This document shows, in pieces, positions 1 to 64,000 of a stretch of DNA of 64,000 nt (position 1 is the first letter of the stretch; each line of letters starts with the position of its first letter). The notes under the pieces are model-generated. The model was not told the origin of the DNA. It did not search any database and worked only from the letters and a program-made list of their open reading frames with translations. Both the position numbers and the translations under genes were made by a program. The DNA comes from Butyrivibrio proteoclasticus (lineage in GTDB: Bacteria; Bacillota; Clostridia; Lachnospirales; Lachnospiraceae): assembly GCF_900115735.1 (NCBI RefSeq), contig NZ_FOXO01000019.1, positions 1 through 64,000 of the forward strand, read 5' to 3'.

Positions 1-181
1 AAAGCTGCTTCTCCAGATCCGCATCAGTTGTGCCTTCAGGTAGCGGCCAGGAGATTCCTTTTTCTTCTGCGCTTTTTACAACCTTGGACACAGTGTTTCG
101 CGAACATGGAACCGATAGAGCAATGTTCCGTTCGCTGAATCCCAGACTTTTAAGTCTTAGGATTTCTCGATATTTGGTCAT
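1..181 (-). CDS. istA: IS21-family transposase IstA, N-terminal part (cut by window edge)
   Basis: Reading leftward from an ATG at 181 gives about 60 residues beginning MTKYREILRLKSLGFSERN and continuing into SRNTVSKVVKSAEE, the N-terminal helix-turn-helix of IS21-family IstA transposases. A good ribosome site (GGAGGGTC) lies just upstream on the same strand. The catalytic DDE domain and the usual partner istB lie outside the window. The adjoining DNA at 246-330 carries the repeated TGAGCC/CCGGTG motifs expected at an IS21 end, which supports the family. Whether the element is intact cannot be seen. Confidence 0.8.
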   Translation of the reverse strand, partial: MTKYREILRLKSLGFSERNIALSVPCSRNTVSKVVKSAEEKGISWPLPEGTTDADLEKQL

Positions 182-245
182 AAACTTGACCCTCCTTAAA
201 ATGAATTTACGCAATAACGCGCATATATTCATTTTAGTTAGATCA

Positions 246-330
246 AGATAGTGGCTCAATGACACCGGTAGAGTGGCTCATCCCAAAACGGAATGATGGC
301 TCATTTTCACCGGACAGGCGGCTCAAATAG
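246..330. repeat. Terminal repeat block of IS21-type element
   Basis: Read on the minus strand, the motif TGAGCC - 6 nt - CCGGTG - 4 nt - TGAGCC occurs twice in tandem between the istA start and the neighbouring DNA. Multiple short repeats of this kind are the transposase-binding sites at IS21-family ends. The exact outer tip is not defined; it lies at or just beyond about 330. Confidence 0.6.
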
Positions 331-350
331 CCCCAGATTATTCAGATAAG

Positions 351-545
351 ATGACCGGTAGAATATTACTCTTTAAAATGCAGAATACCTGCTATGATTC
401 GGTAAATGCGATAGTGGATTCTTTGGCATTGGAACTGAATCATAGAGGAATTTTGTGTGATGAGATAAACGTTTCACAAGATAGAGAAAAAGTCCTTGAG
501 CAGATGAATGTTATTGAACAGGGAAAATATGATGTTGCAATTTGA
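351..545 (+). pseudogene. 5' stub of a CgeB-like glycosyltransferase gene
   Basis: The ORF encodes 64 residues starting MTGRILLFKMQNTCYDSVN, with alternating hydrophobic strand and helix followed by a KYDVAI strand. This resembles the first Rossmann half of the CgeB-like glycosyltransferases elsewhere in the window (for example the gene at 18400, also 'ILVFK...'). It ends at about 545 where it meets a second stub running the other way. It is far shorter than the roughly 380 residues of the family, so I call it a remnant left by IS insertion and deletion. Confidence 0.55.
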
Positions 546-676
546 GCATCTGAAGGAGAAGTGCTGTTTATGGATATACCACTATCAATAACTTCGACAT
601 CAAGCTGTTGGTTAAGCATTGCCCATAACAAGTCGTTATAAACTATTTCATTTACATATAATAATGCAAATTTCAT
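546..676 (-). pseudogene. 5' stub of another surface-glycan gene (head-on with the previous stub)
   Basis: A minus-strand reading frame starts at ATG 676 behind a strong ribosome site (GGAGGTTAT) and encodes MKFALLYVNEIVYNDLLW..., the look of an N-terminal GT-B Rossmann strand and helix. After about 43 codons it runs into the opposite-strand stub, and the remaining codons are out of context. An intact start signal with no body indicates a gene whose 3' part was deleted. The family is not certain; CgeB-like GT-B is the best guess. Confidence 0.5.
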
Positions 677-714
677 ATAACCTCCGTAGATGCTAATGGA
701 TACTTGTAAAGATA

Positions 715-1653
715 TTAAAGCATTTCAACAAAGTGCAATGTGTCTTTATCAAATTGCTCTTTTTCTCCTGCTATAAAATCTCTATAGGATGAAAAAGCTT
801 GCTGATGTGATGAGAAATTGTCGCAAATATCATGCAGTAGAGCATCTAATTCATCAAGGCTATTAGCCGGATCATTAAATTTATATTTTTCAGGGATGGG
901 CACATCTTTATCAAAAGCTGCAGACCCATTTTTGTTAGTGATGACGCAGCACCCATCGGCAGCGGCTTCTCTGGGAATCCTGTCTTTGCCTGGATGATTC
1001 CCGAAATCAACATAAATTTTGGATGCTTCCATTAGCAGTACCATTTGTGAAATGTCAAGATTGACCAATGGTATCCACTTAATCCAATTTGCTTTTTTGA
1101 TAAGAGGCTTTATATCAGCTAATCCTTTTGCAGGATTGTACAGAGCATAATCTTTTCTAAATTCAGGTGGATATATGAATTTACCGTGTTCTTCATTTAT
1201 GTAGTCCGATAGATAGATGCCATATGCGCCAGGTAAAACTCTTTGCACATAATCAAGAGAATAGTAGGACTGGTATAAGTGAAGGAAAATAGATTCTTTG
1301 ATTAAAGGAAGGTTCAATTCATTGGTTGATTCAATATAGTTGTCAACACTCATCCACCACAGAACTTTTCTCGCATGTTTTATTTGAGGAATGCTGTAAG
1401 TTAGTCCTTCCGGGAAAACTACAACATTTTCAGGTCTATCAATCTCGTTTATATCAGTGCATGAAGGGGTATTGTATTTTTCGTATATGTCAGGAGTCTT
1501 AGCTTCAACAGCAATTGTGTATGGGAAGTCCAAATCGGCATAGCACATATATGCTGGTATGTCAGTCAATCTGTTTATAGCATTGCAAAACTGATGGTTA
1601 AGCTCTGCCCCACCGCTTTTTCTGTTTTTTGGGGAAATAATATATATTTTCAT
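715..1653 (-). CDS. GT-B-type glycosyltransferase (paralogue of the gene at 16317)
   Basis: Probably a cytoplasmic sugar transferase acting on a surface glycan. The protein is about 312 residues and starts MKIYIISPKNRKSGGAELNH; the GGAELNHQ stretch matches the donor-side glycine-rich loop of GT-B enzymes. Near residue 225 it has YVDFGNHPGKDRIPREA, shared almost exactly with its paralogue at 16317-17270, and the whole length aligns with that protein. I chose the ATG at 1653 because AAAGGTGG precedes it; an in-frame TTG upstream has no such site. There are no membrane segments or signal peptide. It is divergent from the gene at 1825. Donor and acceptor are unknown. Confidence 0.8.
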   Translation of the reverse strand: MKIYIISPKNRKSGGAELNHQFCNAINRLTDIPAYMCYADLDFPYTIAVEAKTPDIYEKYNTPSCTDINEIDRPENVVVFPEGLTYSIPQIKHARKVLWWMSVDNYIESTNELNLPLIKESIFLHLYQSYYSLDYVQRVLPGAYGIYLSDYINEEHGKFIYPPEFRKDYALYNPAKGLADIKPLIKKANWIKWIPLVNLDISQMVLLMEASKIYVDFGNHPGKDRIPREAAADGCCVITNKNGSAAFDKDVPIPEKYKFNDPANSLDELDALLHDICDNFSSHQQAFSSYRDFIAGEKEQFDKDTLHFVEML

Positions 1654-1824
1654 GACTACGCCACCTTTTTGTAAAAAAATAAGCAATCAGGATTGATAAA
1701 ATTTCAAGCATTTTCTTTGAGTTTTAAAATGTTTGTCATTTATGTATATTATAATATATAGTAAATAAAAAAACGAATAAAGAATTTATTGATGGCGATA
1801 TGTATTTTTACTGAGGCTACTAGT

Positions 1825-3033
1825 ATGAAAATATTATATTTGGATATTCCGATTTTTTTTGCAAATATGGATATGCTCGATGCTCTGGATAACTACAGGG
1901 ACGATAATGGGAAGGTACTTGAAGTTGTTAGATATCATTATGACTATGATGAAAAGAAAGCCAGAAATGATGAGAATTTTGAAAAGAATTTTTCTGATAC
2001 CTTAAGGCAGAATTCTCCGGATTTTGTTTTCTCTTTTAATTTTCTTCCTGTGGTTTCTAAAGTTTGTAATAAAGAGGGAGTTATTTACGTTTCGTGGATT
2101 TATGATAATCCTGAAAATCTGCTGTATTCTTATCAAGTTATAAATAAGTGCAATATTGTGTTGATGTTTGATTCGAAAGAATATGAGATATTTAGGAATG
2201 GGCGAATTGATACAGTGGAATATTTACCACTTGCTGCATCAACAAGGCGGTTGGACTCGCTTGTACCAAGTGAAGAAATAAAAAGAAAATATGAAGCAGA
2301 TATAGCTTTTGTAGGATCACTTTATACTGAACGAAAGCAATATTATGATGAAATTGCGCCTAAGCTCAATCCTTATACACTAGGGTATATTGATGGTCTT
2401 GTAAGAGCGCAGCTTCAGGTTGACGGTATGAATTTTATAGAAGAGTGTCTCTCGAAAGAAGTAGTGAAAGATATGCAGAGGGCAAGTAATCTGTATCCTT
2501 ACCCGGATAGTGCGGAGACTTTGGAATGGCTGTTTGCAAATTATATTATTAACAGGCGGGCAACAATTTTGGAGCGAAAAGAACTTTTGACCATGATCGG
2601 GGAGAGGTTTGGTGTTAGGTTGTATACGTATGGACAAAACTGCTCTTTTAACCCGAAAGGGGTTGAAAACATGGGACCGGCAGATTACTTTGAAGAAATG
2701 CCATATATTTTTAAGCTGAGTAAGATTAACTTGAACATTACTCTAAGAAGTATCAGACATGCTATTCCATTAAGGGGGTTTGACATTCTTGGAGCAGGAG
2801 GGTTTCTTTTATCAAATTATCAGGTGGATCTTGCAAGACATTTTGTGCCGGGAGAAGATTTTGTTTATTACGAAGATAGGAATGACTTAATGGACAAGAT
2901 TGATTATTATCTGAACCATGAAGATGAACGGAATGCAATAGCCAATAATGCTCATGAAAAGATTAAGAAGGAGCATACATTTGATGTGAGAGTTGGGCAG
3001 ATACTTGATCTGGTAAAAGCAAGAAGGTACTAA
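1825..3033 (+). CDS. CgeB-like glycosyltransferase (GT-B fold)
   Basis: The protein of 402 residues starts MKILYLDIPIFFANMDML. It contains features seen in all CgeB-like enzymes of this window: a strand ending in 'PVVSKVCN', an 'SWIYDNP' segment, 'YLPLAAS' before a basic loop, 'FVGSLY', and a C-terminal 'SKINLNITLRS...PLRGFDILGAGGFLLSNYQ' region that corresponds to the donor-binding half. The ATG at 1825 is preferred: GAGG lies 8 bp upstream and paralogues start at the same place. An upstream ATG (1792) would add 11 residues without a ribosome site. It converges with the next gene, overlapping it by 4 bp. No acceptor can be assigned. Confidence 0.8.
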   Translation: MKILYLDIPIFFANMDMLDALDNYRDDNGKVLEVVRYHYDYDEKKARNDENFEKNFSDTLRQNSPDFVFSFNFLPVVSKVCNKEGVIYVSWIYDNPENLLYSYQVINKCNIVLMFDSKEYEIFRNGRIDTVEYLPLAASTRRLDSLVPSEEIKRKYEADIAFVGSLYTERKQYYDEIAPKLNPYTLGYIDGLVRAQLQVDGMNFIEECLSKEVVKDMQRASNLYPYPDSAETLEWLFANYIINRRATILERKELLTMIGERFGVRLYTYGQNCSFNPKGVENMGPADYFEEMPYIFKLSKINLNITLRSIRHAIPLRGFDILGAGGFLLSNYQVDLARHFVPGEDFVYYEDRNDLMDKIDYYLNHEDERNAIANNAHEKIKKEHTFDVRVGQILDLVKARRY

Positions 3034-4229
3034 TTGGAACTTGTGATGATCTTGAATATTTCCAGAACTCTGTTTAATACCCGGCCATTTGCACATACTT
3101 CTTCAAAGCCTCTTTGCGCAATTGTTTCACGCTCTTGAGCGTGTTCAAGGTAGTAGTGGATCTTGTCAATAAGTTCAGTGTAGTTATGATATGTAATCAG
3201 ATGCTCGCCGTCCTTGAAATAAAGATCGATTTCAGGCTGATAGTTAGTGATGAGGAATCCCTTGCATGCTAAAACATCCCAGATACGCTGAGAAAGCCCG
3301 GATGTTATGGATCTTGTTGTGATGTTAAGATTTATTTTGCTCTGCCTGAATACAAAAGGCATTTCTTTTAAGGAATCAACGCCGCCATGTATCATCATCT
3401 TATCAGATAAAGTTTTTGTGTTACTTTGAGTAAAAAGATGGAGTTTATAACCATTGGCAGAATAATTGTTTTCTGCAATCATATTCAGAATTTTGACGCG
3501 TTCTAAATAAGTCGCATGAGGGCATAGATAGTCATTTAATGTAACATATTCTGAAATATCAAAAACGCTCATGTTAGATGGATAAAAATCCGGGTCTGCA
3601 TTTTTTATATCTGATAGAACATTAGAGGTCAGTGATTCTTTTATTCTTTTATATCCAAATACTTCACTTTCAAGCTGAGAATTGATGGCAGCAGCAAATT
3701 GTTCTTTCACAGAGAAAGGTAAAGAGTTTTTAACAAGTAATTTTTCCAGAGGATCTTTTTCGTTATAAAGGGAACCTACAAAAGAGATATCATACCTATA
3801 ATCAGATGTATTTCCAAGAAGTGTGCTTAATCTGGTACATGCTGCGCCCAGTGGCATATGGAAAATACAATCCGGGTTCTCATCATGAATTAAATTGTAT
3901 TGTTCCTTGTCAAAAAGAAATAAGCGGTTAAACTTGCTCCTGACAGAGGTGTTGAAAATTTCAAAGACGGGACAATCAACAGTTACAGCCACATAAAATA
4001 CATGCAGTTTTTCGCAGAGCATAGCGATAAAAGGGTAATAGTTGATTGAAAAGACAAAAAGAGGGTGGTTAGCTGCAATAAGGTTTCCAAGGTGAATGAT
4101 TTTTTCATCAAGAGTAACGCTTGGAGACATTCCCTGGATATCCTCGATGACATCAATACCAAGAACTTTGAATGCATCTATAAAATCCGGTTCGCATATG
4201 CTTTTGTATCTATAAAAAATTATGTTCAT
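3030..4229 (-). CDS. CgeB-like glycosyltransferase (GT-B fold)
   Basis: A 399-residue protein starting MNIIFYRYKSICEPDF, preceded by GAGGAAACGC. Like its neighbours it has 'FVGSLYNEKD' mid-protein and 'SKINLNITTRS...LSQRIWDVLACKGFLITNYQ' near residues 300-340, the C-terminal sugar-nucleotide half. It shares the plan of the genes at 1825 and 12556 but lies on the opposite strand, so the array is not one operon. Its stop codon overlaps the convergent gene by 4 bp. It is cytoplasmic by lack of hydrophobic segments. Its specific linkage is unknown. Confidence 0.8.
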   Translation of the reverse strand: MNIIFYRYKSICEPDFIDAFKVLGIDVIEDIQGMSPSVTLDEKIIHLGNLIAANHPLFVFSINYYPFIAMLCEKLHVFYVAVTVDCPVFEIFNTSVRSKFNRLFLFDKEQYNLIHDENPDCIFHMPLGAACTRLSTLLGNTSDYRYDISFVGSLYNEKDPLEKLLVKNSLPFSVKEQFAAAINSQLESEVFGYKRIKESLTSNVLSDIKNADPDFYPSNMSVFDISEYVTLNDYLCPHATYLERVKILNMIAENNYSANGYKLHLFTQSNTKTLSDKMMIHGGVDSLKEMPFVFRQSKINLNITTRSITSGLSQRIWDVLACKGFLITNYQPEIDLYFKDGEHLITYHNYTELIDKIHYYLEHAQERETIAQRGFEEVCANGRVLNRVLEIFKIITSSN

Positions 4230-4259
4230 GCGTTTCCTCGTTTTGTCATGAATGTATTT

Positions 4260-4284
4260 AATAGTATAATATAAGTATACTATT
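4260..4284. promoter_or_regulatory. Inverted repeat in divergent promoter region
   Basis: AATAGTATA and TATACTATT form perfect 9-bp arms around a 7-bp spacer between the divergent genes at 4229 (minus) and 4362 (plus). The arms contain TATA-type sequences, so this could be an operator or simply overlapping -10 elements. No start site can be fixed. Confidence 0.3.
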
Positions 4285-4361
4285 ATTTCGGTAATTAGTA
4301 ATGAGAAAACAGATTATCTTTTGATGTTGAATAATATGTCCAATGGTTTTGGAGAAAATGA

Positions 4362-5366
4362 ATGAAGAAAGTAAGTGTAGTAATACCGGCGTATAATGCA
4401 CATAATACTTTGGCAAGATGTCTTGGAAGTCTTGTTAATCAGACAATGCAGGATATCGAGATTGTTGTGATCAACGATGCATCTACAGATGATACATGGG
4501 AAATAATGAAAAGGTGTGAAGCACAGTTTCCTGACAAGATGGTGATCATAAACAGTGATGTTAATACCGGCTGCGGAGGTGCCAGAAGCATCGGACTTGA
4601 TGCTGCAAGTGGTGAGTATATTGGTATGGCAGATGCAGATGATTACGTTGCACCAACTATGTATGAAAAGCTTTATGCCAGAGCAGTGGAGACCGGAGCA
4701 GATATAATAGACTCAGGTTTTTATAAGGAGGCTACAGATCAGGCACTTCTAAGTACAGGTGATGATACAGTAGGAATGCTTGATGATAATAAAAGGTCAA
4801 AACTCATTGCGGGAAGTGGCTATCTTGTAACCAAGATTTTTAAGAATGAACTTTTTAATGATCCACCGGTAAGAATGCAGTCCAATATGGCGGCACTTGA
4901 AGATCTTGAGATTTTAATATATATGTTCCTTAGATCAAAGAGTATTGCTACGGTAAAAGAGATTTTTTATAACTACTGTGATACAGAAGGCTCTAACACA
5001 AAAATGATGGATATGGACAGATATTTTGATGCAGTCTATAGAGCGATGCAGGGAACATATGATAAATGTCACAATATGCCGGCATATAATGGGTGCCGTA
5101 AGGCAGTAGAATTCATGATAGCGAATATCTACTCTTATGGAATAAATCGCTGCATATATGACCAAATTGTAAGGTATGGAGCAAGTGAAAAAAATATAAA
5201 AAAGTATTTTGATTGTGCAGGTTTGAAAGAGAAAGCTTTATTAAAAAAACTCTCTGAACTAAAAAAGAGCGTAATCGAGGTACCTTATAAAGAGAACTCT
5301 TATATAACAGATAGAATAACAAATCTTGACCTTATGATAATGGAAGAATGTGATAAAAGATTTTAA
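4362..5366 (+). CDS. Family 2 glycosyltransferase (GT-A fold)
   Basis: The 334-residue protein begins with the GT2 hallmark VSVVIPAYNAHNTLARCL, followed by VVINDASTDDTW and the metal-binding region MADADDY near residue 90. The rest is a helical C-terminal region that may set acceptor choice. It is a cytoplasmic sugar transferase, expected to use a nucleotide sugar. A GGAG site lies about 8 bp before the ATG. Its stop overlaps the convergent minus-strand gene by 4 bp. Substrate unknown. Confidence 0.9.
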   Translation: MKKVSVVIPAYNAHNTLARCLGSLVNQTMQDIEIVVINDASTDDTWEIMKRCEAQFPDKMVIINSDVNTGCGGARSIGLDAASGEYIGMADADDYVAPTMYEKLYARAVETGADIIDSGFYKEATDQALLSTGDDTVGMLDDNKRSKLIAGSGYLVTKIFKNELFNDPPVRMQSNMAALEDLEILIYMFLRSKSIATVKEIFYNYCDTEGSNTKMMDMDRYFDAVYRAMQGTYDKCHNMPAYNGCRKAVEFMIANIYSYGINRCIYDQIVRYGASEKNIKKYFDCAGLKEKALLKKLSELKKSVIEVPYKENSYITDRITNLDLMIMEECDKRF

Positions 5367-6346
5367 ATTATTTCTATCTTTTTTCCTGTACTTTTAAAAA
5401 GTTCCATTGTACCACATGAAGCGCCGATATACTTATCGCTCAGTATTATCGCAGGAGTGGGAGTAGGAGTTTCGTCTAAAATACCTGTACTATTGTTTTT
5501 ATAATAGGAAATTATTTCTTTATATTCTTCAACCAGTTCAGGTCGCAACCTGATCAGTACATTGATTATTTCTTTATGCGGACGCCATATAAGGAGGAAC
5601 TCATTTTTAACAGACTGATAGTGCTTGATTGTGGTAAAAAGCTCTTTTAAAAAAGTGCGATTTCCTTCCAAAACATTAAAAATTGAAGTACACAATAGAT
5701 GAGTTTCCTTTTTTGCGTATAGAAATTCATCCCATTCCAAAGGGTGAGGAACAGTTTCTTTAGTATATTTTTTTAATATATTAGTTCTTGGGAAGTCTTT
5801 CCATGTAATCTTTTTGTCCCATTCATTATAAAGATCGATATTTAGTCCAGCTATGCACTTTAGATACAATTGCTTAATTGACTCGGATTGGACTATTATG
5901 TGATCTATATTCATTATGTTTAATGGAATCAAAAATGCTTTTTTTTCTTCGATTTCTTCTTTACTGTCAATGTATGACTCGGGATGACAGTCGTAGGGAA
6001 CATAAACAAGATTATCAGTGTATTGTCTTAGGTTTCCGGTAAAAAAGAAGGGGTTGACAAGGAAGGCACGGCAACCCAGATCCTGAGCATTTTGAATGTA
6101 AATGGTATCAGGATGTTCTTCCTGAAAATTAAAGGCATTTACATCGGTGATTTCTACTTCATCAGGGTAACCCGAGAGTGTATACTCTGTATCTGTTATG
6201 TTCCCGCTTGAATCTCTTTTATATGTTGGAACAGGGATGACCGTAACTACATTGTTTTTATTTTTTTTTGCTTCATCCCATAAGGTTTCAAAACCCTCCC
6301 ACATATTTGGGGAGAGAGGTAAAAATACTATTTTTTTCATGTTCAA
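5363..6346 (-). CDS. CDP-glycerol glycerophosphotransferase-like protein (partner of the LicD gene)
   Basis: The 327-residue protein starts MNMKKIVFLPLSPNMWEGF. Its first 180 residues match the C-terminal halves of the LicD fusions at 8638 and 10901 ('FLP..', 'PDTIYIQNA', 'FFTGNLRQ', 'LVYVPY'). It continues with 'LLIWRPHKEI' and ends 'SDKYIGASCGTMELFKSTGKK', the nucleotide-binding end typical of TagF/TagB-like transferases. It overlaps the upstream LicD gene by 4 bp, so the two are co-translated. I infer transfer of a polyol-phosphate or similar group during synthesis of a teichoic-acid-like glycan. Confidence 0.7.
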   Translation of the reverse strand: MNMKKIVFLPLSPNMWEGFETLWDEAKKNKNNVVTVIPVPTYKRDSSGNITDTEYTLSGYPDEVEITDVNAFNFQEEHPDTIYIQNAQDLGCRAFLVNPFFFTGNLRQYTDNLVYVPYDCHPESYIDSKEEIEEKKAFLIPLNIMNIDHIIVQSESIKQLYLKCIAGLNIDLYNEWDKKITWKDFPRTNILKKYTKETVPHPLEWDEFLYAKKETHLLCTSIFNVLEGNRTFLKELFTTIKHYQSVKNEFLLIWRPHKEIINVLIRLRPELVEEYKEIISYYKNNSTGILDETPTPTPAIILSDKYIGASCGTMELFKSTGKKIEII

Positions 6347-7287
6347 TAAATGTCTCCCATTTGTCCAATCTTATTATGAAAAAGGATTTTCTTTTCCTGG
6401 AGCTTGAAATAAGGATAATCGTGACTTGCTGACCCTTTAATTGGCGTCATATAGCTGTTTCCATATTGCATTTTCAGAACTTCTTCATATCCGATGGGGA
6501 TAGGAACCTTTATCATCTCAAACTCTACCCAGATTGTATCCGAATAAGCATCAAGCGATCGTTTGCGGTTATTGCCATACATGCCAAATTCGGGATACCA
6601 TGTTACAAATCCTGCTTCATCTTTTTGAGTCATCATGGCAACGGCATCTGCAACTTTCCAGATTGAGCTTAGCATTTTATCGCCTTTTTCAATGGAAGTG
6701 TTTAAGGTGGTTTCGATTTGGTGCACAGATTCTTCTAGTTCACCGATATTTTTGTATTCATCAAAGTTAATTCCAAGGTAATACACTGCCTTGTATATTT
6801 CCATTAGCTGATTCCAATAGTCATCATCTTTTGGAATGAAATCCATGGGGAAAATGTCAATACCACAGCAGTAGGGGCAGCCCCACATTTTTTTTGTAAG
6901 TTCTTTTTCTTGCTCATCAAAGCCAACGTCTATATTTTCCCTATTTGATACGTAGGCCTGTGGCAGAGGGTAATCTTTTTGTGTATAAAAGCTCCTTACC
7001 ATGCAGTCTTTAGGAAGTTCGTCTTGCAGTATAAAAAGTAATTTCATGTAGTCTTCCCTTAAAAGGCATAGGTCAATGTCATCATCCCATGGAATATAAC
7101 CTCCATGTCGAACAGCACCAAGAAGAGAGCCATATTCCATCCAAATCGGAATATTGTGTCTTTGAGCAATTGTTAAAATGTCATTTAGCAATGTAAGCTG
7201 AATGGCCCAGGATCTTTTCATAGCTTCCGAAATAGTAAAGCCAAGTCGGACTTCTTCTTTAAAAAAAGTATCATCTATAGTAATCAT
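6343..7287 (-). CDS. LicD family phosphotransferase
   Basis: The 314-residue protein shows the LicD core: WMEYGSLLGAVRHGGYIPWD followed by DDIDLCLLREDY, about residues 50-80. These are the metal and nucleotide-binding acidic residues of the nucleotidyltransferase fold. A second conserved part, CCGIDIFPMDFIP, lies near 155. LicD proteins transfer phosphocholine or comparable phospho-groups from a CDP/CMP carrier to glycans. It overlaps the TagF-like gene downstream by 4 bp, a split version of what is one protein in the genes at 8638 and 10901. The native group transferred is unknown. Confidence 0.88.
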   Translation of the reverse strand: MITIDDTFFKEEVRLGFTISEAMKRSWAIQLTLLNDILTIAQRHNIPIWMEYGSLLGAVRHGGYIPWDDDIDLCLLREDYMKLLFILQDELPKDCMVRSFYTQKDYPLPQAYVSNRENIDVGFDEQEKELTKKMWGCPYCCGIDIFPMDFIPKDDDYWNQLMEIYKAVYYLGINFDEYKNIGELEESVHQIETTLNTSIEKGDKMLSSIWKVADAVAMMTQKDEAGFVTWYPEFGMYGNNRKRSLDAYSDTIWVEFEMIKVPIPIGYEEVLKMQYGNSYMTPIKGSASHDYPYFKLQEKKILFHNKIGQMGDIY

Positions 7288-7304
7288 ATTTTCCTTTTAC
7301 TCAA

Positions 7305-8528
7305 TCATTCAATTGTTGCAGACCTGATCATGACGGGCTTTTTCATATCAGCGAATTTTAGAACAAGCGGAGATGAATCTCCATAGTATGCATCTATTTT
7401 ATCAAGGAACTCTTTGCATGATATTCCGGTAACAACATTTCTTCCAAAGAGCAGTTTGTCGATTTTTGAGAAAGCATCATTATTTACGTTAGCCCATTGC
7501 TTTATATCTTCGGGGAAAAAGCAGATGAAAAGCTGAATTTTGTCGTTACTCTCATCAAATGTTTTCAGATTCGAGATAAGTTTATTTATCCCGGAATTTT
7601 CCATTTCAACAAGTGAACTGGCTCCCAGGCAAAGAAGAATGTGCTTTTTGCCTTTTTCAAAAATGAAATTCTCCATCAGTTCGTTATTGGTATTGTCATG
7701 GATAAACATATCATGACCATAATCATATAATATCCATGGGAATTCCTGATGCGGAACCAATGACCTAAGTCCTTTTTTGGCTAATTCCAAAGAGTGTATT
7801 GAACAAGTAAATTCATCATTGCACTCTATTTCTTCATTCCATCTGGTGTCAATGTTTGTTGCAACTATTGCGCTATGAATAAAAGAGGCATAGAAGTCTT
7901 TTCCAAGGTCCTCGCCACAGATGAAAGTTTCGCTTTCACCTGCAACAGAAAGTGTCCCATAACAATCAACATCCTCCATGATGCCATTCGCAGGAATATA
8001 TTTACTTCCTATAAAACCAATCATAGCTACATCTGAGGCATTTTCAAATCTGTTAATTATGTTAAATAAAAAATAGGGATTTAATATCCTTACTCCTTCC
8101 CGTACATATACTTTGTATTTTGCCTGGGATGCTTCCATAGCCTCATTGTAAGCTGATGAAAGCTTGGACACACCGGTGACCTGCAGTGAACTTATGGTAA
8201 TGTTTCGGGGAATATAGAGATTATTTATCCATTCCATGATCCTTGCATATTCTACTTCATCATCACTGCAGACTATAAAACATACCTCGGCAGCCTCTCT
8301 GTTTTTTTCTATGGTTTGATTTTCTGGAATTGTGAATAGGTTTTGTATCTCTTTTCCCTCGATACGGTCAAAAACTCTGTCAGCATTTATTGCAAATCTG
8401 CTTATAGCCAGAGACATATCATCCATGGAAATACTGTTTTCTTCCATGATAGTAATAAGATCTGCGGGATTGAAACTATCCAGGAACTCGGCACATTGAA
8501 TTTGGTATCTGAGGAACTTCGTATCCAT
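7305..8528 (-). CDS. Glycosyltransferase (GT2-like) with TagF-like C-terminal end
   Basis: After about 70 helical residues, the middle (VCFIVCSDDEVEYARIM ... SSAYNEAMEASQAKYKVYV) matches the GT2 subgroup Glyco_tranf_2_5, with 'VAMIGFIGSKYIP' following. The last 35 residues, 'DAYYGDSSPLVLKF...KKPVMI', match the nucleotide-binding end of CDP-glycerol-transferase-like proteins. The frame opens 6 codons earlier at 8546 (MHGEYI), but MDTKFL at about 8528 is likelier because GGTGAGTATATT precedes it. It lies 18 bp from the LicD gene and is probably co-transcribed with it. Confidence 0.65.
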   Translation of the reverse strand: MDTKFLRYQIQCAEFLDSFNPADLITIMEENSISMDDMSLAISRFAINADRVFDRIEGKEIQNLFTIPENQTIEKNREAAEVCFIVCSDDEVEYARIMEWINNLYIPRNITISSLQVTGVSKLSSAYNEAMEASQAKYKVYVREGVRILNPYFLFNIINRFENASDVAMIGFIGSKYIPANGIMEDVDCYGTLSVAGESETFICGEDLGKDFYASFIHSAIVATNIDTRWNEEIECNDEFTCSIHSLELAKKGLRSLVPHQEFPWILYDYGHDMFIHDNTNNELMENFIFEKGKKHILLCLGASSLVEMENSGINKLISNLKTFDESNDKIQLFICFFPEDIKQWANVNNDAFSKIDKLLFGRNVVTGISCKEFLDKIDAYYGDSSPLVLKFADMKKPVMIRSATIE

Positions 8529-8637
8529 AATATACTCACCATGCAAATATAAATGTTATAATGTTAATAAGTTACCATTATTTTAACATAACTGTAATAT
8601 ATATTACAAAAAACAGATAAACTTTATGAAGGTAATT

Positions 8638-10137
8638 ATGGAACAACGGATGCCATTGAACAAAATATCGTTCGCTAAAACTTTTTTTCAAGATGAAGTG
8701 AGAGAAGGCTTTCTCGTCATGACTATGATGAAAAGGTATTGGGCTGCTCAGTTAAAGGTATTGTCAGAAATCGTAAAAGTTTGTGAAAATCATGATATAA
8801 GGTGGTATGTGGATTGTGGAACGCTGATAGGTGCTGTCAGACATGGAGGATATGTTCCGTGGGATGATGACCTTGATATCTGCATGCTTAGAAGCGACTG
8901 GGTAAGATTTTTTGACGTGGCAAAAGAGGAACTTCCAAAAGAATATAAAGTTTTATCTTTGAAGACTGAACCTGAATATAGGGGCGAGATTGGAAGAATA
9001 GTGAGCAGTCATGCAATAGATTATTCTGAGGAGCATATGGCGGAATTCTACGGATGCCCGTATACGGTTGGGATAGACATTTTTCCGCTCGATAACATTT
9101 TTGATGATCCGGTGCTGGAAAAGGAAAGAGTTATAAGGGCTAAAAGAGCTATCGAGGCATACAAAAATTCGACGGATGAAAAGAAATCCAATAAACTTTT
9201 GCTGGAAATTGAAAAAACATATATGGAATGTCCGGACGAACAGGCATCTAAAGTAGCACTTATGCCTTTTTATATTCCTCAAGGAAACCATATTTATGAT
9301 AGAGATTTTTTTTCAAAATGGGTAGATGTTCCATTTGAGAATACTTTTGTAAGGGTACCTTCAGCGTACAATAAAGTTCTCGAAATTGAGTATGGAGACT
9401 ACCTCAGGGTGGTAAAAGGAGGAGGAGAGCATGGCTATCCTGTCTATGCTGAACAGGAAAATATACTTAGAAATGCTATCAAAAGAAATCCTTACAGATA
9501 CACTTTTAATCCACAAGACTTTGAGTTGGCACTTAACAGATGCAGAGAAAAAAAGTTTGTAGAAGATAATGAAAAACGGCATAAAAAGGCAGTGTTTCTC
9601 CCCTGCAGAGCTATGTGGTGGAATTCTATGGAGGGGCTTTGGAAGAAGTTTAATGACAATCCGAATTATGAAGTTCATGTGATGCCTATAGCATATTATG
9701 ATTGTGATTATAACGGGAATGTGCTTGATAAACATGAGGAAACAATGAATTTTCCAAAGTATCTGAACATAGAGAGTGTTTATAGATATGATTTTGAGAA
9801 AGAAAAACCGGATATTATAGTTATTCAAGTGCCTTATGACGAATGTAATAGTGCTATGACAGTACATGAATATTTCTATTCGAGAAATTTACTGCAATTT
9901 ACAAAGGAACTTGTTTATATTCCTTATTTTGAAACGGATGATCCTGTAAGTTTTGAAGATAAGATAAGTTTTGCCATTTCTACACTGATTGAGCAGCCAG
10001 CTGTGATATACGCAGATAAAATAGTTCTAAAAACCAGGAAAGTGAGGGATTTATATCTAAAGAAACTTGATGATCTTTCATATGGGAAAAATAAAGACTA
10101 TTGGCATCAAAAAATAATACTTGAAGAAGATTTTTAA
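8638..10137 (+). CDS. LicD - glycerophosphotransferase-like fusion protein
   Basis: The 499-residue protein has an N-terminal LicD domain: GTLIGAVRHGGYVPWDDDLD at about residues 61-80 and YTVGIDIFPLD near 145. A C-terminal domain (about 325-499) starts KKAVFLPCRAMWW and contains PDIIVIQVP, YFYSRNLLQF and LVYIPYF, matching the first half of the separate protein at 5363. The second half of that protein is absent. The ATG at 8638 has AAGGT just upstream; an in-frame ATG at 8626 has none. It runs divergently from 7305. I infer a phospho-group transferase acting on glycans. Confidence 0.8.
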   Translation: MEQRMPLNKISFAKTFFQDEVREGFLVMTMMKRYWAAQLKVLSEIVKVCENHDIRWYVDCGTLIGAVRHGGYVPWDDDLDICMLRSDWVRFFDVAKEELPKEYKVLSLKTEPEYRGEIGRIVSSHAIDYSEEHMAEFYGCPYTVGIDIFPLDNIFDDPVLEKERVIRAKRAIEAYKNSTDEKKSNKLLLEIEKTYMECPDEQASKVALMPFYIPQGNHIYDRDFFSKWVDVPFENTFVRVPSAYNKVLEIEYGDYLRVVKGGGEHGYPVYAEQENILRNAIKRNPYRYTFNPQDFELALNRCREKKFVEDNEKRHKKAVFLPCRAMWWNSMEGLWKKFNDNPNYEVHVMPIAYYDCDYNGNVLDKHEETMNFPKYLNIESVYRYDFEKEKPDIIVIQVPYDECNSAMTVHEYFYSRNLLQFTKELVYIPYFETDDPVSFEDKISFAISTLIEQPAVIYADKIVLKTRKVRDLYLKKLDDLSYGKNKDYWHQKIILEEDF

Positions 10138-10201
10138 ATTATGTGATAAAATAGACGTATATACGTTTATTAAATCACTGAATCAACCAGAGGAATCATA
10201 C

Positions 10202-10879
10202 ATGGAAAATATTTTTACGCTATCAGCATCTATGATGTGCGCAGACTTTGGAAATATTGAAAAAGAAGTGCGAGAGCTTGAGAAAGCTGGAATAGATGCT
10301 TTTCATATTGATATCATGGATGGACGATATGTTAACAATTTTGCAATGTCGCTCTATGATATGAACTGTATTGCCCAGCTAACCAATAGGCCTTTGGAAG
10401 TTCACCTTATGATTGAACATCCGCGAAATAACATAGATCTTTTTTTAAAAGGTTTGCGTCGCGGTGATACTGTATATATTCATCCTGAAGCTGAATATCA
10501 TCCATCCACTACTTTGCAGAAAATTATAGATGCAGGACTGCATCCGGGGATAGCGATTAATCCCGGCACAAGTGTTGAGACTGTAAAAGAAATGCTGCGA
10601 CTTGCGGATCATGTTCTTGTAATGGCGGTTAATCCAGGAAATGCAAGCCAGATGTTTTTACCATATGTCGGAGAGAAGGTTGATCAACTTATTTCACTCA
10701 AGGAAAAAATGGGATTTAAGCTGTTTTGGGATGGTGCCTGCAGTGCAGAGAGGATAAAAACATACTATCCTAAGGGAATTGATGGCTTTGTTTTAGGAAC
10801 AACGCTTTTGTTTGGAAAAGAAGTTGCGTATAGCGAGATTATCAGTGCTATACGTAAGTTAAATTTTGATTATTATTAA
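10202..10879 (+). CDS. Ribulose-phosphate 3-epimerase family protein
   Basis: A TIM-barrel epimerase of 225 residues, the usual size for Rpe. Visible motifs are LSASMMCADFGNIEKEV, FHIDIMDG (catalytic Asp and metal His), LEVHLMIEHP and LVMAVNPG, with the C-terminal phosphate loop DGFVLGTTLLF. The reaction would interconvert ribulose-5-phosphate and xylulose-5-phosphate or a related ketose phosphate. I chose the ATG at 10202, preceded by GAGG, because the family starts there; the open frame extends to 10121 but overlaps the preceding gene. Its place between two LicD fusions suggests it supplies a pentose or pentitol precursor rather than serving central metabolism. Confidence 0.8.
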   Translation: MENIFTLSASMMCADFGNIEKEVRELEKAGIDAFHIDIMDGRYVNNFAMSLYDMNCIAQLTNRPLEVHLMIEHPRNNIDLFLKGLRRGDTVYIHPEAEYHPSTTLQKIIDAGLHPGIAINPGTSVETVKEMLRLADHVLVMAVNPGNASQMFLPYVGEKVDQLISLKEKMGFKLFWDGACSAERIKTYYPKGIDGFVLGTTLLFGKEVAYSEIISAIRKLNFDYY

Positions 10880-10888
10880 TAAATGCTG

Positions 10889-10930
10889 ACAGTGCTCGTT
10901 TTAGTAAAGATCGGGCACTGTTTTTATTTT
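10889..10930 (+). terminator. Rho-independent terminator after the epimerase gene
   Basis: ACAGTGCTCG (10889-10898) pairs with CGGGCACTGT (10912-10921), one G-T pair, followed by TTTTATTTTT. The stop codon of the opposite-strand LicD fusion lies in the loop. Confidence 0.75.
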
Positions 10931-12385
10931 TGCATTCCAATATTCTTTGGTGTCATCGCCTGAAAAATCTATTAGTTTTTTGGCATACTGTAACCTGATA
11001 TTATCATATTGGACCCATACTTCATCAGCATGAAAAAGAGCCGGCATGGTAACGTAAAACTTTAGCACAATGTTTTCTACTTCATCTCTATCAGAAAAGT
11101 CTGCTGTTTGGGCGATTGGTATGTAAACAATCCTTGGTGCGAATTTTTGTAGATTGCCGGAATAGAAATACTCAGGTACAGTAAGAAGTGGATTCATATT
11201 ATCATATGGATTTTGTATGTAGATGATATCGGGAGAAAGCTTTCCAATATCAGTATCTGCCCAACTAAGCAAATTAAGATTTTGAGGATATTCATATATT
11301 TTTGAGGCAGCGACAATTTCTTGGTCTGTCATGGTTATTCTGCCGAAATAATCTTTGAAGAGAAGGGGGAGTGGCATTACAAAAACATCTGCATCATTGG
11401 ATGCAGATTCTTTTTCATATGTATTTTTAAAGCCTTTCCATTCTTTTGGCCCAATTGGAAGAAAAAGAATGGTTCTGCGTATTTTGCGGGATGTAGGTTT
11501 ATTAGTGCAACAGTTTCGTTTTAGTAAGTCCTTAGAAAATGTGAAGGCAGGAAGCTTTTTGCCGGTGGCTTCTTCAAATGTAATTCGCTGATTATCAAAA
11601 GACGGATAACCGTGCCCGGCGACACCTTTGTGAATCTCATTGTAATTGCCGTATCGTTTTGATAAAAGCTCATGATAATGTGAAGGAACCGGGATGGTTG
11701 TATCTTCAAAGGGAATTCTTATGGCTGGCTCGTAACAGGCTTTAGGTTCTCCCTGCTGTCCTTTTAAGATCCAGGGAAAAATCTGTCCGATAGTATTAGA
11801 GTCATTTTTGTTGACACGTCCCATTATCTGCTCAGCTTTTTTGTAAAGCTCTATTGCTTTTTTCCTTTCGCCTTTATTTATGTGATTCTCGGCGATTACA
11901 AGGATGTGCATTATTTCTTGGCAACGTTCCTTTTCTTTTTGATAGTCATCATATAGATAATCTTTGACGAAAATATCTACGCTGGCAAGCCATGGGAAAT
12001 TGTAATGTCTGTTAAGAAAATCTTCTGTAAATCCGTAGTGAGCATTGTTTACGATCCTGGACAAGAAAAGCCAGTGATCTTCATGTCTCTCATAGTCGTG
12101 AATTACATATTCAGAAGGCAACTCATCATCTGCGACAGCTCGAAATTTAATATAGTCATCTCTCTTCATGCATATATCAATATCATCATCCCAGGGAATG
12201 ATTCCGCCATGTCTAACAGCGCCAAGGAGTGTTCCCCAGTCTGCGTAGTAATTGATATCGTGAGTTGTGCAGATTCGGTCGATTTCAGCTAAAACGTCAA
12301 GACAACAAGCCCAGGACTGTTTAACAGCCGTAGGAATGTAAAAACCGTTTCTTACTTCGTCTCTGAAAAAATCTATGCTGTGCAT
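10901..12385 (-). CDS. LicD - glycerophosphotransferase-like fusion protein
   Basis: The 494-residue protein has the same plan as the fusion at 8638: an N-terminal LicD domain with WGTLLGAVRHGGIIPWDDDI near residue 60 and LASVDIFVKDY near 145, then a C-terminal domain from about 325 with TILFLPIGPKEWKGF, PDIIYIQNPY, EYFYSGNLQKF and IVYIPIA. It lacks the terminal nucleotide-binding half present in the standalone protein at 5363. The ATG at 12385 is supported by AAAGGATAAC; the frame is open back to a TTG at 12418 without such support. The two fusions differ strongly in sequence, so they probably differ in acceptor or cargo. Confidence 0.8.
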   Translation of the reverse strand: MHSIDFFRDEVRNGFYIPTAVKQSWACCLDVLAEIDRICTTHDINYYADWGTLLGAVRHGGIIPWDDDIDICMKRDDYIKFRAVADDELPSEYVIHDYERHEDHWLFLSRIVNNAHYGFTEDFLNRHYNFPWLASVDIFVKDYLYDDYQKEKERCQEIMHILVIAENHINKGERKKAIELYKKAEQIMGRVNKNDSNTIGQIFPWILKGQQGEPKACYEPAIRIPFEDTTIPVPSHYHELLSKRYGNYNEIHKGVAGHGYPSFDNQRITFEEATGKKLPAFTFSKDLLKRNCCTNKPTSRKIRRTILFLPIGPKEWKGFKNTYEKESASNDADVFVMPLPLLFKDYFGRITMTDQEIVAASKIYEYPQNLNLLSWADTDIGKLSPDIIYIQNPYDNMNPLLTVPEYFYSGNLQKFAPRIVYIPIAQTADFSDRDEVENIVLKFYVTMPALFHADEVWVQYDNIRLQYAKKLIDFSGDDTKEYWNAKIKTVPDLY

Positions 12386-12504
12386 GAGTGTTATCCTTTG
12401 AATTTGATGAAGTGACAATATTGTGTTGTTACACTATTATTATTTTATCAGAATATAGTATGGTATAAAACGGCAATTTATCAACATTATTAGCTGTGAT
12501 AAAA

Positions 12505-12533
12505 TTGACATATAGGATGATTGGTGCAAAATA
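12505..12533 (+). promoter_or_regulatory. Possible promoter for the gene at 12556
   Basis: A consensus -35 TTGACA (12505-12510) lies 17 bp before AAAATA, a weak -10. The gene starts 23 bp further on behind GAGGCGAG. Confidence 0.35.
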
Positions 12534-12555
12534 GGTTAAAAAGAATGAGGCGAGT

Positions 12556-13704
12556 ATGAATATTCTTCTTTATGATTTTCTGAATTCTTATATTCAATAT
12601 GATCTGGTATTTTTTCTGCAAAAAATGGGTCACAAGTGTAATAATGTGTCCTATCGTAAGAGCGTTGATAAATATAGCGATGATACATTTACAGAGCGCA
12701 TGGAAGCAGATCTGTCATCCGGGAAATATGATCTTGTTCTTACAACAAATTTTTGGCCTGTGGTTTCAAAGGTGTGTAAAAAGCACGATATTAAATATGT
12801 TTCATGGTTTTTTGACAGTCCTCCAAATCTTCCAACAGCGGAGTGTATGGAATACTCATGCAATAAGATATATTTTTTTTCAAGGGCGGATTATGAGGAA
12901 TATAGGGCAAAAGGACTCGATAATGTTTTTTATCTTCCCCTTGCGGTTAATACCGGGAGACTTCAAGGGATTATTACCGATAAAAAGAAATATGAAAGCG
13001 AGATTTCATTTGTGGGAAAACTCTATGAATCTATGCTGCCGGCACTAATGTCTCATATGACTGATTATCAGAAAGGCTATATAGATGGACTTGTAAAGGT
13101 ACAGCTTCAGCTGTATGGAACATATATTGTGGATAATGTTGTAACAGAAGAATTTACGGAAGGAGTCAGAAAACGATACAAAGAGCTTTCAGAAAAAGCC
13201 ATTCAGGTGACTAGAAAAGAATTATCCTGGGCGGTAGCCTCTTATATTACGCATCTTGAGAGGATGACACTTTTAAGCGTCCTATCCGGAAAACATCAGG
13301 TGAAGCTGTATACTTATGAACTTTCTGATGATGAAAAGAGAATGCTTCCCAATGTAGATTTTTGTGGACCGGTTGATTATCTTATTGATATGCCACAAGT
13401 TTTTAGCGCAAGCAAGGTGAATCTGTGCCCGGTTCTAAAGGCAAACAGATCAGGAATACCTTTAAGGGCACTTGATATAATGGGGTGCGGTGGGTTTCTG
13501 TTGGCAGGCTATCAACCGGAACTATACGAATATTTTGTCTATGGAAAGGAATGTGTGATGTATTCGTCTTTGGAGGACGCTGTTGCAAAGGCTGATTTTT
13601 ATCTTTCACACGAAGAAGAAAGAAAGAAAATAGCAGGCGCAGGGCTTGAAAAGATCATACGTGATTTTAACTATGAAGACAGAATAAAGGTACTGCTCCA
13701 GTGA
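12556..13704 (+). CDS. CgeB-like glycosyltransferase (GT-B fold)
   Basis: The 382-residue protein starts MNILLYDFLNSYIQYDLV behind GAGGCGAG. It shares with the gene at 1825 'PVVSKVCKK', 'SWFFDSPPN', 'YLPLAVNTGRL', 'FVGKLYES', the 'YQKGYIDGLVKVQLQLYG' helix and the C-terminal 'PLRALDIMGCGGFLLAGYQPEL'. The two are clearly paralogues. It is probably a cytoplasmic glycosyltransferase. It is followed after 108 bp by an AAA-ATPase gene that is not functionally related. Confidence 0.82.
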   Translation: MNILLYDFLNSYIQYDLVFFLQKMGHKCNNVSYRKSVDKYSDDTFTERMEADLSSGKYDLVLTTNFWPVVSKVCKKHDIKYVSWFFDSPPNLPTAECMEYSCNKIYFFSRADYEEYRAKGLDNVFYLPLAVNTGRLQGIITDKKKYESEISFVGKLYESMLPALMSHMTDYQKGYIDGLVKVQLQLYGTYIVDNVVTEEFTEGVRKRYKELSEKAIQVTRKELSWAVASYITHLERMTLLSVLSGKHQVKLYTYELSDDEKRMLPNVDFCGPVDYLIDMPQVFSASKVNLCPVLKANRSGIPLRALDIMGCGGFLLAGYQPELYEYFVYGKECVMYSSLEDAVAKADFYLSHEEERKKIAGAGLEKIIRDFNYEDRIKVLLQ

Positions 13705-13812
13705 AGGGGGGAACGCTGAAGTAAAAGAATAAAAACGTTTAGTTGGATTGTGCTTGAAAGAAAGATGGAAGAGAGTATAAAATTAACTTTAATAGACTGC
13801 TAGGGGATAATT

Positions 13813-15390
13813 ATGGGAATATATCTGAATCCGGGTAATGAAAATTTTAGAAGAGCGACAGTTGCCGATATATACGTTGATAAGACTATGCTCATCTCTG
13901 AGATGAATCGTTTTATAGATAAAGCAAATAATTATGTATGTGTGTCCAGACCAAGACGTTTTGGCAAGACGATTACCGGTAATATGCTTGCGGCATATTA
14001 TTCAAAGGGATGCGATTCGAGAGCTCTTTTTTCAAAATATAAAATTGCCGGTACAGAGGATTTTGATAATAAACTTAATCAGTTCAATGTTATTCAAATA
14101 GATGTTAACAGTGAATATCAGAATACTAATGATAAGGACAATCTGGTAAGGATTCTTTCTGAAAAGATTATTGATGAGCTAAAGCAGGAATACAAGAGTG
14201 TAAAGATCAAAGATGAATATACTCTTGGAGAGGCTATCCTTGCCATATATGCGGCTACACAGGATACTTTTATCCTGCTTATAGATGAATATGATGTTCT
14301 GGTGCGTGAAAAAGTATCTAAAAAGCTGTTTGATGATTATTTAAGTTTTCTAAACGGACTCTTTAAAAGTAATACATTGCGCCCGGCTATATCTCTTGCT
14401 TATATTACCGGAATTTTTCCTGTTGTAAGGGATAAAATCCAGTCTAGGCTTAATAATTTCAGAGAATATACATTTATAAATTCGTCTAATTTAACAGAGT
14501 ATATAGGTTTTACATCTAGTGAGGTAAAAAAGTTATGCGATATATACCAGGTTGATTATGAGGAATGTAAAGTTTGGTATGATGGTTATAAGCAGCGTGA
14601 CATAGAAATATATAATCCGGAATCAGTTGTTAAATGTCTTGAAGATAAACAGTTTGAAGGTTATTGGAGTAAGACATCTTCTTACCAGGTAATTTCAGAC
14701 AGGTTAAGCCAAAACTTCCAAGGCACAAAGGACGATGTCATAAAAATGTTAGCTGGAGAAAAGGTTGATGTTAATGTAACAGGATTCCTGAATACTTTGG
14801 ATGCATTTGTTACTAAAGATGACGTGTTCACATATCTGATACATTTAGGATACCTGGCATATGACGTTGATGAAAAAATGTGCAGTATACCTAATAGAGA
14901 AGTCAGACAGGAATGGCTGAATGCGCTTGCAAGTCTTGATGATTATACTATTACCAATCAGATAATCAATAATTCGAAGCAGCTATTGCAAAAAACACTC
15001 GAGGAAGATGCAAAAGCAGTTGAGGATGCTCTTGATGTAAGTCATATACATGTGACCTCCAACAGAAGCTATAATAACGAAGATGCTTTACAGAGTGCGA
15101 TATATCTTGCCTACATTTATGCACTTAACAAATACACTGTTATAAGAGAAATGACAGCAGGAAAAGGCTTTGCAGATGTGGTGTTTATTCCAAGAGACAC
15201 CGATGATCCGGTTTTGATAATAGAGCTAAAGAGGAACAAAACAGCAGAAAGTGCACTTGATCAGATAAAAGATAAGAGATATTTTGAAAGCTTGGAACTT
15301 TATAAAGGAAAACTGTTATTTGTTGGCATTAACTATGATGAGACTAGTAAAAAACATAGTTGCGTGATTGAGCAGTTCATTAAGGAATAA
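13813..15390 (+). CDS. DUF1703-type AAA-ATPase with PD-(D/E)XK nuclease end
   Basis: A 525-residue protein of the AAA-ATPase_like/PDDEXK_9 family common in Lachnospiraceae. The N-terminal part starts MGIYLNPGNENF..., then YVDKT and the Walker A variant SRPRRFGKT near residue 50; the Walker B region is LLIDEYDVLV near 160. The C-terminal nuclease part has GKGFADVVF (catalytic Asp) and LIIELKRNK (E-x-K). The cellular role is unknown; mobile-element-associated or defence roles are often suspected. The gene at 24522 is a close paralogue. Ribosome site AGGGGAT. Confidence 0.88.
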   Translation: MGIYLNPGNENFRRATVADIYVDKTMLISEMNRFIDKANNYVCVSRPRRFGKTITGNMLAAYYSKGCDSRALFSKYKIAGTEDFDNKLNQFNVIQIDVNSEYQNTNDKDNLVRILSEKIIDELKQEYKSVKIKDEYTLGEAILAIYAATQDTFILLIDEYDVLVREKVSKKLFDDYLSFLNGLFKSNTLRPAISLAYITGIFPVVRDKIQSRLNNFREYTFINSSNLTEYIGFTSSEVKKLCDIYQVDYEECKVWYDGYKQRDIEIYNPESVVKCLEDKQFEGYWSKTSSYQVISDRLSQNFQGTKDDVIKMLAGEKVDVNVTGFLNTLDAFVTKDDVFTYLIHLGYLAYDVDEKMCSIPNREVRQEWLNALASLDDYTITNQIINNSKQLLQKTLEEDAKAVEDALDVSHIHVTSNRSYNNEDALQSAIYLAYIYALNKYTVIREMTAGKGFADVVFIPRDTDDPVLIIELKRNKTAESALDQIKDKRYFESLELYKGKLLFVGINYDETSKKHSCVIEQFIKE

Positions 15391-15395
15391 AAGCT

Positions 15396-15509
15396 TCACA
15401 TCTCATAGTTCGAGATCATCACAGGCTTTTTGTGCTCCGCAAATACTGGAACCAGAGGCGATGCGCTTCCATAGTAAGCATCAAAACTCATGGCAATTTC
15501 GTCAAGGTC
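15396..15509 (-). pseudogene. C-terminal remnant of a CDP-glycerol-transferase-like gene
   Basis: The minus strand reads ...FDAYYGSASPLVPVF followed by AEHKKPVMISNYEM and a stop at 15396. This is the same C-terminal motif as in the gene at 7305. The upstream part is gone: at about 15510 the sequence switches to the Rpn-nuclease fragment on the other strand. It shows that another phosphotransferase or glycosyltransferase gene once stood here. Confidence 0.6.
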
Positions 15510-15510
15510 G

Positions 15511-16017
15511 TTTCCTGAATACCAGAAGGGAAATGGAGATGTTGAAGTTAAAGTCAGAATGCTTAATATAAATTATGGGCATAACAAAAGGCTTATTCAG
15601 GAATGCTCTCCATTAAAGGAGTACTCGTGGTTAATTGACAGGATTAGAAAGTATAATTCTGAACTTGGAATAGAGAAGGCTACGATTAGAGCAATCAGGG
15701 AAATGCCATCGTCTTTTGAAATCAAGAATTTTTTAGTTTCACATATGTCGGAGGTAGCAGATATGATGTTAGCTGAAGATCAAGAAATTAATGCTTTAGA
15801 ACTTGTAGGAAATGCAAGAGAAAAAAGGGGCATAGAGAAAGGAATAGAGAAAGGAATAGAACAAGGGATAAAACAAGGAATAGAAGCCTTTATTGAAGAT
15901 AAGTTGGAAGATGGTATTTCTACTGACATAATAAAAAGAAAATTGTGTAAAAGGTTTGAAATCTCAGAAGAAAAGGCAGATGAGTATATAAACAAAGTAG
16001 TCAATAAAACAAAATAA
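15511..16017 (+). pseudogene. Rpn-family nuclease, 5'-truncated
   Basis: From FPEYQKGNGDVEVKVRML onward the frame is nearly identical to the intact Rpn gene at 26481, so roughly the first 170 residues with the nuclease core are missing. The end differs: after a GIEKGIEQGIKQG repeat it has the tail AFIEDKLEDGISTDIIKRKL..., not the tail of the 26481 gene. The tail's tandem Gly/Glu/Lys repeat is where copies diverge. No credible start codon of its own is seen. Confidence 0.7.
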
Positions 16018-16026
16018 TAATGATTA

Positions 16027-16069
16027 ACTCCCAATGTAAGGTGTAAAGTCTTATGTTGGGAGTTTTTTA
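16027..16069 (+). terminator. Terminator, repeat copy 1
   Basis: ACTCCCAA (16027-16034) pairs with TTGGGAGT (16056-16063), with an inner TAAG/CTTA pairing, followed by a T run. The same element recurs at 24260 and, mutated, at 28080, each time directly after the same Rpn-type tail. Confidence 0.7.
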
Positions 16070-16316
16070 GTAGATTATTTATAAAAACGGCGAGAAGTAC
16101 ATATGAAGGAAAAGACATTGACTCAGAAAAGATTTTTGTTACCAAGTAAGCGTTCAATGGTTTGAAATATGAAGCGTTATATTCAGTTTTTATATCAAGA
16201 TAGGGCATGCCAAGATCATTGGACATGCCTACACCTCGTTATTGTTATATATAATAATCATTATAACGAATAATAGTGTATAATTAAATGGTAAATAGAT
16301 GGGAATGGAGGGGTAT
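16070..16316. other. Intergenic stretch with a hairpin and a possible small remnant
   Basis: Mostly A+T-rich. GGCATG-CCAA and TTGG-CATGCC around 16204-16229 form an inverted repeat. On the minus strand a frame from ATG 16226, behind GAGGTGT, reads MSNDLGMPYLDIKTEYN... for about 50 codons before entering the terminator repeat; this may be the 5' stub of a lost gene. The sequence TATAAT-like just before 16300 could serve the next gene. Confidence 0.35.
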
Positions 16317-17270
16317 ATGAAAATATACATACTATGTCCGACAAAAAGAGTTACTGGCGGCGTTGAACTGGCTCATCAGCTCTGTTGCGCTTTAAATACA
16401 TTGACGGAAATTGAAGCAAAAATGTGGTACACGGATATAGATGATACAAGGCTGGAAACCTTGGTTGTAAACGAGAAAGCACCGGTAGAGTATGCACTTT
16501 ATCATACTGAATGCATAAGCGATTATTCAGTGGTAGATAAAACCGAAAATATTGTTGTTATTCCAGAAGGGCTTACCGGATATATCGATTTGGTCGATAA
16601 AGCCAGAATAGTATTATGGTGGATGAGCGTAGATAATTATATAAGTTCTACAAATGAGGCAAATCTTGATACGATTAAGAATAAAGTTGTTCTCCATTTA
16701 TACCAGTCATATTACTCAAAAGATTATGTCGAAAAAAAGATTACTGGTGCGAGAGGTATTTTTTTATCGGATTATATCAATGATGAGCATGGCAAATTCA
16801 TTCTTCCAACAGAATTTAGACGTAACATGGCTTTGTATAATCCATGGAAAGGATATAGCGAAATAAAGCCTCTTATAGATAAAACAAAGTGGATTGAGTG
16901 GGTTCCTCTTATTGGAATGGAAAGAGAAAAAATGATATTGGTCATGCAAATGGCTAAGATTTATGTAGATTTTGGAAATCATCCCGGAAAAGACAGAATT
17001 CCAAGAGAAGCGGCAGTTAATGGATGCTGTGTGATCACAAATAAAAAGGGTTCTGCTGCGTTTAGTGAGGATGTACCAATTCCTGAAGATTATAAATTTA
17101 CGGAACCAAATGATATGCTAGATGAAATCGAGGCGTTATTGCGAGATATTTGTGATAATTTTGATGTGCATAAAAAGGATTTTGATAATTATAGAAAAAC
17201 AATTAAGTCAGAAAAAGAAAAGTTCAATAATGATGTATTACGTTTTGTAGAATTCATGGACCGTTTTTGA
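16317..17270 (+). CDS. GT-B-type glycosyltransferase (paralogue of the gene at 715)
   Basis: The 317-residue protein starts MKIYILCPTKRVTGGVELAH behind GGAGGGG; this fixes the ATG at 16317 rather than the in-frame ATG at 16299. It aligns over its full length with the gene at 715: VVIPEGLTGYI, VLWWMSVDNYI, YQSYYSKDYVEK, IFLSDYINDEHGKFI and YVDFGNHPGKDRIPREA are shared. The two probably catalyse related transfers to different acceptors or donors. It is followed 21 bp later by a GT2 gene in the same direction. Confidence 0.8.
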   Translation: MKIYILCPTKRVTGGVELAHQLCCALNTLTEIEAKMWYTDIDDTRLETLVVNEKAPVEYALYHTECISDYSVVDKTENIVVIPEGLTGYIDLVDKARIVLWWMSVDNYISSTNEANLDTIKNKVVLHLYQSYYSKDYVEKKITGARGIFLSDYINDEHGKFILPTEFRRNMALYNPWKGYSEIKPLIDKTKWIEWVPLIGMEREKMILVMQMAKIYVDFGNHPGKDRIPREAAVNGCCVITNKKGSAAFSEDVPIPEDYKFTEPNDMLDEIEALLRDICDNFDVHKKDFDNYRKTIKSEKEKFNNDVLRFVEFMDRF

Positions 17271-17291
17271 TTAAGTGTTGAAAGGAAAAAA

Positions 17292-18218
17292 ATGGATAAA
17301 CTTGCTATTTGTGTGCCAACTTATATGCACAAAGATGTCGTGGAAGAAGTTTTGCTTTATAGTCTAAGTTTCCTAAAAAAGTATGGTGTTGACATCTACT
17401 ATTATGATTCAAGTGGGGATAATGAAGTGAAAGAACTAATAGGACATAAGAATGGGTCCGGGTTCGACAATGTTCACTTCGTATCTGTGCCGACAAGCTA
17501 TCTGTATGGAGATAAGATTGACCTCATCTTTTCAAAAGAGGGGTTGACAAAAGAATACAATTACATTTGGCCCATCAAGGATCGTAGCATTCCAAATGAA
17601 ACAATGCTTAAGGCAGTTTTGGATAGATGTGATGATAAATCAGATGTGATTATTTCACTTGGATTGGGAGACATTTATGATGGCGACAGATTTGATTTGA
17701 GGAGTCCAGAGAATCTATATAAGCTATTTTCAAAGCAGATAACTTCTCTTGAGACAGTGATTTATAATACCAGAACAATGCTTGAAGATTATCGGTTTGG
17801 TGGGAGCAATAACTGCTCTAAGGCTCAAAATGATTTTTGGCATTATTGGTTTTTGTTTGATAAATTAGCCCAAATTGATAATCCTAAAATTGCACTTGTA
17901 AGTAAAAAAGGTGCATACAATATGGTGAGTTCAGTTCAGACTGCCAACAATTGGAGAAAACGTATATTTGAAGTTTGGATAGATGAATTTATTGAAGTCA
18001 ATTATTTATTACCGGATATTTATTCTCCATACAAAACTCAGGCTATCAAAGAAACAGTTTCGATTGGAGAACTTTTGGGAGAAGAAAGGACATTTATAGA
18101 ATTGTACAAAGAAGGCATCTTAACAAAAGAGGTGTATGAAAAATATAGAGACTTCTGGGAATTTGTAACATGTGTTCCTTCGGATACTATCAGGCGTATT
18201 GCTTATGGAGAGGTGTAA
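17292..18218 (+). CDS. Family 2-like glycosyltransferase
   Basis: The 308-residue protein opens MDKLAICVPTYMHKDVVEEV, a GT-A start with the usual CVPTY strand, then DIYYYDSSGDNEV and YIWPIKDRSIPN, where the D-x-x-(I/S) segment could hold the nucleotide sugar. The classic DXD is not clear, so this is a divergent GT2 relative. AAAGGAAA precedes the ATG. It probably forms a two-gene unit with 16317. Confidence 0.7.
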   Translation: MDKLAICVPTYMHKDVVEEVLLYSLSFLKKYGVDIYYYDSSGDNEVKELIGHKNGSGFDNVHFVSVPTSYLYGDKIDLIFSKEGLTKEYNYIWPIKDRSIPNETMLKAVLDRCDDKSDVIISLGLGDIYDGDRFDLRSPENLYKLFSKQITSLETVIYNTRTMLEDYRFGGSNNCSKAQNDFWHYWFLFDKLAQIDNPKIALVSKKGAYNMVSSVQTANNWRKRIFEVWIDEFIEVNYLLPDIYSPYKTQAIKETVSIGELLGEERTFIELYKEGILTKEVYEKYRDFWEFVTCVPSDTIRRIAYGEV

Positions 18219-18261
18219 AAGATACTATCAATTTGACTATGAAGGTTTGTAAGGCTTCGGA

Positions 18262-18395
18262 TTATGAGAATTTTTTAGTTTTGCATATGTCGGAGGTAGC
18301 AGATATGATGTTAGCTGAAGATCAAGAAATTAATGCTTTAGAACTTGTAGGAAATGCAAGAGAAAAAAGGGCATAGAGAAAGGAATAGAGAAGGA
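18262..18395 (+). pseudogene. Short Rpn-family remnant supplying the next gene's ribosome site
   Basis: The stretch reads ENFLVLHMSEVADMML then AEDQEINALELVGNAREK, identical in protein terms to the intact Rpn gene at 26481. It then loses one G (aaaaaaggg against aaaaaagggg in the 15511 copy) and shifts frame to a stop. The remaining GGAATAGAGAAGG, part of the GIEKG-coding repeat, lies 5 bp before the ATG at 18400 and is the only ribosome-site-like sequence for that gene. Confidence 0.65.
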
Positions 18396-18399
18396 AAAT

Positions 18400-19551
18400 A
18401 TGTCTTCTGAATTACCAATATTAGTATTTAAAGGTGATAGTTCGCTTTGTTATGGAATACTTACTTCTTTTAGTGAACAATTGCGAGATGCCCTAATTTC
18501 ACTTGGCGAAGATGTAATATATGTAGATCCTGCAAAAGCTTCTATAGATGAGCTGATAGGAAAAAAATATAAGGCTATCATCGCTTTTATGGAGAACACT
18601 TTTTACAGTGTTCTTGATGATGGAAGCTTTTTATTTGATTCTTTTTACGGACCGAAGTTCAACTATTGGACTGATTATCCTGCGTTCTATTACAGATATG
18701 TTCAAAAAGTTCCAAAGGATTATTACATTCTGACACAGGATAGAAATTATGTTAATTTTATAAACAGATACTATAGGAATTTGAAAGCTTTTTTTCTTCC
18801 GCCGGGAGGCAGAAAAGCTGATAGGATTATACCATTTAATGCTAGAGAGTATGATCTGTCATTTGCTGGTTCATTCCTTAATTGGGAGGACTGCGTCAAA
18901 GGCTTTAATTCGGATGATGAAACCACAAAAATAATAGTGGATAACTATCTGGAATTTTTGGTTACAGAACCGGATTACACAACAGAAGAAGCTTTCAGAA
19001 TAGTTCTTGAAAGGCTTGGGGCGCATCTATCAGATGATCAGTTTGTGCAGGAATTGTCCAAAGTGCACAGACTTGCCGACAGAGGTGCCGCAAGGTTATA
19101 TCGTCAGGAAATAATTCAAACCATATTAAACAGTGGGATAACACTTGACGTATTTGGTGATAGTTGGAAAAATTCGCCTTTTGCAGACAATGAGTATTTA
19201 CGGATTCATCCGGAGGTTTCTGCGGGTAGTGTTAGTTCCATATATGAAAACTCCAAAATGAGTCTTAATATCATGACCTGGCACAAAGATAGTATCACTG
19301 AGAGGGTGCTTGATGCCATGATGGCAGGAAGTATAGCTATTTCAGATTATACCCCTGCGCTGGATGAAAGTTTTGAGAATAGTAATGAAATTCTATTGTT
19401 TTCATTAAAAAATATTAACATGGTGCCTGATATAATTCAGAATAATATAGATAATGCGCTTGTGGCGCAAAATGGATGTAAGAAGGCTATGGAACAATAC
19501 TCTTGGGATGGCTTTGCAAAACGATTTTTATATATACTTAATAATCTTTAG
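18400..19551 (+). CDS. CgeB-like glycosyltransferase (GT-B fold)
   Basis: The 383-residue protein starts MSSELPILVFKGDSSLCYGI. It has 'FNYWTDYPAFYY' in the N-terminal half, 'DLSFAGSFLNW' before the linker, and the C-terminal donor-side segment 'ENSKMSLNIMTWHKDSITERVLDAMMAGSIAISDYTP', where E280-like R-V-L-D-A-M corresponds to the conserved R..D-x-M-x-x-G of CgeB proteins. It ends 'EQYSWDGFAKRFL'. It is a cytoplasmic glycosyltransferase with unknown substrate. Its ribosome site comes from an upstream Rpn fragment, so expression may have changed after that insertion. Confidence 0.8.
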   Translation: MSSELPILVFKGDSSLCYGILTSFSEQLRDALISLGEDVIYVDPAKASIDELIGKKYKAIIAFMENTFYSVLDDGSFLFDSFYGPKFNYWTDYPAFYYRYVQKVPKDYYILTQDRNYVNFINRYYRNLKAFFLPPGGRKADRIIPFNAREYDLSFAGSFLNWEDCVKGFNSDDETTKIIVDNYLEFLVTEPDYTTEEAFRIVLERLGAHLSDDQFVQELSKVHRLADRGAARLYRQEIIQTILNSGITLDVFGDSWKNSPFADNEYLRIHPEVSAGSVSSIYENSKMSLNIMTWHKDSITERVLDAMMAGSIAISDYTPALDESFENSNEILLFSLKNINMVPDIIQNNIDNALVAQNGCKKAMEQYSWDGFAKRFLYILNNL

Positions 19552-19558
19552 AAAGAAG

Positions 19559-19593
19559 TATTTATGGCATACTAAGTGGAGTAGAATTAAACT
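19559..19593. repeat. 35-bp direct repeat, left copy
   Basis: TATTTATGGCATACTAAGTG and the following 15 bases recur exactly at 24431-24465. The two copies enclose the IS1634-type element, the XRE/ImmA/PIN operon and an Rpn fragment (about 4.9 kb). Confidence 0.8.
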
Positions 19594-19611
19594 CCCATCT
19601 TTGACAGTCTA

Positions 19612-19651
19612 AATGCGAGGAACCGCAGTAATTATGCGGAAACCTCGCATT
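19612..19651. terminator. Strong hairpin inside the left end of the IS
   Basis: AATGCGAGG (19612-19620) pairs with CCTCGCATT (19643-19651), with an inner CCGCA/TGCGG pairing, then AGTTTT. It lies after the transposase stop and can end transposase transcription or block transcription entering the IS from the glycosyltransferase gene. Confidence 0.6.
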
Positions 19652-19682
19652 AGTTTTAGGGTAAAAGTGTAGCTATATATTA

Positions 19683-21455
19683 TTACTTTTTCTTGGATTC
19701 ACGGATGACTTTCTTCATGCTCAGGTCAGTCAGAATCTCATAGTCTGTGCGAAATCCAGCGGTCTCATGAAGCGCATCTGTCAGGTCTGTTCTTGTGTAT
19801 GATGGGATATATCCGCGTTTTTCTCCAGGACGGTACATGTTCATGTCCCTGAGGGTGTGGACTATATCTTCGCAGGTATATTGTTTGCCCAATCTTTTTT
19901 CAAGCAGTCTGTATATGAAGAGTGATATAAAGCAGGTCAGGAAATGTGCTTTTATCCTGTTTTCCCGTTGAAGGTAAACGGGTCTTGCCTTGAACTCGGT
20001 TTTCATTATCCGGAAGCATTCTTCTATTTCCCAGCGTTTCTTATTGATGTGTATCACTTCAGCAACATTCATGTCATCAAGATTGGTACAAACTGCGTAG
20101 AATCCATCATATTTTTCTTCTTCAGCTATGATGTCTGTCTTGAGATATGGAACTTCTTTTGTACATGCCTCGCCATCTTCAGTCATGACTTCCTTTCCGA
20201 TAAATCTGTGTGGATCATTCTGATTCTTGGGACGCTGTTTATATTTTCCGCTGTTGATAATAGCTGTTGCCCTGTCTACTTGCCCCTGCCTGATCTTACG
20301 CTGATAGATTTTGTATTTGGGAGAGTAGGAGACTATAAGGTGCTGCTCTAGAGGCTTTGCCCCCTGTCTTATTTTTCTTCCTGAAAGATCTTCTTTTATC
20401 CATCTGTCTTTGTAGAAAATCTTATCGTAGAACTCAGACTCATCAATCTCTTCGATGTTGTAAATAGTAGCGTCTCCAATGATGTGCCAACCGGAAGGGT
20501 CAAGAGCAAACTCCTTGAGGTGTTCAGGAAGCTGCTTGACAGACTGTGTTGTAATAAAGCTTCTCAGGCGCTCACCGTTGATGGATTTGTCATTGAATTT
20601 TCGATTGCTTTTGGAGGACAGTCCAGCATCTGTGCAAACAATGATCTGATCAAGTCCATAGTCCTTAAGAATCTTCTTTTCAAGAGGCTTTAGAGTAGGT
20701 TGCTCATTCTTATTTCCGGGATATATGTCAAATGCAAGAGGAATTCCATCATAATCCATAAACAGTCCCATTCCGACGATTGGCAGTGGCTGATGCTGCT
20801 TGGATTTGCCATATTTCCTTAAATCGTCAGCTTCTTCCAGCTCAAAGAAATAGTTTGTGCAGTCGTAATACAGTACGTCACTTCTGCGTTCTAATACTTT
20901 CTGGCTGTTCTTGTAGAGCTCAGCCTGTATAAAGTCGTTCTCCTCGGCGAGGATGGAAAGAGCACGGTAAATATCATGAAGTTCAAATGATGGCTGTTCA
21001 ATGAATGATGCTGCAAGCTTGTTGGATGACAGCTTTGATGACGGGAAGATCACTCTTGCGTATACAAGTTTGGAAAGTATGTCGTTTAGATCATACTCAA
21101 AAAGGTGACGAGAAGATATCTTACTGCAAATCTTATCAAGGCCCAGGCTGTAGTAGATGTCCTGGAGGAAGAGATATCCGCAGTTGAATGTTTTCTGCTC
21201 GTTCTTTTTGATGAGTTTGGAAGGTGCATAGCTGAGGATTATTTCCTTCTGTTCTTCATACTCCTTGCGGTTTAGTTCGTTGACGTATTCCTGTGCCCAG
21301 GCGTAAGGATCCTGCCCTTTGGCTTTTGCCTTTACTTCATCAAGGTTGCCAAGCTTTTCTACGGTAACAGTTGTGACAGAGCCGTTTGACTTTCGGATAG
21401 TTTTCTGAACATAGAATGATGCAGAGTTTTTGGATTTGCTTACTGTTAGTTTCAT
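19683..21455 (-). CDS. IS1634-family transposase (IS4 superfamily)
   Basis: A 590-residue DDE transposase. It starts MKLTVSKSKNSASFYVQK; the ATG at 21455 has GGAGG 8 bp upstream, and an earlier in-frame TTG overlaps that site. Motifs are YYDCTNYFFE (first Asp), IVCTDAGLSSK (second Asp) and the signature KKRWEIEECFRIMKTEF (third acidic residue with the Y/W-x-x-E-x-x-F pattern). The reading frame is uninterrupted and the ends are paired, so the element could be active. Confidence 0.93.
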   Translation of the reverse strand: MKLTVSKSKNSASFYVQKTIRKSNGSVTTVTVEKLGNLDEVKAKAKGQDPYAWAQEYVNELNRKEYEEQKEIILSYAPSKLIKKNEQKTFNCGYLFLQDIYYSLGLDKICSKISSRHLFEYDLNDILSKLVYARVIFPSSKLSSNKLAASFIEQPSFELHDIYRALSILAEENDFIQAELYKNSQKVLERRSDVLYYDCTNYFFELEEADDLRKYGKSKQHQPLPIVGMGLFMDYDGIPLAFDIYPGNKNEQPTLKPLEKKILKDYGLDQIIVCTDAGLSSKSNRKFNDKSINGERLRSFITTQSVKQLPEHLKEFALDPSGWHIIGDATIYNIEEIDESEFYDKIFYKDRWIKEDLSGRKIRQGAKPLEQHLIVSYSPKYKIYQRKIRQGQVDRATAIINSGKYKQRPKNQNDPHRFIGKEVMTEDGEACTKEVPYLKTDIIAEEEKYDGFYAVCTNLDDMNVAEVIHINKKRWEIEECFRIMKTEFKARPVYLQRENRIKAHFLTCFISLFIYRLLEKRLGKQYTCEDIVHTLRDMNMYRPGEKRGYIPSYTRTDLTDALHETAGFRTDYEILTDLSMKKVIRESKKK

Positions 21456-21607
21456 ACTAATATCCTCCAACCCTTATTATATCATATATGGCTACATATA
21501 GCTACATATAAAGTGACAAAATTTGACAAAAAATAAGACTGAAATATCAGTCTTTATGCGGGCTTGGGGGTATTATGAACTAAGATTTATGAGGCTGGAC
21601 TGTCAAA

Positions 21608-21863
21608 CTTTCGGAATGATTCATAGTCGGTAATCTCCTATGAAATTATTGTAACATTATTAACGAAATTAAACATATTTAAAGAATAGAACTATATTCG
21701 CTCAATTAGAGACGTAATACCACAATGAAGTGCAGAAGAGAAAAGAAAGGTGTAGAAAAAATAGAAAATCATAAAATATGAGATAAAAGGCTTGAACTAT
21801 GATGTAAAATAGTGTATGCAATAGGATATTGCAGTATGATGTCTTAAAATATAAGATTATGTA
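21608..21863. other. A+T-rich intergenic stretch
   Basis: Between the IS right end and the promoter of the XRE operon. Several short stop-rich frames only; no coding sequence, RNA gene or clear hairpin is visible. Confidence 0.5.
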
Positions 21864-21892
21864 TTAAAATTCTTTGGCTAATATTGTATAAT
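21864..21892 (+). promoter_or_regulatory. Likely promoter of the XRE/ImmA/PIN operon
   Basis: A perfect -10 TATAAT (21887-21892) sits 17 bp after TTAAAA, and 28 bp before the XRE start codon. The operon could be autoregulated here by the XRE protein, but no operator is obvious. Confidence 0.5.
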
Positions 21893-21919
21893 ATAGAAAA
21901 ACGGAAAGGAAGTAGGCAA

Positions 21920-22285
21920 ATGACTTTATTTATTGAAAATTACAATTCATATATAGACTACTATAAAATAAAGCAAGTATATATTAGCAAGATGAGTGGA
22001 ATTGATAAAAATAAGCTTTCAAGAATCTTAAAAGGTGCGCAGGACGAAACGGGAGCTGATATGGAAAAAATGGCCGGCGCACTTGGCAAAGGAATAGATT
22101 TTTTTGTGTCAAATGATTTTTCTATTCCTGAAGCGAGTAGCCGTACATTTGATAGTGTTGCATTTTACGCAGGTGAACCTACTGACCATCAGAAGGATAT
22201 CGCGGAGAATTTGATAGAGATGATGGATAATATTGACCAGGTTCTCGGTGCAAAAAGCAGATTTATTGATATTGCAGGTATTTGA
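21920..22285 (+). CDS. XRE-like DNA-binding protein, likely antitoxin or regulator
   Basis: The 121-residue protein starts MTLFIENYNSYIDYYKIK. Residues about 18-60 (VYISKMSGIDKNKLSRILKG) form a helix-turn-helix of the Cro/XRE type. The ATG at 21920 has AGGAAGTAGG before it. It is first in a three-gene unit: the stop is 3 bp from the ImmA/IrrE gene. An XRE protein with a COG2856 metalloprotease is an established pairing, in which the protease cleaves or controls the regulator. I infer that it represses the operon and neutralises its products. Confidence 0.75.
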   Translation: MTLFIENYNSYIDYYKIKQVYISKMSGIDKNKLSRILKGAQDETGADMEKMAGALGKGIDFFVSNDFSIPEASSRTFDSVAFYAGEPTDHQKDIAENLIEMMDNIDQVLGAKSRFIDIAGI

Positions 22286-22288
22286 TAT

Positions 22289-23089
22289 ATGGATATTAAA
22301 AAGTTTAGGAAGATTATTAAGTTTAGTACAGAAAATAGCGCTGATGTGAGCGTAAAAGTCAGGAAGTTCAGAACACTTGCAGGGATAGAGAATGACGCTG
22401 ATGTTTTAGATATTTTTCAAATAGCAAGACCTGTATTGTGGAGAGCAGGGTATCAATTGTTTGAGATACCGCTTGTAGATAATGAGATTGGCGCACTCTG
22501 CTATAAGAAAAGTAAACAGGGCTATGTTGTCATCAACTCATCTCTACCAAGAGTTAATATCAATTTTGCACTTGCCCATGAATTGTATCATGTGCTGTTT
22601 CTTAGTGAAGAATATGTTACTGCATTGGACTTTACTGAAGAGTACTATGAGTCAGAAGAAGAGTTTGCTGCAAATCTGTTTGCCGGGATTTTACTTATGC
22701 CTGAACTAAACTTTACCAAGATGTTTAGAATGTTTATGCAGGAGTCAGATCAGAATATCAATGATGCCATATATAAACTAATGGCATATTATAAAGTGCC
22801 ATATATGGCTGCTTTAATAAGATGTTATGAATTAGGATTGTGTAAGGCAAATACGATAGATACGGCTAAACTCAGTATATCAAGACAAGTATTAAAAATA
22901 GAGCTAATGAGATTATGGCTTGATGAGACAATTATTGATAGTCCTCTCAGGGACGATAGTGAGCGTATTATACAGATGGTAAAAGATCTTGGTGAAAAAT
23001 ACGTTGAAGATGAGTTCCTTGATCAAAGAACACTTGATAAAAATCTTGCGAATATTAAAAAGCTAAGCTGTATGGTCAAGGGGGAATAA
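22289..23089 (+). CDS. ImmA/IrrE family metalloendopeptidase (COG2856)
   Basis: The 266-residue protein carries the zinc site HELYH at residues 97-101 within ALAHELYHVLF, and EEEFAANLFAG downstream supplies the third ligand. This is the ImmA/IrrE signature; such proteases act on XRE-type repressors. The 90 residues before the motif and the roughly 110-residue helical C-terminus are not recognised. It lies 3 bp after the XRE gene and 2 bp before the PIN-like gene, so the three are translated together. Confidence 0.85.
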   Translation: MDIKKFRKIIKFSTENSADVSVKVRKFRTLAGIENDADVLDIFQIARPVLWRAGYQLFEIPLVDNEIGALCYKKSKQGYVVINSSLPRVNINFALAHELYHVLFLSEEYVTALDFTEEYYESEEEFAANLFAGILLMPELNFTKMFRMFMQESDQNINDAIYKLMAYYKVPYMAALIRCYELGLCKANTIDTAKLSISRQVLKIELMRLWLDETIIDSPLRDDSERIIQMVKDLGEKYVEDEFLDQRTLDKNLANIKKLSCMVKGE

Positions 23090-23091
23090 AG

Positions 23092-24030
23092 ATGCCTACG
23101 GCGTATTTTAAAGAGCCAAAAAACTGGGGTGAAATAGAAAACTTTGCGAATATTGATATTGGATTGATTAAACATGATTTTTGGTTATATGAAAAAATAT
23201 TTTTTTATGATACATGTTCATTTAGATATCATGCTAATCTGTCAGATGATACAGTGAGGATATTGTTGGATTATTTTAAGAGTTGTAATGCTATTGTGGT
23301 AATAACCAGGGTAATACTGATGGAATTGTCATCTATAAGCGGTTTACTAGAAATGAATTACATTAATTATTTGAGACAAATTACAAATAATGGAATACCT
23401 GTTCATATACTAAATGAAGAAGATATATATGACATGATGTCAGAATGTTTTGCTTCTGCAAGTGCAATTAATAGCTATTTGTCATGGGCTGTAAGATATG
23501 TAAAGATGCCGGTAAGTACGATTACAACAGTGCTTATGAGAGATAAGTTCTTACAACAGGCTTTGATCAAAGGTACGGATCAGGATTCGACAGCTATATA
23601 CAAATGCTTTTTTGCCACGTTGCGTGATAATAAAGAGAGTGGTGATAACCTTGGAGAGGAAATACTAGCCATTTGTATGCATCTTTTATCACATATTCCG
23701 GGAATTCAAGATGGGAAGCTAAACGTTATAACAGATGATAAAGGTGGAGCAGGTAAAATAGCATCTTTGATGAAAAAGACCAAATCTCACTATACGGGTT
23801 CTAGAATAATCGTATATAGCACCCCGAAACTTATACAAACCATGTATAAGTCAGGAATTAAGATGGATGAGAAATGTATAGTATCAATCCTATCAACTAT
23901 CTCTACAAAACAGTTAAAAATAGTTGGGACTACAGAATATGATCTTGAAGTAGATGATTGTATAAGCGTAGATTCAAGAGAACTTGCGAAGTGGATAATG
24001 GAGCCCAATAAGATAAACATACTGTTTTAA
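23092..24030 (+). CDS. PIN-like nuclease protein, third gene of the XRE/ImmA operon
   Basis: A 312-residue protein with the acidic residues of a PIN domain in order: D40 in FFYDTCSF, E78 in ITRVILMELSS, E189/E190 in NLGEEILAI, and D215/D216 in NVITDDKGG. PIN domains are RNases and common toxins (VapC), but this protein is more than twice VapC length, with a large insert (about 90-180) and a C-terminal extension. Direct coupling to an XRE protein and an ImmA/IrrE protease suggests a regulated RNA-cleaving toxin or defence effector. The domain call is by eye. Confidence 0.55.
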   Translation: MPTAYFKEPKNWGEIENFANIDIGLIKHDFWLYEKIFFYDTCSFRYHANLSDDTVRILLDYFKSCNAIVVITRVILMELSSISGLLEMNYINYLRQITNNGIPVHILNEEDIYDMMSECFASASAINSYLSWAVRYVKMPVSTITTVLMRDKFLQQALIKGTDQDSTAIYKCFFATLRDNKESGDNLGEEILAICMHLLSHIPGIQDGKLNVITDDKGGAGKIASLMKKTKSHYTGSRIIVYSTPKLIQTMYKSGIKMDEKCIVSILSTISTKQLKIVGTTEYDLEVDDCISVDSRELAKWIMEPNKINILF

Positions 24031-24071
24031 GCATAACACTATATTCACGATGGTGTAGCCAATGCACGGTT

Positions 24072-24246
24072 TAAAGGAGTATTCGTGGTTAATTGACAGA
24101 ATTAGAAAATATAATGCTGAACTTGGAATAGAGAAAGGAAGATGGTATTTCTACTGACATAATAAAAAGAAAATTGTGTAAAAGATTTGAAATCTCAGAA
24201 GAAAAGGCAAATGAGTATATAGATAAAGTGCTCAGTAAAACGGAAT
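24072..24246 (+). pseudogene. Internally deleted Rpn-family remnant
   Basis: LKEYSWLIDRIRKYNAELGIEK joins directly to the end of an AFIEDKLEDGIS-type tail in another frame (the DNA reads gaaaggaagatggtatttct). About 250 bp present in the 15511 copy are missing. The junction falls in the GIEKG-coding repeat (ggaatagagaaagga), pointing to recombination within it. Confidence 0.65.
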
Positions 24247-24430
24247 AATAATGATAATGACTCCCAATGTAAGGTGTGAAATCTCATGTTGGGAGTTTTT
24301 GTTTGCAAATTGTTGACATTACATGGTGCCAATGTTGCGATATCTTAGTAATTAGTGCGTGCTCAATAATTAATAACCACTGATATTCACTGACTATGCG
24401 GGCAATTCGTGAGATAATAGATGCAAGAAA
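24146..24430. repeat. About 285-bp duplicated segment, copy 1
   Basis: Nearly identical to 27948-28236. It comprises the end of the Rpn tail, the terminator repeat and about 130 bp ending in 'gagataatagatgcaag'. In the right half a frame reads MRAIREIIDARN and runs on through the 35-bp repeat as IYGILSGVELNFFLNHV, possibly the end of a lost gene. Confidence 0.75.
24260..24302 (+). terminator. Terminator, repeat copy 2
   Basis: ACTCCCAA (24260-24267) pairs with TTGGGAGT (24289-24296), followed by TTTTT. It is the same element as at 16027. Confidence 0.7.
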
Positions 24431-24465
24431 TATTTATGGCATACTAAGTGGAGTAGAATTAAACT
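24431..24465. repeat. 35-bp direct repeat, right copy
   Basis: Identical to 19559-19593. It lies 57 bp before the second AAA-ATPase gene. Confidence 0.8.
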
Positions 24466-24521
24466 TTTTCTTGAATCATGTTAGAATAAAACAAACTACA
24501 CTTTGAGAAGGTATAAACAGT

Positions 24522-26096
24522 ATGGGAATTTATTTAAACCCAAATAATGAAAATTTTAGAATGACTCTGGCAACCGGCGAATATGTTGATAAAACAGGGA
24601 TGCTTTCTGTAACTAACAAATTTATTGATAAAGCAAATAACTATGTTTGTGTGTCAAGGCCACGGAGATTTGGGAAAACCATTGCCGGGAATATGATGGT
24701 AGCCTATTATTCTAAAGGGTGTGATTCGAGGGAATTATTTGATGATTTAGAGATTTCCAGTAGTTATGACTACTTAGAAAAGCTAAATAAGTATAATGTT
24801 ATACAGATTGATATGAACAGTGAGTATCAAAACACTGAAGATAAAGAAAAACTAATTAAAATACTTTCGGCAAAAATAAATAGAGAGTTAAAAAACGAAT
24901 TTTCTCAATCAGGGATAGATGATGATGAATCATTAGGAAATGCAATATTGAAAGTCTATTCTACTACCGGAGAGAAATTTATTATCATCATGGATGAATA
25001 CGATGTGCTTGTAAGAGAACAGGTATCTGAGAGACTCTTTAACACTTATCTGGGTTTTTTGAATGGGCTTTTCAAGAGCAATACTCTTCGCCCGGCGATT
25101 GCGCTTGCTTATCTTACCGGTATATTACCAATTGTAAGGGATAAAGTTCAATCTAAATTGAATAACTTTAAAGAATATACTTTCCTCGATTCAAAGGAAT
25201 TTACTGAGTATGTAGGATTTACTGAAAAAGAAGTAAGAGCATTGTGTGATAAGCATAAAATGGATTTTGATGAATGTAGAAACTGGTATGACGGATATCA
25301 TCAGAATGGATATGAAATCTACAACCCGGAATCGGTTGTATGCTGTATGCATGACAGAAAGTTTGAGGGGTATTGGGGAAAAACTTCTTCATATCAGGTG
25401 ATTTCAGATAGAATTGCTCAGAATTTTGCCGGGACAAAAGAGGCTGTTATCAGCATGCTTGCTGGTGAAGATGTTGATGTTAATGTTACCAGATATATGA
25501 ATACCATGGATTCTTTTCATTCGAGAAATGATATTTTCACATATCTTATACATCTTGGGTATCTTTCTTATGATTACAATGAGAAGACATGTCGTATTCC
25601 AAATGGAGAGGTCAGACAAGAGTGGTTGAATGCGATTGAAACTGCAGATGGATATTCTACCACAAACCAAATAATAAGTGCTTCGAAACAATTGTTGGAT
25701 GATACATTGCGAGGTGATGAAGAGGCGGTAGCCAAGGCACTTGATCTGAGCCATATACATGTGACTTCAAATCGTAGCTATAATAATGAAGATTCCTTGC
25801 AAAGCGCAATTTATTTAGCGTACATATACGCTTTGAACAAATATACTGTAGTGAAAGAAATGACCACAGGAAAAGGATTTGCGGATGTAGTTTACATTCC
25901 ATATGTGCCGGATATTCCAGCTTTGATAATAGAATTGAAAAAGAATAAAACAGTTGAAAGCGCTATAGAACAGATAAAACAAAAACAATATTTTGACAGC
26001 TTATCTATGTACTATGGAAATATCCTCTTTGTAGGAATTAACTACGATGATAATACCAAAATCCATACCTGTAAAATTGAGGAGTACTATAAATAA
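24522..26096 (+). CDS. DUF1703-type AAA-ATPase with PD-(D/E)XK nuclease end
   Basis: A 524-residue protein, co-linear with and close to the gene at 13813. It has MGIYLNPNNENF, YVDKTGML, the Walker A variant SRPRRFGKT, the Walker B region IIMDEYDVLV, and the nuclease end GKGFADVVY and LIIELKKNK. All key residues are present. Ribosome site AGAAGG. The pair brackets the accessory island, and both lie next to Rpn-family fragments. Role unknown. Confidence 0.88.
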   Translation: MGIYLNPNNENFRMTLATGEYVDKTGMLSVTNKFIDKANNYVCVSRPRRFGKTIAGNMMVAYYSKGCDSRELFDDLEISSSYDYLEKLNKYNVIQIDMNSEYQNTEDKEKLIKILSAKINRELKNEFSQSGIDDDESLGNAILKVYSTTGEKFIIIMDEYDVLVREQVSERLFNTYLGFLNGLFKSNTLRPAIALAYLTGILPIVRDKVQSKLNNFKEYTFLDSKEFTEYVGFTEKEVRALCDKHKMDFDECRNWYDGYHQNGYEIYNPESVVCCMHDRKFEGYWGKTSSYQVISDRIAQNFAGTKEAVISMLAGEDVDVNVTRYMNTMDSFHSRNDIFTYLIHLGYLSYDYNEKTCRIPNGEVRQEWLNAIETADGYSTTNQIISASKQLLDDTLRGDEEAVAKALDLSHIHVTSNRSYNNEDSLQSAIYLAYIYALNKYTVVKEMTTGKGFADVVYIPYVPDIPALIIELKKNKTVESAIEQIKQKQYFDSLSMYYGNILFVGINYDDNTKIHTCKIEEYYK

Positions 26097-26480
26097 GCAA
26101 GCATTTCCTGAACGCGTGTCATGAAGTTTTAGAGCATCGGTGATGATATCCTGATGCTCTTTAATTTCATACGGACAGATGCAGAATAAGACTTTTTTGA
26201 AATCGGGATATAAACAATTTTGGATGTAAATTGCTGCAAATAGTGAATTAGATTTAGTTATTGACTGCGTTGCTCATAAGGATTAGAATATGTAAAGGTC
26301 AAATACCGTAAGGTGTCCGGAGCATATCGCTCATTTTTCCATGTATTGTTTGTACGACAGTTGGGATTAGACTATAATGATATTAGGATTTTTTTTGAAT
26401 TTTTGTGATTCTTTATTTCTGTATTAGTCTTGATGTTACCTTTATGGCATTTGATTAAAAACATAAAGGAGGACAAGGAC
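26097..26480. other. Intergenic region with terminator and a possible glycan-gene remnant
   Basis: AGAGCATC (26131-26138) pairs with GATGCTCT (26153-26160), followed by TTAATTTC, a weak terminator for the AAA-ATPase gene. On the minus strand from about 26285 to 26100 an open frame reads ...SLFAAIYIQNCLYPDF then KKVLFCICPYEIKEHQDII, which looks like protein and may be the leftover of a glycan gene; I cannot name its family. Confidence 0.4.
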
Positions 26481-27416
26481 TTGTCAGAAAAAGAAAAAGT
26501 AATAATTAACAGACAGCACAAGGACAGGCTATTTAATTTTATTTTTGGAAGTGAAGAGAATAAGAGGTGGACATTATCTCTTTATAATGCTGTGAATGGC
26601 TCAAATTACGAGGATGAGTCACTGATTGTATTCAATACATTACAAAATTACTTATATGTTAGTATGAAAAATGATACTTCATTTATCATAGCGGATACAA
26701 TGAGTCTATATGAGCATCAGTCAACATTTAATCCAAATATGCCGCTTAGAATGTTAAGGTATTTGAGCAATTTGTATTCTAAGTATGTTAAAGAAAATGC
26801 ACTGGATGTATTTGGCAAGGATATCATTGAATTGCCAGTGCCAAAGCTGGTAACGTTCTATAATGGTCTTGATGATGTAGAAGATGAGATTATACTTAAG
26901 CTGAGTGATTCATTTCCTGAATACCAGAAGGGAAATGGAGATGTTGAAGTTAAAGTCAGAATGCTTAATATAAATTATGGGCATAACAAAAGGCTTATTC
27001 AAGGATGTTCCCCATTAAAAGAGTACTCGTGGTTAATCGACAGGATTAGAAAATATAATGCTGAACTTGGAATAGAGAAGGCTACGATTAGAGCAATCAG
27101 GGAAATGCCATCATCTTTTGAAATCAAGATTTTTTTAGTTTCACATATGTCGGAGGTAGCAGATATGATGTTAGCTGAAGATCAAGAAATTAATGCTTTA
27201 GAACTTGTAGGAAACGCAAGGGAAAAGAAGGGTGTAGAGAAAGGAATAGAACAAGGAATAGAGAAAGGAATAGAGAAAGGAATAGAGAAAGGAACAATCA
27301 GCACTATTAAATTATTAAGAGGTATGGAGATTGAAGATGCCATAATAATAGATAGAATTAGTAAAGAGTTTGATGTTACTAAAGAGTATGTAAGGAATTT
27401 AATGAAAAAAGTTTGA
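26481..27416 (+). CDS. Rpn family PD-(D/E)XK nuclease (recombination-promoting nuclease / putative transposase type)
   Basis: A 311-residue protein of the Rpn/PDDEXK_2 family. Its start NRQHKDRLFNFIFGSEENK is typical; the catalytic region includes IIADTMSLYEHQST (Asp and E-x-Q) near residues 75-90, followed by PLRMLRYLSNLY. Perfect AGGAGG at 26467-26472 lies 8 bp before a TTG at 26481, so I place the start there (fMet-SEKEKV) rather than at upstream in-frame codons. The C-terminus has a GIEKGIEQ repeat and the tail TISTIKLLRGMEIED. It is the only full-length copy in the window. Confidence 0.85.
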   Translation: MSEKEKVIINRQHKDRLFNFIFGSEENKRWTLSLYNAVNGSNYEDESLIVFNTLQNYLYVSMKNDTSFIIADTMSLYEHQSTFNPNMPLRMLRYLSNLYSKYVKENALDVFGKDIIELPVPKLVTFYNGLDDVEDEIILKLSDSFPEYQKGNGDVEVKVRMLNINYGHNKRLIQGCSPLKEYSWLIDRIRKYNAELGIEKATIRAIREMPSSFEIKIFLVSHMSEVADMMLAEDQEINALELVGNAREKKGVEKGIEQGIEKGIEKGIEKGTISTIKLLRGMEIEDAIIIDRISKEFDVTKEYVRNLMKKV

Positions 27417-27437
27417 TTACCCAGTCTTTAAGAATGT

Positions 27438-27472
27438 GGCCGATGCACTTTTGAATGTGCATCGGCCTTTTA
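27438..27472 (+). terminator. Terminator after the Rpn gene
   Basis: Perfect 11-bp stem GGCCGATGCAC (27438-27448) / GTGCATCGGCC (27457-27467), followed by TTTTAA. Confidence 0.85.
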
Positions 27473-27572
27473 ACGGAAAAACGAACTTAAATGATTGAAT
27501 GAGTGCACAAAGAGCGATATAATAGAATATATACATATTTTAGTTAAAAGAAGTGCGAAGTAATGGTGAACC

Positions 27573-28058
27573 TTGACAAGTTCATACTTTACATCTGGGA
27601 GGGGATATACTGAATCCTTATATGTTTTTTACTTTGAGAGAAAACTTCCGGTAATTAATTGCAACGAAGCTCAAATTGACGACTTACTTGGAATTTATGA
27701 AAAGATTTTTCTGAGATTGAAGCAAGAGCAAGAAGCCAGCGACTTGTCAGCACTTTCCTATGATGCTATCATAAGGTTAACATATAGAGTTGCGTACAAA
27801 CTAACGATGAAACAGGACAATGTTCAGAAGAAAGTGGGTGACGTTATGGGTGGAAAAGTATTAGATCTACCATGCTTCAGAGCATATGATCAAGGATTAG
27901 AAGAAGGTATAGAACAAGGCATAGAAGCCTTTATCGAAGATAAGTTGGAAGATGGTATTTCTATTGATATAATAAAAAGCAAACTGTGTAAGAGATTTGA
28001 AATCTCAGAAGAAAAAGCAGATGAGTATATAGATAAAGTGCTCAGTAAAACAGAATAA
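27573..28058 (+). pseudogene. Chimeric remnant: C-terminal half of a Lachnospiraceae accessory protein joined to an Rpn-type tail
   Basis: The frame reads SLYVFYFERKLPVINC ... VGDVMGGKVLDLPCFRAYD then EEGIEQGIEAFIEDKLEDGI. The first part belongs to a protein family different from Rpn, and the last 45 residues are the Rpn tail type seen at 15511. Just upstream, ATG 27563 opens MVNLDKFILYIWEG in another frame and stops at once, as if the true 5' part is frameshifted or lost. I take it as a recombinant pseudogene; expression of a short protein cannot be excluded. Confidence 0.5.
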
Positions 28059-28236
28059 TAATGATAATGACTCCAAATGTAAGGTGTGAAATCTTATGTT
28101 GGGAGTTTTTGTTTGCAAAATTGTTGACATTACATGGTTCCAATGTTGCGATATCTTAGTAATTAGTGCGTGCTCAAAAATTAATAACCACTGATATTTA
28201 CTGACTTTGCGGGCAATCCGTGAGATAATAGATGCA
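27948..28236. repeat. About 285-bp duplicated segment, copy 2
   Basis: Nearly identical to 24146-24430. It includes a mutated terminator repeat (ACTCCAAA 28080-28087 / TTGGGAGT 28099-28106). It stops 50 bp before the degenerate IS1182-like transposase, whose insertion may have removed the following 35-bp repeat. Confidence 0.75.
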
Positions 28237-28288
28237 AGGAAATCATTACTATTGTTTCAAAAACCTTGCACCTTTCGCGGAGAATCCC

Positions 28289-29722
28289 ATGTACAAAAAG
28301 AATCAAAATCGTCAAATAACACTCAAGGATTTTGATCAGCCACTTTGCTTGAAGCTAAATCCTGAGAACAAATGGATAAAGAAAGCTGCCATGATATCAT
28401 GGGATGACATCGAAGAAGAATACGCTGATCTGTTCCCATCAGGTTGTGGGATGCCGTCAAAGCCTTTGAGGATGGCTCTTGGTGCACTTCTCATTCAGAA
28501 GAAATATGATTATTCCGACAGAGAGTTTGTAGAGCAGATCCAGGAGAATCCGTATTATCAGTATTTCAACTACCGGGATTCCATCTAGAGCAGCCATTTG
28601 CACCATCACTGCTTGTTGAGTTCCGTAAACGCCTTACTGATGAAAAGCTTGCCGAGATCAATGAAATGATCATCAAGAACAATAAACATGACGATGACAA
28701 CACTCCATCTGGTAGTAATGGAGATAACCCGGATAATCATGACGATGCAGGCAATGGCAATGATGGAACACTCATCATTGATGCCAGCTGCGCTCCACAG
28801 AAAATAGCCTTTCCTCAGGATGTTAATCTTCTGAATGAAACCAAGAGAAAATCTTGAAGGAATTATCGAATCTGTCTGATATGAGTACAATCTCAAAAAA
28901 ACAAGGATGTACAAGGAAAAAGCCAGAAAGGACTATCTTGCTCTGGCAAAGAGCAAGAAGAGATCTTCAAAGAAGATCCGTAAGTCAATAAAGAAGCAAC
29001 TCCAGTACATACGCCGAGACAGGAATTACATCAACTGGCTCTCAAGCTATGGATACTATCCTGATGAAAAATAGCTGGAACACCTTGAGGTACTGGATAA
29101 GCTTGTTGAACAGCAACAGTACATGTACAACAAGACTCATACAGTAGAGAACAGGATTGCCAGTATATTCCAGCCATACATCAGACCTATTGTCAGAGGA
29201 AAGAGCAAGGCGCCTGTTGAGTTTGGCGCAAAGCTTGACCTAAGTGTAGAGAATGGTCTTGGCAGGATAGAAAAGATATCCTTTGAAGCTTACAACGAAA
29301 GCGAAGTGCTGATTCCAGCAATAGAGAACTACTACAAGCGTAATGGACATTATCCCGAAAGAGTTCTTGCAGATAAGATATACAGAAACAGAGTCAATCT
29401 TGCGTACTGCAAAGAGCATGGGATAAGGCTTGCTGGTCCAGCTCTTGGAAGGCCTGGCAAGGATACAGTCATCGATAAGCATACAGAGTACATTGATAGC
29501 GTAGACAGGATCGAAGTTGAGCGTAAATTTGGATTATCAAAGCACAGTCATGGACTGGGCTTGATCATGACAAAGCGCGAGGATACTACACGCAGCTCAA
29601 TAGTGCTGTCGATCATCTCAATGAACCTGGATAGCCTGTTAAGGCTTTCTTTGTTCCAAAAACTGATTTTGATATTTTCAAGGTACAATTGTTGTTATTT
29701 TTTATGCAAAAGCATCGGCTGA
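28289..29722 (+). pseudogene. Degenerate IS1182/IS5-type transposase
   Basis: From ATG 28289 it reads MYKKNQNRQITLKDFDQP, PSKPLRMALGALLIQKKY and NPYYQYF, the usual N-terminus. The frame is then lost at about 28572, continues as PGFHLEQPF...LIIDASCAPQ, shifts again at about 28850, has a stop at about 29072 (DEK*LEHLEV), and ends with FGAKLDLSVENG, HYPERVLADKIYRNRVN and KFGLSKHSHGLGLIMTK. At least two frameshifts and one nonsense codon make it dead. Its last 25 codons are foreign, so the 3' end is also damaged. Confidence 0.85.
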
Positions 29723-29780
29723 AAAAACAGCTGGTTGCTGAGCATACACTAATTCAAAGACGGGCGAAAGATGCCACGCA

Positions 29781-30740
29781 CAGTTTCCTGAAGGATATGT
29801 CAATGACGTAAACTATGGCGGCAGTGTCAAAGCACTTGCATTCATCCTTGATAATGAATGCTGTGTTTCTATAGACAAGACCATAAAGCTTATTTCAGAT
29901 CTCACTGACGGAAAACTGAGTATTTCAAAAGGCATGGTCAATGGTCTTTCCAAAGAATTCTCCATGAAAACGGATAAGGAAAAGAAAGAGCTTTTTGTAT
30001 CACTGATGCAGAAGCCTGTACTCCATACAGATAACACCAATGCCAGAAGCAATGGAAGCAGCCGATTTGTATTTATTGTTGCTGCTCCGGATGGGACCGC
30101 CCAGTATTACTTCAGGGAAAACAAAGGCCATGCAGGAATAAAAGATACCCCTGTCGACCTTAACCAGTCAGCGATATTTATACATGACCATGACACCACC
30201 TTTTATAATTATGGCAGTGGCCATCATGAATGTATCGCTCATATCCTGAGATACTGTAAAGACAGCATACAGAATGAACCTGACCGGAAATGGAATAAGA
30301 AGATGTATAAACTTCTGCGGGAAATGGTTCATTACCGGAACGGTATTGGTGAAACTACGGGATTTGATGAAAAAACTGTCATGGCATTTGAAGAAAGATA
30401 TGACAGCATCCTGGAAGAAGCCCGAGAAGAATACGAATACATTCCACCCAGTAAATATTATAGAGAAGGCTATAACTTATACAGACGTATGAAGAAGTAT
30501 AGGTCCAGCCATCTGCTATTTTTACATGATATAAGAGTTCCGCACAACAATAACATGGCGGAACGCCTTTGGCTTGCCTATAAACGAAAGCAGCATCAAG
30601 TCATGAGTTTCCGCTCGGATGCGAGCATTGATTACCTCTGTCAGAGCATGCTTCTATCATTAAGGCAGGATCCAGAATCCAGCGTGTATGACAGCGTATC
30701 GAAGATCTTCGATAGACAAAAGGCCGGTAGATTGACTTGA
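29781..30740 (+). pseudogene. 5'-truncated IS66-family transposase (TnpC type)
   Basis: The open frame begins within CHAQFPEGYVND...NYGGSVKALAF and continues SIDKTIKLISDLTDGKLSISK, PVLHTDNTNARSNGS (catalytic Asp) and the C-terminal IS66 domain VPHNNNMAERLW...KRKQHQVMSFRS. The zinc-finger N-terminus and the partner orfs tnpA and tnpB are missing, and the upstream flank is IS1182-like debris. The frame from 29934 is intact but is not expected to make an active enzyme. Confidence 0.85.
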
Positions 30741-30766
30741 TGAATCAAGTGTAGTCTACCGGTCTT
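30724..30766 (+). terminator. Hairpin at the IS66 end
   Basis: CCGGTAGA with inner ACTTGA (30724-30740) pairs with TCAAGT and TCTACCGG (30745-30762), followed by TCTTCTT. Confidence 0.6.
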
Positions 30767-30834
30767 CTTATCTCAAGCTAGGGTATGAACTGTAATGATA
30801 AACGGTATTGCATATATGGTTGTTCGTGGTAATG

Positions 30835-30870
30835 TTGACACTATAAAAAAATATGTGTTAACATATTTTT
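30835..30870 (+). promoter_or_regulatory. Promoter with overlapping palindrome for the loaP-like gene
   Basis: TTGACA (30835-30840) lies 18 bp before TAACAT (30859-30864). A perfect inverted repeat, AAAAATATGT (30847-30856) / ACATATTTTT (30861-30870), covers the spacer and -10, so a repressor could bind there. The start codon is 227 bp downstream, leaving a long leader. Confidence 0.5.
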
Positions 30871-30959
30871 AGAATAAATTTTCGGACAAAATTAATTTTA
30901 CGAAATATTGTTTGAAATTTTTTTCTTTATGAAGCATTGTCATGCATTAGGCGGTGAGT

Positions 30960-31038
30960 ACCGATTTTGATGAAATGTGGACATATTGAATTTTTTTCAC
31001 ATCTGTATGTGAAGTGGCGAAGCTCGGTCAAAATCAGT
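30960..31038 (+). promoter_or_regulatory. Structured leader RNA of the loaP-like gene
   Basis: ACCGATTTTGA (30960-30970) can pair with TCAAAATCAGT (31028-31038), enclosing a perfect 7-bp hairpin TTCACAT/ATGTGAA (30996-31013) with loop CTGT. The two-stem arrangement in an untranslated leader suggests a regulatory RNA; no known riboswitch is recognised. Confidence 0.4.
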
Positions 31039-31090
31039 GTACATATATAGAGTAATGTTTTTTTCATAATTCTAAACGTTGGAGCAAACT

Positions 31091-31867
31091 ATGTGGTATG
31101 TAATTCAGTCAAAAACAGGTGATGAAAATAAAATCAAGCTTCTCTTGGAAGAACTCTTGGATAAAAGCTGTTATAAAAGGTGTTTTGTCCCGCTTTATGA
31201 ATCTGTAAGACATAGACAGGAAAAAAGTCTGATTATGATGAAAAAGCTACTTCCCGGATACTTGTTTGTGGAAACTGATTATCCGGAAAAAGTTCATCAT
31301 GTACTAAGAAGCCTGCCTGATTATGCGGATGTACTTGGTGCCAGGGAAAATCGTGAAAAAGAAAAGTGCTTTGTTCCAGTTGGTAAAGAAGATGAGAGCT
31401 TTTTTGACAGTATACTTGAAGACGGAATAATGCATGTCAGCTACGTTCATTTGTCAAAGGCAAACAGGATAGATAAAGTTGTCGGACCCTTAAAACAGTA
31501 CAGAAATTATATTACCAAGATGGAATTCAGGCATAGATATGCTACTGTTGAGACAGAAATTTTCGGTAAAAGAAGAAAGCTTCAATTTGGATTATGGTCA
31601 GACCAGGATCCCAAGATGCCCTGGCTGGAAGAACAAAAGGAAAAAGAAAACATTAATACAGTCAACGGGAACATTATTAACAGTCACACTTTTAATATAG
31701 GAATCAATCCCGGTGATAAAGTTGAATACCCTGAAATATATGGGGATACGGTGTTTGTGGTTGATCGCGTGGATCCTGCAAAGAGAATCCTTCATACAAC
31801 TATAGATTTATTTGGTAGTGCGAGAAGCATTGAAATGTATGTGGATGATGTGAAGAAAATAGGATAG
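31091..31867 (+). CDS. loaP: LoaP-like NusG paralogue (processive antiterminator)
   Basis: The 258-residue protein starts MWYVIQSKTGDENKIKLLLE, the NGN fold of NusG, with LLPGYLFVETDYPEKVHHVL near residue 60. It ends in a KOW-type domain, INPGDKVEYPEIYGDTVFVV. It is longer than housekeeping NusG and stands at the head of a long polysaccharide cluster, as LoaP does in Firmicutes. LoaP is known to help RNA polymerase pass terminators in long biosynthetic operons. I place the start at ATG 31091 behind GGAG; the frame extends to a TTG at 31079. It probably acts on the leader DNA that follows. Confidence 0.82.
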   Translation: MWYVIQSKTGDENKIKLLLEELLDKSCYKRCFVPLYESVRHRQEKSLIMMKKLLPGYLFVETDYPEKVHHVLRSLPDYADVLGARENREKEKCFVPVGKEDESFFDSILEDGIMHVSYVHLSKANRIDKVVGPLKQYRNYITKMEFRHRYATVETEIFGKRRKLQFGLWSDQDPKMPWLEEQKEKENINTVNGNIINSHTFNIGINPGDKVEYPEIYGDTVFVVDRVDPAKRILHTTIDLFGSARSIEMYVDDVKKIG

Positions 31868-31874
31868 GAACTGT

Positions 31875-31904
31875 AAAGCTGCTGTTTGGTGAAACGGCAG
31901 CTTT
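31875..31904 (+). terminator. Terminator-like hairpin after loaP
   Basis: AAAGCTGCTGTTT (31875-31887) pairs with AAACGGCAGCTTT, loop GGTG. The downstream tract (ATTAAATTTATT) is only partly T, so it may be leaky or a target of antitermination. Confidence 0.6.
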
Positions 31905-31948
31905 ATTAAATTTATTAAACGGAACTTTATTGTGTGGTTTCGTAGAAT

Positions 31949-32146
31949 ATGGAATCTGAGAAAATGTATGTCAGAATGCATGATCTTAAGGATTTTGGTA
32001 TACATAACGAGGAAGTGACAGCATCTGTTGGAGCTGATGGGAAGATGAATGAGTTTTCTGCGATTATGGGATTGTGTAATCGGAGACATTTAGGTAATGC
32101 TATAAATGCGAGAGAACAAGCGTTTAAAAGATATGTAGAGGAATAG
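31949..32146 (+). pseudogene. Internal remnant of a DegT/DnrJ/EryC1-type aminotransferase
   Basis: The 65-residue frame contains MHDLKDFGI then GADGKMNEFSAIMGLCNRRH and INAREQAFKRYVEE. This is the segment of sugar aminotransferases containing the N/S-x-F/H-A-x-x-G motif (usually 'KMNEFSAAMGLC') that follows the PLP lysine. The N- and C-terminal parts are absent. It shows that an amino-sugar pathway gene was once at the head of this cluster. Confidence 0.7.
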
Positions 32147-32343
32147 GACGGAGAAAAGGAGTACATCATAAACCCGGAGGTTCCTCGAAAAATGGGATGT
32201 GAGAGTGGAAAGATGGAACACTTGAAATCCGCAATTTATAATACTTTGACGAATGAAGGGAGATGAATTCATATTGCATCTGTATAGTTGCAGAGAGGAA
32301 TGTTGGAAAGATGGAACGGGAACGGGAACGGGTAATGTAAACC
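32147..32343. other. Noncoding stretch with short tandem repeat
   Basis: Holds debris of the aminotransferase region and the hexanucleotide repeat (GAACGG)3 at 32314-32331. No open frame of note. It leads into the hairpin block. Confidence 0.4.
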
Positions 32344-32383
32344 GCGGAATAGAGGCATTTTAGAGCTATACCGCCGCATTTTT
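32344..32383 (+). terminator. Terminator-like hairpin in the operon leader
   Basis: GCGGAATAG (32344-32352) pairs, with one mismatch, with CTATACCGC (32366-32374); T5 follows at 32379-32383. Its position ahead of the long cluster and after loaP makes it a possible antitermination target. Confidence 0.45.
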
Positions 32384-32392
32384 CCGTTCTAT

Positions 32393-32435
32393 ACCTACGA
32401 GTAGGTTAGAGGGATGAAACGGAGACGGACGTCTC
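32393..32435 (+). promoter_or_regulatory. Two consecutive GA-centred hairpins in the operon leader
   Basis: ACCTAC-GA-GTAGGT (32393-32406) and GAGACG-GA-CGTCTC (32422-32435) are perfect 6-bp palindromes with the same GA centre, 15 bp apart. Two compact hairpins in tandem in a leader after a LoaP gene could be a binding element for the antiterminator. This is inference from position and shape. Confidence 0.4.
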
Positions 32436-32472
32436 TTGGTTCAGTGTTTATAAGGGTTGGCGAGGCTTCAAG

Positions 32473-32680
32473 GTCCAAACTCCCAAAGGCTCCCAACTGA
32501 GGTTTTAAGAATGGCTTATCAGTGAAGTCTACAAAACAGTCCAAACTTCCAAAGATCCCTAACTGAGGTTTTGAGAGCAGTTTATCAGCGAAGTCCTTAA
32601 AACCGATCCAGAACTTCCAAAGGATCCCAACTGAGGTTTTGGAGAGGGTTTATTAGGGAAGTCCTTAAAGCAGCCCAAGG
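32473..32680 (+). repeat. Three 66-bp tandem repeats in the operon leader
   Basis: Units begin at 32473, 32539 and 32605 (GTCCAAACTcCCAAAG-type start, core CCCAACTGAGGTTTT, end TTATCAG.GAAGTCc). They differ by several substitutions each, so they are old. A partial fourth unit can be seen just upstream (32446-32472). They contain no start codons in context and end directly at the next remnant gene. Function unknown. Confidence 0.75.
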
Positions 32681-32685
32681 GAGAT

Positions 32686-32979
32686 ATGTCAATATCGCTA
32701 GATGTATTGTATCATCTGGTTGAACCCAACGTTTATGAAAACTATATGAATAATCTGTTTGGGAGTAGCAACAAATGGGTCGGAATATATTCTTACGATG
32801 GAAAATTAGATTTGCCTATGGCAAGTCATGTCTTATATAGGGAGCATAATGATTATATAAAAGAGCACTTTAAGAATTTTCGTCTAGTGGAAATTATAAA
32901 GAATCAGTATAAAAGAACATTATCATCGGATCCAGAAACAACGTCGTGGTGTGATTTTTTCTTTTATGAGAGCGTATGA
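32686..32979 (+). pseudogene. 5'-truncated SAM-dependent methyltransferase
   Basis: The frame encodes about 97 residues: SISLDVLYHLVEPNVYENYMN then KWVGIYSYDG, SHVLYREHNDYIKEHF and SWCDFFFYE. This is the C-terminal half of a class I methyltransferase (post-motif II to the end); the SAM-binding G-x-G-x-G half is absent. The truncation point coincides with the end of the tandem repeats, whose last bases (AAGGGAGAT) happen to form a ribosome site before ATG 32686. A shortened protein could be made but should not bind SAM. Confidence 0.6.
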
Positions 32980-33152
32980 GAATATTTAGTTGCCGCATTC
33001 GAAATTTAGATTATATTGGAGCTTCCCATATGCTTAGTTTCCTAGTTTTGATTAACTCGGTGTATTGCAAAAATCTTGTTTTATGACAAGTGCAAGGACA
33101 GTTAGAAATGAGGTCCGCCGGAATAGAAAATAATAGTGATAAAGGAAAAAAG

Positions 33153-34202
33153 ATGATAACTGAAGATTATTTGTTGAATTTTCAAGAAGCAGAAATTATT
33201 GGTGACCGAATTATTTTTTGGGCGCTAAATTCAAATGGTATTTTCTCATATGATTTGAAAAACAAAACATTGGATTGTTTGTCTAAAACTGAGAAATATG
33301 ATAATGCAGAGTTTTTATTTAATGGCTGTGCAGCTTATAATTCAAAGATATTTTTTTCACCTTTTAATAGCAGCTCGATCTGCATTTATGAAACTGAAAC
33401 TGATGAAATAGAATATATTAAACTAGAAAAGAAGGGGCTTTTTTCAAGTGTATTTGTTTACGGAGATAAGATATATTTTTGGGGATTTGGAAAGAATAAT
33501 GTAAAGGTTATGCTTTATCCAAGTCATATATTACAAGACTTGGATGAGCTCACAGATGTCAGTATCACATCTAAGCCGTTAATTGTGGAGAATAAAGTGT
33601 ACTTTACAATAGATGAAATGGGCGGGTTTTGTGAATATGATTTGAGTGATGGATCAAAGTTTAGAGTGCATAAATTGGAAAGTGATTGTAAATTTAATAC
33701 CATTTCATACGCAGGAGATTGTCTTTGGTTTTCAGGCGATAAGAAGAAAATTATTGCATGGAATACTATAGATAATGAGGTGCAGAGTTATCCGTTGACG
33801 CTAACAAATGTGAACCAAGATATAACATGGAATGAGTTCTTTTTTGATAATAGCTTTGTTATGGGAAAGTACGTATATTATCTTCCTAAAAAAACAAATG
33901 AAATAATTCGAATTAGAATTGATAGCGGAACTATTGAAATTGTTTATGTAATTGATGGAGCAAATGGAGGGAATTTTATAAGAATTAGTGATGAATATGG
34001 CTTGATAGTTGTTGAAGGCGGTAATCATGATGCGATTTGCGATATTTTTGTTGAAAAAAGGGGTACGTTAGTCCGAAATGACGAAATTAAGGTTCCGAAG
34101 GGATCTGAACTTGAAAAGTATATCTGTTGGGGGAGTTTAGAATCTAGATTCAACACACTAAACAGATTTATTCGTTCTCTGACACAGACAAATTTGAGGT
34201 GA
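33153..34202 (+). CDS. Predicted beta-propeller protein of unknown function
   Basis: About 349 residues, rich in repeated short beta segments: 'DRIIFWALNSNGIFSYDL', 'NSKIFFSPFNSSSICIYE', 'GDKIYFWGFG', 'ENKVYFTIDEMGGFCEYDL', 'GDCLWFSGDKKKIIAWN', 'GKYVYYLPKKTNEIIRI'. The pattern x-x-I/V-Y/F-F about every 45-50 residues indicates a six- or seven-bladed propeller. There is no signal peptide. I prefer ATG 33153 (AAAGGAAAAAAG before it); earlier in-frame starts at 33108 and 33090 are possible. As first intact gene of the cluster it may be a sensor, scaffold or binding protein. Confidence 0.55.
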   Translation: MITEDYLLNFQEAEIIGDRIIFWALNSNGIFSYDLKNKTLDCLSKTEKYDNAEFLFNGCAAYNSKIFFSPFNSSSICIYETETDEIEYIKLEKKGLFSSVFVYGDKIYFWGFGKNNVKVMLYPSHILQDLDELTDVSITSKPLIVENKVYFTIDEMGGFCEYDLSDGSKFRVHKLESDCKFNTISYAGDCLWFSGDKKKIIAWNTIDNEVQSYPLTLTNVNQDITWNEFFFDNSFVMGKYVYYLPKKTNEIIRIRIDSGTIEIVYVIDGANGGNFIRISDEYGLIVVEGGNHDAICDIFVEKRGTLVRNDEIKVPKGSELEKYICWGSLESRFNTLNRFIRSLTQTNLR

Positions 34203-34209
34203 AATATTG

Positions 34210-34716
34210 ATGAAGGTATACAATACAAGACATATTCGACGGATATTTTTGTGCTTCTTTCCAGTCTCTGTGGTGTTTATTATCAGTGTGGTTGTGATTC
34301 GAAAGTTGCTGAATTATATATCAAAAGTAAATATAGATATAGAAAAGAAGATTTGTTATATCAATCTATACAACATGTGGATTAGTCAATATATACAGCA
34401 AAAGAAAATCTCAGATTTTGTTGTAAAAAATGGATATAAAAATATTGCTATATATGGATGGGGGGATTTGGGAAAAAGATTATATGATGAATTGATACAG
34501 AACAGCGAAATTAATCTTAGATATATTGTTGATAGAGCTGATATTAAGGAAATAAATAGCTTGTGTAAATGTGTAAAAAATGCCAATGACATAAATGAAA
34601 AGATAGACTTATTAATAATCACACCATTTATTGAATTCGATACTATCAAAGATAGTATTAATAATGACAAAATCATGCAGATATTCTCTCTAGAAGATTT
34701 AGTATATGAAATGTAA
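34210..34716 (+). CDS. Membrane-anchored Rossmann-module protein
   Basis: 168 residues. An N-terminal transmembrane helix (IFLCFFPVSVVFIISVVVI, about residues 12-30) precedes a single Rossmann-like module: IAIYGWGDLGKRLYDELIQ near residue 75, LRYIVDRAD, and a final LLIITPF strand. It is the same module found alone or fused in ten other loci of this cluster. GAGGTG before ATG 34210 supports the start. It lacks any recognisable catalytic partner domain. I infer a membrane-tethered version of the shared module. Confidence 0.6.
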   Translation: MKVYNTRHIRRIFLCFFPVSVVFIISVVVIRKLLNYISKVNIDIEKKICYINLYNMWISQYIQQKKISDFVVKNGYKNIAIYGWGDLGKRLYDELIQNSEINLRYIVDRADIKEINSLCKCVKNANDINEKIDLLIITPFIEFDTIKDSINNDKIMQIFSLEDLVYEM

Positions 34717-34725
34717 GGATGATTG

Positions 34726-35637
34726 GTGGACTGTATGATATGTTTTTTACAAATGTTAGATTACTTCCTATACAAATTATGTAGGAAGTATTTTAAATAT
34801 AGTTATGATAGGTATTCTGCATGTTTATTGAAGTTCGTGAAAATATGGATAGGGATAACAAGAAATATATCATGGGGAAAAAAAGGTAATAACCCGTTAA
34901 AAAAACGGTTGATAGTGAGCATGACAACAATTCCAGAAAGAATCGATACTGTTCATTGGTCAATTGAAAGTCTTTTGAGGCAACGGATTAAGCCTGACAA
35001 AATAATAATATATATTTCTGAGAAAGAGTTTGACGGGGTAAGAATACCAGATGAGATAAAGGAAAGAGAAGAAGTTGAGATAAAATATGTTGATAATTTA
35101 CTGTCACATAAAAAATATTATTATACCATGAGGGATTATCCTGAAGATTTTACAATTACGGTTGATGATGACATTATTTACTCGGAACAATTGATAGGTA
35201 ATTTGCTGGATGCGTATCAAAAAAATGTGAACTCTATTATTTGTAGCAGAAGTAATATTATTAGACGTTTTAATGGCATCCCTGTAAAATATGCTAGGTG
35301 GAAAGGCTTTGAAGAGTATGGAATAAACTTTCAACCACACCCTAGTAATGTTTTTTTTACGACAGGTGGGGGAACTTTGATACCTAATTGGCTTATGCCA
35401 AGAGAAACGTTAAATATTGATTCTTTTATGAATATATGTCCTACAGCTGATGATGTTTGGTTGAATTATATGGCAAGACTTGGCGGGGTCAAGATTGTTA
35501 ATACTTGTTCGTATGATTGTCATTGCTTGTTTGAAATCAATAATGATGGAAAGAATTTGTCTGATATTAATATATATGACGGAGTAAACGATAAGTGTAT
35601 AAAGGAAATGGCTCGAGTGTACAGAATAAACCTATAA
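34726..35637 (+). CDS. Glycosyltransferase (GT-A like)
   Basis: About 303 residues. After a 60-residue basic/hydrophobic N-terminus it reads RLIVSMTTIPERIDTVHW, SIESLLRQ.IKPDKIIIYIS and YPEDFTITVDDDIIYSEQL; VDDDI is the metal-binding DXD. C-terminal 'TADDVWLNYMARLGG' is typical of the acceptor region in this group. AAGGAT fits best with GTG 34726 as the start; a TTG lies 3 bp earlier. Cytoplasmic, possibly membrane-associated by its N-terminus. Confidence 0.75.
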   Translation: MDCMICFLQMLDYFLYKLCRKYFKYSYDRYSACLLKFVKIWIGITRNISWGKKGNNPLKKRLIVSMTTIPERIDTVHWSIESLLRQRIKPDKIIIYISEKEFDGVRIPDEIKEREEVEIKYVDNLLSHKKYYYTMRDYPEDFTITVDDDIIYSEQLIGNLLDAYQKNVNSIICSRSNIIRRFNGIPVKYARWKGFEEYGINFQPHPSNVFFTTGGGTLIPNWLMPRETLNIDSFMNICPTADDVWLNYMARLGGVKIVNTCSYDCHCLFEINNDGKNLSDINIYDGVNDKCIKEMARVYRINL

Positions 35638-35684
35638 ATTAACTGATTAAAATAGTTTATGGTCTGGTTATGTGATGGTTGAAT

Positions 35685-36305
35685 ATGAATGAATTGAAGT
35701 TTAAATCACAAGATAAAATACTAATTGTAGCTCCCCATCCGGATGATGAAATTATTGGTTGCGGTGGCTTGATATTAAGTTATCCAAAACAATGCGATGT
35801 TTTGTTATTAACGGATGGAAGTAAGGGACATAGGCTGTGGAGCCCATCTCGAACGGCTAGAATAAGAAAAAGAGAATTTGAGTCAGTTATGAAAAAATGC
35901 AACGTTTCTCATTATGTTTCACTAGGATTCAATGATCGAACGTTAAGCAGAATCGTTAATTGTTATCATGGACAGAATTTAGATAAGTATGATTATGTGT
36001 TTGTTCCAAATAAATGTGAGACACATACTGATCATAGGGCATCTTTTTATCAGTTAGTATTAAACAGATTTATTAGTTGTAGTAGATATAAAGTGTTTCA
36101 GTACGAGGTTTGGTCTCCGCTTTCTAACCCAACTCATATTCTTGATATTACAAGTTGTATGAATAATAAATTGGAAGTATTGGAGTTGTATCAAAGTCAA
36201 ATTAATGAACTAAACTACATTGGAGCAGTAAAGGGGCTTAATCAGTATAGGGGGTTATTGAATCATTTTTCGTTTGCGGAGTGTTATCGCGAAGGGGTTC
36301 TATAA
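35685..36305 (+). CDS. PIG-L family deacetylase
   Basis: The 206-residue protein carries the zinc motif VAPHPDDEIIGCGG near residue 20 (H, D, D, E) and the third ligand in ETHTDHRA near 110. PIG-L/LmbE enzymes remove N-acetyl groups from GlcNAc-containing small molecules or nucleotide sugars. Its stop and the next gene's start overlap (TAATG). In this cluster it may free an amine on a sugar for later modification. Confidence 0.88.
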   Translation: MNELKFKSQDKILIVAPHPDDEIIGCGGLILSYPKQCDVLLLTDGSKGHRLWSPSRTARIRKREFESVMKKCNVSHYVSLGFNDRTLSRIVNCYHGQNLDKYDYVFVPNKCETHTDHRASFYQLVLNRFISCSRYKVFQYEVWSPLSNPTHILDITSCMNNKLEVLELYQSQINELNYIGAVKGLNQYRGLLNHFSFAECYREGVL

Positions 36306-38179
36306 TGAAAAAAAAAGACATACAAAATTATGATTTGTTAATAAAAGAGCTTTTGGAGAGAACCGGTATATATTTTGTAGATGCTGATATTGAATGTATC
36401 AATGATTTTTTAAAAAATATTGTTGATATATTGACTGAATTGTTTAGATGTATATGCAAAGCCGAAGTAGTTATTAGGGGTGGTGGCGAAGAAACTAAAT
36501 TCATATTGGAAACTCTTTACAGTGTAGATAAGTCTGTTTTGTCCAATATAACAGGTGTAATTGATAATTATTCGAATAAAAAAGAAATGTACGGTATTCC
36601 AGTATTTGATATAAACGGTGTCTCGTTAGATGGCATTAATAAATGCATAATATGCAGTTTTAATTATAGATATGAGATGCGATGTGAGCTGGAAAGCAAA
36701 TATCCTAGTATTGAGATAATAGATATTTATGATGTGTTGGCAAGCGAAGGATTCTTTTTTGACTCATCATTTTTTAATAGAATTGACCCAAGATGTTTTT
36801 ACTTGAAAATAAACTATTTTCGGAAACTATCTGAAAGCCAAGAGGGCGAAAACCCTTTATTTCTTAAAAAACTAATTTGCGCTTATATAAGCATTAGAGA
36901 TTTTTATAATGCAATTAAGTATATAGATAAGTATAATAGATTGTTTTGCGATGGATTATTATTGTTTCGCAATGAGTTACAAGAATTGATGAATAGGTTG
37001 AAGGAGGATATTCTCAATATTGAAGGGGAACATATAGTTTGGCTATGGTTGGATCAACTAAGGTATTGTGATTTAGACCATATGGAGTATACGAATTCAT
37101 TAAAAAATGAGTGTGTATCATTTGAAAAGTGCTACACCGAGAATTTGCAAACGTCAACAACTTTTAAAATGATGTTTTCGGGAAAGGATGTATTGGATGG
37201 AAAAGCGTATGAAATAGATACTATTAATTCTGATAATAGTCCCTTATACAATTACTTAAAGCAAAAAGGATATGACTTTAGATATATTGGGTGGGGGAAG
37301 AATAACATCTATTTTGATGGGATAAGTTCATATTCTCTAGAAAAAGATAATTGTATAATCTCACTGAATATCTGGAAAATGTTAATGGATATGCTTCGGA
37401 ATAATACAGGAAAATCCTTGTATCTATTACATAGTTTTGAGTCTCATGAACATCACTATTGCGGAATGATGACACAATCATTATATAATGTGTGGGATTC
37501 ATCATTTGAAGCATTTTGTGATCGTTATTATGAATGCATTCAATATATAGATGCTCAACTTATGTTTTATATGCCAATAATTAAGAAGAGGTTTTCTTTT
37601 ATTCTTATGAGTGACCACGGTCAGGAATTGGAAAACGTTTATAAGTTCGATGAGAATGTAAATCCATTAAAGGAAAAGTACGTTATTGGTAGATGGAGTG
37701 AAAATTCATTGCATACTGTAATGATTGTGAAAAGTAAGTATTTCGGCCATAGAAAGTTTATGAGTTTATTTTCACTGGTTGATTTTCTACAGATAGTTAG
37801 AAGTATTATAGATGAAAAATGGATGGTTGAAGAAAAAGAATACATAAAAATACAGTCTATGCCGTTCTATAACGAGGGAGGACTGAAGAAAATAAAAGAA
37901 GCGAAAGATTACAAATTTGCAATGCTTGTGAAAGGGATATTAAAAGGAACGGGAAAATATTTAAAATATGCTTCCGGTGAAGAGGAATACTATGTTAATG
38001 GCGATGACTACTCAAATGAAATAAATGAGCAAAAGTATAAGGAAGAGATAGATTGCTGTAGAAAACTATGTGGTGAAATCGATTATACGATTTTTGATGA
38101 GGATAAGTATTGCAACGCGTTTCGATTGCTAAAGGAATATGAAAAATTACGAGTTTACAATGAAAAGGGTGGTCAATAG
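36305..38179 (+). CDS. Alkaline-phosphatase-fold hydrolase/transferase with N-terminal Rossmann module
   Basis: A 624-residue protein. About residues 50-150 hold the shared module (VVIRGGGEETKFILETLY ... IDNYSNKKEMYGIPVFD). From about 245 it has the sulfatase/phosphotransferase fold: IVWLWLDQLRYCDLDHMEYT with the first metal Asp, then ENLQTSTTFKMMFSG where a Thr could be the nucleophile, HSFESHEHHYCG, and MSDHGQE near 445. Unlike EptA or LtaS it has no membrane helices. It lies one base from the PIG-L gene and directly before the CysC/phosphonate genes, so handling a phosphonate ester is plausible. ATG 36305 has GAAGGGG upstream. Confidence 0.7.
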   Translation: MKKKDIQNYDLLIKELLERTGIYFVDADIECINDFLKNIVDILTELFRCICKAEVVIRGGGEETKFILETLYSVDKSVLSNITGVIDNYSNKKEMYGIPVFDINGVSLDGINKCIICSFNYRYEMRCELESKYPSIEIIDIYDVLASEGFFFDSSFFNRIDPRCFYLKINYFRKLSESQEGENPLFLKKLICAYISIRDFYNAIKYIDKYNRLFCDGLLLFRNELQELMNRLKEDILNIEGEHIVWLWLDQLRYCDLDHMEYTNSLKNECVSFEKCYTENLQTSTTFKMMFSGKDVLDGKAYEIDTINSDNSPLYNYLKQKGYDFRYIGWGKNNIYFDGISSYSLEKDNCIISLNIWKMLMDMLRNNTGKSLYLLHSFESHEHHYCGMMTQSLYNVWDSSFEAFCDRYYECIQYIDAQLMFYMPIIKKRFSFILMSDHGQELENVYKFDENVNPLKEKYVIGRWSENSLHTVMIVKSKYFGHRKFMSLFSLVDFLQIVRSIIDEKWMVEEKEYIKIQSMPFYNEGGLKKIKEAKDYKFAMLVKGILKGTGKYLKYASGEEEYYVNGDDYSNEINEQKYKEEIDCCRKLCGEIDYTIFDEDKYCNAFRLLKEYEKLRVYNEKGGQ

Positions 38180-38701
38180 ATGAAAAAGCCTTTTCTTTTG
38201 TATTTGATAGGCACCAGTGGAAGCGGAAAGACGACCATTGGAACTAGATTAAATGAATATTTTAAGACTAATGATGACAGAAAAGTCCAATTCATTGATG
38301 GTGATGACATCAGAGCTAGGTTTGGTGGCATGTTCGGGTATACCAAGGAAGAACGTATGAAATGCAATCAGGCTACAAGGACGGTTGCGGAATATCTTCT
38401 TGAAAATGGTATTTCGGTAATCCTAACTGGTGTTGTAGCTTATGAGGAGATGAGGAATCAAATCAGGCAACAGTTTGGTGATAAATATATTCAATGTTAT
38501 GTCAAATGTTCCTTAGAGGAATGCATGCGACGTGATCCCAAAGGATACTATAAGAAGTTTAAAGAAGGCCACATGAGCAATTTGAACGGAGCTAATGATA
38601 CATATGAAACTCCGTTACAAAATGAAATAGTAGTTGATACTGAAGAATTATCAGTGGAAGAATCAATGAATCATATACTGAATTATCTGTCAAAGTGGTG
38701 A
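38180..38701 (+). CDS. Adenylylsulfate kinase-like (CysC-type) nucleotide kinase
   Basis: A 173-residue P-loop kinase: LIGTSGSGKTTIGTRL (Walker A, residues 9-20), FIDGDDIRARF near 40, CNQATRTVAEYLLENG and VKCSLEECMRRDPKGYYKK, all hallmarks of APS kinase. No sulfate adenylyltransferase or sulfotransferase gene is present. The start immediately follows the previous stop, and its own stop lies inside the region leading to the phosphonate enzyme. In Campylobacter a CysC homologue (Cj1415) phosphorylates a CDP-phosphoramidate. By analogy this kinase may 3'-phosphorylate a CMP-phosphonate; that is inference. Confidence 0.85.
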   Translation: MKKPFLLYLIGTSGSGKTTIGTRLNEYFKTNDDRKVQFIDGDDIRARFGGMFGYTKEERMKCNQATRTVAEYLLENGISVILTGVVAYEEMRNQIRQQFGDKYIQCYVKCSLEECMRRDPKGYYKKFKEGHMSNLNGANDTYETPLQNEIVVDTEELSVEESMNHILNYLSKW

Positions 38702-38706
38702 AAAGT

Positions 38707-40725
38707 ATGAAGGCACTTATACTTAACTCTGGCATGGGTACTCGGATGGGAGTACTAACATCAGAACAACCTAAATGCATGACAGAGGTTTCTAATCACG
38801 AAACCATATTGTCGAGACAATTGAATACATTATCTCAGGTTGGGATAGATGATGTAATTATCACAACAGGATATTATGACGGCGTATTGGTTAATTATGT
38901 CCAGAGCCTTGAACTCCCGTTGAATATCACATTTGTAAAGAATGAGAAATACGATAGTACCAATTACATTTATTCAATTTATTGTGCCAGGGACTATTTG
39001 GATGATGACATTATTCTAATGCACGGTGATATGGTATTTGAGAATTCCGTGTTGAATGATGTTGTGGCCTCAAATGCTTCTTGTATGGCAGTAAGCAGTT
39101 CGGTTGCTCTGCCTGAGAAGGACTTTAAGGCTGTACTTAAAGATGGACGTATCAAGGAAATAGGTATTGAGTTTTTCAGCGAAGCTGTGGCTGCCCAACC
39201 GTTATATAAGATTAATAAAGCTGATTGGAAGGTGTGGCTGGATAGGATTACTGATTACATCGAATCCGGAGAAGAAAATAAGCAGAAATGCTATGCCGAG
39301 AATGCATTTAATGAGGTAAGCAAAGAGTGTATCATCACACCGCTTGATGTACAAAACCGTCTTTGCAATGAGGTTGATACTACTGAAGATTTAGCTGTGG
39401 TATCAAGTCGTCTTCATGAAATTGAAAATAGAACAGTCTATATGTGCTTCAGCACAGATATGTTACATGGTGGTCATATCAGTATTATCCGAAAAGCGCA
39501 AAAATTGGGTAAATTAATCATCGGTGTGATGTCTGATGAAGCAGTAGCAAGTTATAAACGATATCCTTTGATTCCTTATGAGGATCGTAAGGCAATGTTT
39601 AGTTCTATAGCTGGAGTATGGAAAGTTGTAAAGCAGGACAGCTTGAGCTACAAGACAAATATAGAGAAATATCAGCCGGATTATGTTGTACATGGGGATG
39701 ATTGGCAGTGTGGATTTCAGAAGCCTGTACGAGATGAAGTAGTATCAGAATTGGCTGTTTATGGTGGGCGATTAGTTGAATTCCCATATAGTTCAGAGCA
39801 GAAATATAAGGATTTAGAAGCAAGAACGAAGACGGAACTATCTATGCCACATGTCAGAAGGGGCAGATTAAAGAGGAGTATGGAGCTACAAGGGCTTATC
39901 ACAGCTATGGAAGCTCATGATGGACTTACTGGATTGATAGTGGAAAATACCATTGTTCATGACAAGGGTGAAGCTCATCAGTTTGATGCTATGTGGGTTA
40001 GCTCTTTATGCGATTCTACGGCTAAAGGGAAACCGGACATAGAGCTTGTAGACATGACAAGTAGATTCCGCACTATTGAAGATTTAATGGAGGTAACGAC
40101 AAAACCTATTATCTTTGATGGTGATACTGGCGGAAGGAGAGAACACTTCACTTATACAGTAAGAAGCCTTGAGCGTCTTGGAGTTTCGATGGTAATCATC
40201 GAAGATAAAACCGGTCTAAAAAAGAATAGCTTATTTGGAACGGAAGTTGAGCAAACTCAGGATAGTATAGAGAACTTTTCGGCTAAAATCAGGGCAGGAA
40301 AAGCTGCTCAACAAACGAAAGAGTTTATGATCTGTGCCAGGATTGAGAGCTTGATACTTGAAAAAGGCCTTGATGATGCGCTGAATCGAGCCAGGGCGTA
40401 TGTAGAGGCTGGAGCGGATGCAATAATGATCCACAGCAGAAAGAAAGAGCCTGATGAGATTTTTGAATTCATTGATCAATTCAGAAGCGTAGATAAGAGC
40501 ACGTTTCTTGTTGTTGTTCCGACAAGTTTTAACACGGTAACGGAAGAAGAATTCAAGGATAGAGGCGTAAATGTGGTCATTTATGCAAATCAGCTGATGA
40601 GAGCTACGGTTCCGGCGATTCAGAAGGCGGCGGAAACAGTTCTTATAAACCATCGCGCAAAAGAATGTGATGATTTCCTAATGCCTTTTTCTGAGATTAT
40701 ACGGCTTATCCCTGAGGAGGTATAA
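38707..40725 (+). CDS. Three-domain protein: MobA-like nucleotidyltransferase, HxGH cytidylyltransferase, PEP mutase
   Basis: 672 residues in three parts. Residues 1-240: sugar-nucleotidyltransferase fold, LNSGMGTRMGVLTSEQPKCM. Residues about 243-375: cytidylyltransferase with HGGH at 254-257 and GVMSDEAVASYKR. Residues about 385-672: PEP mutase with DGDTGG (471-476) and EDKTGLKKNS (499-508), the motif separating mutases from lyases. PEP mutase converts PEP to phosphonopyruvate, the entry to C-P compounds. The first domain resembles PntC, which makes CMP-aminoethylphosphonate. Having two different nucleotidyltransferase folds is unusual. GGTG lies 6 bp before ATG 38707. Confidence 0.9.
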   Translation: MKALILNSGMGTRMGVLTSEQPKCMTEVSNHETILSRQLNTLSQVGIDDVIITTGYYDGVLVNYVQSLELPLNITFVKNEKYDSTNYIYSIYCARDYLDDDIILMHGDMVFENSVLNDVVASNASCMAVSSSVALPEKDFKAVLKDGRIKEIGIEFFSEAVAAQPLYKINKADWKVWLDRITDYIESGEENKQKCYAENAFNEVSKECIITPLDVQNRLCNEVDTTEDLAVVSSRLHEIENRTVYMCFSTDMLHGGHISIIRKAQKLGKLIIGVMSDEAVASYKRYPLIPYEDRKAMFSSIAGVWKVVKQDSLSYKTNIEKYQPDYVVHGDDWQCGFQKPVRDEVVSELAVYGGRLVEFPYSSEQKYKDLEARTKTELSMPHVRRGRLKRSMELQGLITAMEAHDGLTGLIVENTIVHDKGEAHQFDAMWVSSLCDSTAKGKPDIELVDMTSRFRTIEDLMEVTTKPIIFDGDTGGRREHFTYTVRSLERLGVSMVIIEDKTGLKKNSLFGTEVEQTQDSIENFSAKIRAGKAAQQTKEFMICARIESLILEKGLDDALNRARAYVEAGADAIMIHSRKKEPDEIFEFIDQFRSVDKSTFLVVVPTSFNTVTEEEFKDRGVNVVIYANQLMRATVPAIQKAAETVLINHRAKECDDFLMPFSEIIRLIPEEV

Positions 40726-40727
40726 AA

Positions 40728-41846
40728 CTGGAACAGAAGATCTTACATGCCACAGAAGATTATCAAGAGTTGGATAAGTACGTTAAAGAGAAGAATATAC
40801 AATCGATATTTCTTGTTTGTGGCGATTCATTACAATATTTGAAAATCAACGATTATATTAGTGATCTATCAAAAAGAATTAAAATAGTTAAATTTTCAGA
40901 TTTTAAGCCTAACCCGTTATATGAGTCTGTTGTTGAAGGAGTGAGAAAATACAGAGAATCAGGATGTGATTTTCTTATGGCTGTTGGCGGTGGGAGTGCC
41001 ATTGATGTAGCAAAATGTATAAAGCTTTATGCTAAGCTCCCAGGAGATGGGAAAAATGGTTCTTGGTTGCAGAGTGACGGAGAAGTGAACAACACAGAAC
41101 TTCTTGTGATACCTACAACAGCGGGAACAGGTTCGGAAGCAACACGATATGCGGTTGTGTATTATGGTGGCAATAAGCAATCGATTACATCAGATACTAT
41201 CATTCCTGATGCGGTTTTATTTGATCCGAGAGTTCTGGATTCATTACCTGACTATCAAAAGAAGAGCACAGTAATGGATGCTCTTTGCCATGCAGTAGAG
41301 TCATTTTGGTCTGTTAACAGTACTAATGATAGCAAGGAATATTCGAGAACGGCTATAGAATTGATTATTGAAAATATCGATGAGTTTGTAGTTGGTGATA
41401 ACAGCAAGAATTCAATAATGCAGAAAGCAGCATTTATAGCTGGAAAAGCAATCAACATAACTCAAACTACGGCTGGTCATGCAATGTGTTATGGATTAAC
41501 AAGCAAATATGGGATTAGTCATGGTCATGCAGCTGCACTTTGTGTGCGGGAGTTATGGCCTTGGATGCTAAAGGCATCTGAAGAAGCGTGCATTGATAAG
41601 CGTGGTAATAAATACCTTAAGGAAACGTTTATAGAACTCGCTGAAGCATTTGGAGAAAATGATCTAATGGATGGGTGCATGAAATTCCAGAATATCGTTG
41701 ATAGATTAGAACTGATGCATCTGGTTGGAAATAAAGAAGATATAGAAGAACTTAGCAGGAATGTAAATCCTGTGCGGCTTTCAAATAATCCGGTAAAACT
41801 TAATGAGGATGATATAACGAATCTCTATAAGGAGATTGTGAGGTAG
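40728..41846 (+). CDS. Iron-containing alcohol dehydrogenase, likely phosphonoacetaldehyde reductase; CTG start
   Basis: The protein has GGGSAIDVAK (NAD), IPTTAGTGSEAT, and metal histidines in DALCHAVESFWS and HAMCYGLTS...SHGHAAAL, the group III Fe-ADH family that includes PhpC-type phosphonoacetaldehyde reductases. The ORF has no ATG near its start: perfect AGGAGG at 40715-40720 lies 7 bp before CTG 40728, from which the frame reads EQKILHATEDYQELD, expected N-terminal sequence. The next TTG (40770) lacks a ribosome site and would remove 14 residues. I therefore place the start at CTG. Product would be 2-hydroxyethylphosphonate. Confidence 0.8.
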   Translation: MEQKILHATEDYQELDKYVKEKNIQSIFLVCGDSLQYLKINDYISDLSKRIKIVKFSDFKPNPLYESVVEGVRKYRESGCDFLMAVGGGSAIDVAKCIKLYAKLPGDGKNGSWLQSDGEVNNTELLVIPTTAGTGSEATRYAVVYYGGNKQSITSDTIIPDAVLFDPRVLDSLPDYQKKSTVMDALCHAVESFWSVNSTNDSKEYSRTAIELIIENIDEFVVGDNSKNSIMQKAAFIAGKAINITQTTAGHAMCYGLTSKYGISHGHAAALCVRELWPWMLKASEEACIDKRGNKYLKETFIELAEAFGENDLMDGCMKFQNIVDRLELMHLVGNKEDIEELSRNVNPVRLSNNPVKLNEDDITNLYKEIVR

Positions 41847-41856
41847 CATTTAAGGA

Positions 41857-42978
41857 ATGAAAGTAGAAGATTTTGTAAAGATTATAAATTCTGACTTTTA
41901 TACGGGAGTGCCTGATAGCCAGTTAAGACCTCTCTGTGACTATCTTTATAACACATACGGCATTGAAGGTAAGCACCATATTATTGCAGCAAATGAAGGA
42001 AATGCTGTGGGCATAGCTGCAGGATATCATCTTGCAACGGGGAAAGTGCCTGTTGTGTATATGCAGAATAGTGGTGAAGGAAATGCAATCAACCCGATGG
42101 TAAGCCTTCTAAACGAGAAGGTTTACGGCATCCCAGTTGTGTTTGTCATAGGTTGGCGCGGAGAACCGGGTGTTCATGATGAACCTCAACATATCTATCA
42201 GGGAGAAGTAACACTAAGATTGCTTGATGATATGAAGGTTAAGTCATTTGTGATTCATGCGGACACATCAGATTATGAAGTGGCTGATACAATGAGGAAA
42301 TTTAAGCATATTCTCTTATCTGGTAACTCAGTGGCTTTTGTGATTGGAAAAGGTGCTTTGACAGATGCTCCAAAGGTGAGATTTAGCAATGAGAACAGCA
42401 TGATTCGAGAGGAGATTATTCGACATATTATTGCTGTTACTGATGGAGATCCGATTATTAGTACTACAGGTAAAGCGTCGCGTGAATTATATGAAATTCG
42501 TGAGATAAATAAACACTCTCATAAGTATGACTTTTTAACAGTAGGCTCTATGGGGCATAGTAGTTCTATTGCTTTAGGTGTTGCATTAAATAAGACCAAC
42601 GAAAGAATTTGGTGCATTGATGGTGATGGTGCAGTGCTTATGCACCTAGGGGCAATGGCGGTTATTGGTGATAATAGACCAAGAAACATGATTCACATAG
42701 TTATTAATAATGGTGCACATGAATCTGTAGGTGGGATGCCTACAGTTGCAAGAAATATTGACTTGATAAGTATAGCAAAAGCCTGTGGGTATCCTTATGC
42801 TGTTTCTATAAACAACTATGAAAAACTAGATAGGGAACTTGAAAAAGCAAAGACTGGTGATGAACTTAGGTTCTTGGAGGTTAGAAGTTCTATCGAATCA
42901 AGAAAAGAATTAGGTAGACCAAAAACAATGCCATTAGAAAATAAGAAAAGGTTTATGGAATATTTAGTATCATTGTGA
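41857..42978 (+). CDS. Phosphonopyruvate decarboxylase
   Basis: A 373-residue thiamine-diphosphate enzyme, the usual size of Ppd/AepY. It starts MKVEDFVKIINSDFYTGVPD, has AANEGNAVGIAAGYHLATG (catalytic Glu), YMQNSGEGNAINP, and the ThDP-Mg motif GDGAVLMHLGAMAVIG ... INNGAHES near residues 250-285. It removes CO2 from phosphonopyruvate to give phosphonoacetaldehyde, pulling the unfavourable mutase reaction. It lies 10 bp after the dehydrogenase, with AAGGA as ribosome site. Confidence 0.92.
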   Translation: MKVEDFVKIINSDFYTGVPDSQLRPLCDYLYNTYGIEGKHHIIAANEGNAVGIAAGYHLATGKVPVVYMQNSGEGNAINPMVSLLNEKVYGIPVVFVIGWRGEPGVHDEPQHIYQGEVTLRLLDDMKVKSFVIHADTSDYEVADTMRKFKHILLSGNSVAFVIGKGALTDAPKVRFSNENSMIREEIIRHIIAVTDGDPIISTTGKASRELYEIREINKHSHKYDFLTVGSMGHSSSIALGVALNKTNERIWCIDGDGAVLMHLGAMAVIGDNRPRNMIHIVINNGAHESVGGMPTVARNIDLISIAKACGYPYAVSINNYEKLDRELEKAKTGDELRFLEVRSSIESRKELGRPKTMPLENKKRFMEYLVSL

Positions 42979-43036
42979 CATGACAAAGTATGTTAATATT
43001 TGGTTTACACACCACGAAAATAGGGAGTTTTGACAT

Positions 43037-44878
43037 ATGAGAGTATTAGGAATTTCAGCACTATACCATGATTCTTCAGCTGCTTTATTAGAAGATGGAA
43101 AGATTATAGCGGCAGTTCAAGAAGAAAGATATACGAGGATAAAACATGATCCATCTTTGCCGAAAAATAGCATCAAGTATTGCCTAAATGAAGGAAAGTG
43201 TAGATTAGAAGATCTTGATGCAATAGTATTTTATGACAATCCCTTTTTAACATTAAATCGCTTCATTTCAAATTGTTTATTTGTGGGGCATGATTGTCAA
43301 GATTTATTAAACCACTCTTTAGATTCGTTACTATTAAAAAAAATTTGGGTTGAAGACGATTTAAGAGAATTACTTGGGACAAATGCGTTGGGGAAAAATG
43401 ATAAATTGTTTTTTTCTAAACATCACATATCACATGCGTCATCAGCATTTTACCCTTCGCCATACCCAAATGCTGCTATTATAACTGTAGATGGTGTTGG
43501 AGAATGGACAACTACTGCAATTGGATATGGAAATAATGAAACTATACTATTAGATCAAGTGATAGAATATCCGCATTCTATAGGGTTGTTGTATAGTGCT
43601 TTTACATATTTTACAGGTTTCAGAGTGAATTATGGGGATTATAAGTTAATGGGGTTAGCGCCATATGGAGAACCCACGTATTATAAATTAATTAAAGAAA
43701 ATTTGATAGATATAAAGGATGATGGATCGTATCGCTTAAATCTTGACTATTTTGGATATATGTATGGTAGGGAAATGACAAATGAATCGTTTGAAAGACT
43801 ATTTAATGGTAAAAGACGCAAGCCTGAAAGTGAGATTACAAAAAGAGAGGCAGATATGGCTGCTTCAATCCAGAAAGTTGTTGAGGAAGTCATCGTAAAA
43901 ATGGCAATACATGCAAAGAAAAAATATGGAGCTGTTACGGATAATTTGGTTATGGCAGGAGGTGTTGCACTTAATTGTGTAGCAAATGGTGTTCTTAAAC
44001 GCGAGAATATATTTAATAATATTTGGGTCCAACCTGCTGCTGGTGATGCAGGTGGAGCGTTAGGGGCAGCTTACTATTATTATTATACCAATTCAAATAT
44101 AAAGCGAGTATGTGATGGGGTTAATAGTATTCAAAAAGGATCATTTTGGGGACCATCATATGATGATGATTGTATTAAAAGATATCTAGATGAAAAAGGA
44201 TATAAATATTATAAATATGATGACGGACAGCTAATAAAAACAATAGCAGATTTTCTTGATGAGGAAATGGTAATTGGATTAGCTAGGGGAAGAATGGAGT
44301 ATGGTCCAAGAGCGTTAGGAAATAGAAGTATAATTGCAGACCCACGTTCAGAAAGTATGCAGAAAAAATTGAACCTAAAAATAAAGCATAGAGAGTCATT
44401 TAGGCCGTTTGCACCGGCTGTATTATCATATCGAGAAAAAGATTATTTTACTGATACTGTAAATAATCCATATATGCTGTTTTGTACGTATATAAGAGAT
44501 GAAATAAAGAATGATTTTTGCTTAAAAGAAGAAATGGAAAAAAATCATGAAAATATGATTCCTGTTATTGAAATGAAACGTTCATCTGTACCAGCGGTAA
44601 CTCATGTAGATTATTCAGCAAGGGTTCAAACCGTGGATAAAGCAATAAATCCGTTCTTTTATGAATTGATAAAAAAGTTTGAAGAAAAAACTGGGTGTGG
44701 AATGGTTGTAAATACATCATTTAATGTTAGAGGTGAACCTATTGTTCTTACGCCTAAAGATGCGTGCATATGCTTCATGTCTACAGATATGGATGTTTTA
44801 GTGCTTGGAAATTATCTTTTGATAAAAGAAGAACAAGATGTGAAAATAGAGGAGTCGGCAATATATGAGCTTGATTAA
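43037..44878 (+). CDS. Carbamoyltransferase (NodU/CmcH family)
   Basis: A 613-residue protein with MRVLGISALYHDSSAALLED at the start, HHISHASSAFYPSPY near 130-145, VDGVGEWTT, MAGGVALNCVANG near 310, and the C-terminal domain with RMEYGPRALGNRSIIADPR and NTSFNVRGEPIV. These are the Kae1-like and carbamoyl-phosphate-using domains of O-carbamoyltransferases that modify sugars and antibiotics. Placed straight after the phosphonate genes, it may carbamoylate the hydroxyl of hydroxyethylphosphonate or a sugar. Its last 14 bases overlap the next small ORF. Confidence 0.9.
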   Translation: MRVLGISALYHDSSAALLEDGKIIAAVQEERYTRIKHDPSLPKNSIKYCLNEGKCRLEDLDAIVFYDNPFLTLNRFISNCLFVGHDCQDLLNHSLDSLLLKKIWVEDDLRELLGTNALGKNDKLFFSKHHISHASSAFYPSPYPNAAIITVDGVGEWTTTAIGYGNNETILLDQVIEYPHSIGLLYSAFTYFTGFRVNYGDYKLMGLAPYGEPTYYKLIKENLIDIKDDGSYRLNLDYFGYMYGREMTNESFERLFNGKRRKPESEITKREADMAASIQKVVEEVIVKMAIHAKKKYGAVTDNLVMAGGVALNCVANGVLKRENIFNNIWVQPAAGDAGGALGAAYYYYYTNSNIKRVCDGVNSIQKGSFWGPSYDDDCIKRYLDEKGYKYYKYDDGQLIKTIADFLDEEMVIGLARGRMEYGPRALGNRSIIADPRSESMQKKLNLKIKHRESFRPFAPAVLSYREKDYFTDTVNNPYMLFCTYIRDEIKNDFCLKEEMEKNHENMIPVIEMKRSSVPAVTHVDYSARVQTVDKAINPFFYELIKKFEEKTGCGMVVNTSFNVRGEPIVLTPKDACICFMSTDMDVLVLGNYLLIKEEQDVKIEESAIYELD

Positions 44879-45194
44879 TGAAAATGATTTGACGGTTATT
44901 ATAAATTACATCAATAGGGTGGAGAAAAAGGAAATTTTCAAGCAGATTGATAAAAATGCAGAGAGTTATTATCAAGAATGTAAATCAGATAATAATCTCG
45001 TTTATATTGAAGAAAAAACAATAGATTGTTTCAAACAAATGGTTACTAGTGATAGAGATGAAGATAATCTGGAATTAGTCAACATCCTATTAAAAATAAG
45101 CTTTAAATATCATTTATCGAAAGAACATAGTTCTTTTAATAGAATGGATTCTAACACAAAAGGGAAAATGCCGGATTATATATACGCGATGTAA
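44865..45194 (+). CDS. Small protein of unknown function
   Basis: 109 residues, mostly charged and helical (MSLINENDLTVIINYINRVEKKE ...), no cysteine pair, membrane segment or motif I recognise. The ATG overlaps the carbamoyltransferase by 14 bp, and GAGGAGT lies just before it, so it looks translationally coupled and real. It may be a partner or adaptor of the carbamoyltransferase, on position alone. Confidence 0.55.
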   Translation: MSLINENDLTVIINYINRVEKKEIFKQIDKNAESYYQECKSDNNLVYIEEKTIDCFKQMVTSDRDEDNLELVNILLKISFKYHLSKEHSSFNRMDSNTKGKMPDYIYAM

Positions 45195-45284
45195 TCTGAG
45201 CAATTATTATAGATAAACAGAAACCATATTTTATACTGCGCTTCTTTACCACGATAAGCTTAGTATGATCAACAAAGGAGTTCT

Positions 45285-46991
45285 ATGTTAAGGTTATTAC
45301 ACGATGTTGATGAAAAATACAAAAAAAAGCATATTTATATTTGGCATACAAATAAGGAATCATTAGATGTTCTTGCAAAGCTTGTGCTGAGCAGAATAAA
45401 AGTAGTCGGTTTCGTAACGGAAGAATCCGAATATGTGGGTAAAACTATTCTATGCATTCCTGTTTTCTCACTAAATGAATGTATAAATGATCCTCAATGC
45501 GTGGTAATCGTAAATGAGTTTTATAAAAGCGTTTTAAAATATAAGGATACAATTTGTATAGTTCAATTAAAAGACATATATTCATTTCGCTTAAGTGGGA
45601 AAAAAGTGCATATTTTCGGTGCTGGTGATTACTCGGATATAGTATTAAGGCAGTTAAACCTGAACAATGTGGATATAGATTCTTATATAGTTAGTTCAGA
45701 TAATGAAAAAAAGATAAAAAACGATAAGATGGTTAATGTTTATAAAAGAGAGAACTATTCTGAAGATGATGTAATAGTAATTGGTGTAAAAAAAGAGGAG
45801 GCTTTATCTGAAATATATGAGGTTTTAGATGATTGTATTTGCGACATATATACAGATATTATATGGACAGATGCTGGAATTCATAATGGAAATTTGATGC
45901 TTGTAATAGAAAAAGCTTTGAAAGAAGAAAGAAAAGTATATTTATGTGCTAATAATAGTATTCATTCTCAATATATTAAAGCAGTTTTTGAAGAATTTGG
46001 TATTGTAATGAATCAAATCAATGTAGAAGGTGATTGTGGGATATCTAGTATATGGGATGTTGATGAGATTAAAGATTCTACGGTAATTGTTGATGAATTT
46101 GATAAGCAGAGACGATGGTATTTTTTAGAAATCTTATATTCTTTAGGTTTTAAATTAAAGGATTTGAATTTTGCAGCTATACAAGAGTACACATTGGGAA
46201 AAGATTTTTTTAATGGAAAAATTCGTTATGTAGCTGACCCCCTCATATCATACAGTTATGTTTTTCATGATACAACAAATTCTCTTTGGTCGATTTGCGG
46301 TGATGAGAATGATTCATCATACAAAATTATGGTATTAGGCGGATCTACAACTCATGATGGATATTATAGTATTAAAAGCTGGGCACGCCGTCTGTGGGAA
46401 CGATTAAATAATAAAAATAAAAAATGTACTTTTTATATTGGCGCCCAAAGTGGAGCAAAAGTAGCTGATGAATTATTTATTTTGTTAAGAGATGGTTACT
46501 ATATCAAACCGGATTTAGTAATATCTTTTAGTGGAACAAATGATATGTTAGATACCGATTTAAATAGATTTAATGAGTGGAGATGGTATGAGTTTTTAAG
46601 AAATGAAATGGAAGAAAAAGAAATAAATACAGGGCTCGTAAGAGATGAAGGGGCATATCACTATTGGAAAAGAATCCAGAAAATTATCAAGGATTATTCT
46701 GAATCAATTGGTGCAAAATATTTGGGGATATTACAACCTAATAATTTTTATATGGAAAATATGAGTTTGTCGGAAAAAATGATGTTCGAGAGAGAAATAT
46801 ATTTAGAATCCTCAAAAGATTTTTTTATTAAATCCCAAAATGATATGGAAATGATACTTAATTTATTTAGTATATTCCACCATGTAAACGGAATGTATAT
46901 AGATTTTTGTCATTATTCTGAAGATGGAGTCGATAGAATTCTTGATTCTGTGGAAGAAAAAGTGTTAATGATGCTGTTTGAACAGTTTTAA
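45285..46991 (+). CDS. SGNH/GDSL hydrolase with N-terminal Rossmann modules
   Basis: 568 residues. The first 200 hold two copies of the cluster's Rossmann module: HIYIWHTNKESLDVLAKL (about 16) and VHIFGAGDYSDIVLRQL (about 106); a third, degenerate strand-helix unit follows (VYLCANNSIHSQYIKAVF). From about 335 there is an SGNH domain: IMVLGGSTTHDGYYS (Ser block), FIG/GAQSGAKVADE (Gly), SFSGTNDM (Asn) and DFCHYSEDG (Asp-x-x-His). SGNH proteins in glycan clusters are acyl-esterases or acyl-transferases. Ribosome site AAAGGAG. Confidence 0.75.
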   Translation: MLRLLHDVDEKYKKKHIYIWHTNKESLDVLAKLVLSRIKVVGFVTEESEYVGKTILCIPVFSLNECINDPQCVVIVNEFYKSVLKYKDTICIVQLKDIYSFRLSGKKVHIFGAGDYSDIVLRQLNLNNVDIDSYIVSSDNEKKIKNDKMVNVYKRENYSEDDVIVIGVKKEEALSEIYEVLDDCICDIYTDIIWTDAGIHNGNLMLVIEKALKEERKVYLCANNSIHSQYIKAVFEEFGIVMNQINVEGDCGISSIWDVDEIKDSTVIVDEFDKQRRWYFLEILYSLGFKLKDLNFAAIQEYTLGKDFFNGKIRYVADPLISYSYVFHDTTNSLWSICGDENDSSYKIMVLGGSTTHDGYYSIKSWARRLWERLNNKNKKCTFYIGAQSGAKVADELFILLRDGYYIKPDLVISFSGTNDMLDTDLNRFNEWRWYEFLRNEMEEKEINTGLVRDEGAYHYWKRIQKIIKDYSESIGAKYLGILQPNNFYMENMSLSEKMMFEREIYLESSKDFFIKSQNDMEMILNLFSIFHHVNGMYIDFCHYSEDGVDRILDSVEEKVLMMLFEQF

Positions 46992-47302
46992 CAAAAAAGA
47001 GGCTTTCTGTAGATAATTACTTACAATCAATGTTAAATATAGCGCCATACTGATTATGGTATTATTACTTAGAAAAACATAAAAAACTGTATAGCGCCAC
47101 ACTAATGAAAAATGGCATCAAGAGTTTGAAAAATTATTGTAAAAATTTGAGAACAAATAATGACAGCAGATGATGCTATTTATTGCGTTTTGTTTATCAC
47201 ATCCTTTCGATAAGTGGAATAAGAGCAGATAAAGAGAGTTAATTACAGAAGGAAGGGGTAAGGGAAAGCTAAAAGATAAATTGAGCTAATCCCATAAAGA
47301 AC
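46992..47302. other. Noncoding gap with a 14-bp imperfect repeat
   Basis: About 310 bp without a convincing ORF. TATAGCGCCATACT (47038) and TATAGCGCCACACT (47090) are near-identical and 52 bp apart, followed by poor frames. It could be a decayed insertion or an internal promoter region; no hairpin terminator is visible. Confidence 0.4.
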
Positions 47303-48559
47303 ATGAAATATAATAAGACACCGGTAGTGATCTTTTGCTATTCCAGAGAAGATAAGTTACGAAGATTGATAGAATCTCTCAAAGAATGTAATCATTCGAC
47401 GTATTATGATGTTTTTTTCTTCTGTGATGCACCGAGTTATAAAAGACCAGACGATCAAAAAAAAGTATACGCAGTTCAAGAATATATAAAGATTGTTGAG
47501 AGAGAAAAGTTTTTCCACTCCGTAACACATTTCTTTTCAGAGGAACATTTGGGCTGCAGAAAGTCAGTGATAAATGGCGTTAGTAAGATTATTGGGCAAT
47601 ATGGTAAGGTTATAGATTTAGAAGATGATTTGATTGTTTCAAAGGACTTTTTGGACTATATGGAGGAAGGACTAAGAGTTTTTGAAAATAACAAAGAAGT
47701 TTGGTCCATTTCAGGATTAACTTTTCCTTTAAAATCTTTAGGGTTATTAAAAACGGATTTCTATTTACATGGTCGTGGTAATTCCTGTGGCTTTGCAACG
47801 TGGAAAGATAGATGGGAGCTAGTAGATTGGGATTTGAAGGACTATGATAGCTTTAAGGGTGATTATTCTCTTCAAGATAGATTTAGTGAACGCGGATATG
47901 ACATGCCGTATCTTTTAAAACAGCAAAAGGAAGGATTTTTAGATTCGTGGGCTATTGAGTGGGATTATTGTCAGTTTAAGCATGAAATGAAAACGGTCTA
48001 TCCGGTTAAGAGCAGAGTATATCATTGTGGGGAAGACGGAACACATGTGTCAGAAGATATTCCCCAGCAGGCCATAGATTTATCAGAGGCGGTTTACTCG
48101 TTTGAGAGTATCACAGAAAACAAAGAGATTGATGAGGAATATAGGGAGTTGTTCTGGAAACTAAAAGATTATGAGAATTTCAAAAATCTAAGTCCAGAAA
48201 ATTCTAAATGGCATGAATATTACAAGATTTTAAACAATTGGATGATTCTAAAGGAAAAAGAAATATCTATATGTCAGTACTTCAAAGCAAACAGAATGAA
48301 AAGAATTGCGATATATGGTGCAGGCGATCTTGCAAAGCATCTTATCCATGAGATTCGAAAAGAGGGACTAGATGTAGTATGCTTAATTGACAAGAATAAG
48401 AAAAATCCCATAGATGGAGTTTATATTATTGCGCCAAGTGATATTATTCCGGAGTGTGATGTAATTGTGATTACGCCTGTTATGGATTTTTATGATATAA
48501 GTAGGAGTATTGCAAAGCAAGCGACTGTTCCGGTGATTTCAATAGCAGAACTTGTTTGA
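47303..48559 (+). CDS. Glycosyltransferase with C-terminal Rossmann module
   Basis: 418 residues. The N-terminal part, TPVVIFCYSREDKLRRLIESL and VIDLEDDLIVSKDFLDYM (metal-binding E-D-D at about residue 112), is a GT-A enzyme of the group related to GNT-I-like transferases; 'WAIEWDYCQFKHEMKTVYPV' is the acceptor end. After a linker, residues about 325-418 are the shared module: IAIYGAGDLAKHLIHEI, VVCLIDKNKKNPIDG, VIVITPVMDFYDI. The module may hold a nucleotide or dock the enzyme in a complex. Confidence 0.78.
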   Translation: MKYNKTPVVIFCYSREDKLRRLIESLKECNHSTYYDVFFFCDAPSYKRPDDQKKVYAVQEYIKIVEREKFFHSVTHFFSEEHLGCRKSVINGVSKIIGQYGKVIDLEDDLIVSKDFLDYMEEGLRVFENNKEVWSISGLTFPLKSLGLLKTDFYLHGRGNSCGFATWKDRWELVDWDLKDYDSFKGDYSLQDRFSERGYDMPYLLKQQKEGFLDSWAIEWDYCQFKHEMKTVYPVKSRVYHCGEDGTHVSEDIPQQAIDLSEAVYSFESITENKEIDEEYRELFWKLKDYENFKNLSPENSKWHEYYKILNNWMILKEKEISICQYFKANRMKRIAIYGAGDLAKHLIHEIRKEGLDVVCLIDKNKKNPIDGVYIIAPSDIIPECDVIVITPVMDFYDISRSIAKQATVPVISIAELV

Positions 48560-48582
48560 TGGAAGAACGATGAGAATAAAGT

Positions 48583-49491
48583 ATGAGTGAGATTTTAACA
48601 TTATATTATCATAGAGTAAACGATCTAAAAAATGATTACAATCTTTTGGCAGTTATAAAGGAAAACTTCAAGCAACAAATGCTGTATTTGAAGAAAAATT
48701 ATAATATTGTTCGAGCAGATGATGATTGGGAATCTATTGATATTAATTCTGTATGTATAACATTTGATGACGGTTACAGGGATTTCTATTTAAATGTAAT
48801 TCCAATTATCAATGAAATAGAGATACCTGTAAGTATCTTTGTTACTGGTGGGATTGTTGAAGAAATACATGAGTTTTGGTGGGATGAATTGGAAGACTAT
48901 ATATTCTGTAACAATGAAAACAGTCATAGGTTCGAGTTGATTGATGATGAATATGGTTACACTTTTGACATGAGTAGTTACGCACACCAAAAAGATAGCT
49001 ATAATTCTATTCATTTCATGATGAAGAACCTGATTGATAGCAAAAAGAGGAGTCGATGGCTTGAGCAATTAAGGACATGGAGTAAAGCAGAACATAGAGT
49101 GGACGAGATTATGAATGTAGGAGAATTACAAGAAATAAGTCATAACCCTCTTATTACAATTGGCGCACATACAATGACACACCCATCATTAAAGACATTA
49201 AGTGGAGAAGAGCAGAGAAGTGAGATTTATAGATCAATAGAAACCATAGGGGATATTATTCAAAGAGAAGTATGTGTTTTTTCGTATCCATTCGGTCAGA
49301 AAGAGTTTGATTTTGATACAAATACGATAGCAATAGTTCGTGAACATGGGGTAGAGAAAGCGTTCAGCACTAATAGTGGTACATGGACTGCTGGAGAAGG
49401 AATGTATGACATTCCAAGGATATGTGTTCGCGATTGGGGATTGTGGGAATTCAAGGAGAAAATGAATGAGTTATGGGGCAAACGACAATGA
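48583..49491 (+). CDS. Polysaccharide deacetylase (NodB-like, CE4)
   Basis: 302 residues with LYYHRVND near the start, CITFDDGYRDFY near 57-66 (catalytic and metal Asp), and GAHTMTHPSLKTLSGEEQ (metal His pair) near 195-210, then VFSYPFGQKE. This is a complete CE4 domain; no signal peptide is seen, so it acts on cytoplasmic lipid-linked or nucleotide-linked sugars. Its end overlaps the next gene by 26 bp. Confidence 0.88.
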   Translation: MSEILTLYYHRVNDLKNDYNLLAVIKENFKQQMLYLKKNYNIVRADDDWESIDINSVCITFDDGYRDFYLNVIPIINEIEIPVSIFVTGGIVEEIHEFWWDELEDYIFCNNENSHRFELIDDEYGYTFDMSSYAHQKDSYNSIHFMMKNLIDSKKRSRWLEQLRTWSKAEHRVDEIMNVGELQEISHNPLITIGAHTMTHPSLKTLSGEEQRSEIYRSIETIGDIIQREVCVFSYPFGQKEFDFDTNTIAIVREHGVEKAFSTNSGTWTAGEGMYDIPRICVRDWGLWEFKEKMNELWGKRQ

Positions 49492-50140
49492 ATTGATTTA
49501 TAGAATTAAAAAAATGCAGACATCTCCGGTGAGTAGAGTATTTGGACTAGATAGGGGAACGGCAATTGATCGAATATACATAGAATCATTTCTTGATGAA
49601 TGCAGAGAAAAAATATTCGGTGACTGTCTGGAAATAGCAGAGGATACATACACTCGTAGGTATGGTGGAGACAAGGTGACGCATAGTATGAAACTTCATT
49701 ATACTGACGATAAGAACGCTATAAGAGGAGATTTAGTCTCTGGGGATGGTATAGAAGAGTGTATTGTTGATTGTGCAATAATTACTCAGACAATGATGTT
49801 TGTCAAAGATGTAAGAAAATGTGTAACTAATATATACCGCATGTTAAAGCCAGGAGGGCATGCTTTGCTAACTGTGTCCGGTATTTCTCAGGTTTCTACT
49901 TATGATCGAGATAGATGGGGACATTTTTATGGCTTTTACGAAGATGGAATTCATGAGCTGTTTGATTCGGTCTTTGGAAGAGATAATGTCAATGTCAAGA
50001 CCTACGGAAATGTTAAGACAGCAATTGCCTTTTTATATGGGTTATGTGCCGAGGATTTAAGTGCCGAGGATTTTAAGTTTATCGATAAAGATTATCCTGT
50101 TATTTATGGAATAGATGCTAAGAAAGTGAATAGTTTATGA
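49466..50140 (+). CDS. SAM-dependent methyltransferase-like protein
   Basis: 224 residues. CDCAIITQTMMFVKDVRK and IYRMLKPGGHALLTVSGIS (about 130-145) are motifs II-III of class I methyltransferases. The SAM-binding first strand is EIAED-like (GDCLEIAEDTY, residues 48-58) instead of the usual E-x-G-x-G-x-G, a form often seen in glycan-cluster methyltransferases. It is translationally coupled on both sides: a 26-bp overlap before, 4 bp after. Confidence 0.7.
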   Translation: MSYGANDNELIYRIKKMQTSPVSRVFGLDRGTAIDRIYIESFLDECREKIFGDCLEIAEDTYTRRYGGDKVTHSMKLHYTDDKNAIRGDLVSGDGIEECIVDCAIITQTMMFVKDVRKCVTNIYRMLKPGGHALLTVSGISQVSTYDRDRWGHFYGFYEDGIHELFDSVFGRDNVNVKTYGNVKTAIAFLYGLCAEDLSAEDFKFIDKDYPVIYGIDAKKVNSL

Positions 50141-50454
50141 TACACATTGGCGATATAGTATATGACATTGAAAAAATGAAAAAGGCTGATAGTCTCCTGA
50201 TATACGGAGCAGGAAAGACAGGTATTCTGATATTGGATTATCTAAAAGTGAATGATTTATCGGATAGGGTTAAAGGGTTTATTGATAATTACCGATACGG
50301 TAGTTGTGTTTCGGGATATAAGATATATTCATTGAGCGATGCTGAAAAGATGTTTCCAAGTGGAGAAATACTTGTTGGAGGGGGCTATGCTCGAGAAATG
50401 TATTTGTCATTGGATTATAACGCAAGGCTAAGATCTCATTTGATTATTGTTTGA
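50137..50454 (+). CDS. Free-standing Rossmann module protein
   Basis: Only 105 residues, consisting of one complete module: SLLIYGAGKTGILILDYLK near residue 18-36, VKGFIDNYRYGSCVSGYKIY and EILVGGGYAREMYLSL. The module alone starts 4 bp inside the methyltransferase gene and is expressed with it. Because its fused relatives sit next to glycosyltransferase, methyltransferase and hydrolase domains, this protein probably works in trans with the methyltransferase. NAD binding is possible but unproven. Confidence 0.7.
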   Translation: MIHIGDIVYDIEKMKKADSLLIYGAGKTGILILDYLKVNDLSDRVKGFIDNYRYGSCVSGYKIYSLSDAEKMFPSGEILVGGGYAREMYLSLDYNARLRSHLIIV

Positions 50455-50470
50455 TTTAGGGGTAAGAATA

Positions 50471-50581
50471 ATGGATACATCAATAATCAGTCTCTTGGAA
50501 AGGCAAGTTGTGAAGCTGGCAGTTGTAGGAATGGGGTATGTTGGGCTGCCAATGGCTTACGCTTTTGCAAAAAAAGATTAA
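50471..50581 (+). pseudogene. N-terminal stub of a nucleotide-sugar dehydrogenase
   Basis: ATG 50471 reads MDTSIISLLERQVVKLAVV then GMGYVGLPMAYAFAKKD and stops at once. G-x-G-Y-V-G-L-P is the NAD-binding signature of UDP-glucose/UDP-ManNAc dehydrogenases (WecC/TviB group). Everything after residue 36 is missing. Too short for standard ORF calling. Confidence 0.75.
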
Positions 50582-50635
50582 AGTAGGGGCCTCAATGTTG
50601 AGGTTATAGCTTAAGAAGGGAATATACCGTGTAAA

Positions 50636-50836
50636 ATGATTAGAGCAATATGGATATGTACAATTATTATTCCTGAGTTTGCGGATGTATTTAATGTAAA
50701 AAAGGGCATCATTGAGGGATGGCTAAGTGGTATGTTTACCATTCTTAAGTCTAGTGATGATATGGTCATTGTACCAGGTCAAATTAAAGAGCTTTCAGGT
50801 GATTCCGTCGATTGGACTAGCAATGGACATTGGTAG
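50636..50836 (+). pseudogene. N-terminal stub of a GT4 glycosyltransferase
   Basis: 66 residues: IRAIWICTIIIPEFADVFNV then KKGIIEGWLSGMFTILKSS, the start of family 4 glycosyltransferases that begin 'WICN..LPEF...EGWLSGM'. It stops after the first Rossmann strands. With the neighbouring dehydrogenase stub it shows that a former sugar-acid branch was deleted here. Confidence 0.6.
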
Positions 50837-51381
50837 AGAAGGCGGGGGAACTAATTCAAAACATAAGCATCATCGGTATACTTCATTTGATGATGAAAGG
50901 ATAGCTGAATATAAGCTTCCACAAGAGGTTATCTTAGATCGGCGAATTGTCGAAGATACATTAGCCGTATTAAATGTTACAACGCAAAATGAATTGTACA
51001 AGTTTTATGATGGTCTTTACTACAATTGGATTAAAGCTGTTGTTACAGGCAATAGATTAGTTGATTATTTTAAGAATAATCATTATGAAAGTGTTTATAT
51101 ATACGGAACAGCACATGCTGGCGAATTATTATATGAACAGATTTCTTCGAATATTGACGTGAAAGGATTTGTTGTAGAGACAAAAGACAAAAGATAGTTT
51201 CTGTGATTTGAAAGTGTATGGTGTAGAAGAGGATTTATTAGATAAAGCTGTTCCTATTGTTATAACACCTGAACATGCTATGAAATACATTAGGCATTTA
51301 TTTAGGAGATTAGATATACGTAATCATATAATTCCCATAACACATATAGTTGAGGAGAGTATAGAAAAGCATGAAACTTGA
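50823..51381 (+). pseudogene. Frameshifted Rossmann-module gene (7-bp tandem duplication)
   Basis: From about 50823 the frame reads SFDDERIAEYKLPQEVIL..., then the module VYIYGTAHAGELLYEQI and GFVVETKDKR-stop. The stop is caused by GACAAAA repeated twice at 51179-51192. With one copy the frame reads VETKDSFCDLKVYGVEEDLL and continues IVITPEHAMKYIRHL to a stop at 51381, overlapping the next gene by 11 bp. The N-terminal part seems to be the end of a larger lost domain. It may be a reversible slippage site or simple decay. Confidence 0.65.
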
Positions 51382-52153
51382 TAGAGTTCGAGAGAAGTTG
51401 CTTAAAGAAAATTATATATCATTTACTACGGATTTGGATTGGGCACCGGAATGTGCTATAAAGGACACACTAGAAATGTTCGTTGGGAATAAAATCAGAC
51501 CAACTGTATTTATCACCCATACATCTGCTGAAGTCAAGAAATTTACTGAAGCAATAGATGTAGGTATTCATCCAAATCTTATAATGCCGAGTAGCCAAGG
51601 TAATAATCAGGAAGAGATTCTTGATTTCTGTTGTGGTTTAGTTTCCGATACAAAGGTTTTCAGGTGTCACAGATGGTATGCGAGCAATGATGTATACAAG
51701 TATCTATGGAACAAGGGATATAGATATGAGTCCAATCTATGTACAAACATGGATGTTGTTGGACCTTTTGCGCATCGGTCTGGTATGATTAGTTTCCCAG
51801 TTTTTTTTGAAGACGGTGCGCATATTGAACACAATAAAGAGCTGCAATATTCTCATTTTAAGGATTATTTTCGTAGAAACGGTTTGAAAGTGATTAATAT
51901 CCATCCAATGCATTATGCACTTAATACTCCGTATTTTTCATATACAAGAGGTATTAAAGATAGATTGTCAAGAGAAGAGTGGAACGGAATGGATGAAAGT
52001 CGGTTAAAAGAGTTGAAGTATGATGGGTTAGGAATTAGAGATTTTATAAATGACATGATTGAAGATGCTTTAAGTAATGGTGCGAAGGTTATTAGCCTTC
52101 TCGATGCCTATAAAATGTGTTTGGAGGGACAGGATGTACAACCTTCTTTATGA
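51371..52153 (+). CDS. Polysaccharide deacetylase-like protein
   Basis: 260 residues: ISFTTDLDWAPECAIKDTLE near 16-35 (T-x-D-L-D-W in place of TFDDG), RPTVFITHTSAEV, DVGIHPNLIMPSSQG, FRCHRWYASNDVYK and INIHPMHYALNTP. This matches the divergent deacetylase group that includes WbmS of Bordetella O-antigen clusters. Metal ligands D20, H88-region and H107 seem present. It overlaps the upstream frameshifted gene and shares ATGA with the next one. Confidence 0.7.
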   Translation: MKLDRVREKLLKENYISFTTDLDWAPECAIKDTLEMFVGNKIRPTVFITHTSAEVKKFTEAIDVGIHPNLIMPSSQGNNQEEILDFCCGLVSDTKVFRCHRWYASNDVYKYLWNKGYRYESNLCTNMDVVGPFAHRSGMISFPVFFEDGAHIEHNKELQYSHFKDYFRRNGLKVINIHPMHYALNTPYFSYTRGIKDRLSREEWNGMDESRLKELKYDGLGIRDFINDMIEDALSNGAKVISLLDAYKMCLEGQDVQPSL

Positions 52154-53266
52154 TTTTTTTTAAAGGAGAAAGTTAAACGAAGGACACCAGCAATATGGGG
52201 GATTGGTTCGAATTCTTCAGTCGTTAGAGATATGCTTATTGAAATGGGCATAGATGACTGGGTATGGATTGACAAAAAGGCGGAAGGATTATCGCAATTT
52301 GAGGGAAAATCATTAATTGGACCAGAACGAGTTAATCCGGATTATTATGTATTTATTTCATCGCACTTTATTGATGAGATAGGCTCTTTCCTTGAAAATA
52401 AAAAAATGTATGAATGGGATGATTGGATTTATGCTATCGAGAGAGCGTATTACGAAGGTTTGCTTGAACATCCAAACGATCCACTCGTTCCGGAATTATT
52501 AATGGAAGACCTAAACGGAATAGAGGATGACTTAAAAGAAGTCGTTAAAGTGATTCCGTATGAAATAGAGAAAAAAGAATTAGAAGCTTTTGCAAAGAGT
52601 TTGAACTTTGAAGATGTGTATCGAATTAATTCAAACAAAAGATATAGAAGAAAGATAATGGAATACTTTATAACTGAGAAGCTTCATGATCTTTCTTCGT
52701 TTAATGAAAATGACGTGTTCTTGGATTTGGGAGCGGCAGGAAGTCCGTTTGCTAAATTTTTGCATGATAAAAGGAATATTTCTGCGTTTGCTTTAGATTT
52801 GGAAGAAGGGGAATTCTCGCAGGAGTCATACTATCTATGCGAGGATGCGACTCGTACGCATTTTAAGGATAATAGCGTTTCAGGTGCGTCTATGCATTCT
52901 TCGTTTGAAATGTTTCTTTACAATGCAGATACTGCGCTGATTCAAGAGATGGCGCGTGTCTTAAAAAAGGATTCTAAACTGGTAATCGCACCGTTGTATA
53001 TGCATAAACAGTATTTGTCAACGTGTTCACCGAACAATTATGGCAAAGGTTATGCAGATGATGAGTCGTTAGAATGTATTCGTACTGACTGCTGGTCTTG
53101 GATTCCGTTAGCAAGATTCTATGATGTCAGAGCTTTAGAGAAACGTGTCCTTACTCCGGCAAGGGAACATGGCCTTATGCCAACAGTATATAGTTTGCCC
53201 GATGATGAGGTGGAGAAGGATGAATTTGTTTATTTGAAATTCATATTGGAATTAAAAAAACAATGA
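52150..53266 (+). CDS. Rossmann module - methyltransferase protein, frameshifted at a T8 tract
   Basis: The main frame reads PAIWGIGSNSSVVRDMLIEM (module) from about 52187 and then a class I methyltransferase: FLDLGAAGSPFAKFL (SAM site), DATRTHFKDNSVSGASMHSS and VLKKDSKLVIAPLY. The only start with context is ATG 52150, coupled to the previous stop as ATGA, but it is out of frame because of T8 at 52154-52161. With T7 it would read MIFLKEKVKRRTPAIWGIG. An internal ATG at 52232 would lose the module's first strand. It could be phase variable or a sequence error. Confidence 0.7.
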
Positions 53267-53269
53267 TCA

Positions 53270-54913
53270 GTGTTAAATTGCTATGGTGTGGAAAAAGGAA
53301 GTTCATCATATACAGATAATATGAGATACGAAATGAGTGAAGAACGATACCTTAATTTAACAGTTTTATATTTTTTGGATTATGGTCAGGAATACGGTGG
53401 GGCTGTTCATACACTGGTTCATCAGGCTTTGCTAGCAAAACGGCACGGGGTAAAATTATTTTTTTTCTTATCAAGTCATAGCGGAAAGAATATATCAAGT
53501 CAGTTTACAGATTTGTTTTACAAGTACAATCTTGAATTTGAAGTGTTTGATTTCTCAATTTCTTCACAGCCAGAAGATATAGATATTATATGCATAGATG
53601 AAAACTATGATGTGATAAAGAAACGTATTTCTGAAATCAAGCCTGACTTAATTCACTCCGTTCAATTAAATATTATTGCTGAGTTAGCAGGAAGAGAATT
53701 GGGAATTCCGCACATTATGAATATATATCCTCTTACAAATGATTTTTTTGCTACCGAGTATGTGGATGTTTTTCCACATTATATGATTTGCGATTCTTAT
53801 TATTGGGGTGAACAGTGGAAAGAGCATATAGGTGTACAGTACACATGTATTAGAACTGTGGTTGAGAAGATTTCTAAGAAGAAAAAGCCATTCAATCCTG
53901 GCAATATGAAGTGCGTTATAGTTGGTTCAATATATTCGCTAAAGAATCAATTGGAGGTGATTAAGGGATTTGCGGAAGCTATAAACAGGGGAGTTGTAGG
54001 AACCCTTGATGTTTATGGAGATGATGGTAACACTTATGCCACTATATGCAAAGAATTTGTTAAAGAGTATGGGTATTCAGATTATATAAGATTTAATGGA
54101 TTTTGCAATGAAATGGAGAAAGTATATGATGATGCTGATGTATTAATATGTGGAAGTGTTCGAGAATCATATCCTAATGTCATTTCTGAGGCTATGTCTC
54201 ATGGATTGATAATTATTTCTACTTCAGTAGGTGGAATTCCTGAAATAATTGATGATGAAAATAATGGATATTTGACTACTGGATTTTCATGTGAATGCTT
54301 TTCTGAAATATTACTAAAAGTTAAAAAAACGATAGAAGAAGGAAAAGCCGAAGATATTAGCAGAAATGCTGTTTATACAGCCGAAGAAAACCATTCTTGG
54401 AAAAGAATACAGAAAAAACTATTGGATTATTATTATTTCGTCCTGACCGATAGAGTTAAGGATGTAAAAAAACATCGCTATTCGATTTATGATCTTAGGA
54501 AGGATTTCTTTGAAATAATTACAGTTTATAAAGAGAATAAGTATAGGTTTACTGAGCCAAGAGTGGCAAGTTCTAAAGTTTGGTATATCGCATATTATAG
54601 ACAAAGAATAAATAGAGCAATTTCTGAAGGTAAGCGCTTCTACGTGTGGGGGGCGGGAAGATATGGGAAAACAACGATAGAGCTGATTAATGTATTCTTT
54701 CCGACTCTTATCATTACAGGCATCATAGATACTTTTGTTAACGGCACATTCTGTGGATTCGAAATCTTTAGACCGGATTCGTGTTTTCATGATGATGAAT
54801 GTATTGTTTTTATAGGACTAGCAAATGGGCAGTGGGATGTAGTTGATAAGTTGAAAAAATCAGGCAAGGTATATGGTGCTGATTTTTTTGTATTAGCTCC
54901 ACGTGAGTGGTAA
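53270..54913 (+). CDS. Family 4 glycosyltransferase with C-terminal Rossmann module
   Basis: 547 residues. The GT-B core has YGQEYGGAVHTLVHQALLAK near 40-58 (glycine loop), KPDLIHSVQLN, VIVGSIYSLKNQLEVIKGF, and the donor signature SVRESYPNVISEAMSHGLII near 300 (E-x7-E). After a helical linker, residues about 450-547 are the shared module: RFYVWGAGRYGKTTIELI, GIIDTFVNG, CIVFIGLANG. The GTG at 53270 is uncertain; ATG 53321 is possible. It belongs to the same strand cluster. Confidence 0.82.
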   Translation: MLNCYGVEKGSSSYTDNMRYEMSEERYLNLTVLYFLDYGQEYGGAVHTLVHQALLAKRHGVKLFFFLSSHSGKNISSQFTDLFYKYNLEFEVFDFSISSQPEDIDIICIDENYDVIKKRISEIKPDLIHSVQLNIIAELAGRELGIPHIMNIYPLTNDFFATEYVDVFPHYMICDSYYWGEQWKEHIGVQYTCIRTVVEKISKKKKPFNPGNMKCVIVGSIYSLKNQLEVIKGFAEAINRGVVGTLDVYGDDGNTYATICKEFVKEYGYSDYIRFNGFCNEMEKVYDDADVLICGSVRESYPNVISEAMSHGLIIISTSVGGIPEIIDDENNGYLTTGFSCECFSEILLKVKKTIEEGKAEDISRNAVYTAEENHSWKRIQKKLLDYYYFVLTDRVKDVKKHRYSIYDLRKDFFEIITVYKENKYRFTEPRVASSKVWYIAYYRQRINRAISEGKRFYVWGAGRYGKTTIELINVFFPTLIITGIIDTFVNGTFCGFEIFRPDSCFHDDECIVFIGLANGQWDVVDKLKKSGKVYGADFFVLAPREW

Positions 54914-54927
54914 TAATATGCTAGATA

Positions 54928-56112
54928 ATGATGGATAGAATTGATAAAGATGTGTTAAATGATACCCCAAAGATAGATATCAGTGTGATAACGGTAACAT
55001 ATAATTGTGTAGATACGATAGAACGCTGTATAAAATCTGTGATAAATCAGAACCATGCTGAATATGAGTATATCATAATAGACGGAGGGTCTACTGATGG
55101 AACAGTAGAAATAATAGAAAAATATAGAGAGTACTTATCATATTATGTCAGCGAATGCGATGGTGGTATTTATGATGCCATGAATAAGGGGATAAAAAAG
55201 GCCTGTGGAAAGTATATTCATTTTCTTAACGGCGATGATTGGTATACAAATGATATTCTTGAAGTGGTCAGTGACTATTTGAATTGTGAGATAGATATTT
55301 TATATGGGAAAGTGGTTACTGTAAACGGAGGTAAATTCAGTTCGCTGTCGCCAGAACCTATAGAATGCATTGATTGGAAAATGCCAATGTGTCATCAGGC
55401 TATTTTTATGAAAAATGTAGGGCAACAATTTGATACAACATATAGGATAGCAGCTGATTATAAAATGATAAATGAGTGGTACAACGAAAAAAGGAGTTTT
55501 CAATTCATTCCATACAATATTGCTTATTACAATTGCGGAGGGGTTTCAAGTATATCAGTTAAAACAAAACTCGAGATTACTCAAATTGCTTTTTTAGCTG
55601 CTATAAAGTATGGCAAGATTAGTGAACCGATGCTAAACACTTTGACAGAGAATGCATTAGATGCAGTTAATCGTATACTTTTTGCCGAAAATGAAAACAT
55701 ATATCAAGTGATATCGTTTTTAATAGAGATGATAAAAAAAACGGATAATGTTATTGTATTTGGTTGTGGGAAAATAGCAGAGACTTTGATTCCGGTTATA
55801 GAAAAAGCTGGATTGAAGATAACAACAATTGTCAGTAATAATTTAAATGATGAGACGAGAAGACTTTACAGTTGGAGTGTTAATTCTCCTAGAGTATTAA
55901 ATGATGTGGTTAATTCATCTATACTTGTTTTGACTGAAAGCTATTGTGATGAGATTGTTGGGCAGATAGATTTAATGTGTTTAGATGAAAGTAATGATGT
56001 TTACACTTTTGATGAACTAAATAGGAATTATATCCGTAATCATTGTTCTGAATTGATAAGAATTGCTAATGAGAGATTTGGTTTTAGCTTGAAAAGTATT
56101 GATTCAGAATAA
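54928..56112 (+). CDS. Family 2 glycosyltransferase with C-terminal Rossmann module
   Basis: 394 residues. ISVITVTYNCVDTIERCIKS, IIIDGGSTDGTVEII, CDGGIYDAMNKGIKKACG and FLNGDDW (DXD) mark a GT2 enzyme of the WcaA/colanic-acid type. From about 270: NVIVFGCGKIAETLIPVI and ITTIVSNNLND are the shared module, with C in place of A in G-x-G. ATG 54928 is followed by a second ATG, and either may be used. Substrate unknown. Confidence 0.85.
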   Translation: MMDRIDKDVLNDTPKIDISVITVTYNCVDTIERCIKSVINQNHAEYEYIIIDGGSTDGTVEIIEKYREYLSYYVSECDGGIYDAMNKGIKKACGKYIHFLNGDDWYTNDILEVVSDYLNCEIDILYGKVVTVNGGKFSSLSPEPIECIDWKMPMCHQAIFMKNVGQQFDTTYRIAADYKMINEWYNEKRSFQFIPYNIAYYNCGGVSSISVKTKLEITQIAFLAAIKYGKISEPMLNTLTENALDAVNRILFAENENIYQVISFLIEMIKKTDNVIVFGCGKIAETLIPVIEKAGLKITTIVSNNLNDETRRLYSWSVNSPRVLNDVVNSSILVLTESYCDEIVGQIDLMCLDESNDVYTFDELNRNYIRNHCSELIRIANERFGFSLKSIDSE

Positions 56113-56208
56113 CGGGTATTTCGTAGATGCGTTGAAAGGGTAAAAATAGGAATCAAGTGTATTTTTAGAATTGTTTTATGAAAGTTATATTTTGACGAGG
56201 AATATAAA

Positions 56209-57378
56209 ATGACGGATGATTATCCAATGGTTAGTGTCCTTGTGCCTGCTTTCAATACTGGAGAATATTTAGAGAAATGTATCAATAGCATTCTCCTTCA
56301 ATCTTATAAAAACATAGAGATTATTATTGTTGATGACGGCTCAACAGATGAGACATGGAACATATGTAATAATTTGCAAGCGCTACATCATAATGTTTTT
56401 GCATATCGCCAAGATAATAAAGGAGCTTTGGAAGCTCGTAATTATGCACTAAAAAAAGCTTCTGGTGAATATATAGTTTGGGTAGATTCTGATGATTACA
56501 TTGAAGATGATTATATTGAAGCATTAGTTCAAACTATGATTTGTGACCAGTCAGATATAGTGTGTTGCCAATTAACATACAGTATAGGTGACGATGATAG
56601 GAAGATTTCAGGAACAATTCCACCAGGTATTTATAATACAGAGCAAATAAAAAATGGAGTTTTATTTTCCGGAGTTTTTTTTGAACATGGTATTTTACCC
56701 CATGGTGTAACTAAATTATACAAAAGATCTTTGCTGGAGAAGTTTACTTTTAGTGTGGATCCGGATATTAGGATAGGTGAGGATGCAGCAGTTATTTATC
56801 CATATATACTTAATTGTAATAAGGTTAGTATTATAGATACATATGGATATCATTATATTCAGCGTCAAACATCTGCAATGAAGGCAGTTGGAAATAATAA
56901 CGTTGAAGGGGTTAAAAAATTGACGTCTTATCTTAGAAAGTGGTTTTCGGAGGATAAAACGATACAGAATCAAATTGATTTGTACAGTAATTATTTGATG
57001 ATGTTAAAAAATATAGCTTATTTCGATAAGGCGAATCTGCTCGGATTGTATGGAGGAATTAAAAAAAACAGTAAGCTTATTATATACGGTGCAGGTGGCT
57101 TTGGGCAGAATATTTACAACTACTGTATTGGTCATAGAGTTGATGTAGTTGCTTGGATAGATAAAAATTCGCTTTATTACAAACAACAAGGGCTGAATGT
57201 AATTTCCTTAGAAGAATGTAAGCGATTGAATATTGATTACGATTATCTAGTGGTGGCTGTTTTGAATGAGAAAATTTCAGACGCAATAATAGTAGATTTG
57301 ATTCAGGAAAAAATGGATAGAAAAAAAATAATATATATATCGCCTCAATATATATCACTCGAAAAAGGCAATTTATGA
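56209..57378 (+). CDS. Family 2 glycosyltransferase with C-terminal Rossmann module
   Basis: 389 residues. VSVLVPAFNTGEYLEKCINS, IIIVDDGSTDETW, NKGALEARNYALKKASGEYI and WVDSDDYI are standard GT2 motifs. Residues about 285-380 are the module: LIIYGAGGFGQNIYNYCI, VVAWIDKNSLYYKQQGLNVI and YDYLVVAVLNE. GAGG lies before the ATG. It is the last gene of the A+T-rich part of the cluster before the GC-richer wecB-gmd segment. Confidence 0.88.
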   Translation: MTDDYPMVSVLVPAFNTGEYLEKCINSILLQSYKNIEIIIVDDGSTDETWNICNNLQALHHNVFAYRQDNKGALEARNYALKKASGEYIVWVDSDDYIEDDYIEALVQTMICDQSDIVCCQLTYSIGDDDRKISGTIPPGIYNTEQIKNGVLFSGVFFEHGILPHGVTKLYKRSLLEKFTFSVDPDIRIGEDAAVIYPYILNCNKVSIIDTYGYHYIQRQTSAMKAVGNNNVEGVKKLTSYLRKWFSEDKTIQNQIDLYSNYLMMLKNIAYFDKANLLGLYGGIKKNSKLIIYGAGGFGQNIYNYCIGHRVDVVAWIDKNSLYYKQQGLNVISLEECKRLNIDYDYLVVAVLNEKISDAIIVDLIQEKMDRKKIIYISPQYISLEKGNL

Positions 57379-57401
57379 TTAATAGAGAAAAGAATTGAAA
57401 G

Positions 57402-58517
57402 ATGAAAAAAATTCTCTTATGCGCTTCAACGCGCCCAGAAATGATAAAAATGGCTCCGCTGTATTTGGAACTTAAGCACCGCCCAGCCTTCAATCCTTTG
57501 CTCCTCTCCACAGGCCAGCACAAGGAGATGCTGTATCAGGTCTGCGAAACATTCGGTATCCAGCCGGATTATGATATGCAGATCATGAAGGAAAGGCAGG
57601 ATCTTTTTGATATAACCACGGCTATCCTGTCGAAAGCGAAAGAACTTCTCATCTCCATCCATCCAGACCTTGTTCTCGTCCACGGTGATACGACCAGTAG
57701 TTTTGTATTATCCCTCTCCTGCTTCTACCTTCAGATTCCAGTAGGACATGTTGAGGCAGGACTAAGGACTTATAATCTCTATTCTCCTTACCCAGAGGAG
57801 TACAATCGCTAGGCTGTGGACATCGTATCAGAGTACTCTTTCGCACCGACTCCACTAAGCCGTGAGAATCTGATAAGGGAAGGAAAGAGTGAGAGATCCA
57901 TCTATGTCACAGGCAATACGGTAATCGATGCAATGCAGCACACGGTACGCTCCGATTATACACATCCAGAATTGGATTGGGTGGGGGATGACCGCATGAT
58001 CTTCATCACAGCACATAGACGTGAGAACCTGGGTGCTCCTATGCATCAGATGTTTCGGGCGATAAGGCGAGTGCTTGAAGAGCATGATGATGTGAAAGCG
58101 GTTTATCCGATACATATGAATCCTGCTGTCAGAGAAGCGGCGAAGGAAGAGCTTGAAGGCTGTGAGAGCATTCATCTGATTGAGCCGATAGGAGTTTTTG
58201 ATTGCCACAATTTCGAGAGTCGAAGTTATCTGTGCTTAACAGACTCGGGGGGGATTCAGGAAGAGTGTCCTAGCTATGGTGTGCCAGTGCTAGTGATGAG
58301 GGATACAACTGAGAGACCGGAAGGAGTGAAGGCCGGGACTTTAAGGCTTGTGGGCACTGAAGAAGAAGTGATTTATAGAGCTTTTTCAGAGTTGTTAGAT
58401 GAACAAGAAGCATATGAGAAAATGGCGAAAGCTGTGAATCCTTACGGGGATGGGCAAGCATGTAAAAGAATAGCTGATATATTAGATGGAAAAGAGTATA
58501 GGGAATGGAATCCTTGA
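57402..58517 (+). pseudogene. wecB: UDP-GlcNAc 2-epimerase (non-hydrolysing) with an in-frame amber codon
   Basis: Read through, this is a 371-codon gene: LLCASTRPEMIKMAPLYLEL, LLSTGQHKEML, VHGDTTSSF, VGHVEAGLRTYNLYSPYPEE, ITAHRRENLG, LTDSGGIQEE and RDTTERPEGV are all WecB/MnaA motifs. TAG at 57810-57812 replaces the glutamine of the NRQ-type sequence (CAG to TAG) after YPEEYNR, splitting it into 136 and 234 codons with no frame change. The enzyme would make UDP-ManNAc. Unless the amber codon is suppressed, it is inactive. GC content is higher than in the genes before it. Confidence 0.88.
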
Positions 58518-58592
58518 GATATCTATTTTATTTTAGAAGTAATAGTAAAACTTTATGATGTTTTTTAAATCAAAAGAAAAATATTACGAATA

Positions 58593-59699
58593 ATGACTAT
58601 AAACAAGAAAAGCACAGCACTAATCACAGGTGTTACAGGTCAGGATGGCAGTTTCCTGTCAGAATTATTATTAGAGAAGGGGTATGACGTTCACGGTATC
58701 ATCCGCAGGTCAAGTGTGGATTATCGTGAGCGGATTGCCCATTTAGAAGGGCATGAACGCTTTCATCTTCATTATGGTGATCTTTCGGACTCTATGTCCT
58801 TGGTGAAGGTTATTGGATTGGTTCGCCCTGCTGAAATATATAATCTTGCTGCACAAAGTCATGTGCAGGTTTCTTTTGATGTGCCGGAGTTTACGGCAAA
58901 CGTGGATGCTACAGGGGTGCTTCGTGTTTTGGAGGCTGTTAGAGTCACGGGATTAGCTGATACGTGCAGGATATATCAGGCGAGCACTTCTGAACTCTAC
59001 GGAAAAGTAGAAGAGGTTCCTCAGTCGGAGACTACGCCGTTCCATCCTTACAGCCCTTATGCTGTGGCAAAGCAATATGGATTTTGGATTACCAAAGAAT
59101 ATCGGGAAGCATACAATATGTTCGCCTGCTCGGGAATCCTTTTCAATCATGAATCTGAGAGGCGAGGAGAGACTTTCGTTACAAGAAAGATTACGTTGGC
59201 AGCTTCTCGTATCGCACATGGTAAACAGGATAAGCTTTATCTCGGTAATCTCAGTTCACTGCGTGACTGGGGGTATGCAAAGGATTATGTTGAATGTATG
59301 TGGCTGATGCTACAACAAGACAAGCCGGATGATTACGTTATAGCTACAGGTGTTCAGCATACTGTTCGTGAGTTCTGTACTCTGGCTTTCCATTATGCTG
59401 GAATTGAATTGGAATGGAAGGGTGAAGGGCTTGATGAAAAGGGCATTGACCCTGCTACAGGTCGGGAACTTGTTGAGGTCAGCGAGGATTTCTACCGCCC
59501 CACCGATGTGGTAAATCTGTTGGGGGATCCGAGTAAGGCTAAGAATGAACTTGGCTGGAATCCTATAAAAACCTCATTTGAAGATTTGGTAAAGCTCATG
59601 GTCGAACACGATATGGAGCTTGTCGCAAAAGAGCGTGCTTATGAGAGCATGAGCCATATAAACCTTGCAGAGTATCTGGAGAAGGGCGTAGTGAAGTGA
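58593..59699 (+). CDS. gmd: GDP-mannose 4,6-dehydratase
   Basis: A 368-residue extended SDR enzyme. [20 protein letters not shown] is the NAD(P) loop, then [45 protein letters not shown] (catalytic Thr/Ser) and [15 protein letters not shown] (Y-x3-K). [19 protein letters not shown] is characteristic of Gmd. It converts GDP-mannose to GDP-4-keto-6-deoxymannose, precursor of GDP-fucose, GDP-rhamnose or GDP-perosamine. The downstream partner is truncated, so the product here is uncertain. Base use is GC-richer than upstream genes. Confidence 0.95.
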
Positions 59700-59776
59700 T
59701 GGAAAAGAATTCAAAGATTTATGTGGCAGGACAATATGAAGAGATAATAAGGAAATATATTTTTGTGCGAGAGTAA
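59699..59776 (+). pseudogene. fcl: N-terminal stub of GDP-L-fucose synthase
   Basis: The ATG overlaps the gmd stop (TGATG) and reads [11 protein letters not shown], the usual beginning of Fcl/WcaG, but instead of the HRGMVGSA loop it goes into QYEEIIRKYIFVRE and stops. The rest of the gene is missing. gmd-fcl coupling is the norm for GDP-fucose synthesis, so a fucose branch has been lost. Confidence 0.7.
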
Positions 59777-59831
59777 TAGATTTATAAAGGCTATTGCAAA
59801 AGGTAAGCTGCAAACAAAAGGCGTATATAAA

Positions 59832-59891
59832 AAGCTGCACCAAATTGATAGAATTTGATTGGAGTACTATCAGTTTAGTGCAGTTTATTTT
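59832..59891 (+). terminator. Long hairpin after the gmd unit
   Basis: AAGCTGCACCAAATTGATAG (59832-59851) pairs imperfectly with CTATCAGTTTAGTGCAGTTT (59867-59886), followed by ATTTTTG. This is a plausible terminator that would separate gmd from the next gene. Confidence 0.6.
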
Positions 59892-59920
59892 TGAAGTCAG
59901 GAAAAATAGGAGCTTTCTGT

Positions 59921-61039
59921 ATGATTTTACAGTGCATGGACTTTACGAAGTTTTGTAAAAAAATAAAATCATTAAATAAAAAAATCATTATGTTTGGTGC
60001 TGGTGCCATTGGTCAGGTCATAACGCCAGAGATATTGAAAAATCTAGGACTTCTCCAATGGCTTGATTGCTACATTGATAACAATCAGTTTATTTGGGGA
60101 CAAAAGATTTCTGTTTGTGGAAGAGATTATGATATTAAATCACCACAGTTTCTAAATGAATGTCCTATAAATATAGTGATTCTTTTAAATATTAGCCGAT
60201 TTTCAGATGTTTTAGAGCAGCTTGAAAGTATGGATTGTACCAAAGACATGGAGTGCTACATAATGCCTATGATGCTGATTCACAATTTTTGCTCTGATAA
60301 ATCGCAGGGTACTCCTTTAGTATCAAAAACGCCTTTAATACCTAGGAAACTTCACTATATGTGGCTAGGCGGGAATTCCATACCAAATAGTCTGAAAAAG
60401 TGTATCGACAGTTGGAGGTTATATTGCCCTGATTATGAAATAATTGAGTGGAATGAGAAAAACTATGATATAGAGAAGAATTCATATATGAAGCAGGCGT
60501 ATAAGGCTAAGGCGTATGGATTTGTGCCAGATTATGCGCGTCTGGATATCCTTTATAACGAGGGAGGGCTATATCTTGATGTAGATGTTGAGATTAAGAG
60601 GAACATCGATGATTTACTATATCAGGAGGCTTTTTGTGGAGTTGAAAAGTGGCAAGTAATAAACTTCGGAGGATTAAGTGGAGCAGTAAAAGGTCATCCA
60701 ATGGTGAAAAAGTTCCTTGATGCTAGGAAAGAAATAAAGTTTATTGATCAAGAGGGAAGACATAACAGGAACACCTGCGGTTATTATGATACAAGAGTTG
60801 CAATTGAAGCAGGGTATAGAATAGTTGGAACTACGCAAAGTGTGAATGGTATGAACATTTACTCGTATGATTTTTTTCATCCGTACGATTATATGTCAGG
60901 ACTTTTAAACGAGACGGAAAATACATATTCCATACATTGGTTTAATGGTGGTTGGCTGGATGAGAAGATGAAAAAAATGAATGAGGAGTCTAGGAATAGA
61001 TATTTGGAATTATATAAAAAATCAATTGTAAGTAAATAA
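59921..61039 (+). CDS. N-terminal Rossmann module fused to a GT32-type glycosyltransferase
   Basis: 372 residues. Residues about 17-110 are the shared module: KIIMFGAGAIGQVITPEIL, LDCYIDNNQFIWG, NIVILLNISRF. From about 140: IPRKLHYMWLGGNSIPNSLK, YCPDYEIIEWNEKNYD, DYARLDILYNEGGLYLDVDV (DXD) and SIHWFNGGW, the OCH1/GT32 'DXD sugar-binding' family of alpha-glycosyltransferases. I start at ATG 59921 behind AGGAG with 8-bp spacing; the frame is open earlier without a site. Here the module is at the N-terminus, not the C-terminus. Confidence 0.82.
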   Translation: MILQCMDFTKFCKKIKSLNKKIIMFGAGAIGQVITPEILKNLGLLQWLDCYIDNNQFIWGQKISVCGRDYDIKSPQFLNECPINIVILLNISRFSDVLEQLESMDCTKDMECYIMPMMLIHNFCSDKSQGTPLVSKTPLIPRKLHYMWLGGNSIPNSLKKCIDSWRLYCPDYEIIEWNEKNYDIEKNSYMKQAYKAKAYGFVPDYARLDILYNEGGLYLDVDVEIKRNIDDLLYQEAFCGVEKWQVINFGGLSGAVKGHPMVKKFLDARKEIKFIDQEGRHNRNTCGYYDTRVAIEAGYRIVGTTQSVNGMNIYSYDFFHPYDYMSGLLNETENTYSIHWFNGGWLDEKMKKMNEESRNRYLELYKKSIVSK

Positions 61040-61260
61040 AAGCCTAGGTGGTATAGCAGTTAGTAGGTACGAAGAGAAATCACTGGATGAAAAAATGTTA
61101 GAACTAATAAATAAGGTACAAATTCTTGATGAAGATTTTTTGGCATTGAAAGTGGAAGACCCTTTTTTTGGGAGAATGACGGATGTTAAAGATGTGATAG
61201 GATAATAATAAAATCAAAAACCGATGTACTAATAAGAGTATGTATCAGTAATACAGAACA
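61040..61260. other. Gap with a short coding remnant
   Basis: A plus-strand frame from about 61049 to 61205 reads AVSRYEEKSLDEKMLELIN then KVQILDEDFLALKVEDPFFG and stops. It looks like the C-terminal end of a lost protein; family not recognised. The rest is A+T-rich and featureless. Confidence 0.4.
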
Positions 61261-61296
61261 TAAAATAGAGAGGGCTGTCATGCTCTCTCTATTTTA
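61261..61296. terminator. Bidirectional terminator
   Basis: TAAAATAGAGAGGGC (61261-61275) pairs over 15 positions (one G-T) with GCTCTCTCTATTTTA (61282-61296), loop TGTCAT. The A/T ends serve either strand. It covers the end of the minus-strand pseudogene. Confidence 0.75.
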
Positions 61297-61866
61297 CATG
61301 TATGATGTTTATAATCTGCACTTTCAGGAGGGGCATCTTTATCATAATTAATTCCTATGAGTAAGATTTCTTTACTATAGCCCTTGAGGACACTGTGATA
61401 ATTTTTGTTCTTTATCTGGGAAATGGCCCCTTCTGCAGATTTGTTCCACTTTAGTTCTATTACAAGAACCGGGTAGTTAGAAGTTTTCTTTGGTAGGTAG
61501 ACAATGTCTGCATATCCCTTACCTGACGGTAATTCTTCAAATTTGATGTAATTGCCTTAATATGTATAGTAAGCAAGTTTTATAACATTGCGTAGACTTT
61601 CTTCGCTGTTGTAGTTGATAGGAGCAGTTTCTTCGACATGTATTTTTTCAATTTGGGCTGCGACAGCGTTTTCGTTACAATGGATTATATCATTAAAAAG
61701 TCTGTCACATTCGCTGATTCTGTCAAGGGTGGCGGAGTGATTGACCTCTCTTATTGTCTTTGAAAATTCCCTTTTTATTTCTTCATTTGGTATATATACA
61801 CATTCTTTTTCAGAGTCATATGCCAAGTAGCCTAGATGAACCAGAAGGGTCAGAACGTCGTCTTTT
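61278..61866 (-). pseudogene. DUF1703 AAA-ATPase/nuclease, C-terminal part with nonsense codon
   Basis: The minus strand reads GKDDVLTLLVHLGYLAYD, IPNEEIKREFSKTIRE, ESLRNVIKLAYYTY, then a TAA at 61557, and continues in the same frame as NYIKFEELPSGKGYADIVYL, VLVIELKWNK and HTCKIERA-stop. This is the C-terminal third of the family of genes 13813 and 24522. It is truncated at the 5' side by another fragment and carries an in-frame stop before the nuclease motif, so it is dead. Confidence 0.8.
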
Positions 61867-61990
61867 CCAATAATTATCAAGATGGTAAAAAGTTGTTTGA
61901 AAATCTGGATATATGGAAAAGTAAGGAATATCATGCTCTTCTTGGTAAGTATCCTGTTATATTTATTTCATTGCCAATGTTAAAGAACCT
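61863..61990 (+). pseudogene. DUF1703 AAA-ATPase, internal N-terminal fragment
   Basis: The plus strand reads FSNNYQDGKKLFENLDIWKS then EYHALLGKYPVIFISLPML, the segment between Walker A and Walker B of a DUF1703 protein. It abuts, head to head, the minus-strand remnant of the same family. Either an inversion or two separate truncated copies explains this. Confidence 0.6.
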
Positions 61991-61999
61991 GACTATGAG

Positions 62000-62151
62000 G
62001 GAGCAATACGGAGTATATGCTCAATAATATCTGCAAACATGCGCTGGAAGGAAAGATGCTGATAGCATTTGTTGCACTCATCATCAGAAACCGCATGTAC
62101 ACAAAGCTCAAGGATGCAGAGGAAGAAATGCTGGAGAAGCCTAATTTGTGA
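62000..62151 (+). pseudogene. C-terminal remnant of an IS1634-like transposase
   Basis: The frame EYMLNNICKHALEGKMLIA then FVALIIRNRMYTKLKDAEEE resembles the segment FIEFIALIIRNKIYTCLKDE of the transposase just to the right, so this is the 3' end of a related element. It ends in TGA at 62149. Confidence 0.6.
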
Positions 62152-62295
62152 ACTTCCGCGATAATTAACTCTCGGCAGCCAAATTGAGAGGCGAAAAAAT
62201 CGGAAAAACCCAGATTTTATGCGGATTTCGCTTGATTTTGAGTGGGAAACATGGTAATATAATAGAGAAGTAATTACATCTCTATGGAGGTTGCC
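62152..62295. other. IS upstream region
   Basis: Noncoding DNA between the transposase remnant and the next transposase, presumably the two IS ends. A perfect TATAAT at 62258-62263 without a well-spaced -35 is the likely -10 of the transposase gene. The IS tip cannot be fixed because the right end is outside the window. Confidence 0.4.
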
Positions 62296-64000
62296 ATGTA
62301 TATGAATTTCCTTGTGAAGATACCGACTGGGGAAAACGGTATCAGAATAAAAAATATCAAGGGAACTACCTACGTGTACTATGCGTATGAGAGAAAGTAT
62401 GACCCTGACAAGAAGTATTCCGTTCCCAAGACCACATCTATCGGAAGACGTGATGATGAGCACCTTGACATGATGTATCCTAATGCTAACTGCATGAAGT
62501 TCTTTCCGGATATAGAGATCCCTGAAGAACTGGAAGGGGATACCAGCCGCAGCAGTTGCCTGAATGTTGGAGCATTTTTTGTAATCAGGAAGATCATTGC
62601 CAGCTATCATATCGACGAGATGGTTAATCGTATTGTTGGCAAGGATGCCGGACTGTTTCTTGATCTTGCTGCATATAGCATTCTAACTGAGAACAATGCT
62701 GGTCAGTATTATCCTGACTATGCTTATAAACATCCTCTCTTTACAAAAGGGATGCATGTCTATAGTGATTCAAAGATTTCAGACTTCCTTGGCCAGGACA
62801 TGACTGATGCAAGGATTGCTTTCCTTAATGAATGGAATAAGAACCGGGATCACAGATCAAAGATTTATGTTTCTTATGATTCAACCAATAAGCACTGCCA
62901 GGCAGGTGATATAGATTTTGCTGAGATAGGACATGAAAAGGATAAGCAGGGTAAGCCAATCTTCAATTATGCTGTGGCTTATGACAGGAATAACAATGAG
63001 CCCCTTTTCTATGAGGACTATCCGGGTAGCATCAATGACGTGTCACAGCTTCAGTACATGCTGGAAAAGGTGGAAGGCTATGGCTATAAAAATATAGGAT
63101 TCATCCTCGACAGGGGATATTTCAGTGAGGCAAACATTCACTACATGGATCACCACGGCTACGGCTTTGTAATCATGGTCAAGGGCATGAAGGACCTTGT
63201 GAGTGATCTTGTTTTAAAACATAGAGGCAGCTTTGAGCAGAGCAGGGCAACCAGCATAAGATTCTATAAAGTCAATGGAATGACAGTTAAGATGCAGCTG
63301 TTTCCTTCGGATGAAAAGGACAGATATTTCCACATATACTACAATGACAGAAAACATGCAGCAGAACGCGAGAATGTAGAGAGAAAGATAGACAGGATAG
63401 TCGAGTTCCTGGAAAAGAACAGGGGCAAGAAGATACCCCCAAGTCCAAACATTGAGAAATACTTCAAGCTTGAGATTTACAATAAGGGCAAGGAAGATGA
63501 ACGACTCCTTGCATGGCGCGAACGCACTAATGTCATAGACAGGGAGATTGCACTCTGTGGATACTTTGTACTTATCACATCAGAGTCCATGACAGCGGAA
63601 GAAGCAATAAACCTGTATAAGAGCAGGGATGTTTCCGAAAAACTGTTCCGCGGAGATAAATCATATATGGGAGCAAGGGCAGAAAGGGTTTATGGAAATG
63701 AATCTCTGGAGACCAAGCTTTTCATAGAGTTCATAGCTCTTATCATACGTAATAAGATATATACATGCCTTAAGGATGAAGTAAAGGAGAGTGGACAGAA
63801 AGAGAATTACATGACAGTTCCTGATGCACTTAAGGAACTTGAAAAGATAGAGATGATAAAGTCCTCTGACAATACATACAGGATAGATCACGCAGTAAGT
63901 GCTACTCAGAAAGCAATACTGAAGGCATTCGGGATGAATGCAGCAGACATAAAGACGCTGGGAAGAGCACTCGGAGAAGATCTAAAGAATGTAACTGTTA
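62296..64000 (+). CDS. IS1634-like transposase (IS4 superfamily), cut by window edge
   Basis: The frame is open from ATG 62296 (GGAGG upstream) to the window end, at least 568 codons, so it has no stop in view. It reads MYMNFLVKIPTGENGIRIKN, YVSYDSTNKHCQAGDIDF (first Asp), GFILDRGYFSEANIHYM (second Asp), and a C-terminal stretch YKSRDVSEKLFRGDKSYMGA with the E and the F/K pattern of IS4-type enzymes. It differs from the element at 19600. There are no frame breaks, so it may be active. Confidence 0.88.
   Translation, partial: MYMNFLVKIPTGENGIRIKNIKGTTYVYYAYERKYDPDKKYSVPKTTSIGRRDDEHLDMMYPNANCMKFFPDIEIPEELEGDTSRSSCLNVGAFFVIRKIIASYHIDEMVNRIVGKDAGLFLDLAAYSILTENNAGQYYPDYAYKHPLFTKGMHVYSDSKISDFLGQDMTDARIAFLNEWNKNRDHRSKIYVSYDSTNKHCQAGDIDFAEIGHEKDKQGKPIFNYAVAYDRNNNEPLFYEDYPGSINDVSQLQYMLEKVEGYGYKNIGFILDRGYFSEANIHYMDHHGYGFVIMVKGMKDLVSDLVLKHRGSFEQSRATSIRFYKVNGMTVKMQLFPSDEKDRYFHIYYNDRKHAAERENVERKIDRIVEFLEKNRGKKIPPSPNIEKYFKLEIYNKGKEDERLLAWRERTNVIDREIALCGYFVLITSESMTAEEAINLYKSRDVSEKLFRGDKSYMGARAERVYGNESLETKLFIEFIALIIRNKIYTCLKDEVKESGQKENYMTVPDALKELEKIEMIKSSDNTYRIDHAVSATQKAILKAFGMNAADIKTLGRALGEDLKNVTV

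What the first reader, a model, noticed from the sequence alone, without database searches (positions are those of the whole stretch)
38180..42978. Phosphonate pathway built into a surface-glycan cluster, with a three-domain PEP mutase
The genes give PEP mutase (EDKTGLKKNS), phosphonopyruvate decarboxylase and an Fe-alcohol dehydrogenase in order, the known route PEP to phosphonopyruvate to phosphonoacetaldehyde to 2-hydroxyethylphosphonate. The mutase carries two nucleotidyltransferase domains of different folds (MobA-like and HxGH). PntC-type fusions that make CMP-phosphonates are known; carrying both folds on one chain appears unusual. LicD-type transferases in the left part could move such an activated phosphonate to sugars.
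Basis: partly seen in the sequence, partly recalled or inferred. Interest (0 to 1): 0.76.

Follow-up and report, generated by a model that had tools for sequence, protein, structure and literature searches.

The report
Phosphonate coat genes with activating kinase

Summary
The fusion is not new: Rice et al. 2019 counted 42 among 1485 Ppm proteins, and all 80 loci of a capped scan of species genomes carry it. Both nucleotidyltransferase signatures are invariant, so both domains are probably active; the likely product is CMP-2-hydroxyethylphosphonate. The new part lies just upstream: an APS-kinase-fold gene touching ppm. No ATP sulfurylase was found in this genome, the kinase lacks a Phe that other APS kinases keep, and its nearest relative (53%) sits in a cassette resembling Campylobacter's phosphoramidate pathway, which makes CDP-phosphoramidate 3'-phosphate. 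Such kinases touch ppm in 4 of 80 other loci; with the window's they are not one lineage. I propose a PAPS-like donor, 3'-phospho-CMP-phosphonate. Against or open: 75 of 80 loci show no such kinase nearby; no transferase is proven; the whole genome was not searched for the other phosphoramidate genes. Verdict: new variant of a known kind.

The parts
38180..38701 (+). APS-kinase-fold gene, proposed CMP-phosphonate 3'-kinase, related to kinases of phosphoramidate-like cassettes
   Evidence: PF01583 119 bits; below the TIGR00455 equivalog cut-off, 129.5 vs 138.7; 53% identical to the kinase of L182; pocket residues changed; only APS_kinase match in the genome
38695..40725 (+). three-domain PEP mutase (MobA/LicC-like NTase + HxGH cytidylyltransferase + PEP mutase); likely start at 38707
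38707..39399 (+). NTase domain (LicC/PntC fold family), aa 5-235
   Evidence: best PDB hit LicC 1jyk E 4.5e-13, PntC 6pd1 E 2.3e-7; signature residues invariant in 79 of 79 or 81 of 81 rows
39424..39795 (+). Fom1-like HxGH cytidylyltransferase domain, aa 244-367
   Evidence: 5x3d E 4.6e-36; H258 and H261 invariant in 81 of 81
39868..40719 (+). PEP mutase domain, aa 392-675, EDKTGLKKNS
   Evidence: TIGR02320 over cut-off
40770..41846 (+). iron-containing alcohol dehydrogenase, probable phosphonoacetaldehyde reductase
   Evidence: PF00465 and PF25137; a gene of the triple-fusion operon of Segatella copri is annotated phosphonoacetaldehyde reductase
41857..42978 (+). phosphonopyruvate decarboxylase
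   Evidence: TIGR03297 466.7 bits
36281..38179 (+). alkaline-phosphatase-superfamily (Sulfatase) protein, candidate phosphonyl transferase or hydrolase; likely start 36305
   Evidence: PF00884 35 bits, cut-off 25; relatives beside Ppm in L139 (two copies) and L036; D250, T283 and D437-H438-G439 invariant in 4 of 4
35679..36305 (+). PIG-L-type deacetylase, same strand, upstream
   Evidence: PF02585 65 bits
43037..44878 (+). carbamoyltransferase, downstream glycan gene
   Evidence: PF02543 and PF16861; close relative also in L183
6343..7287 (-). LicD-family transferase (distant, left part)
   Evidence: PF04991 125.5 bits
8626..10137 (+). LicD-family transferase (distant, left part)
   Evidence: PF04991 117.3 bits
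10901..12418 (-). LicD-family transferase (distant, left part)
   Evidence: PF04991 103.5 bits

Best explanation
The operon makes 2-hydroxyethylphosphonate (HEP) from PEP by PEP mutase, phosphonopyruvate decarboxylase and Fe-ADH, and activates it with CTP on the three-domain enzyme to CMP-HEP. The adjoining APS-kinase-fold enzyme then phosphorylates the ribose 3'-OH of the CMP-phosphonate, giving a PAPS-like donor (3'-phospho-CMP-HEP) from which a transferase moves the phosphonyl group to a surface glycan. Shown by sequence: the enzyme families, the operon, the intact signature residues, the kinase's kinship, and no detectable ATP sulfurylase. Inferred: the substrates, the 3'-phosphorylation and the transferase (here perhaps the alkaline-phosphatase-superfamily protein upstream; elsewhere LicD or sulfotransferase-fold proteins).
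For: Families over curated cut-offs. HEP rather than AEP: Fe-ADH in 74 of 80 and Ppd in 73 of 80 triple-fusion loci, AEP-transaminase-like gene in 4 of 80, whereas 7 of the 8 two-domain CyT-PepM loci that lack an Fe-ADH match (L030, L033-L037, L039; not L032) carry one. Kinase: the only APS_kinase match in a 99.85% complete genome without PF01747 (control rings in 5 of 14 genomes) and without PF01507 (control rings in 14 of 14). Nearest relative in the compared set is the kinase of L182, 89 of 168 identical, next best 67 of 162. L182 holds a PRK05849-type PPDK-like kinase (over cut-off), a GATase-like hydrolase whose best NCBIfam model is gamma-glutamyl-CDP-amidate hydrolase and a LicC-like NTase; L184 holds the same set by Pfam, plus a methyltransferase. 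In C. [quoted passage not shown] Similar kinases touch the triple fusion in L125, L139, L143, L151, 4 of 80 loci. F of FTG and P of ISP are kept in 35 of 35 other APS kinases and in 0 of 9 of this set, while R(DGDxxR), R(DR) and K(KGxY) are kept in 9 of 9; Phe492 and Phe576 sandwich the APS adenine in M. tuberculosis CysC (PMC4373884, passages; matching Phe576 to FTG is my inference). In one search (35 of the 80 genomes) the 6 genomes with a long CysNC-like frame all have a PF01507 match of 187-200 bits; the 4 genomes whose kinase touches the fusion have none above 78 bits. One clade of the five ppm-adjacent kinases is rejected, p-AU 1.2e-6.
Against: 75 of 80 triple-fusion loci show no APS-kinase match in the stretch fetched, and 25 of 35 whole genomes have no full-length APS kinase, so the kinase is optional at best. 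L073 has a canonical CysD and CysNC-like pair next to the triple fusion, so ordinary sulfation genes can lie there too. The weak PF01507 matches in G398, G400 and G401 (33.9, 34.5, 77.9 bits) are over that family's cut-off of 22.5. The kinase of L184 passes the NCBIfam model NF004041, named adenylyl-sulfate kinase (170.4 vs 127). No Cj1415 sequence was at hand, so kinship to it is by context only, and the hydrolase of L182 is below its equivalog cut-off (110 vs 250). The whole genome was not searched for the Gln kinase and hydrolase, so a phosphoramidate role is not excluded. The tool warns of long-branch joins in the kinase tree; the nine as one group have 96/69 support only. No transferase is proven. 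Why two nucleotidyltransferase domains are needed is unexplained.
Confidence: 0.55

Rival explanations
1. Ordinary phosphonyl tailoring: CMP-HEP is the final donor and is used directly by LicD, CDP-glycerol-type or other transferases; the APS-kinase-like gene is a passenger of glycan-cluster shuffling.
For: 75 of 80 triple-fusion loci show no APS-kinase match in the stretch fetched and 25 of 35 whole genomes no full-length one; 28 of 80 loci carry LicD; in Segatella copri a CDP-glycerol glycerophosphotransferase gene follows the operon; G403 and G404, with a sulfotransferase-like gene next to the triple fusion, have no APS kinase.
Against: The kinase touches ppm in this window and in 4 of 80 other loci, not all of one kinase lineage; the window has no LicD in the operon.
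Confidence: 0.25
2. The kinase serves a Campylobacter-type phosphoramidate pathway whose other genes lie elsewhere in the genome, and its place beside ppm is accidental.
Against: No Gln-kinase or hydrolase homologue (tblastn E 1e-5) in the window, in the rest of its contig, or in 20 kb each of contigs C26 and C30, and none at E 1e-8 in the 80 triple-fusion loci, 4 of which have the kinase touching ppm.
Confidence: 0.13
3. It is an ordinary APS kinase supplying PAPS for glycan sulfation.
For: PF01583 over cut-off; L073 shows CysD and a CysNC-like gene beside a triple fusion.
Against: No PF01747 and no PF01507 match in the genome; pocket residues lost; below the TIGR00455 cut-off.
Confidence: 0.03

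Closest known systems
Ppm fused to PF12804 and PF01467 (Rice et al. 2019, PMC6697681)
   Same: same three domains; the paper counts 42 of 1485 Ppm proteins with both
   Different: in the parts of the paper that I read no triple fusion is characterised and no kinase beside it is mentioned
Fom1 of fosfomycin biosynthesis (CyTase-PepM)
   Same: HxGH domain (5x3d, E 4.6e-36) fused in front of PEP mutase; makes CMP-HEP (as stated in PMC6697681)
   Different: extra N-terminal NTase domain; glycan genes around it instead of an antibiotic cluster
PntC phosphonate cytidylyltransferases (LicC-like)
   Same: NTP_transf_3 fold, invariant signature residues
   Different: weak similarity (6pd1 E 2.3e-7); AEP-transaminase-like gene in only 4 of 80 triple-fusion loci
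Campylobacter jejuni O-methyl phosphoramidate pathway (Cj1415-Cj1418)
   Same: an unusual phosphorus group for a capsule, carried as CDP-phosphoramidate 3'-phosphate (PMC11800397, passages); LicC-like NTase plus APS-kinase-fold enzyme in the cassettes found here
   Different: here a C-P bond from PEP mutase instead of a P-N bond from glutamine
CysC/CysNC APS kinases
   Same: fold, P-loop, R(DGDxxR), R(DR), K(KGxY)
   Different: FTG Phe and ISP Pro lost, no ATP sulfurylase found in the genome

Membership tests
PEP mutase (Ppm) | EDKxxxxxNS motif and TIGR02320 over cut-off | tested here: met
Phosphonopyruvate decarboxylase | TIGR03297 over cut-off | tested here: met
   466.7 vs 312.5 bits
Ppm triple fusion PF12804+PF01467+PF13714 | all three Pfam domains over gathering score on one chain | tested here: met
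Fom1-type cytidylyltransferase | HxGH motif and similarity to Fom1 CyTase 5x3d | tested here: met
Fom1-type cytidylyltransferase | CTP + HEP to CMP-HEP activity | not testable with these tools
   needs enzyme assay
PntC (AEP cytidylyltransferase) | LicC-like NTase fold with signature residues | tested here: met
PntC (AEP cytidylyltransferase) | AEP as substrate | not testable with these tools
   only context: AEP-transaminase-like gene in 4 of 80 loci
Fe-ADH PsrA (TIGR03405) | TIGR03405 over cut-off | tested here: not met
   143 vs 423.7 bits; the Fe-ADH family PF00465 itself is met
APS kinase (CysC) | TIGR00455 equivalog cut-off | tested here: not met
   129.5 vs 138.7 bits
APS kinase (CysC) | Phe of FTG (inferred to be the adenine-stacking Phe576 position) | tested here: not met
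   Leu in its place (role from passages)
APS kinase (CysC) | ATP sulfurylase in the same genome | tested here: not met
Cytidine diphosphoramidate kinase (Cj1415 type) | closest relatives lie in phosphoramidate-like cassettes | tested here: met
Cytidine diphosphoramidate kinase (Cj1415 type) | direct similarity to Cj1415 | not tested
   no sequence at hand, none recalled
Cytidine diphosphoramidate kinase (Cj1415 type) | own locus holds Gln kinase and gamma-glutamyl-CDP-amidate hydrolase | tested here: not met
   no match in the window or the rest of its contig

The most novel reading that the evidence does not exclude
Some bacteria activate phosphonates as cells activate sulfate: a CMP-phosphonate made on the Ppm fusion is 3'-phosphorylated by an APS-kinase relative, and the phosphonyl group is then moved by sulfotransferase-fold or alkaline-phosphatase-superfamily enzymes. 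Kinases of two lineages, each close to kinases of phosphoramidate-like cassettes, are paired with ppm, so one donor chemistry (3'-phospho-CMP-X) would serve P-N and C-P decorations alike.
Probability: 0.45. Interest if true: 0.78.

Novelty: new variant of a known kind. Interest (0 to 1): 0.6.

Why it matters
Rice et al. 2019 call the phosphonyl tailoring steps after Ppm enigmatic (abstract) and show cytidylyl activation as one of them. If the kinase acts on CMP-phosphonates, it gives an assayable next step, links phosphonate tailoring to capsule phosphoramidate and sulfation chemistry, and shows that some genes named adenylyl-sulfate kinase are misnamed.

Tried and rejected
AlphaFold of the ~680-aa protein upstream of the kinase in L125, L143 and L151 (alignment of 3) failed: mean pLDDT 40.5. 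Its sulfotransferase likeness rests on my reading of motifs (recalled) and on non-significant profile hits (sulfotransferases at E 0.19-0.25, behind a hypothetical protein at 0.14); I do not claim it. Absence of LicD where the kinase is present was tested: 0 of 4 vs 28 of 76, Fisher p 0.29, not significant. The kinase with the second-best match in the first search, L043 of G038 (41%), keeps the canonical motifs and lies beside a gene that I read as ATP sulfurylase (my reading of the translation, no family search). The sulfotransferase-like relative in G299 has no Ppm match within the 18 kb fetched. Degeneration of one of the two nucleotidyltransferase domains was considered and rejected: signature residues are invariant in both. 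For the C26 sulfotransferase-like protein the Foldseek TM-scores are low (0.23-0.46 to the query), and a Ser that I recall as a 3'-phosphate ligand after RxPxD is missing in 4 of 4 relatives by my reading of the alignment, which counts against its using a 3'-phosphorylated donor. The relatives of the window's alkaline-phosphatase-superfamily protein are below the PF00884 cut-off in L139 (21.9 and 14.5 vs 25) and unmatched in L036.

Literature: none of the 63 papers held all three terms phosphonate, adenylylsulfate kinase and phosphoenolpyruvate mutase; two searches listed no paper that joins sulfotransferase or APS kinase with phosphonate biosynthesis. Only open-licence papers are held, so this is weak. 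PMC8743553 (passages) describes ordinary sulfate-activation genes in a C. jejuni serotype and was not used. Rows dropped or not fetched: L059 (wrong ORF taken) was removed before the kinase tree; of the 70 matches besides the window's, 29 were fetched; the comparison set of 35 kinases is 28 of these plus 7 CysNC-like frames, holds one gene twice (L073C and L162) and one identical pair (L047, L048). CysNC is my name for frames of 612-680 aa that end in an APS-kinase domain; the CysN part was not tested by a family search. Genome checks covered 35 of the 80 genomes, those covered 12.
Full report
What is there. The span holds four genes on the plus strand: an APS-kinase-family gene (38180-38701), the three-domain PEP mutase (38695-40725), an Fe-ADH (40770-41846) and phosphonopyruvate decarboxylase (41857-42978). 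A PIG-L deacetylase and an alkaline-phosphatase-superfamily protein precede them; a carbamoyltransferase and further glycan genes follow.

The fusion is known. Rice et al. 2019 (PMC6697681; [quoted passage not shown] A scan of 84,980 species genomes returned 80 loci, its cap; all 80 match the triple protein at 66-74% identity, 78 from near its start and 2 (L112, L147) from residue 38 or 53 because the contig ends there, and in all 80 the three domains lie in one frame. The record titles name Lachnospiraceae, Ruminococcus, Bacteroidales, Prevotella and others, mostly from gut and rumen. One more lies on a Segatella copri plasmid. In 398 sampled genomes of the phylum, 14 matched at E 1e-60: 2 with the full fusion (this genome included), 11 with only the two-domain CyT-PepM form, 1 with a fragment. 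In L027, L028 and L029 the NTase is a separate gene just before CyT-PepM (in L029 cut by the contig end), so the fusion probably joined neighbours (inference).

Both nucleotidyltransferase signatures are intact. Among the window and 80 homologues, G13, G15, R17, P26 and K27 of the NTase are invariant in 79 of 79 rows with a residue there, D112, E226 and D228 in 81 of 81, and the HxGH histidines in 81 of 81. The HxGH domain resembles the Fom1 cytidylyltransferase (5x3d, E 4.6e-36); the NTase resembles LicC (E 4.5e-13) and more weakly PntC (E 2.3e-7). Why one chain needs both is not explained by my data.

HEP rather than AEP. Among 80 triple-fusion loci an Fe-ADH is found in 74, the decarboxylase in 73, both in 70, an AEP-transaminase-like gene in 4 (one of them at only E 1.7e-9). 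Of 12 two-domain loci, 4 have an Fe-ADH match (L027, L028, L029, L038); of the other 8, 7 have the transaminase, among them the second phosphonate cluster of this same genome on contig C26. Gene order is ppm-ADH-ppd in 55, ppm-ppd-ADH in 14 and ppd-ppm-ADH in 1 of the 70.

The kinase. It is the only APS_kinase match in the genome, in which neither PF01747 (control rings in 5 of 14 genomes) nor PF01507 (control rings in 14 of 14) was found. It is 53% identical to a kinase in L182; the next best of the set compared is 41%. L182 holds a PRK05849-type PPDK-like kinase, a GATase whose best NCBIfam model is gamma-glutamyl-CDP-amidate hydrolase (110 bits, cut-off 250), and a LicC-like NTase; L184 holds the same set by Pfam, plus a methyltransferase. 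L183 looks alike by its translations and an NTase match but was not scanned in full. In C. [quoted passage not shown] that Cj1415 is the kinase of this set is my recollection, in line with the title cited there on a cytidine diphosphoramidate kinase. Against this reading, the kinase of L184 passes the NCBIfam model NF004041, named adenylyl-sulfate kinase (170.4 vs 127); the window's does not (112.3).

Recurrence. In L125, L143 and L151 a kinase of this type ends at or overlaps the start of the triple fusion; in L139 it follows it. That is 4 of 80 loci, three of them close kin (78-84% identical kinases). A fifth, L073, has a canonical CysNC-like gene with CysD and an inositol-monophosphatase-family gene that I read as CysQ. 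The remaining 75 show no APS-kinase match in the stretch fetched. In 35 of the 80 genomes searched whole, 10 have a full-length APS kinase (over 80 bits), the five above included by choice. The tree joins the window kinase to L182 (support 100/99) and the other four ppm-adjacent kinases to L183, L184 and L185 (100/100); holding all five ppm-adjacent kinases as one clade is rejected (p-AU 1.2e-6). I take this as at least two pairings with ppm. The nine non-canonical kinases fall on one side of a branch at 96/69 only, and the tool warns that long branches meet.

Pocket. In 35 other APS kinases Phe of FTG and Pro of ISP are invariant; in the nine they are absent (0 of 9). The Asn of ENIRR is kept in 34 of 35 and in 1 of 9. 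R(DGDxxR), R(DR) and K(KGxY) are kept in 9 of 9. The nine were named by their neighbours, not by these residues. In M. tuberculosis CysC the APS adenine lies between Phe492 and Phe576 (PMC4373884, passages); I infer that the FTG Phe is Phe576. The change fits a different base, such as cytosine (inference). In one search six genomes have a CysNC-like frame, and all six have a PF01507 match of 187-200 bits; in the four genomes whose kinase touches the fusion, PF01507 is absent (G399) or weak but over the cut-off of 22.5 (best 33.9, 34.5 and 77.9 bits in G398, G400 and G401), and PF01747 is absent in 12 of 12 genomes.

Transferase. None is proven. In this operon the alkaline-phosphatase-superfamily protein (36305-38179) has relatives beside Ppm in L139 (with kinase) and L036 (no kinase match in the 19.9 kb), with D250, T283 and DHG invariant in 4 of 4; the relatives do not reach the PF00884 cut-off. 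Directly before the second Ppm of this genome lies a protein that matches Sulfotransfer_3 weakly (19.8-21.2 bits, cut-off 27); its model (pLDDT 72.1) has sulfotransferases in the first 49 Foldseek rows (best E 1.9e-4, TM-scores to the query 0.23-0.46) and VIA-align Z 14.4, rmsd 4.6, 229 aligned for the best. Relatives lie directly before the triple fusion in L082 and L094, in whose genomes neither APS kinase nor PF01507 nor PF01747 was found. These may be phosphonyl transferases, but in those two genomes they cannot depend on such a kinase, which counts against a simple kinase-sulfotransferase pairing. A LicD match is present in 28 of 80 loci.

Limits. Gln-kinase and hydrolase homologues were sought only in the window, the rest of its contig and 20 kb each of C26 and C30, and not found. 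Many of the 80 loci are from metagenome assemblies and several are cut by contig ends. No activity was tested.

Noticed in passing
L033 (G000:C26:221000-240900), 8749-14205: The same genome has a second phosphonate cluster, of AEP type (CyT-PepM, class-V aminotransferase, PntC-like NTase, decarboxylase), with a sulfotransferase-fold protein directly in front, although no ATP sulfurylase was found in the genome.
   Followed up: partly
L182, L183, L184: Campylobacter-like phosphoramidate cassettes in genomes that also carry the triple fusion; L182 and L183 lie about 25 kb from it on the same contigs, as judged by equal contig lengths.
   Followed up: partly
L073:5026-9973: Inositol-monophosphatase-family, CysD and CysNC-like genes directly in front of the triple fusion: sulfate activation inside a phosphonate glycan cluster.
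   Followed up: no
L125:161-2152, L143:5816-7933, L151:6863-9496, L185:132-2252: A ~680-aa protein family without a Pfam match over cut-off; in these four loci, all where it was found, it directly precedes a non-canonical kinase, and a distant relative (20%) does so in L184.
   Followed up: partly
window:31079-31867: NusG-domain protein ahead of the glycan genes, possibly a dedicated antiterminator of the long operon.
   Followed up: no
window:29123-30740: Two transposase genes (DDE_Tnp_1_2 and IS66) between the LicD region and the phosphonate operon.
   Followed up: no
L139:4935-7289: 785-aa protein with a C-terminal CTP_transf_like domain between two alkaline-phosphatase-superfamily genes near the triple fusion.
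   Followed up: no
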